Assembly: GCA_027037055.1 (NCBI GenBank)
Contig: JALWBR010000017.1
Location: 1 to 35,155 of the forward strand
From: Aquificales bacterium
GTDB lineage: Bacteria > Aquificota > Aquificia > Aquificales > Aquificaceae
Direction: 5' to 3'
DNA length: 35,155 bases
The notes under the pieces are model-generated. The model was not told where the DNA came from and ran no database searches. It worked only from the letters and a program-made list of their open reading frames with translations. The first letter of the stretch is position 1, and each line of letters starts with the position of its first letter. Positions 1 to 35,155 of this stretch are shown in pieces. The position numbers were made by a program, and so were the translations under genes.

Positions 1-284
1 TGTTTTATATAATTCTACCCCTATCAAAGCCCGCCCTTGCTTCCGCATATATACTGCTTTTCCTTTACTCTTTCAACGAGTTCCTATTTGCCTATATGTT
101 TACCGTAGATGAATCAACAAGGACCGTACCAGTCGGGGTTGCCCTTTTTGAGGGTCTTTACGGGCAGATACCTTGGGGATATATAATGGCTTCCGCTACT
201 CTTTCTATACTTCCCGTGATTATCGGTGTACTCTTTCTTCAAAAATATATAATAGGGGGTTTGACAAAGGGTTCGGTAAGATGA
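1..284 (+). CDS. Sugar-type ABC transporter permease (MalG/UgpE-like), 3' end only
   Basis: This is the C-terminal part of an integral membrane subunit of a carbohydrate-type ABC importer; the start lies outside the window and the reading frame begins at base 3. The first visible residues (ILPLSKPALA) match the end of the EAA loop, the cytoplasmic segment with which permeases of the MalFG family dock onto their ATPase. A membrane segment with the typical FNEFLFAY stretch follows, then a short periplasmic part and a last helix (SATLSILPVIIGVLFLQKY) ending in the GLTKGSV tail usual for MalG-type permeases. The stop codon overlaps the ATG of the ATPase gene (ATGA at 281-284), so the two are translationally coupled. 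Substrate cannot be told from this fragment. Confidence 0.85.
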   Translation, partial: FYIILPLSKPALASAYILLFLYSFNEFLFAYMFTVDESTRTVPVGVALFEGLYGQIPWGYIMASATLSILPVIIGVLFLQKYIIGGLTKGSVR

Positions 285-1315
285 CATTTCTGAAGGTAAA
301 GGAGATTTATAAAACCTACAGGTCCGGTTTAAGGGGCAAGGTGGAGGTGCTTAAAGGTATCAGCTTTGATGTGGAGGAAGGGGAATTCTTTGTTATACTC
401 GGTCCTTCCGGTTGCGGTAAGAGTACACTTCTCAATCTTATAGCGGGCTTGGAAAAACCCGACAGGGGAGAAATAATCCTTAAAGGCAGGGTTGTTTCTT
501 CGCCCCGTGTTTGTGTGCCCCCTCATGAAAGGGATCTTTCAATGGTGTTTCAGAGTTATGCCCTTTATCCCCATATGACCGTGTACGGAAACATAGAATT
601 TCCTCTTAAGATGGCTAAGGTAGATAAAAAGGAGAGGGAAAGGAGGGTAAGGGAGGTTGCGGAACTACTCAGGATAAGTCATCTTCTTAATTCAAAACCT
701 TCTGAACTCAGCGGAGGTGAAAGACAGAGGGTAGCCTTGGGCAGGGCTTTGGTAAAGAAACCTTCCCTCATACTCATGGATGAACCTCTTTCTAATATTG
801 ATGCATCCTTGAGGCAAGAAATGAGGTTGGAAATAAAAAGGATTCAACGTGAGACAAGAACAACATTCTTATATGTAACCCATGATCAGATTGAGGCTAT
901 GGCATTGGCTGATAAGCTCATGATAATGAGGGAAGGCAGGGCGGAGCAGATAGGAGATCCTGCGGAAGTATATAAGAATCCCGAAACACCTTTTGTTGCA
1001 AGCTTTTTGGGAATGAATGTTATATCAAGGAAAGTGCTTTTAAAGGACGGGAGGACTTACATAAGGTTGGGAAACTGGGAGTGTTATGTTGAAGGACAGG
1101 AAGGGGAAGAGATTGTTATAGGTATAAGACCTGAGTATATAAGTTTGAGGAGAGGAAAGAGCTTTGTTATAACCTCCGTTGAAAGAATAGGAAATGAAAC
1201 GCTCGTATATCTTGAGGGCGACGGTGTACGCCTTGTGGCAAAGGAAAAGGGCGGGTATGTTACGGAAGGCGGAAGGGTTGATATAGCGGTGTATAAATTT
1301 AAGATTTTTTTATAA
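281..1315 (+). CDS. ABC transporter ATP-binding protein, MalK/UgpC-like
   Basis: This is the ATPase subunit of a CUT1-type importer, expected to drive uptake of a sugar, oligosaccharide or glycerol-3-phosphate-like solute through the permease just upstream. In the 344-residue protein one sees Walker A GPSGCGKST (41-49), the Q-loop with QSYALYPHM (91-99), the signature LSGGERQR (143-150), Walker B LILMDEP (163-169), and the switch histidine in THDQIEAM (from 200). The last 100 residues fit the MalK-type regulatory/TOBE domain (IGIRPEYISL is typical). The ATG at 281 is chosen because it overlaps the permease stop and gives the family's usual N-terminus; the frame stays open upstream, but that part would lie inside the permease gene. 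Substrate is undetermined. Confidence 0.93.
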   Translation: MTFLKVKEIYKTYRSGLRGKVEVLKGISFDVEEGEFFVILGPSGCGKSTLLNLIAGLEKPDRGEIILKGRVVSSPRVCVPPHERDLSMVFQSYALYPHMTVYGNIEFPLKMAKVDKKERERRVREVAELLRISHLLNSKPSELSGGERQRVALGRALVKKPSLILMDEPLSNIDASLRQEMRLEIKRIQRETRTTFLYVTHDQIEAMALADKLMIMREGRAEQIGDPAEVYKNPETPFVASFLGMNVISRKVLLKDGRTYIRLGNWECYVEGQEGEEIVIGIRPEYISLRRGKSFVITSVERIGNETLVYLEGDGVRLVAKEKGGYVTEGGRVDIAVYKFKIFL

Positions 1316-1316
1316 T
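1311..1316 (+). promoter_or_regulatory. TATAAT -10 box for trxB-like gene, leaderless arrangement
   Basis: A perfect TATAAT overlaps the end of the ATPase gene and lies 8 bp before the ATG at 1325. No Shine-Dalgarno sequence is present before that ATG (the spacer is AATTTTCC), so a transcript starting about 7 bp after the -10 box would have essentially no 5' leader. No clear -35 box was recognised. Confidence 0.5.
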
Positions 1317-1324
1317 AATTTTCC

Positions 1325-2251
1325 ATGTATGACTTAATAATTGTGGGCGGAGGTCCCGCAGGCATATCCGCGTCCATTTATGCTGCACGGAAGAAGATGA
1401 ATTTTCTGCTTGTATCAAGAGATATAGGGGGGCAGGTCCTTACTTCTGGAAATATTGAAAATTATCTCGGTTTCTCAGAGGTTGACGGTGTCCAGCTCGT
1501 GGAAAGAATGATAGAACACATGAACAGATTTAAGATATCACCCCTTTCCGATGAGGTTACCGCAATAGAGAAGATGGATAAGGGTTTCAGGCTTAAAACC
1601 CTATCGGGTAAAACCCTTGAGGCAAGAACCCTACTTCTGTGTACGGGTTCGGAGCACAGAAAACTGGGTGTTCCCGGAGAAAAGGAATTCACAGGTTTCG
1701 GAGTTTCTTACTGTTACACATGTGATGCACCCTTTTACAGGGGCAAGTCGGTGGTTGTGGTGGGTGGGGGTAATGCGGGATTTGAAGCTGCGGAACAACT
1801 TTTACAGTATGCAAAACATATAACCATAATTGAACTTACCGACACCCTAAGGGCTGATGAGATATTAAAGGAGAAGGTTTTATCCAGCGATAAGGTAAAG
1901 GTTTTGCTTAGGCACGGTGTGAAAGAGATAAAGGGAGACAGTCAAAAGGGTGTTACAGCGGTAGTTCTTGAAGACCTGGAGAGGGGAGAGGTTTATGAGT
2001 ATCCTACCGACGGTGTTTTTGTAGAAATAGGACTCGTTCCCAACACGGATATTGTGGAGAACCTGGATGTTTTAAGGAATGATAGAAAGGAAATAATAGT
2101 TGATTGTAATAACAGGACCTCGGAAAAGGGTGTATATGCGGCGGGTGACTGCACTAATGTGGTCGCAAAACAGATAATAACCGCGGCAGGTGAAGGGGCA
2201 AAGGCTTTACTCTCCGTTTATCACGACCTTACTTACGGCTATCATAGTTAG
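1325..2251 (+). CDS. trxB: Thioredoxin reductase-like FAD/NAD(P)H disulfide reductase
   Basis: This is a cytoplasmic flavoprotein of the low-molecular-weight thioredoxin reductase family (308 residues, normal length). It should pass electrons from a nicotinamide cofactor through FAD to a CxxC pair and on to thioredoxin or a related disulfide protein. Visible are the FAD dinucleotide motif GGGPAGISA (8-16), the redox pair CYTC (C130, C133), the second nucleotide-binding motif GGGNAGFEAA (147-156), and the FAD-binding GVYAAGDC near the end. At the end of the second Rossmann strand the sequence reads ITIIELTDTLRAD, with Glu where NADPH-specific TrxB has the HRR cluster. This resembles AhpF and suggests NADH preference, so an AhpF-like role is possible. 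The gene has its own -10 box and overlaps the convergent aminotransferase gene by 23 bp. Confidence 0.9.
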   Translation: MYDLIIVGGGPAGISASIYAARKKMNFLLVSRDIGGQVLTSGNIENYLGFSEVDGVQLVERMIEHMNRFKISPLSDEVTAIEKMDKGFRLKTLSGKTLEARTLLLCTGSEHRKLGVPGEKEFTGFGVSYCYTCDAPFYRGKSVVVVGGGNAGFEAAEQLLQYAKHITIIELTDTLRADEILKEKVLSSDKVKVLLRHGVKEIKGDSQKGVTAVVLEDLERGEVYEYPTDGVFVEIGLVPNTDIVENLDVLRNDRKEIIVDCNNRTSEKGVYAAGDCTNVVAKQIITAAGEGAKALLSVYHDLTYGYHS

Positions 2252-3356
2252 AAAAGAATTCTTTTAACCTTTTTATTCCTTCTTTAAGTTCCTCTTCCCT
2301 CCGTGTATATGAAAGCCTTATGTATTTTTTTGTTTCATTTTCCCCAAAATCAACACCCGGGGTTACAGCAACCTTTGCCTTTTCAAGTATCTCCTTTGAA
2401 AGTTCTAAGGAATTCTTATGAAATCTTTCCGTTTTTACCCAAAGATAAAAGGCTCCTTCCGGCTCTACACTTATATCAAGAAAATCTTTTAGTCCGTTAT
2501 AAAGTATGTCCCTTCTTCTTTGGAATGTTTCCCTTATATTATTGAGATATTCATAATCAAAGGCACCGAGGGCTGCGTACTGGCTTAGGGTGGGAGTTGA
2601 AATAAACATGTTCTGAATTACTATCTCCGCCTTTCTGACCATTCTTTCGGGCAGGATCATCCACCCTATTCTGAAACCTGGCATGCAGAAGAATTTGGAA
2701 AAGCCGTTTATAACTATCACATCGTCGGAAAAGGCTAAAGCGGTCGTGTATTGCTTTTCATAAACGAGTCCGTGATATATCTCATCCGATATAAGACCTA
2801 TGCCCTTTTTTCTGCATGTCTCAACCAGTCCTTCTATCTCTTCCTTTCCGTAAACAGCACCAGTAGGATTTACGGGGGAAGATATGTGAAGCACTTTTAT
2901 ATTATCAGGAATCTCCTCAGGTTTTAATTTGTACCCGTTATCTTCTTTGGTATTTATAAAAATAGGCTCAAAGCCAAGTATTCTTGCTATGTTCTTATAA
3001 CAGGGATAAGAAGGATCTGTAAGACCTATCTTGCCACCCTCTTCTGTCATTAGGGTGTAGGCAACAAGGAAGGCTCCCGATGTCCCGGGAGTTATGGCAA
3101 TCCTATCGGGGGACACCTCAATACCATAAAATCTGTAATAGTGTTCCGCTATCTTCTCCCTCAGCTCCATAATACCGAGCGACGGTGTATAGCCTTGTCT
3201 TTTTTCCTTTATAGCCCTTTCAAGATGTTCATAGACTGAGGGCGGGGGTTCAAGATCTGGTTCTCCTATCTCCATGTGGATGCAATCTTTAATATTTTTT
3301 GCTTTTGATAATATGTCCATAACGAGGAATGGGGAGACATGAGATAGGCGATCCAT
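2229..3356 (-). CDS. Class I/II pyridoxal-phosphate aminotransferase
   Basis: This is a fold-type I PLP-dependent aminotransferase of 375 residues, about the size of the prokaryotic aspartate/alanine/aromatic aminotransferase group (AspC/AlaC-like, subfamily I-gamma). The expected residues are present: GTSGAF for phosphate binding (91-96), N163 in the SSPVNPTGA block, D191 and Y194 in SDEIYHGL, the Schiff-base lysine K221 in NGFSKFF, and the following GFRIGW with R229. Substrate specificity cannot be assigned from motifs alone. The start codon lies 13 bp downstream of tRNA-Phe on the same strand and has no clear ribosome-binding site. The 3' end overlaps the convergent trxB-like gene by 23 bp. 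Confidence 0.9.
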   Translation of the reverse strand: MDRLSHVSPFLVMDILSKAKNIKDCIHMEIGEPDLEPPPSVYEHLERAIKEKRQGYTPSLGIMELREKIAEHYYRFYGIEVSPDRIAITPGTSGAFLVAYTLMTEEGGKIGLTDPSYPCYKNIARILGFEPIFINTKEDNGYKLKPEEIPDNIKVLHISSPVNPTGAVYGKEEIEGLVETCRKKGIGLISDEIYHGLVYEKQYTTALAFSDDVIVINGFSKFFCMPGFRIGWMILPERMVRKAEIVIQNMFISTPTLSQYAALGAFDYEYLNNIRETFQRRRDILYNGLKDFLDISVEPEGAFYLWVKTERFHKNSLELSKEILEKAKVAVTPGVDFGENETKKYIRLSYTRREEELKEGIKRLKEFFSNYDSRK

Positions 3357-3369
3357 TTTACACTTAAAG

Positions 3370-3442
3370 TGGCCCAGGGCGGAATCGAACCGCCGACACC
3401 CCGGTTTTCAGCCGGGTGCTCTACCAACTGAGCTACCGGGCC
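3370..3442 (-). tRNA. tRNA-Phe (anticodon GAA)
   Basis: On the minus strand the 73-nt sequence folds into a full cloverleaf. The acceptor arms are GGCCCGG and CTGGGCC with one G-T pair, the D arm is GCTC/GAGC, and the anticodon stem CCCGG/CCGGG encloses the loop CTGAAAA, giving anticodon GAA. The variable loop is GTGTC and the T arm is GGCGG/CCGCC with loop TTCGATT. The discriminator base is A. The next bases are CTT, so the CCA tail is not encoded and must be added after transcription. It sits directly upstream of the aminotransferase gene and is probably cotranscribed with it. Confidence 0.97.
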
Positions 3443-3452
3443 TTTGGAAATT

Positions 3453-3463
3453 ATTATATTATA
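3453..3463 (-). promoter_or_regulatory. Overlapping TATAAT -10 boxes for tRNA-Phe
   Basis: Two overlapping TATAAT hexamers read on the minus strand (3458-3453 and 3463-3458), placed 10-15 bp before the mature tRNA-Phe 5' end at 3442. This would give a short 5' extension for RNase P to remove. No convincing -35 box was found. Confidence 0.5.
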
Positions 3464-3487
3464 TTCCCGTGGGGTTCTCTATCATAA

Positions 3488-3538
3488 AATGCTTTGCGGA
3501 CTGTAACCGTTGACTACTCCTTTACAAAGCATTACTTT
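3488..3538 (+). promoter_or_regulatory. vapBC-type promoter with flanking inverted repeat (candidate operator)
   Basis: A TTGACT -35 box (3510-3515), a 17-bp spacer and a TACTTT -10 box (3533-3538) precede the antitoxin gene. A perfect 9-bp inverted repeat, AATGCTTTG at 3488-3496 and CAAAGCATT at 3525-3533, brackets the -35 box; its right arm runs through the spacer and touches the -10 box. A further small hairpin, AAGGT-AAT-ACCTT (3544-3556), lies in the leader. AbrB-fold antitoxins of VapBC and MazEF modules repress their own promoters through such repeats, so autoregulation is likely. Confidence 0.55.
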
Positions 3539-3570
3539 AAATCAAGGTAATACCTTCGCAGGGGGTAAGT

Positions 3571-3813
3571 ATGCCTATTGTTAAGATTACCCGAAAGGGT
3601 CAGGTTACGATACCTGCGCAGATAAGGAAAAAGCTCGGAACTGACATAGTGGAGATAACCATAAGGGAAGGGGAGGTGGTGATAAGACCGGTTAAGAAAC
3701 TGGGCGGAGCCTTGCAGAAATACGCTATCAAGGGAAAGCCCATAGAGGAAGTCATTGAGATGGAGAGGGAGGCAATGGCTGATGCCTTCGGAGAAAAACA
3801 TCTCTCTGATTGA
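3571..3813 (+). CDS. AbrB/SpoVT-fold antitoxin, VapB-like
   Basis: This is a small DNA-binding antitoxin of 80 residues. Residues 1-47 carry the swapped-hairpin AbrB/MazE signature (RKGQVTIPAQIRKKLG followed by a strand-rich VEITIREGEVVIRP). The C-terminal third (ALQKYAIKGKPIEEVIEM) is the helix that usually wraps around the toxin's active site. It is expected to neutralise the PIN-domain protein encoded next and to repress its own promoter. The GGGGGT sequence 4-5 nt before the ATG serves as ribosome-binding site. The gene overlaps the toxin gene by 32 bp. Confidence 0.87.
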   Translation: MPIVKITRKGQVTIPAQIRKKLGTDIVEITIREGEVVIRPVKKLGGALQKYAIKGKPIEEVIEMEREAMADAFGEKHLSD

Positions 3814-4180
3814 TGCCAATGTTATTCTGAGGTATTTTCTTAAAGATAACGCGGAGCTTTACGCTGTGGCGGAAAAGATTTTTAATGGGGTGATGGAAGG
3901 GAAGGTAAAGGTTCTGATTCTTGAATCTGTTGTTGCGGAGGTCGTTTATGTTCTTCAGAAACTTTACAATGTAAGCAGGAAGGAAATCTCCGAGGTTCTG
4001 AAAGAGTTAATAGAACTCAGAGGTGTGAAGGTTCACAACAAAAGACAGATGGTGAAAGCTCTTGAGATCTTTTCTGCGAAAAACCTTGACTTTGTGGATT
4101 GTCTTTTGTGCGCTTACGGGGAAGGGAATCAAGTAATTACCTTTGATAGGAACTTAAAGAAGTGTATAAGTGCCCGTTAA
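3782..4180 (+). CDS. PIN-domain ribonuclease toxin, VapC-like
   Basis: This is a 132-residue PIN-domain protein, expected to be a Mg-dependent endoribonuclease that cuts RNA when free of its antitoxin. The acidic residues of the family can be placed: D11 in LIDANVILRYF, E53 in the ESVVAEVVYVL helix, D103 and D106 in NLDFVDCLLCAYG, and D122 in VITFDRNLKK. The start at 3782 is preferred because the PIN domain begins at once and a GGGAGG sequence lies 9 nt upstream. A longer form from 3755 would add nine residues with no domain match. It overlaps the antitoxin gene, as is normal for a coupled toxin-antitoxin pair. Confidence 0.87.
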   Translation: MPSEKNISLIDANVILRYFLKDNAELYAVAEKIFNGVMEGKVKVLILESVVAEVVYVLQKLYNVSRKEISEVLKELIELRGVKVHNKRQMVKALEIFSAKNLDFVDCLLCAYGEGNQVITFDRNLKKCISAR

Positions 4181-4184
4181 CCTT

Positions 4185-4190
4185 TATAGT
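4185..4190 (+). promoter_or_regulatory. TATAGT -10-like box before the SDR gene
   Basis: TATAGT lies just after the toxin stop codon, 7 bp before a TTG (4198) and 13 bp before the ATG at 4204 of the SDR gene. There is no Shine-Dalgarno sequence before either codon, so a leaderless or near-leaderless transcript is possible. Confidence 0.35.
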
Positions 4191-4203
4191 ATAAATTTTG
4201 TAT

Positions 4204-4929
4204 ATGAAAAAAACAGTTCTTATAACGGGAATAAAAAGGATAGGCGGATATATATGTGAATATCTATTAAGTAAGGGCTACAATGTTTCCGCTGTTTACA
4301 GAAGGTCAGCGGGATATGTAAAAGATATTGATAGTGAAAATCTTTTTCTTATAAATGCGGATCTTAGTGAGCATAGTACCTACAGGGAGGTTGTTGATAA
4401 AACATGGGAAAGGTTCGGGAGGATAGATGCCTTTATACATCTTGCCTCGCCCTATTACAGGACGCCGATAGGTGAAGTAACGGAAGAATCTTTTTATGAT
4501 CATTTTAAACCTATAGCGGAAGCCTTTTTGTTTATCTCACAGTATTGTGCGGATTATATGCTTGAAAACGCTGGTGATGTAAAGGGAAGGATAATAGCCT
4601 TCGGAGAATGGGCTGTTACCAATACACCTTACAAAGGTTATGTTTCCTATTTTGTCTCAAAGGGTGCCCTTCATACAGCGGTAAAGGTCCTTGCAAAGGA
4701 GTTGGCTCCCCATATACTTGTAAATTGTATAGCTTTGGGTCCTGTCTTAAGGGCTGAGGGTATGTCGGCGGAGGAATGGGAAGGTCTTTTGAAGAGGACG
4801 CCCCTCAGAAGGAAGGTTCCCCTTGAGGATATAGGGTTGCTTGTGGATTATTTGCTGAAGGTTGAAGGTATGACAGGTGAAATAATAAACCTTGATAGCG
4901 GTAGGCATATTGCCGGCTCAGGTATTTGA
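4204..4929 (+). CDS. Short-chain dehydrogenase/reductase, pteridine-reductase (PTR1/FolM)-like
   Basis: This is an NAD(P)H-dependent reductase of the classical SDR fold, 241 residues from the ATG at 4204 (a TTG at 4198 would add two residues). The glycine-rich cofactor loop reads TGIKRIG (8-14), close to the TGxxxRIG form of pteridine reductases. The catalytic pair is Y149 and K153 in YFVSK. The usual SDR serine is absent: the block IIAFGEW-AVTNTPYKGY places E135 where PTR1 has an Asp. That supports a pteridine- or folate-type substrate (dihydropterin reduction as in FolM/PTR1), though the substrate is inferred. Its 3' end meets the convergent yicC gene with one base between them. Confidence 0.8.
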   Translation: MKKTVLITGIKRIGGYICEYLLSKGYNVSAVYRRSAGYVKDIDSENLFLINADLSEHSTYREVVDKTWERFGRIDAFIHLASPYYRTPIGEVTEESFYDHFKPIAEAFLFISQYCADYMLENAGDVKGRIIAFGEWAVTNTPYKGYVSYFVSKGALHTAVKVLAKELAPHILVNCIALGPVLRAEGMSAEEWEGLLKRTPLRRKVPLEDIGLLVDYLLKVEGMTGEIINLDSGRHIAGSGI

Positions 4930-4930
4930 A

Positions 4931-5779
4931 CTACTCTATGTTTGCGGATTGTTGTTTTATCCTGTCTATCTCAGTTTTTAAATCAACAACTATCTTGCCG
5001 AGATCGGGAATCTTGCTTCCTATGGTGTTTACCTCCCTGTACATCTCCTGAGCGAGAAATTCAATCTTCCTTCCTATCTCTCCCTCTGTATCTATAAGCT
5101 TGTTCAATTCCTTGAGATGGCTTTCCAACCTTGTTATCTCTTCTTGTATATCATATCTTTGCAACAGAAATACTATCTCGTTAAGAACGAGGGGCGACTC
5201 TTTATCAAGCTTTAGCTCCTCCGCCCTTTCAAGTATCTTCCTTTTTATCTCTTCGTTGTATTTTTCCCTGTTTTGTTTTACCTTTTCAAGTAAACTCCTT
5301 ATCTTTTCCGCCCTTCCCCTTATATCTGAGGCAAGATAACTGCCCTCTATTGACCTTGACTCAACAAGGCTATCCATAGCCTTCCTGAATGCCTGAATAA
5401 TCACATTCTGCACCGATTCATCAAGCTCCATCTTTTGCTTTTCTGCCAATCTCCAGGCAAATTCAAAAACCTGATCGTGGGACAGATGAAGTTCAAGCTC
5501 CTCCGCCATAACCCTTATTGTTTCAACGCCGAGGATTAGCTTTTGAATATTGAGGGGGGTAAGCACCTGCTTTGAATCTATATCTATGGATATGGTTACC
5601 GATCCTCTCTTTATCTTCTCCTTAAGCATGTCCCTCAAGCTCGGTTCTAAGGGTATGAGGAAGGAAGGGGCTTTAAGATGAATATCAAGACCTTTACCGT
5701 TTACGGATTTTATTACAACTACCGCCTTCCAGTTCTCGTCTTCAAACTCACCTTTGCCGAAACCTGTCATACTTTGCAT
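4931..5779 (-). CDS. yicC: YicC/YloC family endoribonuclease
   Basis: This 282-residue protein starts with MQSMTGFGKG, the hallmark N-terminus of the YicC family, and ends with the conserved DUF1732 region (RKIEFLAQEMYREVNTIGSK). YicC/YloC proteins are hexameric metal-dependent endoribonucleases that act on single-stranded or structured RNA. The ATG at 5779 is used; the ATG at 5770 (MTGFGKG) is an equally possible start. It is the last gene of the minus-strand run that begins at 11294, 20 bp behind the AmrS-like gene. Confidence 0.9.
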   Translation of the reverse strand: MQSMTGFGKGEFEDENWKAVVVIKSVNGKGLDIHLKAPSFLIPLEPSLRDMLKEKIKRGSVTISIDIDSKQVLTPLNIQKLILGVETIRVMAEELELHLSHDQVFEFAWRLAEKQKMELDESVQNVIIQAFRKAMDSLVESRSIEGSYLASDIRGRAEKIRSLLEKVKQNREKYNEEIKRKILERAEELKLDKESPLVLNEIVFLLQRYDIQEEITRLESHLKELNKLIDTEGEIGRKIEFLAQEMYREVNTIGSKIPDLGKIVVDLKTEIDRIKQQSANIE

Positions 5780-5799
5780 AGGATAACATTGTATAACTT

Positions 5800-6825
5800 T
5801 CAGCCTTCAAAAAATCCTTTTATTTCATAAAAACAACGGGGACACTTACCACCTTTTATCCTGTTTTCAATGACGGTAAATATCCTTCTCTTTATTAAGA
5901 TCTCTCCGCATAAGGGACAGTATGTATGTTCGTACCTATCCGTGTCAATGTTTCCCAGATATATGTATTCAAGCCCTGCCTCTTTACCCTTTTCGTAGGC
6001 GTACAGCATATCTTCCAGAGGGGTAACGGGTAAATCCTTAGCCTTGTAGTATGGAAAGAATCGTGATATGTGCCAAGGTACCCAGGGGGCAAGCTCTTCC
6101 GAGATCCACTTCGCTATACTTTCTATTTGGTCCTTAGACAAATACTCTGGGACCATAAGGGTGGTAAGCTCAATCCATTTTCCCTCTCCGAAAACCTTCT
6201 TTATATTTCTGAGAATAGGGTCAAGCTTGGCGCCCGAATATCTCCTGTAGGTTTCATTGTTAAAGAATTTAAGGTCAATGCTGAAGGCATCTATAACATC
6301 AAGAAGTCTTGTAAGGGGCTCTTCTTCTATATAAAGGGCTGTTACCATGATGGTGTAAAGTTCTCTCTCCTTGGATATTCGTGCTGTTTCGTACATGTAC
6401 TCGTAAAAGATCACGGGTTCCGTGTAAGAGAAGGAGATGCTCTTACTTCCCGAAGCCACAGCCATCTCCACCACATATTCTGGCGGTACATTTGTGTCTT
6501 TGAACAGCTCATTTTCAATAACATCCTTTGCCTTTACCTGAGAGATCTCCCAATTCTGACATCCCTTACAATGTAAATTACAGCCAGGGGTTGCTATGGT
6601 GAAGGTTTTGTGAGAGGGAAGGTAATGAAATAGGGGTTTTTTCTCAACAGGATCTACCGCATAGGACACAAGAGTACCGTAGGTATAGGTGTAAAGGATA
6701 CCGTCGTGATTTATCCTTACACCGCATACTCCCCCCTGCCCGTCCTTCAAAGAACATCTTATAGGACACAGTGTACATACAACCTTGTCTTCTTCCTTTG
6801 TATAAAAAAGGGCTTCCTTTTTCAC
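5800..6825 (-). CDS. amrS: Radical SAM protein, AmrS/PflA-like (AmmeMemoRadiSam family)
   Basis: This is a 341-residue radical S-adenosylmethionine enzyme. The [4Fe-4S] cluster motif CNLHCKGC (C82, C86, C89) has the C-x3-C-x2-C spacing. The N-terminus holds C17, C20, C24 and C34, the pattern of the AmmeMemoRadiSam and pyruvate-formate-lyase-activase-like COG1180 family. The C-terminus carries two CxxC pairs (CPLC and CPRC) that look like a zinc ribbon or rubredoxin-like knuckle, an addition to the core domain. The reaction is unknown: some family members are annotated as glycyl-radical activases, but no glycyl-radical enzyme is visible here. The start is GTG at 6825, overlapping the glmU stop (GTGA), so translation is coupled. 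Confidence 0.85.
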   Translation of the reverse strand: MKKEALFYTKEEDKVVCTLCPIRCSLKDGQGGVCGVRINHDGILYTYTYGTLVSYAVDPVEKKPLFHYLPSHKTFTIATPGCNLHCKGCQNWEISQVKAKDVIENELFKDTNVPPEYVVEMAVASGSKSISFSYTEPVIFYEYMYETARISKERELYTIMVTALYIEEEPLTRLLDVIDAFSIDLKFFNNETYRRYSGAKLDPILRNIKKVFGEGKWIELTTLMVPEYLSKDQIESIAKWISEELAPWVPWHISRFFPYYKAKDLPVTPLEDMLYAYEKGKEAGLEYIYLGNIDTDRYEHTYCPLCGEILIKRRIFTVIENRIKGGKCPRCFYEIKGFFEG

Positions 6826-8204
6826 TTTTGAAGTTTTTTCCTTCCTTTATCCTTCAGTATCTTAAGCTCAGCCCTTTCAACCGCAAGACTGCCTTCTGGG
6901 ACATCTTTGCTTATAACGGACCCTCCCGCTATGTAGCTGAAGCTCCCCACATTAATCGGTGCTATGAGAAGGGAGTTACTTCCTATGAATGCCTGTTCAC
7001 CTATGTTTGTTTTATGTTTTTTCTTGCCGTCGTAGTTTGCGGTCACCGTACCCGCTCCTATGTTAGTACCCTTTCCCACGGTTGCATCTCCGAGATAGCT
7101 GAGGTGCTTTGCCTTAACATCCTTTTCTATTACACACTTTTTAATTTCCACAAAGTTTCCTATATGACTGCCCTCGCCTATTACCGTATTTTCCCTTATG
7201 TGGGCGAATGGTCCCACCACCGCCCTTTCTTTAATGGTGCTATTCCTTATAAGGGTATAAGGTTCAATAACAGCCCCTTCTTCCACGACGGTGTTTTCAA
7301 GTATGGATCCGACACCCACAGAGGCGCCTTTACCTATCTTTGTTTTTCCTTTAAGGAAAGCGTAGGGAAATATTTCCACATCCCTATCTATTTCAACTTC
7401 TGGTTCTATCCATACCGTCTCCGGTGAATGTATGGTTATACCCTTTTCCATCCACTCAAGGTTTATCCTTATCCTGAGTACACTCTCCGCTATGGCAAGA
7501 TCAAGTCTTGTGTTTATACCCAATATTTCCGTCGGTTCGGACGCATTAAAAACCTTCACTATAAGACCCTTTTCCGCAAGGTAATTAAGGGCTTCCGTGA
7601 GATAGAGTTCACTCGTTACCTCGCTCGGTTTTATTGCCTTAAGCGCCTTTTCCGTATCGTCCCTTTTCAGGATATAAACACCGCTGTTAACCTCTTTTAT
7701 TTCTCTTTCCTTTTCCGTAGCATCCTTCTCTTCCCTTATGGCTACCAGATGATTCTCATCGTCCTTTATCACCCTACCGTATCCGTAAGGATTTTCAATT
7801 GACGCGGTCATTACAATCCCGGAAGGTCTTATGCCCTCGTACTCTTCTGTAAGGTTTAGGAAGGCTATCATGTTTTTTATAGTTTCTGGTTTTACAAGGG
7901 GAGTGTCTCCGTTTATTACAAAGAGATAACCTTGATAATCGCTACTTTGCTTTAAGAAACTTAAAAGGGCATCACCCGTGCCTCCCTTCGGATTCTCCTG
8001 ATAAACATAATCAACATCTTCCAAGTATTCCTTTATCTCCTCAGTAGCTTCACTTATAACGAGAGTTATATCCCTTACACCTCCCCTCCTCAGGTTATTT
8101 ACCGTATGCCAGATCACGGGTTTGCCGAGAAGGGGATGAAGGAGCTTTGATTTCTCACTTTTAAACCTCGTTCCCAAGCCCGCTGCTAATACAACACCTT
8201 TCAT
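6822..8204 (-). CDS. glmU: Bifunctional UDP-GlcNAc pyrophosphorylase / glucosamine-1-phosphate N-acetyltransferase
   Basis: GlmU makes UDP-N-acetylglucosamine, the precursor of peptidoglycan and lipid A. Residues 1-230 form the uridylyltransferase domain with the signature LAAGLGTRFKSEKSKLLHPL. The rest is a left-handed beta-helix of hexapeptide repeats with the acetyltransferase block HLSYLGDATVGKGTNIGAGT. At 460 residues the protein has the usual two-domain length. It lies 2 bp behind lpxA, which uses GlmU's product, with AAAGGG about 6 nt before the ATG. The neighbours lpxA (this operon) and lpxC (15 kb position) show an intact early lipid A pathway. Confidence 0.96.
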   Translation of the reverse strand: MKGVVLAAGLGTRFKSEKSKLLHPLLGKPVIWHTVNNLRRGGVRDITLVISEATEEIKEYLEDVDYVYQENPKGGTGDALLSFLKQSSDYQGYLFVINGDTPLVKPETIKNMIAFLNLTEEYEGIRPSGIVMTASIENPYGYGRVIKDDENHLVAIREEKDATEKEREIKEVNSGVYILKRDDTEKALKAIKPSEVTSELYLTEALNYLAEKGLIVKVFNASEPTEILGINTRLDLAIAESVLRIRINLEWMEKGITIHSPETVWIEPEVEIDRDVEIFPYAFLKGKTKIGKGASVGVGSILENTVVEEGAVIEPYTLIRNSTIKERAVVGPFAHIRENTVIGEGSHIGNFVEIKKCVIEKDVKAKHLSYLGDATVGKGTNIGAGTVTANYDGKKKHKTNIGEQAFIGSNSLLIAPINVGSFSYIAGGSVISKDVPEGSLAVERAELKILKDKGRKKLQK

Positions 8205-8206
8205 GA

Positions 8207-8995
8207 TCAGCCCTTTGCATCCTTGGGCACGCCTATCTGACTGTTTTCTATAAAGCTTATAAACTCTTCCACCTCTTTAATATTATTAAACCTGTTTTTT
8301 ACCTCCTTCATTGCCTCTTTAATGGGTCTGTCCTTCTTAAAGAGTTCTATATAAACCTGTTTTAATACGCTTATGGTTTCTTCATCAAAACCCCTGTTTT
8401 TAAGACCTTTTATGTTTATACCGTAAAGTAAGGCGTGCTGTCCCGAGGCTATGGTAAAGGGAGGAATATCCTTTGTAACTCCTGTTAAACCTCCTATCAT
8501 GCAATACTTTCCTATCTTTCTCCACTGTTGAACAGCGGATAAGCCTCCTATAAATGTGTATTCACCAACCTCTACATGACCCGCAAGGGCGGAACAGTTT
8601 GCCATTATCGTGCCCCGTCCAACTATACAGTCGTGGGCTACATGGGAGTAAGCCATTAGCATTACCTCATCCTCTACGACCGTTTTACCTATTCCTATGG
8701 CTGTACCGCGGTGTATAGTTACATACTCCCTTATAATAACCCTGTTTCCTATGGAAACTTCCGTTTCTTCCCCCCTGTACTTTAAATGTTGTGGCTCCTC
8801 ACCTATTACTGCACCGTCAAATATCCTGCAATCTTCTCCTATGGTTGTTATTCCCTTTATTGAAACCCTGCTTCCTATCTTTGTACCTTTGCCTATTTTT
8901 ATCCTTCCCTCAATAACGGTGTAAGGACCTATTTCCACATCCTCTCCTATTTCCACATCTCCCGTTATTATGCTCGTGGGATGTACCTTATACAT
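8207..8995 (-). CDS. lpxA: UDP-N-acetylglucosamine O-acyltransferase
   Basis: LpxA transfers a 3-hydroxyacyl chain from acyl carrier protein to UDP-GlcNAc, the first step of lipid A synthesis in the cytoplasm. The protein is a left-handed beta-helix (hexapeptide repeats such as IGEDVEIGPYTVI) with the catalytic histidine block AYSHVAHDCIVG and a helical C-terminus. From the ATG at 8995 it has 262 residues, the same as the E. coli enzyme. This ATG is preferred to the GTG at 8998 because the AAAGGGG sequence is then 7 nt away. The start overlaps the stop of the CinA-like gene (TGATG). Confidence 0.95.
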   Translation of the reverse strand: MYKVHPTSIITGDVEIGEDVEIGPYTVIEGRIKIGKGTKIGSRVSIKGITTIGEDCRIFDGAVIGEEPQHLKYRGEETEVSIGNRVIIREYVTIHRGTAIGIGKTVVEDEVMLMAYSHVAHDCIVGRGTIMANCSALAGHVEVGEYTFIGGLSAVQQWRKIGKYCMIGGLTGVTKDIPPFTIASGQHALLYGINIKGLKNRGFDEETISVLKQVYIELFKKDRPIKEAMKEVKNRFNNIKEVEEFISFIENSQIGVPKDAKG

Positions 8996-9897
8996 CACAT
9001 TTCCCCTTTAACAAATTTTCTGAGATTATTAAGGGCAACCTGCGATGCAAGAAATCTGTTTATATTCCTATTTGAATTAAATATCCTTTTATCTATCTTT
9101 ATCTCCTTGCCGTTGCCCACACCTATGTATGTAAGACCTTGAGGCTTACTCTCCGTACCTCCCGGACCCGCTATGCCCGTTACTCCTATACCTAAATCCG
9201 CATCTGTTGTTTCTATAGCCCCTATCACCATCTGCCTGCATACCTCCTCGGATACCGCCCCCTTTTCCCTTATTACCTTTTCATCAACATTCAAATATCT
9301 AACCTTAAAATCATTTGAGTAAACTATGAATCCTCCCAAAAACACATCAGAGCTACCAGGTACATTCACTATCCTTCCGCTTATTAAACCTCCCGTACAA
9401 CTTTCCGCTGTTACCAGAGTCTTCTTATGCTCTTTAAGGGTTTTAAGGACCGCCTCTTCCATACTTTCGTAATTATCAGCGTATATGTAACCTTTAAGGG
9501 ACTCCTTTAAGCTCGCGTAAGTTTCTTCATCCTCCGTGTATATATCTATACCCGACATGCTGAATTCAACCTCACATCTTTTCCCCCTTATTGCTTCAAT
9601 GAGGTGTTCCTTATCAATATCAAATAATCTTAAGATAAAGGGTACTTTGAGTGATCTAAGCATATCGTAGTTTCTCAACAAGGGATTATAAGGCATAAAT
9701 AGGGTGGAAGGATCGGAGAGGATTGTCTCCTTACATGCGGGATCTACCACTATGGATATACCGTCCCTTTCTTTAACAAAATCTTTTCTGAAAAATATGC
9801 CTCTTATCCTGTAGCCCTTTGAAGACAGTATATTTTTTAATTCGTAGATGTCTTCCTTTTCTGGGAAGGATCTTATAAAGTAAACATAACAATCCAT
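8995..9897 (-). CDS. CinA-like protein with intact PncC domain and reduced N-terminus
   Basis: The C-terminal half (from about 155) is a clear CinA C-terminal/PncC domain. It contains TAESCTGGLI with S166, IVYSNDFK with K198 (the Ser/Lys pair of NMN deamidase), the GAVSEE block and the GVTGIAGPGG loop. PncC converts nicotinamide mononucleotide to nicotinic acid mononucleotide in pyridine nucleotide salvage. Residues 85-150 match the KH-like middle domain of full CinA (VPFILRLFDID, then IYTEDEET). The first 80 residues are much shorter than the MoaB-like domain that should precede it, and no molybdopterin-binding-fold motif is seen; full CinA has about 410-430 residues against 300 here. The cofactor role is inferred from the family. 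Confidence 0.85.
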   Translation of the reverse strand: MDCYVYFIRSFPEKEDIYELKNILSSKGYRIRGIFFRKDFVKERDGISIVVDPACKETILSDPSTLFMPYNPLLRNYDMLRSLKVPFILRLFDIDKEHLIEAIRGKRCEVEFSMSGIDIYTEDEETYASLKESLKGYIYADNYESMEEAVLKTLKEHKKTLVTAESCTGGLISGRIVNVPGSSDVFLGGFIVYSNDFKVRYLNVDEKVIREKGAVSEEVCRQMVIGAIETTDADLGIGVTGIAGPGGTESKPQGLTYIGVGNGKEIKIDKRIFNSNRNINRFLASQVALNNLRKFVKGEM

Positions 9898-9907
9898 TGA
9901 GGGTTAA

Positions 9908-9916
9908 ATTATAACA
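9908..9916 (-). promoter_or_regulatory. Extended -10 box (TGTTATAAT) before the CinA-like gene
   Basis: On the minus strand TGTTATAAT forms an extended -10 element (TGnTATAAT) in the 23-bp gap after the TatD-radical SAM gene. The hexamer ends 10 bp before the ATG at 9897. No -35 match is present, which an extended -10 can tolerate. A transcript from here would have a leader of only about three bases. Confidence 0.5.
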
Positions 9917-9920
9917 TTGC

Positions 9921-11294
9921 TCAACCTACAACTTCGTAATATCTATATCTCCATTTTGCTCCCAGCTCCCTCGCAAGTTTTTCCGTCCTTTTCATATCAA
10001 CGCCGGGAAAGTCAACAGCGGTTACAGTTACCTCAAAACCCTCTTTAAGGGCTTCCTTTATAAATTCTATGGCTCTATAAAAGGCATCCGGTTGGGCGGG
10101 CATACATACCTTTTCGTAGGTTTCCCTGTCCGGTGCATTAAGGCTTACCGAAAATTCATCTACGGAACCTTTCAACTCCTTTAATTTCTCTTTGGGAAGA
10201 AAGGTAAACATAAGGCCGTTAGTATCAACCCTTATCTTCTTTGCTCCTCTTCTTTTAAGCTCTGAAGCAATGTATTTAAGGGCGTCATATCTCAAGGTGG
10301 GTTCTCCGTAACCGCAGAAAACAATCTCTTCGTAGTCCCCGGGATTTTTAATTTCTTTAAGCACCTCCTCCGGGGAAGGATCCCTGCTGACCCATACCCA
10401 GTATCCTTTAACCATAAAATTCCTTTCCCTTTCTCTCTGACAGAATACGCAGTGAAGATTGCATTTATTGGTAAGGTTTATATAAAGTTTATTGTTGATA
10501 ACATAAGTTATAGTATCCTTTCTTTTGTTGTTGCCCAGGTTAAAGATCAATTTTGCATTCTCCGATGTCATCCTTTCAATATCTTCAACAGAGGTATTGG
10601 AGAGCAACTCCGCCATGACACGGGCTATAAATTTTAAATTTGCGGGTTTGTTGGGTTTACCCCTTACCTGTTGAGGGGCTAAAAAAGGGCTGTCTGTTTC
10701 CATTAAAAGCCTTCTTGTAGGGGTTTTTTTAACCACATTCCTTAAATTACCCGCATTTTTATAGGTTATTATTCCCGAGTAGGATATATAAAACCCCAAA
10801 TCCACCGCTTTTTTCATAGCCTCAATATCTCCGGAAAAACAATGCATTATCCCTCCCACCTCATAAGCCTTTTCTTCTCTCAGTATTCTGAAGGTATCTT
10901 CCCACGCATTTCTCGTATGTATTATGAGGGGCAGACCCAACTCCCTTGCAAGATTTATATGCCACCTGAATACCTCCTTTTGCTTTTCGGGATCAGAGTA
11001 GTTCTTGTAATAATCAAGACCCGTTTCCCCTATTGCCTTTACCTTGTAATGTTTCAATGCCTGTTCTTTTAACCACTGCATGTCGTCTTGGGTAACCTTG
11101 TCAGCCTCATGGGGGTGAAAACCTATACCGCAGTATATGTGGGGATATTTTTCCGCTATATTTATCGCATTTATAGATGTCTTTTTGTCATAGCCTACGG
11201 TTATGAGATACTCAAAGGAGGGATCTTTTACCGTTTCTTCAAAATCTTCCCTTTTTAATAGATCAAGATGACAGTGGGTATCAATCATAGACAT
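9921..11294 (-). CDS. Fusion of TatD-family metal hydrolase and TatD-associated radical SAM domain
   Basis: Residues 1-255 form a TatD deoxyribonuclease-like TIM barrel with the metal ligands H7 and H9 (THCH), E90 (IGETGLDYY), H126 (LIIHTRN), H151 (MHCFSG) and D201 (METDSPFLAP). Residues 262-457 form a radical SAM domain with C278, C282 and C285 (CNLHCVFC), a CGYGEP block at 327-332 and a DTNG strand. The radical SAM part fits the TatD-linked family (TIGR04038), which in many genomes is a separate neighbouring gene. TatD proteins are nucleases linked to DNA repair or RNA turnover; the radical SAM partner's reaction is unknown. An ATG at 11288 is an alternative start. The gene heads the minus-strand run down to yicC. 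Confidence 0.9.
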   Translation of the reverse strand: MSMIDTHCHLDLLKREDFEETVKDPSFEYLITVGYDKKTSINAINIAEKYPHIYCGIGFHPHEADKVTQDDMQWLKEQALKHYKVKAIGETGLDYYKNYSDPEKQKEVFRWHINLARELGLPLIIHTRNAWEDTFRILREEKAYEVGGIMHCFSGDIEAMKKAVDLGFYISYSGIITYKNAGNLRNVVKKTPTRRLLMETDSPFLAPQQVRGKPNKPANLKFIARVMAELLSNTSVEDIERMTSENAKLIFNLGNNKRKDTITYVINNKLYINLTNKCNLHCVFCQRERERNFMVKGYWVWVSRDPSPEEVLKEIKNPGDYEEIVFCGYGEPTLRYDALKYIASELKRRGAKKIRVDTNGLMFTFLPKEKLKELKGSVDEFSVSLNAPDRETYEKVCMPAQPDAFYRAIEFIKEALKEGFEVTVTAVDFPGVDMKRTEKLARELGAKWRYRYYEVVG

Positions 11295-11309
11295 GTCTTG
11301 AGATAAATG

Positions 11310-11321
11310 ATTATATATACT
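11310..11321. promoter_or_regulatory. Back-to-back -10-like boxes in a divergent gene gap
   Basis: The 77-bp gap between the TatD fusion (minus) and the hemerythrin gene (plus) contains TATAAT on the minus strand (11315-11310) touching TATACT on the plus strand (11316-11321). They could serve the two divergent genes. No good -35 boxes were found, so this is a weak call. Confidence 0.3.
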
Positions 11322-11371
11322 AAGCTTCCGTTTATTCGGAGGTAAATGATTACAGTCATAAGGAGGTAGCT

Positions 11372-11824
11372 ATGAATCTTGTTGAAAGACTGTACGGTGA
11401 GCACGATGAACATGAGAAGAATATGAACATGCTATTGGCTGTTATTGATGAGGGAGGGGATATTCAAAAGCTTAAGGAAGCCTTTGAAAATTTTGCAAAG
11501 GAGCTTGAGTGTCATTTAAAGGAGGAAGAGGAAGCCCTTTTCCCAGAGCTTATTGAAAGACTCGGTCCTCAAGCCATGCCCGTTTATGTTATGCTTCAGG
11601 AACATGAGATGATGAGGGAGATAGTATCAAGGGTGAGGGAGCTTCATAGTAAGGGGGAAGGAGGAGAGGAATATATAAAACAGCTTATAGACATAGTGAG
11701 ACAGCATATAATGAAGGAGAACAATGTACTTTTCCAGATGGCAAGGCAGGTTATAGAACCCGATGTGCTTGAGATAAGGGACGAGATAGCGGAGAAGGTA
11801 AGAAAGGAGTTCGGTGTATCCTGA
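11372..11824 (+). CDS. Hemerythrin HHE domain protein
   Basis: This is a 150-residue all-helical, non-heme diiron protein of the hemerythrin HHE family. The expected ligands appear in order: HDEHEKN near the N-terminus, HLKEEEEALFPE in the second helix, QEHEMMRE in the third and HIMKENNVLF in the fourth. Such proteins bind O2 or NO, or protect iron-sulfur centres; which applies here is not shown by the sequence. A strong AAGGAGGT lies 4 nt before the ATG. The stop codon is followed immediately by the fmt ATG, so the two genes form one unit. Confidence 0.9.
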   Translation: MNLVERLYGEHDEHEKNMNMLLAVIDEGGDIQKLKEAFENFAKELECHLKEEEEALFPELIERLGPQAMPVYVMLQEHEMMREIVSRVRELHSKGEGGEEYIKQLIDIVRQHIMKENNVLFQMARQVIEPDVLEIRDEIAEKVRKEFGVS

Positions 11825-12733
11825 ATGATAGAAGTTCTTTTTATGGGTACTCCTTCCTTCGCGGTACCCTCTTTGCAAATCCTTTTAAAGGACACTTTTT
11901 TTAAAGTAAAGGCTGTTGTTACACAACCTGACAAGCCCGCGGGAAGGGGTAAAAGGCTGACACCTCCACCCGTTAAACTTATTGCTACAGAAAGAGGGAT
12001 TAAAGTGTTTCAACCTTTAAACAAGGAGGAGCTTAAAAATATTGTTGATGAGCTTAAGCCCGATCTTATAGTTGTCGTCGCCTACGGTATGATATTACCC
12101 CCCGAGGTTATATATAAACCACCTCACGGTGCGGTTAACCTGCATGCTTCCCTCCTCCCCAAGTACAGGGGTCCTGCCCCAATAGAGAGGGTTATCCTTG
12201 CGGGAGAGAAGGAGACGGGAAATACGGTTATGCTCATAAATGAAAGGATGGATGAGGGTGATATTTTATCTCAAGAGGTTATACCTATTGAACGGGAAGA
12301 CAACAGGCTTACCCTTGCTGAAAAACTTGCGGAAAGAGGGGCAAGGCTTCTAATAGAGACCATTAAGGAATGGGTGTCAGGCAATCTAAAACCCGTACCT
12401 CAAAAAGGTAAACCCACCTACGCTCCCCTTATAAGGAAGGAAGAGAAGAGGATATGTTGGAAGGCGGATGCTGAAAGTGTAAGGGATAGGATAAGGGCTT
12501 TCTTTCCGGATGCTTTCACCTTTTTTAGAAATATGAGAATAAAGATACTTAATACTGATGTGGTTGAAGGATACGGTTTCCCCGGGGAGATAATTGATGA
12601 TAGGGAGTTTATAGTTGCATGCGGTGAGGGGGCTTTGAAGATAAGGGAGCTTATATCACCTAAGGGTAAGAGGATAAGGGGAGAGGACTTTATGAGGGGT
12701 TACGGAAATATAAGGGGGGAAGTGCTAAAATAA
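11825..12733 (+). CDS. fmt: Methionyl-tRNA formyltransferase
   Basis: Fmt formylates Met-tRNA(fMet) with 10-formyl-tetrahydrofolate for translation initiation. The 302-residue protein has the N-terminal [10 protein letters not shown] and [12 protein letters not shown] blocks, and the catalytic core [16 protein letters not shown] with the expected Asn and His. The C-terminal OB-fold-like domain follows ([14 protein letters not shown] at the end). The ATG abuts the hemerythrin stop codon. Confidence 0.96.
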
Positions 12734-12743
12734 AGTCTAATAA

Positions 12744-13610
12744 ATGAACAGGGAAGAGAGAATAATTCTTCTTCTGAACAAGTATCTTATTGATATATTT
12801 GGATATTTTAATGTCTACAAAGAAAAGAATACCTTCTTTATACCCATAGGTTCAACCGCACTGAGCGTTGAGGTTTACAAGGAGGATGAAGATATTTACA
12901 TACTTATGACATCCTTCGTTGCCTTCGGCTTGTCTCCGGAGAATGAGCTTTTGAGGTTTCTTCTTACGGAGAATACATCTCTGAAGGCAGGTGCTTTCGG
13001 TATTGTTTTTGAAAACGAGAGGATGGACATTATCTTAAGCCATACCCTGAGGGCTAAGGATATTAACAGGGAGCTACTTAAGTATGTCAGCTTGTATCTC
13101 GTTGAAAGGGCGGAGGAATATGGTAAGGAGATAATAACCGTCTTCGGCGGGCAGACTTTTAGGGAGTATATGTTGAGTGAGGAAAAGAAGAGGAAAGGTA
13201 AGCTTAAGATATTCCACGATACGATTGAGGTGGAAAAAAAGAAAATGGTTGTTGAACTATTCAGAATTGAAGAGGACAGATATGTTATATCCGGAAAGGT
13301 CGGGGAAAAGGAGGCTTTTTATATAGAAAAGTTTGGATCCCTTGAAGAGATACTTAATATGGAATCAGCCATAAAGAAGGCTATAACGGAAAGGAACATA
13401 AAGGAGATATGTAGGCTTATTAAATCTTACGAAAGGGAAGACACCATACTTTTCGGGGAGCTTTTGGGATTTAAGGAGGAAAAGATAAAAAAACTTAAGG
13501 AGATAGAGGAGAAGTTTAACATACTTTCAAACAGACTTATAAAGGGGGAGATAAGCAGGGAAACCTACAATAAGGAGATAAAGAAGCTTGAGAAGGAGTT
13601 TGAAGTTTGA
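12744..13610 (+). CDS. YbjN-like protein with coiled C-terminus and SHOCT-like tail (function unknown)
   Basis: I do not assign a function. Residues 1-130 fit the YbjN/type III chaperone-like fold in pattern: alternating strands, then NTSLKAGAFGIVFENE, a strand, a YVSLYLVERAEEYGKEI helix and VFGG. Residues 150-220 are charged and strand-rich. The last 60 residues are helical and very rich in Lys/Glu, ending in LIKGEISRETYNKEIKKLE, which resembles a SHOCT oligomerisation motif. No signal peptide or membrane segment is seen, so it is probably cytoplasmic. It lies 10 bp after fmt without a clear ribosome-binding site, and its stop overlaps the start of the hemD-like gene. Confidence 0.8.
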   Translation: MNREERIILLLNKYLIDIFGYFNVYKEKNTFFIPIGSTALSVEVYKEDEDIYILMTSFVAFGLSPENELLRFLLTENTSLKAGAFGIVFENERMDIILSHTLRAKDINRELLKYVSLYLVERAEEYGKEIITVFGGQTFREYMLSEEKKRKGKLKIFHDTIEVEKKKMVVELFRIEEDRYVISGKVGEKEAFYIEKFGSLEEILNMESAIKKAITERNIKEICRLIKSYEREDTILFGELLGFKEEKIKKLKEIEEKFNILSNRLIKGEISRETYNKEIKKLEKEFEV

Positions 13611-14320
13611 AAAGGAGGGTACTCCTTACAAGGGAGATAGGCGATATAGAGAAGGACAAGAAAGAGTTTTTAAGGAGGGGTATGGGGATTGTAAAATTGC
13701 CCCTTATAAAAACTGTGGATATACCCTTTACCTGTCCAGATAAGAATCCGGATTATATAGTGTTCCAGAGTAAAAGGGCTTTTGAGTACTTTGAGAAGAG
13801 GGCGGTAATTCCTCCGGATGCGATTATAATAGCGGTGGGTGAAAAGACTCGGAGGTTTATTGAAGATAAGGGCTACAAGGTTTCCTTGGTGCCGAAGGAT
13901 CAGAGGGCTGGGGGTATATGTGAGATCATGGAAACACAAAAGAGGGGGGTTGTATGGATACCGAGGGCTGAAGCGGGAAGGGAAGAGGCTATTTTATGCC
14001 TGCGCAGGATGGGTTTTACTGTTTTTCCCTTTCCCGTTTATAAGACATTCAATATTTATTACAAGCCTTCGGTATTCATTTGCAGGGTAAAAAGGGTTGA
14101 TGCGGTAGTTTTTGCAAGTCCTTCCGCGGTTGTTGGATTTTTTGAAAATTTTAAAAATTGCAGGGGTAACATAGATTTGCAAGACATCCTTATAGTTTCC
14201 ATTGGCAAAACCACCAAAACTTGCTTAGGGGATTACGGCATTGAAAAGGTTTTAACCCCTTCAAAACCAAGCATGGAAGCGGTTGCGGAGTATCTGGCGA
14301 ATATATGGCACGGTTCTTGA
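13607..14320 (+). CDS. hemD: Uroporphyrinogen-III synthase-like protein
   Basis: HemD cyclises hydroxymethylbilane to uroporphyrinogen III, the branch point of heme and siroheme synthesis. The family is very divergent; support here comes from the two-lobed pattern. It shows YIVFQSKRAFEYF and IAVGEKTRRFIEDKGY in lobe one, then VVFASPSAVVGFFE, VSIGKTTKTCLGDYGI and the KPSMEAVAEYL ending. The length of 237 residues is normal. The start is TTG at 13607, overlapping the preceding stop (TTGA), with GAAGGAG 8 nt upstream. A heme-rich organism, as the cytochrome genes in this window show, needs this step. Confidence 0.82.
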   Translation: MKRRVLLTREIGDIEKDKKEFLRRGMGIVKLPLIKTVDIPFTCPDKNPDYIVFQSKRAFEYFEKRAVIPPDAIIIAVGEKTRRFIEDKGYKVSLVPKDQRAGGICEIMETQKRGVVWIPRAEAGREEAILCLRRMGFTVFPFPVYKTFNIYYKPSVFICRVKRVDAVVFASPSAVVGFFENFKNCRGNIDLQDILIVSIGKTTKTCLGDYGIEKVLTPSKPSMEAVAEYLANIWHGS

Positions 14321-14322
14321 TA

Positions 14323-14328
14323 TATAAA
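14323..14328 (+). promoter_or_regulatory. TATAAA -10-like box before lpxC
   Basis: TATAAA lies in the 10-bp gap after the hemD-like gene, 8 bp before the in-frame ATG at 14337. No Shine-Dalgarno sequence precedes either ATG (14331 or 14337). If the box is used, the transcript would be leaderless and translation would start at 14337. This is weaker than the TATAAT cases in the window. Confidence 0.3.
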
Positions 14329-14330
14329 AA

Positions 14331-17159
<2,829 letters not shown>

Positions 17160-17188
<29 letters not shown>

Positions 17189-18887
17189 GGCTTCTATTAT
17201 TTATATAAGGTATTGTAACCGTAATTGTCGTTCCCTTCCCGACCTGAGAGTGTATATCCAGTGTTCCGCCCAGAAGATGGGTGTATCTCATGACTATGGG
17301 TAAGCCGAGACCTGTTCCTCCCTTTTTAGTTGTAAAAAATGGTGAGAATATTTTGTCCATATTTTCTTTGGGTATCCCCTTACCCGAATCGGATATGGTT
17401 ATCTGCACTTCCATATTTTTCCTTACAGCGGATACATGTATGAAGCCTTTACCGTCAATGGCTTCAATTGCATTGTTTAAAAGGTTTGTAAGTATTGCAT
17501 TTAAAGCCTCCCTGTTTGAGTATATATGTATATCTTCAAAACGGGTTTTAAGTTCTATATTTTTTTCTTTGATCCTCGGGAGAAGCAGGGATATGTTCTC
17601 CTTTATTACCTCGCTTATATTAAGTATGTTCCAGTTTCCTCCTCCTATTTTTGCGAAGGTCAAAAACTCATTAACTATACTGTCAATTCGCGATATGGAT
17701 TTTTTAATTATCTCTATATCCTTTTTATCGCATTCATCCATAGAGGTAAGGAGTTTAACTGGTAAAAGGGCGTTTTTTAACTCATGGGCAAGGTTGGCGG
17801 ACATCTCTCCCAGAAAAGAAAGGGCTTCAATCCTTTTCATTTTATTCTCAAGCTCTTTTATCTTTGAAATATCCGCTATGGTTACAATGTACCACTCTTT
17901 GGCGGGCATTATACTTAGCAGGGACGGAATACTTCCTCCTTTCCTTTTCCTTATCTCCGTTTCGTAGGTAAAGGGAAGCTTGTTGTTCAGCGAATTCCTC
18001 AGTATGGTTCTGTCCCTTGGATACTTTATTAAAACTGAAAACCTCCTGCCGAGAAGTTGGTGATAGTTAAATCCGAGGGTTTCAATCCTGTGGTTTGTAA
18101 AGAATATCCTCATCTCCCTATCAAGGATGAGTACTATGTCATATACGTTGTTTACTATCTCCGCATAAAAGTCTTGGGCAAATCTTATGTTATTAAGGAA
18201 TGTATTAACATTTTTGAAGGCTTCATAAACCACATCCGCAAGGTCTTGAATCTCATCCTTTTCAGGAAAGTCTATTTTATTTACTTCCTCTATATGTCCC
18301 TTTCTGACCTTCTCCGCTTCCTTCAGTATCCTCCTCAATCTTGAATTTATCCTATAGGATATTATGAGACTCAACAAAATACCCACCAATCCGAAGCCCG
18401 AAGATATACCTAAAACGCTGTATTTTATATAAGAAAACTGTTTTGTTATTTCCTTTTTATCAAGCCTTATAACAACGAATCCTACGGGATTTCCCTCTTT
18501 GTCAGTTACCTTGTGTTTAACTATATGTCTTTTATCTTCCAGGAGGCGGGATAGACCAAAAGGTATCTTGTCTTTACTTGTGTATGTTAGAGCGTACCCT
18601 TTTTCATCAAGGAAGGCTACTTCCTTTATAAACCTCTGGGCTATTATTGATTGGCTTATCTCTTTTAGTGTTTTTTCATCCTTTTTGATCAAGAATTCGG
18701 AGATGTTGCTTTCCTCAATTTCAAGGAAGTTTTTTATTGCTTCCTCCGTTGTTTCAAAAAGGATATTCTCCCCGAAATTTACCATGACAACCGTAAGGGG
18801 CAGGGATGAGAGAAGAATAACCATGAAAAAGGTTACCGCTAACTTTATGCCTATGCTTAAATGGAGAAGATTTTTAAGCCAGCTCAC
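17160..18887 (-). CDS. Membrane-bound sensor histidine kinase (HAMP-PAS-HisKA-HATPase)
   Basis: This is the partner kinase of the NtrC-type regulator, 575 residues. The N-terminus has a membrane helix (about 12-35), a predicted outside-facing sensor domain of about 120 residues, a second helix (about 155-178), and a HAMP region. A PAS-like domain (about 240-345) follows, then a HisKA domain with H368 in SANLAHELKNALLP. The ATPase domain has the N-box LLNNAIEAI, G1 DSGKGIP and G2 KKGGTGLGLPIV. Layout resembles NtrY/AtoS-type kinases. The start is GTG at 18887 with a poor ribosome-binding site. The signal sensed is unknown; the divergent quinol-oxidising complex suggests a redox, quinone or electron-acceptor cue, but that is inference. 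Confidence 0.93.
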
Positions 18888-18972
18888 CGTACATATTATT
18901 TTGCGTACTTTGGACGGATGGTCAAGTTTTTACCAGTCCTAACAAAAAATTTGCCACCTTTTATTTGTTTAA

Positions 18973-18992
18973 TAAATCGGATGACTGATTTA
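18973..18992. promoter_or_regulatory. Palindrome upstream of the sigma-54 promoter (candidate activator site)
   Basis: TAAATC (18973-18978) and GATTTA (18987-18992) form a perfect inverted repeat with an 8-bp spacer. The centre is about 76 bp before the predicted start site at 19059. A dyad at this distance fits an upstream activating sequence for an NtrC-type dimer. It is the best dyad in the 181-bp gap; a second copy was not identified. Confidence 0.45.
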
Positions 18993-19032
18993 AGTTTTTA
19001 ATTTTAGGAGCATAAATTAGGTGGGGGGATTT

Positions 19033-19047
19033 TGGCACGCTTCTTGC
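19033..19047 (+). promoter_or_regulatory. Sigma-54 (-24/-12) promoter of the ACIII operon
   Basis: TGGCAC-GCTTC-TTGCA runs from 19033 to 19048, matching the sigma-54 consensus TGGCACN5TTGCW. The invariant GG is at 19034-19035 and GC at 19046-19047, with exactly 10 bp between them. The predicted start is near 19059, which leaves only about 10 nt before the actA ATG at 19069. A divergent NtrC-type regulator gene stands next to it. Confidence 0.88.
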
Positions 19048-19068
19048 AAATTGAATAAGGAGGCTGTT

Positions 19069-19665
19069 ATGAGGAAAAGCCTTGGTGTTCTTGTTATACT
19101 CGGCGTAGTTATTTTCGTCATAGGCGGAGCTTTACTATATTTGTTTACATCGCTCGGTGTTAAGATAGAACCCCTCGGTGATGCCTTTGTAGTTTACAGG
19201 GTTGAAACTCCCGAACAGCCCATAGAGTTTCCCCACTACAAGCATGTAAAGGATGTGGGACTGCAGTGTACATACTGCCATGCCTACGCGGATAAGGCTG
19301 TAAGCCCAGGTATTCCTCCCTTGGAAGTTTGTATGGGTTGCCATTCGGTTATAGCTACGGATAAGCCCAGAATTAAAAAGTTGACCGAATACTGGAACAA
19401 GAAGGAACCAGTTCCTTGGAGGCATGTTAATAAACTTCCGGATTTTGTCTTTTTTACTCACAAAAGACATGTAAAGGCGGGTGTTGATTGTAAAGCATGT
19501 CACGGAGATCTCGGAACGATGACCGTTGCCCAGAGGGTAAAACCTTTAAAGATGGGTTGGTGCCTTTCCTGTCATAATGATGTAAAAGGCTATCTTGAGG
19601 CTCAAGGATTGCCTCCCGCAAAGGTGGACAGGGCTCCCACCGACTGTTGGACTTGCCATAAATAG
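19069..19665 (+). CDS. actA: Pentaheme cytochrome c subunit, alternative complex III subunit A
   Basis: This is a 198-residue multiheme cytochrome c anchored by an N-terminal helix (about 4-28) with the rest in the periplasm. Five CxxCH sites are visible: C67-H71, C88-H92, C141-H145, C165-H169 and C193-H197. This matches the pentaheme ActA of alternative complex III, which receives electrons from the iron-sulfur subunit and passes them towards a terminal oxidase. The ATG at 19069 is used because it follows AAGGAGG and lies just after the sigma-54 start; an in-frame GTG at 19021 is upstream of that promoter. It is the first gene of the actABCDF operon and lies 12 bp before actB. Confidence 0.92.
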   Translation: MRKSLGVLVILGVVIFVIGGALLYLFTSLGVKIEPLGDAFVVYRVETPEQPIEFPHYKHVKDVGLQCTYCHAYADKAVSPGIPPLEVCMGCHSVIATDKPRIKKLTEYWNKKEPVPWRHVNKLPDFVFFTHKRHVKAGVDCKACHGDLGTMTVAQRVKPLKMGWCLSCHNDVKGYLEAQGLPPAKVDRAPTDCWTCHK

Positions 19666-19677
19666 GAGGGCTTAAAT

Positions 19678-22600
19678 ATGAAAAGAAGGGACTTTATAAA
19701 ATTTATAGGGTTTATATCAGGAAGTGCAGCCCTATCCTCTTGTACGGGTCATCTTAATAAAAATCATTACTTCAGGACTGATGAAATAATTCCCTTTGTT
19801 TCACCTCCCCCCGACAGGATTCCTCCCGATGCGGGAGGCGGAGGAGAGGGTTTATACTTCCCTACGGTATGTGCGGAGTGTCCCTCTGGGTGTCCCGCCC
19901 TTGCCTTTGTGAGGGATAAGGTCTATGACAGGGTACACGGCAAATATCCCACCAAACTTGAGGGTATGCCTAATCATCCCATAACCTCAGGTGCTTTTAA
20001 AGAACCTTTTAACGCTGGTGTTCTTTGCATAAGGGGGCAAGCGTCCCTATACAGGATTTATAGCCCAGAAAGGTATAAGAATCCTCTCATTAAAGATACA
20101 AACGGTAACTGGAGGGAGATAACTTGGAAGGAGGCTATAGATCTTGTTGTTGATAGATTGAAGGAGGCAGAGAAAAAGGGTCTGAGGAGTGTTTACCTTT
20201 CTTCAAGGACTACAGGTTCCCTTTCCCATCTTATAGATGAGTTTTGTAGAGAGGCGGGTATTGAGAGGTTGCCAGAATTTGAACCCATAAACCACTCCGC
20301 TGTCAGGAAGGGATATGAGGTACTATTCGGGATAAATGAACTGCCTGTTTATAAGGTTGAAAAATCTGATTTTCTATTAACCGTAGGTGCGGATATACTT
20401 GAATCCTTCGGCAATCCCGTATATTACCAATCCGCCTTTGCAAGGGCGAGGGAAAACAAAAACTTTAAATGGTTCCATATAGAACCTCACCTTACCCTCA
20501 CCGGTCTCAATGCGGATGAGAGATTTTCCGTAGAGCCTGGTACGGAACATTTTCTTCTCTCCTTTATGTTGCGGTGGATAGTAGAAAGCGGTGTTGCTGT
20601 AAGGGAAGTTCCCGAGGAGATAATTCAATATGTACCCCGTTACTCCTTGTGGGAGGTTGCGGAAAGAACTGGTATAAAGGCGGAGAATATTGACAGACTC
20701 CTCGCTAAGATGTCAAGGGCGAGGAAACCCCTCGTTATAGTAGGTGGCGTCTCAACCGCTCATGATACTGGTCTTGATGTTGCTGTCTTGGGGGGACTTA
20801 TACAGTGGGCTATGGGTATGACGGATGATCTTATAGACTTTACATATTCAGAAAACTATGAAAGAGTTGGAAATTTCATAGATCTCAGAAACTTTATGTC
20901 CGAACTAAGTATGAGAAAGATCGGGGTGGTTTTTCTCTCAAAAGTTGACCCTGCTTCCTTTGAGGGTAAAAAGTTTAAAAATCTTTTGAAGAATGCCCAC
21001 TTTGTTGTTGGTTTGTACGATTTGCCCAATGATACTGCACGGGAGTGTGATCTAATACTTCCCCTTTCCCATCCTATAGAAAGCTGGGGTGATTCTGAAC
21101 CCAGAAAAGGTATGCTTTCCGTTTACAAGCCCGCTCTTGAGATTCTTATTCCTCCCGAAAGCGATCCCTCTAATAACAGACCCCTATTTAACACCCTCCC
21201 CGAGGGCGATATCCTTATTACAATACTAAGGAGATACAAAGGCAAAAGTATTGCTAAGGACTTTAAAGAGTATGTCTATAAAAGGATAGAAAGGGATTAC
21301 GGCAAGGAGGTTGCGGATAGACTCTTTAATGCGGGTCCCTATGAATGGCCCGCTTTCAATATACCGTCCGATAAACTTCCGTATCACATAAAGGAACTAC
21401 CTAAGGTAAATCTGAATTTGAGAACTAATATAGTAAGGTCTTTGATCAGGAACATAAGGTATGAAAATGAGATAAAGAAGCCTGCCCTTGTTCTTACACC
21501 TTCCATAAGGTGGTATGATGGCAGAAGTAAAAGTAATCTCCTTTTGAATGAGATTCCTGATCCCATAACCGCCATATCTTACGGTGATTATGTGTTGGTT
21601 CCCGAGGACACCGCTAAGAGGTTCAGAATAAGAAATATACCCAATAAGAAGTTGTTAAGAGAGGAAGTTGTTATAGCAGGTAAAGAGGTTAAGAAAACCA
21701 CCCTCGCTCATATACAGAAGGGTTTGGCGGATGGGGTTATAGTTGCATATATGGGTACGATAATTCCGGAAAAATTCAATGTGGACGGCAGGACCGGAGA
21801 GCTTGTGCCTTTCATAGAGGTTGTAAGTATTAAGAAAACCGGTAATGTAAGGAATGTGCCGATACTTTCTGGATCTTTCTCGGATCACGGCAGGGGTGTT
21901 GTTCCTATACCTTATAGGGAGGCTAAGGAAGAGCATATGGAAGAGGAAGATATGCATGCGTGGGGTCATGAGGCGCCTCCGGGTAAATTTAAATATCCTT
22001 ACGCAAAACACCCTTTTGCCCAACTGCCCTATCCCGATCACAGTCATGTGCATAAGACTTATCTCTGGGCTATGGCTGTTGATCTTGACAAATGTGTAGG
22101 ATGTTCTGCCTGCGTAGCTGCATGCTACATAGAAAATAATGTTCCCATAGCAGGTCCCTCGGAACACCTCAAAGGTAGGGAGATGTCTTGGATAAGGGTG
22201 GAACCTTACTATAAAGAAAACGGTGAGGTCAACTTTGTATTAATGATGTGTCAGCAGTGTGAAAATGCAACCTGTGAACCTGTATGCCCTGCAAAGGCAA
22301 CCTATCACAATGACGAAGGGTTAAATGTGCAGGTGTGGAACAGGTGTGTCGGTACGAGATACTGTTCAAACAACTGCCCTTACAAGGCAAGGCGATTTAA
22401 CTGGTTTGATTACAAATGGGAGTCACCCCTTGATAGGATGCTTAATCCCGATCTTGCGGTAAGGGGTAAAGGGGTTATGGAAAAATGTACCTTCTGCTTC
22501 CACAGAATAAGGAAAGCGAGGGATCTTGCCAAGGATGAGCATAGGATGATTAAGGAGGGTGAGCTTCTGCCCGCATGTGCCCAGACATGTCCGAGCGGTG

Positions 22601-22740
22601 CCATAGTTTTCGGCAACTTCCTGGATGAAAACTCGCAGGTTTACAAGATGTCTAAGGATAAGGATTCATACAGAATCTTTGATCTCCTTGGGACGGAACC
22701 CAAGGTTTACTACCTTCCAAAGGTGAGAAGGAGGGTTTAA
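19678..22740 (+). CDS. actB: Alternative complex III subunit B (molybdopterin-oxidoreductase-like plus ferredoxin domains)
   Basis: This 1020-residue exported protein begins with a twin-arginine motif (KRRDFIKFIG) and a lipobox-like ALSSC with C22, so Tat export and lipid anchoring are likely. Residues about 60-740 resemble the catalytic subunit of molybdopterin oxidoreductases. In known ACIII this domain holds no cofactor, but here C65, C68, C72 and C117 keep the cysteine pattern of an N-terminal [4Fe-4S] site. From about 790 a ferredoxin-like domain shows four cysteine clusters (CVGCSACVAAC, CQQCENATCEPVCP, CVGTRYCSNNCP, and CTFCFHR with CAQTCP), as expected for three [4Fe-4S] and one [3Fe-4S] centres. 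It should carry electrons from the quinol site in ActC to ActA. Confidence 0.93.
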   Translation: MKRRDFIKFIGFISGSAALSSCTGHLNKNHYFRTDEIIPFVSPPPDRIPPDAGGGGEGLYFPTVCAECPSGCPALAFVRDKVYDRVHGKYPTKLEGMPNHPITSGAFKEPFNAGVLCIRGQASLYRIYSPERYKNPLIKDTNGNWREITWKEAIDLVVDRLKEAEKKGLRSVYLSSRTTGSLSHLIDEFCREAGIERLPEFEPINHSAVRKGYEVLFGINELPVYKVEKSDFLLTVGADILESFGNPVYYQSAFARARENKNFKWFHIEPHLTLTGLNADERFSVEPGTEHFLLSFMLRWIVESGVAVREVPEEIIQYVPRYSLWEVAERTGIKAENIDRLLAKMSRARKPLVIVGGVSTAHDTGLDVAVLGGLIQWAMGMTDDLIDFTYSENYERVGNFIDLRNFMSELSMRKIGVVFLSKVDPASFEGKKFKNLLKNAHFVVGLYDLPNDTARECDLILPLSHPIESWGDSEPRKGMLSVYKPALEILIPPESDPSNNRPLFNTLPEGDILITILRRYKGKSIAKDFKEYVYKRIERDYGKEVADRLFNAGPYEWPAFNIPSDKLPYHIKELPKVNLNLRTNIVRSLIRNIRYENEIKKPALVLTPSIRWYDGRSKSNLLLNEIPDPITAISYGDYVLVPEDTAKRFRIRNIPNKKLLREEVVIAGKEVKKTTLAHIQKGLADGVIVAYMGTIIPEKFNVDGRTGELVPFIEVVSIKKTGNVRNVPILSGSFSDHGRGVVPIPYREAKEEHMEEEDMHAWGHEAPPGKFKYPYAKHPFAQLPYPDHSHVHKTYLWAMAVDLDKCVGCSACVAACYIENNVPIAGPSEHLKGREMSWIRVEPYYKENGEVNFVLMMCQQCENATCEPVCPAKATYHNDEGLNVQVWNRCVGTRYCSNNCPYKARRFNWFDYKWESPLDRMLNPDLAVRGKGVMEKCTFCFHRIRKARDLAKDEHRMIKEGELLPACAQTCPSGAIVFGNFLDENSQVYKMSKDKDSYRIFDLLGTEPKVYYLPKVRRRV

Positions 22741-22741
22741 T

Positions 22742-24061
22742 ATGGCAACCAAACTTTCTGAAAGGCTTGACAAGATAGACAGAGATATCCTTATGCCCAT
22801 GGTAAAACCCGGTAAGACCTATTGGATAGCTCTTGGACTCTGTGTATTCTTTGTCCTTGTCGCCATAGGTGCGTGGATTTACCAGTTAAAAACCGGTCTC
22901 GGAGCTGCAGGTATAAGACACCCCGGTATGTGGGGATTTTATATTATCAACTTTGTTTTCTGGGTAGGGATAGCACACTCTGGAACTCTAATATCCGCTG
23001 TCTTATTGCTATTCAGGGCAAACTTCAGGAGTGCCTTTAACAGATCAGCGGAAGCTATGACAATATTTGCTGTTATGACAGCGGGACTATTTCCCATTAT
23101 TCACGCGGGGAGACCTTGGAAGATATATTGGCTGTTCCCTTACCCTACTCAACGGGAGATCTGGCCTAATTTCTTTTCTCCCCTTGAGTGGGATGTTTTT
23201 GCGGTATCCACCTACTTTACCATAAGCCTTATATTCTGGTACCTCGGTATGGTGCCTGATCTTGCCATAGCAAGGAGATTTTTCGGAGGAATAAGAGGAT
23301 TTTTCTACAGACTGTTTTCCTTAGGATGGACGGGTACCGTTCCTCAGTGGATGCATTATGTAAGGGCATCCCTGTTCCTTGCGGCCTTTGCAACACCACT
23401 TGTTGCATCCGTTCACTCGGTAGTATCCTTTGACTTTGCGGTGTCAATAGTTCCTGGTTGGCATGCAACCATATTCCCTCCCTTCTTTGTAGCAGGTGCT
23501 ATATTCTCCGGATGTGCAATGGTATTTACCCTTGTTATACCCATGAGGAAAATATTCAAGTTGGAAGAGTATATAACCATAGATCACTTTGAAAATCTGG
23601 CTAAGCTTACCCTTTTCACCGGTCTTATAGTTACCTACGCTTATATCACAGAGTTTACCCTACCCTTATACGGTGAAAATATATTTGAGAGGGATCAATT
23701 CGTTTACAGGGCTTTCGGAGATTACAAGTGGTACTCATGGGCTATGATTTTCTGTAACTCCGTTGTTCCCCTTGTACTCTTTATAAAACAGATGAGGAGA
23801 AATCTACTTGTTCTCTTCATAGTTTCCATCTTTATCAACATAGGTATGTGGCTTGAAAGATTTGTTATCGTTGTCATCTCTCTGGCTCATGAATATGAAC
23901 CTTATTCTTGGGGACTTTATCACCCGAGCATTGTTGAAATACTTATAACCATAGGTAGCTTTGCATGGTTCTTTATGTGGTTCCTTCTCTTTACGAGGGC
24001 TATACCTGTTGTTTCCATATTTGAAGTTAAGGAAGAGAGAGTCAGGGAGGAAGAAAAATGA
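22742..24061 (+). CDS. actC: Alternative complex III subunit C (NrfD/PsrC-like quinol-binding membrane protein)
   Basis: This 439-residue integral membrane protein belongs to the NrfD/PsrC family with about ten helices. Typical stretches are WVGIAHSGTLISAVLLLFR, IIHAGRPWKIYWLFPYP, SPLEWDVFAVSTYF and the second-half HSVVSFDFAVSIVPGWH, all characteristic of ActC. In ACIII this subunit binds and oxidises menaquinol at the outer side of the membrane. It starts 1 bp after the actB stop behind GGAGGG. Its stop overlaps the actD start (ATGA). Confidence 0.94.
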   Translation: MATKLSERLDKIDRDILMPMVKPGKTYWIALGLCVFFVLVAIGAWIYQLKTGLGAAGIRHPGMWGFYIINFVFWVGIAHSGTLISAVLLLFRANFRSAFNRSAEAMTIFAVMTAGLFPIIHAGRPWKIYWLFPYPTQREIWPNFFSPLEWDVFAVSTYFTISLIFWYLGMVPDLAIARRFFGGIRGFFYRLFSLGWTGTVPQWMHYVRASLFLAAFATPLVASVHSVVSFDFAVSIVPGWHATIFPPFFVAGAIFSGCAMVFTLVIPMRKIFKLEEYITIDHFENLAKLTLFTGLIVTYAYITEFTLPLYGENIFERDQFVYRAFGDYKWYSWAMIFCNSVVPLVLFIKQMRRNLLVLFIVSIFINIGMWLERFVIVVISLAHEYEPYSWGLYHPSIVEILITIGSFAWFFMWFLLFTRAIPVVSIFEVKEERVREEEK

Positions 24062-24549
24062 AAAAGGTGGAGTTTGTTTTTGACGAAAAGGAAGATTTTG
24101 TGGCAAAATTGAAGGAGATTGTTGATGCGGGTATTAGCCCCAAGGATATAAGGGTTATAACGCCCATACCCGTTCATGAGGTGGATGAGATACTCGGTAC
24201 ACACCCACACAGGAGTAAAATCAAATATTTTACCCTTGTGGGAGCCCTTACGGGCTTCACAGCAGGATATGCTTTGACCACATATACCCATCTAAGTTGG
24301 GAAAATCCTCCTCTCATAGTGGGAGGTAAACCTTTGGTGAGTGTTATACCCTTCTTCGTCATAGCCTATGAGCTAACCATACTATTCGGAGGAATAGCTA
24401 CCTTTATAGGCTTGCTGATTCTTGCCGGTCTTCCAAGCATTAAAAGGATTATATCTCCAGAGGATTACGGAAATAAGTTCGTCATACAGGTAAAGGGTGA
24501 AAGTGTTGAGGAGATAGAGGCACTTTTAAAGGCTGAGGAGGAAGCGTAA
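24058..24549 (+). CDS. actD: Alternative complex III subunit D (DUF3341)
   Basis: This 163-residue protein has a soluble N-terminal part (IRVITPIPVHEVDEIL is typical of the family) and two membrane helices (ALTGFTAGYALTTY and the stretch around YELTILFGGIATFIG), then a short soluble tail. It matches ActD (DUF3341), a structural subunit of ACIII with no cofactor. Overlaps on both sides (ATGA with actC, TAATG with actF) show tight coupling. Confidence 0.92.
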   Translation: MKKVEFVFDEKEDFVAKLKEIVDAGISPKDIRVITPIPVHEVDEILGTHPHRSKIKYFTLVGALTGFTAGYALTTYTHLSWENPPLIVGGKPLVSVIPFFVIAYELTILFGGIATFIGLLILAGLPSIKRIISPEDYGNKFVIQVKGESVEEIEALLKAEEEA

Positions 24550-25568
24550 TGGGAAGCAAGTCTCTTTGGATAGGTTTCGGTGTAGTATGGTTTATATTTC
24601 TGATAATTGAGATAATAAAGGGTGTTGACGGCACTCTACTTGTGAGTCTATCATACCTTTCCGCCATAACCCAAGGTGCTATAGCTATAGTTGCCATTGC
24701 GGAAACGGTGAGGGGTGGGTGGATAAAACCTGTTAAAGGGTATCTACTTTCCCTTTATCCCGCGGTCATATTCTCCGTCAGCCTATTCTTTATCTTCATG
24801 TTCCAACTGGATATTTATCCGTGGGCGAAGCATCAGGGTCTTTGGCTCAACAAGGGGTTTTATATTTTAAGGAATTTGTTCCTTTATGAAGCTATATGTC
24901 TTGCTGCGTGGAAATATGCTACCGAATCTCTTAAAGAGAGTGATAAAAAGTACTTCTGGGCTGTTATATATCTTTTTGCCTTTGTTGCATTTCAGGCAAA
25001 TATAGGTTACGACTGGTTTATGCCCCTTGACTATCCTTGGTACAGCTCCCTCTTTGATGCCTATATAACCCTTGAAGCTGTATATTCCGCCCTCGCCCTG
25101 ATAGCTGTTATCAGGTTTATCATATATATCAAGAACGGCGGGAAATTCCCCGAGATATTTAAAAAGACCCAATGGGATTCTTCCACCATTATGTTTGGAT
25201 TCAGCTTTCTGTGGGGGTACTTCTTATATTCCCAGGTGCTTATAATATGGTATGGGAACCTCTATGAAGAGTTCCATTACTTTCTGAAAAGGCTTGAACA
25301 TTTCCCCGTAGGTACATACCTTATACCTATTCTCCTGTTGGCTATTCCGTGGCTCAGTCTTCTTTTTAGAAAGATTAAGCTTACGCCTTATTTAATGGTT
25401 GTCATAGCGGGTGTGGTTCTCTTCGGACTGTTCCTTGAAAGGATAGTTATAGTGGGTTCTGTAGCCCATGTAAATATATTTGTCGCGGTTGTGGAGGTTA
25501 TCCTTATCTGGTTTGTGATATACTTTACCATAAAAAACAGGAGGGATGCTGTTGCAACAACAAGCTAA
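24549..25568 (+). CDS. actF: Alternative complex III subunit F-like membrane protein
   Basis: This 339-residue polytopic membrane protein has about nine or ten helices and is distantly similar to ActC. The stretch GYDWFMPLDYPWYSSLFDAY is diagnostic for ActF, a second NrfD-like subunit without a known quinol site. It is somewhat shorter than the roughly 400 residues usual for ActF. In the canonical order actABCDEF the lipoprotein cytochrome ActE stands between D and F; here D and F overlap directly, so no ActE is encoded at that place. Confidence 0.9.
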   Translation: MGSKSLWIGFGVVWFIFLIIEIIKGVDGTLLVSLSYLSAITQGAIAIVAIAETVRGGWIKPVKGYLLSLYPAVIFSVSLFFIFMFQLDIYPWAKHQGLWLNKGFYILRNLFLYEAICLAAWKYATESLKESDKKYFWAVIYLFAFVAFQANIGYDWFMPLDYPWYSSLFDAYITLEAVYSALALIAVIRFIIYIKNGGKFPEIFKKTQWDSSTIMFGFSFLWGYFLYSQVLIIWYGNLYEEFHYFLKRLEHFPVGTYLIPILLLAIPWLSLLFRKIKLTPYLMVVIAGVVLFGLFLERIVIVGSVAHVNIFVAVVEVILIWFVIYFTIKNRRDAVATTS

Positions 25569-25578
25569 GATTTCAATA

Positions 25579-25600
25579 TGCTATAATGTTGAATATTCAA
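25579..25600 (+). promoter_or_regulatory. Extended -10 promoter and palindrome before the cytochrome c-552-like gene
   Basis: TGCTATAAT (25579-25587) is an extended -10 element in the gap after actF. A perfect 12-bp palindrome, TTGAATATTCAA (25589-25600), covers the expected start site near 25594. The octamer TTCAATAT occurs twice, at 25572-25579 and 25596-25603, on either side of the -10 box. The cytochrome can thus be transcribed apart from the sigma-54 operon and may be controlled by a repressor at the palindrome. Confidence 0.5.
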
Positions 25601-25622
25601 TATCCCAAAGGAGGTGGGTAGT

Positions 25623-25937
25623 ATGAAGAAAGTAGCTTTGCTTGCTTTAATCGGCTTTGCCGGCATGTCCTTTGCCATATCTTCCAAGGCGGAGGCGGAA
25701 GCATTTATGAAGAAGAATGGGTGTGTAGCATGCCATGATTTTAATGTGAAAAAGATAGGACCTTCTTTTAAGGACATAGCCGCGAAATATAAGGGTCAAG
25801 CGGGTGCTGTTGACAAGCTTGTAGAGAAGGTAAAGAAAGGCGGTTCCGGTGTGTGGGGATCCACACCCATGCCTCCTCAAGCTGTACCCGCGGATCAAGA
25901 AAAGGCATTTATTGAGTGGGTTCTCAGCAACCTCTGA
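25623..25937 (+). CDS. Periplasmic monoheme cytochrome c, class I c-551/c-552 type
   Basis: This is a small exported electron carrier of 104 residues. It has a cleavable signal peptide (MKKVALLALIGFAGMSFA, then about 86 mature residues), one heme site CVACH, and the axial Met in STPMPPQ. The pattern KKIGPSFKDIAAKY ... KKGGSGVWGSTPMPPQ closely resembles Hydrogenobacter cytochrome c-552. It probably carries electrons from ACIII to CuA of the oxidase encoded downstream, taking the place of the absent ActE. There is no lipobox. The ATG at 25623 is chosen since AAAGGAGGTG lies just upstream and a signal peptide follows; the in-frame GTG at 25614 is less likely. Confidence 0.93.
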   Translation: MKKVALLALIGFAGMSFAISSKAEAEAFMKKNGCVACHDFNVKKIGPSFKDIAAKYKGQAGAVDKLVEKVKKGGSGVWGSTPMPPQAVPADQEKAFIEWVLSNL

Positions 25938-25954
25938 TCTGATTACAAACTTTG

Positions 25955-25976
25955 CCCCGCCTGAGGGCGGGGTTTT
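25955..25976 (+). terminator. Intrinsic terminator after the ACIII-cytochrome c unit
   Basis: A perfect 7-bp GC stem (CCCCGCC 25955-25961, GGCGGGG 25966-25972) with loop TGAG is followed by TTTT. It closes the actA-to-cytochrome c transcription unit and separates it from the oxidase cluster. Confidence 0.85.
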
Positions 25977-25977
25977 G

Positions 25978-25983
25978 TATAAT
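25978..25983 (+). promoter_or_regulatory. TATAAT -10 box for the TlpA-like gene, leaderless arrangement
   Basis: TATAAT begins one base after the T-run of the terminator and ends 7 bp before the GTG start at 25991. No ribosome-binding site fits in between (CTAAGGT directly abuts the GTG), so initiation at or next to the start codon is expected. Confidence 0.5.
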
Positions 25984-25990
25984 CTAAGGT

Positions 25991-26494
25991 GTGGGTAAAT
26001 CTATACCTTATGTACTGCTGATTCTGGCGTTAGGTGTCCTCTCTTATTTATATTTTTCATCCGATGGATCACATACATCCTCCGATATAAATGAAATCCC
26101 CCTTGTTGAAATTGAGACTATAACGGGTCAAAAGCTGAACATCGGCAATCTGAAAGGCAAAATAATTCTCATAAATTTCTGGGCTACATGGTGTCCTCCC
26201 TGTAGGGAGGAGATGCCTTACTTTGAGAGAATCTACAGGAAGTACAAAGAAAAGGGATTTACCATAATCGCTGTGAGTGTTGATGTAAATGAAAACTTCG
26301 TTAAGGATTTTGTAAGGGAGTACGATATCTCTTTTCCCGTATCCGTGGATAAAGATGGATTGTCTGACATGTACGGTGTTTCTTCATTGCCTATGTCCTT
26401 TCTGTATGATAAAAGCGGGAAATTGGTAAGGAAGAAAATAGGTGCGTATTTTTCCCTTGAGGAGGATTTAAAAAAACTTTTAAGCTTGCATTGA
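25991..26494 (+). CDS. Membrane-anchored thiol-disulfide oxidoreductase, TlpA/ResA-like
   Basis: This is a 167-residue periplasm-facing thioredoxin-fold protein with an N-terminal membrane anchor (about 5-23). The redox motif WCPPC (C68, C71) lies in NFWATWCPPCREEMP, typical of TlpA, ResA and CcmG. The cis-proline loop is SSLPMSFLYD. Such proteins reduce apocytochrome c cysteines or keep the cysteines of CuA/SCO proteins reduced. Its place before coxC, sco1 and coxB favours a role in oxidase or cytochrome assembly. The start is GTG in a leaderless arrangement. Confidence 0.88.
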   Translation: MGKSIPYVLLILALGVLSYLYFSSDGSHTSSDINEIPLVEIETITGQKLNIGNLKGKIILINFWATWCPPCREEMPYFERIYRKYKEKGFTIIAVSVDVNENFVKDFVREYDISFPVSVDKDGLSDMYGVSSLPMSFLYDKSGKLVRKKIGAYFSLEEDLKKLLSLH

Positions 26495-26510
26495 TGAATT
26501 TTTTATCTTG

Positions 26511-26516
26511 TATAAT
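26511..26516 (+). promoter_or_regulatory. TATAAT -10 box before coxC
   Basis: A perfect TATAAT stands in the 63-bp gap before the coxC gene, with TTGCAT 19 bp upstream as a poor -35 candidate. Unlike the leaderless cases, here a leader of about 35 nt with a strong AAGGAGGG ribosome-binding site follows. It probably drives the cox cluster separately from the ACIII operon. Confidence 0.5.
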
Positions 26517-26557
26517 AGTTTTTCAGGTTGGTTCAAATTTTTAAGGAGGGATGAGCT

Positions 26558-27349
26558 ATGGCGCATGAAGAGGTCCACCACGGTCACCATGAGGTGAGCG
26601 TATGGCCCGTTGGAGTAGGGCTGGGTGCATTGTTTGCTGTTCTTGCCTTTACCGCATTTTTTCAATGGCAGATGCCTTTTCTGGCTGTTATCTTCGCAGG
26701 CTTGACGGTTGTTACCCTTCTCGGAGGACTTGCAGGCTGGGCTAACGAGTTCTTCACCACGGGTCATGATGAAAAGCACGGAAGGATAGCGATAGTTTTC
26801 TTCGTGGGTTCCGAGATCATCATATTCGGAACCATGTTTGCAGCCTTTTGGAGGGCATGGGTGTTTAACGCTCATGAGTGGGCAAATTGGGTGCCTCATG
26901 AAATGAACCTAATTATGCCCGTTATCCTTACCTTAATACTGTGGGCATCAAGCGGAGCCATAGTCTTGGCGGAAAAAGCAATAGAACATGGTAATGTCGG
27001 TGCCTATAACAAGTGGCTCCTTATCACAATAGTCTTGGGTGCATTGTTCGTAGTCTTGCACGTTATGGAATGGTTCCATCTGTGGGAGTCTGGCTTTACC
27101 CTATCATCTAATATGTACGGTACCGCCTTTTACATGCTTACTGGCTTTCACACATCGCACGTTCTTGTAGGATTGATTGCTATGCTCTATCTTCTCTGGA
27201 TAGGTCTCAGCGGTAAGATTGATGAGACTAAAACAACTGCGGTTGTGGCAACCGGATTTTACTGGCACTTCGTTGATGTAGTGTGGATGTTCGTTGCTAC
27301 AAATGCATATTTTGTAGGATCAATACCCGCGTTAACCGGAGGACACTAA
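26558..27349 (+). CDS. coxC: Cytochrome c oxidase subunit III
   Basis: This 263-residue protein with seven predicted helices is subunit III of an aa3-type oxidase. Family blocks seen include IVFFVGSEIIIFGTMFAAFW, HVMEWFHL, MLTGFHTSHVLVG and the C-terminal FYWHFVDVVWMFVATNAYF. It has no cofactor; the subunit stabilises proton uptake into subunit I. The N-terminus is rich in His (EEVHHGHHE), which is not a family feature. It is the first of the cox structural genes here, in the unusual order III-SCO-II-I. Confidence 0.95.
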   Translation: MAHEEVHHGHHEVSVWPVGVGLGALFAVLAFTAFFQWQMPFLAVIFAGLTVVTLLGGLAGWANEFFTTGHDEKHGRIAIVFFVGSEIIIFGTMFAAFWRAWVFNAHEWANWVPHEMNLIMPVILTLILWASSGAIVLAEKAIEHGNVGAYNKWLLITIVLGALFVVLHVMEWFHLWESGFTLSSNMYGTAFYMLTGFHTSHVLVGLIAMLYLLWIGLSGKIDETKTTAVVATGFYWHFVDVVWMFVATNAYFVGSIPALTGGH

Positions 27350-27372
27350 TATAGGAGTTAAGGGTTAGAATC

Positions 27373-28167
27373 ATGAGAGGGGTGTTTCTTCTAATGTTTG
27401 TTACCTTATCCCTCGTTTGGGCGGTTAACACCCCTCTTGGTGTTCCTCGTGATGAGGATAGTAGCTTTGATGTTTCAATCCTTAGAATCAACGAAGGTGA
27501 ATACCTGGGTAAGGAGCTTCCGAATGTGGATGTTACTCTCGGAGAGGGAACCGTAAAGAAATTGTGGGATATAATAGGTGAAGAGCCTGCAATTATAGTT
27601 TTTGCCTACTATACCTGTGATGCTTCCTGCCCAGTGTTGGCTGGTAATATCTCAAAGGCTCTTGAATCCATTAAAGACAGGGACTTTACCCTTATAACTC
27701 TGTCCTTTGATGAAAAGGATACCCTCCAAACTATGAAGGCTTTTAAAGAAAAGCTCAAGTATATTCCCGATAACTGGGTCTTCGGACTGCTCTCAAAGGA
27801 AGACATCAGGCGTATCACCGAAGGTACGGGCTTTCGTTTCTTCTACTCTGTGAAAGACAAAGCCTTCGTCCATCCCAATGTCCTCATATTCATATCACCC
27901 GATAAGAGGATAGTCAGGTATGTTTACGGGGTAAAGCCCGACCCCAAAACGGTAAGGATAGCTCTTGCGGAAGCTAATACGGGTGAGCTGAAAATAAATG
28001 AGGTAGTAGATCTTGTTTACCTTGCATGTTTCAGCTACAACTCAAAGAAGGGATCTTATATGCTTAATCCGGTTATGATATTGGGCGGAGTAGGTTTTAT
28101 ACTTCTTGGCTCAACTCTGTTGCTCAGTGCTTTTTATGGTAAACTTTATGGAAGGAAGGAGGTGTAA
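27373..28167 (+). CDS. SCO1/SenC-type copper chaperone
   Basis: This is an exported thioredoxin-fold copper protein of 264 residues for assembly of the CuA centre. Copper ligands are C82 and C86 in TCDASCPV (CxxxC) and H167 in FVHPNV. An N-terminal signal or anchor (MRGVFLLMFVTLSLVWA) and a C-terminal membrane helix (about 234-256) are present; the C-terminal helix is an extra compared with many SCO proteins. It lies directly before coxB, its expected client. Confidence 0.92.
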   Translation: MRGVFLLMFVTLSLVWAVNTPLGVPRDEDSSFDVSILRINEGEYLGKELPNVDVTLGEGTVKKLWDIIGEEPAIIVFAYYTCDASCPVLAGNISKALESIKDRDFTLITLSFDEKDTLQTMKAFKEKLKYIPDNWVFGLLSKEDIRRITEGTGFRFFYSVKDKAFVHPNVLIFISPDKRIVRYVYGVKPDPKTVRIALAEANTGELKINEVVDLVYLACFSYNSKKGSYMLNPVMILGGVGFILLGSTLLLSAFYGKLYGRKEV

Positions 28168-28170
28168 GTT

Positions 28171-29028
28171 ATGGCTGCCATACTGGTTATAGTTTATTTT
28201 GCGATAACCACCTTGGTTATGATAGTGGGTCATCAGCCCATCTTAGAAGGTTATGAGCTTGCAAAAACGACAGGGGCTGAGCCCGGTCTCCAGTGGTACT
28301 GGGGATTTAAAAATGTTTTTTATGTTGTTATGCTTTACTTCTTTGTTATAGCTATACCCTTTGTTATATTTACCCTCATATACCAGTACAGGAAAGGTGA
28401 AAGAGAAGAAGGTGAACATGCTTCCAAACCCTGGGGAGCTGTTGAAAACGGACTCCTGATAGCATGGGCTGTTGCAGTTTTTGCGGGTGATATTTTCTTG
28501 GACTTCGTTTCCGAGACGGTTTTTGAGAAGCAGAAGGAAATACCCGAAAATGCTATGGAGATTAAGGTTACTGGGTCCATGTGGATGTGGCAGTTTGAGT
28601 ACCCGAATGGTAAAATGCTGTTCTCCTTCTATAATCCTGCAACGGATAAATTTGAAAATTTTGAAGGCGGATTTATAGTCCCCGCGGGCACTCCCATAAA
28701 GCTCGCTATGAAGTCAACGGATGTTATACATGCTTTCTATCTCTGGCCCCCCATTAACAAGCTTCAGGATCTGTATCCAGGCAGGATAACCTACCAGTGG
28801 TTTAAGGTTGATGCACCCGGAGAGTATTTGGTATCTTGTAGGGAGTACTGCGGTACTAACCATGCGTATATGCTTGCAAAGATATGGGTTGTTCCCAAGG
28901 AAGAATTTGAACAGTGGTACAACGGTCAAATTGCGGAAGCGGATCTTAAGAAGAAGTATTCAACCAAAAAATGGTACACGAAGCAGGCAAAGGCTGGTAA
29001 TATAGAATTAGCCAAGGTAAATAATTAA
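28171..29028 (+). CDS. coxB: Cytochrome c oxidase subunit II (CuA)
   Basis: CoxB receives electrons from cytochrome c at its binuclear CuA centre. The C-terminal cupredoxin domain has all ligands: H187 (DVIHAFYLW), C223 and C227 (SCREYCGTNH), E225, H231 and M234. The aromatic MWMWQFEYPNG patch used for electron entry is also present. Two membrane helices precede it (about 47-70 and 93-113), plus a further N-terminal hydrophobic segment (3-20), which may be an additional helix or a signal peptide. Length is 285 residues. No heme c motif is fused, so this is aa3- rather than caa3-type. Confidence 0.95.
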   Translation: MAAILVIVYFAITTLVMIVGHQPILEGYELAKTTGAEPGLQWYWGFKNVFYVVMLYFFVIAIPFVIFTLIYQYRKGEREEGEHASKPWGAVENGLLIAWAVAVFAGDIFLDFVSETVFEKQKEIPENAMEIKVTGSMWMWQFEYPNGKMLFSFYNPATDKFENFEGGFIVPAGTPIKLAMKSTDVIHAFYLWPPINKLQDLYPGRITYQWFKVDAPGEYLVSCREYCGTNHAYMLAKIWVVPKEEFEQWYNGQIAEADLKKKYSTKKWYTKQAKAGNIELAKVNN

Positions 29029-29042
29029 GGAGGTGTAGTATC

Positions 29043-30653
29043 ATGAGGGAAGCTATCCCTACAGGGGTGCCGTATTTCGGAGCGTCCCTGAAGGAATGGA
29101 TATTTACAACAGACCATAAAAAGATAGGTATTCTGTATCTCGTTACAAGTATCCTTTACTTTGTTGTTGGTGGTCTCTTTGCCCTTGTGATGAGGCTTGA
29201 GCTTACAAATCCCGGCTTACAGCTCCTGAGTCCCGATTTCTACAATTACCTCCTTACTGGGCATGGTGCGGTTATGCTCCTATGGTGGGCTATAGGTGCA
29301 CCTACTGGAGGATTCGGTAACTTTCTGCTTCCTTTAATGATAGGGGCAAGGGATGTTGCATTCCCCAGATTAAATGCCCTTAGCTGGTGGGCATACTTCG
29401 GTGCGAGCGTTCTTGTTCTTATAACCCTTATACCCGGTAACCATATAAAGATGATGTGGACGGGATATCCTCCCTATGCCCTCAATAACGATGCGGGAAA
29501 TCTTGCCCTTTATGTCTTTATAATCCACCTTCTCGGAGTATCTTCCATAGCTGGTGCTGTTAACTTCCTTACCACCGTTATAAGGATGAGGGCTAAGGGG
29601 CAGTCTTACTGGAAACTGCCTATATTTGTACACTCAATAATAACCGCTAATGTTATACAGATACTTGGTGTGCCTTCACTTGCGGGTGCGGTAACAATGG
29701 ATCTTTTTGATAAATATCTTGGTACCGCTTTCTTTGATCCTGCGAGGGGAGGAGATCCGCTTCTCTATCAGCATGTATTCTGGTTCTACTCGCATCCCGC
29801 GGTTTATGTTATGTTGCTACCTCCCGTTGCAATGGCGGGTGAAGTTATATCCGCTATGGCAAAGAATAGATTTTTCGGATATAAGGCTTATGTAATAGCC
29901 CAGTGGGGAGTTGTTGTATTAGGATTCATAGTATGGACACATCACATGTTTGTTACCGCAGCAGCAGACTGGATAAAGATTATCCAGTCAATAACTACCA
30001 TGATGATAACCGTCCCTGTGGGTGTTATAGTTCTGGCATCAACCCTTACGCTGTTTAAGGGTGCGCTAAGATTCAATACCGCCACATGGTTTGCCCTCGG
30101 TACCATATTCATGATTCTTCCTGGAGGTTTGACGGGAATACCTAACGGTATGCTCGGTATAGATTACGGTCTTTCCGATTCTTACTGGATTGCAGGTCAC
30201 TTCCACTTCGTTCTTGCAATGATAATAACCTTTGGAATATTTGCCGGTCTTTATTACTGGTTCCCCAAGTTTACTGGAAGGTTTGCCTACTCCGAGGGTC
30301 TTGGGAATGCTGGATTCTTCATAATGTTTGTTGGTGCAATGCTTATATTTGGTATGCAACTTATAGCAGGTCTTCACGGTATGCCCAGAAGATATGTTGA
30401 CTATCCCCCCATTCCTGAGCTTGTGAGTGCGCATAACTGGATGACGGTGGGTGCTTTTGTATTTGCTCTCGGTGTACTTATATCCTTCCTTAACCTTATA
30501 CTCGGTATGACCAAAGGTGAGAAGGCGGATGCAAATCCGTGGGGTTCACCTTCCCTTGAATGGTGGACAGGTTCACCTCCTCCTCCCCACAACTTTGATA
30601 AGCTTCCCGAGGTTGATGAAGATTGGCACCCTTACAATTACAAGAAGGCTTAA
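29043..30653 (+). CDS. coxA: Cytochrome c oxidase subunit I, aa3-type (A2 family)
   Basis: This is the 536-residue, 12-helix catalytic subunit that reduces O2 to water and pumps protons. Ligands are H74 (heme a), H251 with cross-linked Y255 (SHPAVY), H300/H301 (THHMF) for CuB, and H386 (heme a3) and H388 (heme a) in AGHFHF. The YS pair (249-250) before H251 replaces the Glu of the A1 type, so it is an A2 oxidase. D104 in GARDVAFPRLN and nearby Asn residues mark the D channel. In helix VIII the usual PTGIK reads PVGVI: the K-channel Lys is replaced by I329. An AAGGAGGTG ribosome-binding site precedes the ATG. The gene is followed by a terminator. Confidence 0.96.
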   Translation: MREAIPTGVPYFGASLKEWIFTTDHKKIGILYLVTSILYFVVGGLFALVMRLELTNPGLQLLSPDFYNYLLTGHGAVMLLWWAIGAPTGGFGNFLLPLMIGARDVAFPRLNALSWWAYFGASVLVLITLIPGNHIKMMWTGYPPYALNNDAGNLALYVFIIHLLGVSSIAGAVNFLTTVIRMRAKGQSYWKLPIFVHSIITANVIQILGVPSLAGAVTMDLFDKYLGTAFFDPARGGDPLLYQHVFWFYSHPAVYVMLLPPVAMAGEVISAMAKNRFFGYKAYVIAQWGVVVLGFIVWTHHMFVTAAADWIKIIQSITTMMITVPVGVIVLASTLTLFKGALRFNTATWFALGTIFMILPGGLTGIPNGMLGIDYGLSDSYWIAGHFHFVLAMIITFGIFAGLYYWFPKFTGRFAYSEGLGNAGFFIMFVGAMLIFGMQLIAGLHGMPRRYVDYPPIPELVSAHNWMTVGAFVFALGVLISFLNLILGMTKGEKADANPWGSPSLEWWTGSPPPPHNFDKLPEVDEDWHPYNYKKA

Positions 30654-30678
30654 CGGAGGATCTGAAATGCAGTTTATA

Positions 30679-30704
30679 CCGCCCCCTTGTCGGGGCGGTT
30701 TTTT
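30679..30704 (+). terminator. Intrinsic terminator after coxA
   Basis: A perfect 7-bp GC stem (CCGCCCC 30679-30685, GGGGCGG 30692-30698) with a 6-nt loop is followed by six T residues. It lies between coxA and the heme A synthesis genes, so structural subunits can be made in excess over assembly factors; some read-through is likely since no clear promoter follows. Confidence 0.85.
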
Positions 30705-30726
30705 ATTTTCAAGGGGGTAATTTGAG

Positions 30727-30855
30727 ATGGATAGGGAGAAACAGAAGGCTGATAGGATAACAAAGTTAATAGGTTACTCCCTGTTGATGTTTGTATTCCT
30801 TTCCTATATACTATGGATAATAACCACCTATCTGAAGAGGAGAGGAATGTTATGA
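30727..30855 (+). CDS. Small single-helix membrane protein (42 residues)
   Basis: A 42-codon frame with AAGGGGGT 8 nt before its ATG and a stop overlapping the ctaA start (ATGA). The product has a charged N-terminus (MDREKQKADRIT), one membrane helix (about 14-34) and a basic tail (YLKRRGML), so the N-terminus is predicted outside by the positive-inside rule. Its place between coxA and ctaA suggests a small subunit or assembly factor of the oxidase. No family is recognised. Confidence 0.65.
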   Translation: MDREKQKADRITKLIGYSLLMFVFLSYILWIITTYLKRRGML

Positions 30856-31718
30856 CAAAGATAATCCTTTTCATAGCCCTTATATCAACCTATATACTTA
30901 TGGTTTTCGGCGGTGTGGTTACATCCACAGGTTCGGGACTTGGATGTCCTGACTGGCCCCTCTGTTACGGTACTTTCAATCCACCGCCGAAGATGGATGC
31001 GTGGATAGAGTGGGGTCATAGACTGTTAGGAGCTAACGCTGGTTTATTTATACTCTTGTCTTTTATAAGCGTCTGGAAAAATTACAGGGGACTACCGCGA
31101 TTTACAATAAGTATAGCTCTTATAATGCTTATAGTAGAAGTTATCCTTGGCGGAGTTGTGGTATTAAGAGAGGCACCTTTGCTTAGTGAAGCTGAGCATA
31201 TGGTTCTTACCTCTTCTCATATAATAGTGTCCACAATTATACTTGCTTTCATATCCTTTACTTTATCCCTTATAGTTCATGAGAAGGGTGTACCTATGCA
31301 TATACCCTATGCGGTTCCCCTTTTCGTTTTTGTGTATTTTCAAATAATTGTTGGAATAATAGTGAGATATACCCAATCAGGGCTTGCATGTCCAGATTGG
31401 CCTACATGTCAGGGTCATATAATACCTCCCTTTGATACTTTCAATGTTTTTATCCATTTTATCCACAGATTGGTGGCTTACGCTTTAGTTATATTTACAG
31501 GATATCTGATGTTTAAAGAATTGAACCCGAGAACGGGTATAACCTTTACCCTTGTGGTTGCACAGATGCTGTTCGGTATAATGAGCGTCTTTTCTGGTCT
31601 GTTTTTACCCATAGTGTTTCACCACATACTTTTGGGATTTTTCCTTCTGGCTTGGGTTTCCTTTATAACAGCTCCCTATCTGTTCCCTAAGGGTGTTCAA
31701 GGAGAAGTGAGGGCATGA
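30852..31718 (+). CDS. ctaA: Heme A synthase
   Basis: CtaA oxidises the C8 methyl group of heme O to form heme A. The 288-residue, eight-helix protein shows the two-fold repeat of the family. The disulfide-forming pairs are GCPDWPLC and ACPDWPTC, and the heme-binding histidines are in WGHRLLG, EAEHMVLTSSH, IHRLVAY and VFHHILLG. The ATG at 30852 overlaps the preceding small gene; an upstream in-frame start at 30813 would read through that gene and is rejected. It is coupled to ctaB by ATGA. Confidence 0.94.
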   Translation: MTKIILFIALISTYILMVFGGVVTSTGSGLGCPDWPLCYGTFNPPPKMDAWIEWGHRLLGANAGLFILLSFISVWKNYRGLPRFTISIALIMLIVEVILGGVVVLREAPLLSEAEHMVLTSSHIIVSTIILAFISFTLSLIVHEKGVPMHIPYAVPLFVFVYFQIIVGIIVRYTQSGLACPDWPTCQGHIIPPFDTFNVFIHFIHRLVAYALVIFTGYLMFKELNPRTGITFTLVVAQMLFGIMSVFSGLFLPIVFHHILLGFFLLAWVSFITAPYLFPKGVQGEVRA

Positions 31719-32599
31719 GCCTTGAAAAGGTAGCATACTATAAAAATACGCTTAAGGATCATGTAGTTTTAACCAAACCCGGTATTGTTGCCCTTGTCCT
31801 CGTTACTACACTGACTGGTATATATCTTGCCCATAGGGGATTGCCCGATCCTTTTTTGGTTTTTTGGACCCTTATGGGTACGGGTTTTGCTGCAGCAGGT
31901 TCTGCTGTTTTAAATAACTTCATTGATAGGGATATTGATAGGTTGATGGAAAGGACAATGTCAAGACCCACCGCTCAAGGTACGGTAAATCCTTGGATTG
32001 CTTTGTTTATGGGTTCTTCGTTTATTTTGTTGTCCTTTTTTATCCTCTCTTACTATGTAAACCTTATATCTGCCCTTCTTGCCTTCCTCGCTGCCTTTGT
32101 ATATGTTGTACCCTATACCATCGTTACAAAGCGCAGGACCGAGTACGCTACTGAGATAGGTGGTATAACGGGAGCTTTACCCCCTGTAATAGGATACACA
32201 GCTGTATCTGGTAATATAAACCTTGAGGCACTCATCCTCTTTTTGATAATGTTTATATGGCAACCGCCCCACTTTTGGGTGCTTGCCCTTAAGTATAAGG
32301 AAGATTACAGAAGGGCGGGTGTTGCCACCCTTCCCGTATCAAGGGGAGTTAGGGAAACAAAGCTTAGAACTTTGTTTTATACACTGCTTCTGCTTCCCGT
32401 AACACTCCTTCCCTATTATATGAATATGGCTGGCACCATTTACTTATACGGTGCCATAGTTTTGAACATCATTTATATAGCTATGACAATAAAATTTGTC
32501 CTTTCAAGAAAAGAGGTAGATATGAAGCTATTCTTCTACTCCATCTTTTACCTTGCAAGCATATTTACCTTGATGGTCATTGATATGGTAAGGCTATGA
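31715..32599 (+). CDS. ctaB: Protoheme IX farnesyltransferase (heme O synthase)
   Basis: CtaB adds a farnesyl chain to protoheme to give heme O, the substrate of CtaA. The 294-residue UbiA-type membrane protein has the prenyl diphosphate-binding motif NNFIDRDIDRLMERTMSRP and the second motif in the stretch YKEDYRRAGVATLP. It has about nine helices. It overlaps ctaA before it and the heme-copper-oxidase-like gene after it, each by 4 bp. Confidence 0.95.
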   Translation: MSLEKVAYYKNTLKDHVVLTKPGIVALVLVTTLTGIYLAHRGLPDPFLVFWTLMGTGFAAAGSAVLNNFIDRDIDRLMERTMSRPTAQGTVNPWIALFMGSSFILLSFFILSYYVNLISALLAFLAAFVYVVPYTIVTKRRTEYATEIGGITGALPPVIGYTAVSGNINLEALILFLIMFIWQPPHFWVLALKYKEDYRRAGVATLPVSRGVRETKLRTLFYTLLLLPVTLLPYYMNMAGTIYLYGAIVLNIIYIAMTIKFVLSRKEVDMKLFFYSIFYLASIFTLMVIDMVRL

Positions 32600-33894
32600 A
32601 CGGTATGGAAAGATACTGGTTTATCCTTTCCATAATTTCCATAGGGACAGGGGGATTTTTCGCCTTTCTTGTTGCTATGAGCAGAACCCCTTTCGGTCAC
32701 AGTATATTCCCCAAGGATTATTTTTATCACGCCCTTGTGGGTCATGTAGATCTTGCCATAGTTATGTGGCTTATGTCTTTTACACTTTTGTTGTGGACAA
32801 AACTTTTCGGAGAAGTTATGTACGAAAAGGCGCTCCTTTTTATGGCATATATCGGGTATGTTTTAATAGCTCTGTCTTGCTTTTTTGCCTTGGGTGAACC
32901 CATTCCCAACAATTATGTTCCTGTCATAGTCCATCCTTTATTTTTCTTGGGTATAGGGTTATTTATTCTTTCCTTCTCATTTAAAACTTTTCTTTATTTA
33001 TCTAAAGCTTTAAAGGGTGTATTTAGTTCTGACCCACTAATTAATTGCGCATCCGCTGGTATTTTTATATCCCTTTTCATGATAGTTTCCTATATATTTT
33101 CCTTCCTTAAAGCGGGTTCTCCTTCGGAACCCCTTCTTTATTTTGAAAGGTTTTTCTGGATCCCTGGGCATATCCAACAATTTTTGAACGGTTCGCTACT
33201 CCTTATGGCTTGGTATTATTTGATTTCATTGGAAGGTAAAAGGGTGGAGTTAAATGTTTTAAGATACATAAATACCGTATTTATCATTTTTTCATTAATA
33301 ACTTTTTTACTACTTTTTGCTTTTGAAGATCCCATAAGTAAGGATGCAAAACTGTGGGCTGAGGTATCCTACGGAATAGGTTTAGGGATTCCCATATTTG
33401 TACATACTCTAAATTTGTTGAAAAACTTCAGACCGTCTCTGAGTATATTTTCCGTTTCCTTGATTTTTTCCTTTTCCCTTTATTACCTCGGCATTCTTAT
33501 AGCATACTTGGGCCTTAGTAACGATCTTAGGGTGCCTGCCCATTATCACGGGGCGGTTACAAGTATAACCATAGCCCTCATGGCTATATCCTATAACCTT
33601 TTAAAGGAATACGGTTACAGAAGGGTTATAGGTAAAATTCCAAAGGTACAGCCTTACTTTTACGGAATAGGTATGATACTTTTTGTGCTGAGCCTTTACT
33701 GGGCAGGTAAGGGCGGTGCTCCGCGTAAAACTTACGGTGTTGATTTTACCGACAACCCGTCCGTTATAATATCATTGACCCTTATGGGGGTCGGTACTAT
33801 CTTGGCTGTGTTGGGGGGTATAATGTTTGTTGTTTATATGCTAAGTTCACTTATATCGCGGGAGAGGGTAGGTATAAATGAGAAAGCGGGATGA
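32596..33894 (+). CDS. Divergent heme-copper oxidase subunit I homologue lacking helix VII CuB histidines
   Basis: This 432-residue protein has 12 predicted helices in the arrangement of oxidase subunit I. Helix II carries H50 (LVGHVDLAIVMW) at the low-spin heme position, helix VI has H192 (WIPGHIQQF) at a CuB position, and helix X has H316 and H318 (VPAHYHGAV) at the high- and low-spin heme positions. Helix VII (about 221-243), which should hold two CuB histidines, has none, and the Tyr of HPxxY is missing. The following helix (GLGIPIFVHTLNLL) aligns with helix VIII, which fixes the register. It may bind hemes but should not be a normal oxidase. A role in heme a handling, NO chemistry or oxidase assembly is possible; its place between ctaB and a CtaM-like gene favours assembly. 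Confidence 0.75.
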   Translation: MNGMERYWFILSIISIGTGGFFAFLVAMSRTPFGHSIFPKDYFYHALVGHVDLAIVMWLMSFTLLLWTKLFGEVMYEKALLFMAYIGYVLIALSCFFALGEPIPNNYVPVIVHPLFFLGIGLFILSFSFKTFLYLSKALKGVFSSDPLINCASAGIFISLFMIVSYIFSFLKAGSPSEPLLYFERFFWIPGHIQQFLNGSLLLMAWYYLISLEGKRVELNVLRYINTVFIIFSLITFLLLFAFEDPISKDAKLWAEVSYGIGLGIPIFVHTLNLLKNFRPSLSIFSVSLIFSFSLYYLGILIAYLGLSNDLRVPAHYHGAVTSITIALMAISYNLLKEYGYRRVIGKIPKVQPYFYGIGMILFVLSLYWAGKGGAPRKTYGVDFTDNPSVIISLTLMGVGTILAVLGGIMFVVYMLSSLISRERVGINEKAG

Positions 33895-33997
33895 TGTGGC
33901 TATAGCTATAGCTGTAGCTATAGTATTGTTTGTCCTTATATCTTTTTTCGTTACTTTTCTTGTATCATTTGTTCTCAGAAATTACTCTGGTGAATAA
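33878..33997 (+). CDS. Small single-helix membrane protein (39 residues)
   Basis: A 39-codon frame that overlaps the end of the preceding gene by 17 bp, with GGTAGGT just before the ATG. The product has a short charged N-terminus (MRKRDD) and one long hydrophobic helix starting with AIAIAVAIVLF, then a short tail. The DNA for the helix start is a run of four 6-bp units (GCTATA with one change, 33899-33922). It could be a CcoQ-like or subunit IV-like small oxidase component, or an assembly peptide. No family is recognised. Confidence 0.6.
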   Translation: MRKRDDVAIAIAVAIVLFVLISFFVTFLVSFVLRNYSGE

Positions 33998-33999
33998 GT

Positions 34000-34005
34000 T
34001 ATAAT
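34000..34005 (+). promoter_or_regulatory. TATAAT -10 box for the DUF420 gene, leaderless arrangement
   Basis: TATAAT ends 7 bp before the ATG at 34013, and the spacer TAAGCGG provides no properly placed ribosome-binding site. This is the same layout as before the trxB-like and TlpA-like genes. Confidence 0.5.
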
Positions 34006-34012
34006 TAAGCGG

Positions 34013-34417
34013 ATGAAAGAAATACTTATATATCTAAGTCTGTTTACCATAGGGCTGAGCGGTTTATCAATAATTTCTGGCATCATATTTATTCTTCTCG
34101 GGAAAAAACAATGGCATCACAGGGCGATGATAAGCGCATGTATATTTGCAATAATATTTGTTGTGCTTTACCTTATAAGAACCATGATAATACCTACAAA
34201 GCCTTATGAGGGTCCCATGAAAGGGTTATTTTCCTTTATTTTATGGTCACACACTATTCTTGCTATAATTAATTTCCCCCTTGCTGTAATGACCGTCAGG
34301 TACGCTTTTAAAGAAAATTTTGAAAAACACAGAAAAATTGCACCCGTGACAGCTCTTGTATGGATATATGTTGCAGTTACTGGATGGCTCATTTATCTGT
34401 TCAATCTAATAACATAG
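34013..34417 (+). CDS. DUF420 membrane protein, CtaM/YozB-like oxidase assembly factor
   Basis: This 134-residue protein has four predicted membrane helices and the DUF420 pattern: WHHRAMI after helix I, a VLYLIRTMI segment, [14 protein letters not shown] and FEKHRKIAP, with conserved His residues near the membrane surface. In Firmicutes the related CtaM is needed to make active heme-A-containing oxidases. Its place at the end of the cox-cta cluster supports the same role here. The next gene, pstB, belongs to another pathway. Confidence 0.85.
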
Positions 34418-34430
34418 GGAGCTTTATAGG

Positions 34431-35155
34431 ATGGCTTTGAAGAATTTTATAAAGAAGAAGGAAACCGAGACCTTGGTTGAAAATAAAGGTATAAAGATAA
34501 GTGTCAGGAATCTGAATTTCTACTACGGCACCAATCATGTGTTGAAGGATATAAGTATGGATATTCATGAGAAGAAGATCACAGCAATTATAGGACCTTC
34601 TGGTTGCGGTAAAACCACATTACTCAGATGTTTTAACAGGATGCATGATCTTTATCCGGGCAACAGGTATGAGGGAGAGATCATTCTTTATCCCGACGGT
34701 GTAAACATTATAGGCAAAAATATAGATCCTATAAGGATAAGGATGAGGATAGGTATGGTTTTCCAAAAGCCCAATCCCTTTCCCAAAAGCATATTTGAAA
34801 ATGTGGCTTATGGCCTTAGGCTTAAGGGTATAAAGGACAAGGATGTTATATATGAAAAGGTCAAGGATGCCTTGGAAGCTTCCGCCTTGTGGGATGAGGT
34901 AAAGGACAGGTTGAACGATAATGCCTATTCCCTATCAGGGGGACAACAACAGAGGCTGTGTATAGCAAGGGCAATTGCTCCAGAACCGGAAGTATTGCTT
35001 TTTGACGAGCCCACATCCGCCCTTGATCCCATATCTACCGCAAAGATAGAAGAACTTGTTGTAGAGTTAAAAAAGAGGGTTACCATCATTATAGTAACCC
35101 ATAATATGCAACAGGCTGCAAGGGTTTCCGACTACACAAGTTTTATGTATATGGG
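34431..35155 (+). CDS. pstB: Phosphate ABC transporter ATP-binding protein, 3' end cut by window
   Basis: The first 241 residues of PstB, the ATPase of the high-affinity phosphate importer, are present; the gene runs off the window. Seen are Walker [10 protein letters not shown], the PstB-specific block [18 protein letters not shown], signature [16 protein letters not shown], Walker B with DEPTSALDP, and [13 protein letters not shown]. The ATG at 34431 follows GGGAG by about 8 nt. The other pst genes are not in the window, and no Pho-box-like repeat was seen upstream. Confidence 0.95.

Follow-up and report, generated by a model that had tools for sequence, protein, structure and literature searches.

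The activation of the RpoN-dependent aioBA genes by AioR is established in Proteobacteria (PMC6011840, PMC7533571); the RpoN promoter of aioB in NT-26 is TGGCACAACGATTGCA (PMC6011840), and the proteobacterial AioR site is GTT-N10-AAC (PMC5335332). The locus described here lies in a 35,155-nucleotide stretch of an Aquificaceae genome (the window; genome G000) and, like the AioXSR/aioBA systems of Agrobacterium, Rhizobium NT-26 and Herminiimonas, it combines a kinase, an NtrC-type regulator, an RpoN promoter and an upstream regulator site. It differs from these systems in that neither AioX nor arsenite oxidase is detectable in the genome, in that the target here would be an alternative complex III (ACIII), and in that the Aquificaceae dyad, TGGTCAA-N3-TTTACCA or TGCTCAAAATTTGAGCA, is not the GTT-N10-AAC of Proteobacteria (PMC5335332). 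With the ACIII operons of Rhodothermus, Bacteroidota and Gemmatimonadota it has the core subunits ActA–ActD in common but, unlike the window, the ACIII loci examined outside Aquificaceae show no canonical sigma-54 element before actA. The domain order of the regulator is that of Aquifex aeolicus NtrC1 and NtrC4, from which it differs by a GSFTGA loop and by the genes regulated. Its best sequence matches among solved structures are the NtrC-family structures 4l4u, 1ny5 and 3dzd, which we take to be A. aeolicus proteins. We consider it highly likely that the locus carries an AioSR-like sigma-54 switch that works without AioX and is wired to ACIII; expression of ACIII in this genus very probably depends on an inducing signal rather than being constitutive. 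The features of the locus are listed in Table 1.

Table 1. Features of the act locus and of the divergent gene pair (window coordinates)
Feature	Position	Strand	Evidence or remarks
AioR-like NtrC-type response regulator	15806..17188	-	receiver, sigma-54 AAA+, Fis-type HTH
AioS-like membrane histidine kinase, divergent from actA	17160..18887	-	HisKA, HATPase_c, PAS
Candidate activator site 1, dyad TGGTCAAGTTTTTACCA	18919..18935	.	113 bp before -24 element; matrix 16.1 bits
Candidate activator site 2, degenerate dyad TAACAAAAAATTTGCCA	18940..18956	.	21 bp from site 1; 3.7 bits
Sigma-54 -24/-12 promoter element TGGCACGCTTCTTGC	19033..19047	+	pattern match, position, conservation
actA, pentaheme cytochrome c	19069..19665	+	five CXXCH motifs; PF14522
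actB, molybdopterin-type and FeS domains in a single chain	19678..22740	+	
actC, NrfD-type membrane subunit	22742..24061	+	PF03916
actD	24058..24549	+	PF11821, 115 bits
actF-like membrane protein	24549..25568	+	no Pfam hit; assigned from operon position
Monoheme cytochrome c (actE-like)	25623..25937	+	PF00034; one CXXCH
Intrinsic terminator-like hairpin 3' of the cytochrome gene	25954..25973	+	stem and T-run conserved, loop variable

An earlier note on this DNA had described a full-consensus -24/-12 element with exact 10-nt GG–GC spacing directly before actA, and this description holds. TTGGCACG-N4-TTGCA at 19032–19048 is a full sigma-54 element, 21 nt upstream of the actA ATG, in which exactly 10 nt separate GG (19034–35) from GC (19046–47), and T (19032) and A (19048) flank TGGCACGCTTCTTGC. 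The only match to TGGCACGNNNNTTGCW without mismatch in the 35-kb window is the actA element; the core TGGCAY-N5-TTGC is seen once, against 0.07 expected per shuffled window, and the extended form of the motif was never found in 300 shuffles of the window. Over the whole genome the core has 11 matches, compared with 8 for the reversed control pattern, a signal that is not separable from background, and genome-wide counts taken alone were rejected as evidence. The core motif at genome scale is weak evidence by itself, and the promoter call rests decisively on position and conservation. Several of the 11 matches stand 17–60 nt upstream of genes, so that sigma-54 appears to be in ordinary use here, and rpoN is present (Sigma54_AID above cut-off). 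By eye, sigma-54-type sites of this genome (L105, L106, L110, L112) precede nirB-, cooS-, glnB- and uroporphyrinogen methyltransferase (cysG)-like genes. The predicted transcription start, near 19059, would give actA a leader of about 10 nt beginning at the Shine–Dalgarno sequence. If transcripts start 12 nt past GC, leaders of about 10 nt in the window (19048–19071) and about 5 nt in the other genus that has the element (G009; L114 1751–1768, minus strand) would make them nearly leaderless.

The window genome belongs to genus g1, uncultured heat-loving Aquificaceae of which four species were compared (G000 and the congeners L032/G001, L054/G002 and L034/G003), and the act operon and the same divergent gene pair adjoin in all four. 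In the alignment of these species the -24 box TTTGGCA (7/7) and the -12 box TTGC (4/4) are invariant, while none of the six spacer positions and only one of the next ten bases downstream is conserved. The element lies 21–22 nt before the actA ATG in the four g1 genomes; in G009, which belongs to another genus and whose ActA is 52% identical, TTTGGCACGGAGCTTGCA is found 16 nt before it. Because the g1 genomes are close to each other (94–97% identity for ActB), the footprint conservation rests mainly on divergence of the non-coding sequence and on the one distant genus. The refuting outcome proposed earlier, disappearance of the GG/GC pair from close relatives with the operon, is not what the genomes show: all four g1 genomes, and G009 too, have the pair. 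A search for the same element before act operons of related genomes had also been proposed; the element is present in g1 and G009 but not farther away: a third Aquificaceae lineage (L044, S141_94; ActA 47%) has a perfect sigma-70 promoter instead, TTGACA-N17-TATAAT at 1943–1971 with actA starting at 1981, and at the act loci examined in other phyla no canonical site was found in the ~400–550 bp that precede the aligned actA segment. Sigma-54 control of act would thus be a lineage trait, apparently replaced by sigma-70 elsewhere. In this stretch of L044 (1600–1971), a CRISPR-like repeat array accompanied by cas1/cas2-like genes immediately precedes the S141_94 act operon, whose promoter stands some 10 nt ahead of the actA ATG.

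The identification of the operon as encoding ACIII also stands: a multiheme ActA, ActB, an NrfD-type ActC and ActD are all encoded, together with the ActF-like protein and the monoheme cytochrome c. The genes are tightly packed through 25937, and the hairpin that follows probably terminates the act transcript ahead of the oxidase genes. At 25954–25990 the T-run of this hairpin merges with a conserved TATAAT ahead of the tlpA-cox genes. Conservation of both hairpin and TATAAT between act and tlpA-cox means that the cox genes may form a separate unit; a single control unit spanning act to cox was set aside on these grounds, read-through being possible. The only heme-copper oxidase-type subunits found in the genome are within the window. 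A separate cytochrome b is present in the same genomes as the act operon, which suggests a bc1-type complex, so that ACIII probably exists alongside it as a second complex III.

The divergent pair has the make-up of an NtrC-type two-component system, with a regulator composed of a receiver, a sigma-54 AAA+ domain (Sigma54_activat, 239 bits; Walker A and GSFTGA loop) and an HTH, and a HisKA/HATPase kinase. The sigma-54 contact loop is GSFTGA instead of GAFTGA in the four g1 regulators; the other 18 aligned NtrC-type proteins have GAFTGA (17 proteins) or GAYTGA (one, in G084). The regulator or its orthologues are present in 17 of 64 genomes (family search, E<=1e-115). Outside g1 and G009 the orthologues adjoin aioX-aioS and/or aioBA, or an FeS/NrfD/TtrA-like operon, and in G009 both genes of the pair lie on contigs separate from act. 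At the aio loci the arsenite oxidase subunits are confirmed by curated models (TIGR02693, 1074 bits; TIGR02694, 195 bits), and the aioX gene of the aioXSR arrangement encodes a PhnD-type protein. The window regulator and kinase are orthologous to those of the Aquificaceae aio loci, and the 17 act-, aio- and ttr-linked regulators group in the tree as one clade (100/99) that excludes five other NtrC-type proteins of G000. Given the branching within this clade, control of either aio or act may have come first. Searches of NCBIfam and of a plasmid collection identified the regulator no further than NtrC type, and since the matches to plasmid-borne proteins are generic (~38%), the link with AioR runs through synteny and phylogeny in Aquificaceae. 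The recognition-helix residues (NKSK-I/V-A..L..SRNTL) are largely common to the aio- and ttr-linked relatives and are not those of the G000 paralogues. In genus g11 (L155, L156, L182, L183, L185) the regulator family adjoins an FeS/NrfD/TtrA-like operon with a sigma-54 site and dyads. The kinase start codon has no Shine–Dalgarno sequence, and a conserved dyad, GTACATATTATTTTGCGTAC, lies directly at it (18889–18908), possibly a kinase promoter or operator.

The aio and ttr promoters have a sigma-54 element (TGGCA and GC in 12/13, weaker in G010) with, in most cases, two 17-bp dyads upstream of it at a spacing of 21–24 bp. Thirteen aio/ttr promoters from other genera, and no act sequences, were used to build a palindromic matrix (consensus TGCTCAAAATTTGAGCA). 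In the window this matrix places site 1 first among 35,139 positions (16.1 bits; next 13.1), and none of a further 86,730 positions in this genome comes within 3 bits of it. The search of the whole genome was made with the consensus pattern, not the matrix; it found three such dyads, of which only the act dyad occurs in all four g1 species. Among these species site 1 is invariant (17/17), the linker is not (1/4), and site 2 keeps 13 of 17 positions; weak by itself (3.7 bits), site 2 nevertheless stands at the spacing of the second site in aio promoters. The position of the pair, 92–113 bp upstream, lies within the ~80–200 bp typical of NtrC-type dyads, for 18919–18935 and, as a weak site, 18940–18956, and the distal site is at 114 bp in G007, G010, G065 and G069, compared with 113 bp in the window. 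The act promoter of G009 has two dyads too, nearer the promoter (-44 and -66).

No AioX homologue was found at E<=1e-3 in G000–G003 and G009, and AioA was not found in these genomes either, which contain only distant Mo enzymes; completeness is 99.96% for G000, 69% for G003 and 76% for G009. The nine full aio- or ttr-linked kinases aligned all have an aromatic–tryptophan pair in the periplasmic stretch, YW in eight and FW in G010, in contexts such as NRDYWSLFK and NGDYWQIFK (L152–L155, L180–L183, L185). The act-linked kinases of both genera are devoid of this pair (IKKDEKTLKE; KEGDTKLMEG), which fits a lost AioX contact, if the motif has such a contact role.

From these properties we infer that the regulator binds and activates act in response to a signal. 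The divergent kinase would respond to an envelope or respiratory signal and phosphorylate its partner; the regulator would bind the tandem dyads at 18919–18956, and its AAA+ domain would open the sigma-54 promoter via looping, allowing RpoN–RNA polymerase to transcribe actABCDF and the cytochrome c gene (~19069–25937) from 19033–19047. The pair belongs to an Aquificaceae family that in other genomes accompanies either arsenite oxidase, together with its periplasmic sensor AioX, or a TtrA-like operon; in this genome no AioX is detectable, and ACIII would be the target. The proposal that sigma-54 and an ATP-driven activator make act conditional is thus supported at the level of sequence, and it gains a divergent NtrC-type candidate with putative sites upstream of the promoter.

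Three other explanations deserve consideration. A genuine sigma-54 site could be driven by another NtrC-type regulator, the divergent pair being a mere neighbour with a different target. The genome encodes five further full Sigma54_activat proteins, and act and the pair are not neighbours in G009; but the upstream dyad matches a motif learned without act sequences at the targets of the regulator's own relatives, the recognition helix resembles that of these relatives and not that of the paralogues, and the pair adjoins act in all four g1 species. We regard this explanation as unlikely. That the -24/-12 string is a chance background match and act is constitutive is barely credible. It would agree with a core motif hardly above its reversed control in G000 and with the perfect sigma-70 promoter of the S141_94 operon, but is disfavoured: an activator and its candidate sites are present, and five genomes from two genera have retained the element at its position while the bases around it diverged.

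The regulator might also act mainly on its own promoter, act being transcribed from an unseen sigma-70 promoter. A weak sigma-70-like match on the minus strand (18925–18898), whose candidate kinase -35, TTGACC (18925–18920), overlaps site 1, and a conserved block at the kinase start (18888–18918, 26/31 in the four g1 species) could be read in this way. However, the plus strand has no sigma-70-like match from 18900 to 19069, the -24/-12 boxes are invariant around a fully variable spacer, and the layout from site to promoter is the same at aio promoters, which makes this explanation improbable, slightly more so than that of another regulator. Autoregulation and activation of act are compatible, and both may hold. 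The AioSR-like switch acting on ACIII remains the reading that we prefer.

More broadly, the AioSR-like pairs of Aquificaceae may be an exchangeable respiratory switch, in which one regulator family and its DNA motif moved among arsenite oxidase, a TtrA-like enzyme and ACIII, and in which absence of AioX and of the aromatic–tryptophan pair marks the change from a metalloid sensor to a sensor of another signal governing a core electron-transport complex; we give this generalization even chances. Our literature search, in a coverage with few subscription journals, found no paper on sigma-54 control of ACIII, so that novelty is not proven; papers that name both do so at most once or twice, and none has this subject in title or abstract. 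Compared with the earlier note, the present analysis adds the activator, its candidate sites and the link to arsenite-oxidase regulators. If the model is true, activator, binding sites and start site are all named and testable, and a genome that also encodes a bc1-type cytochrome b would make a quinol:cytochrome c oxidoreductase conditionally. Comparing the regulators linked to aio, ttr and act, which share one motif, is also a natural experiment in the change of input and target by a respiratory sensor.
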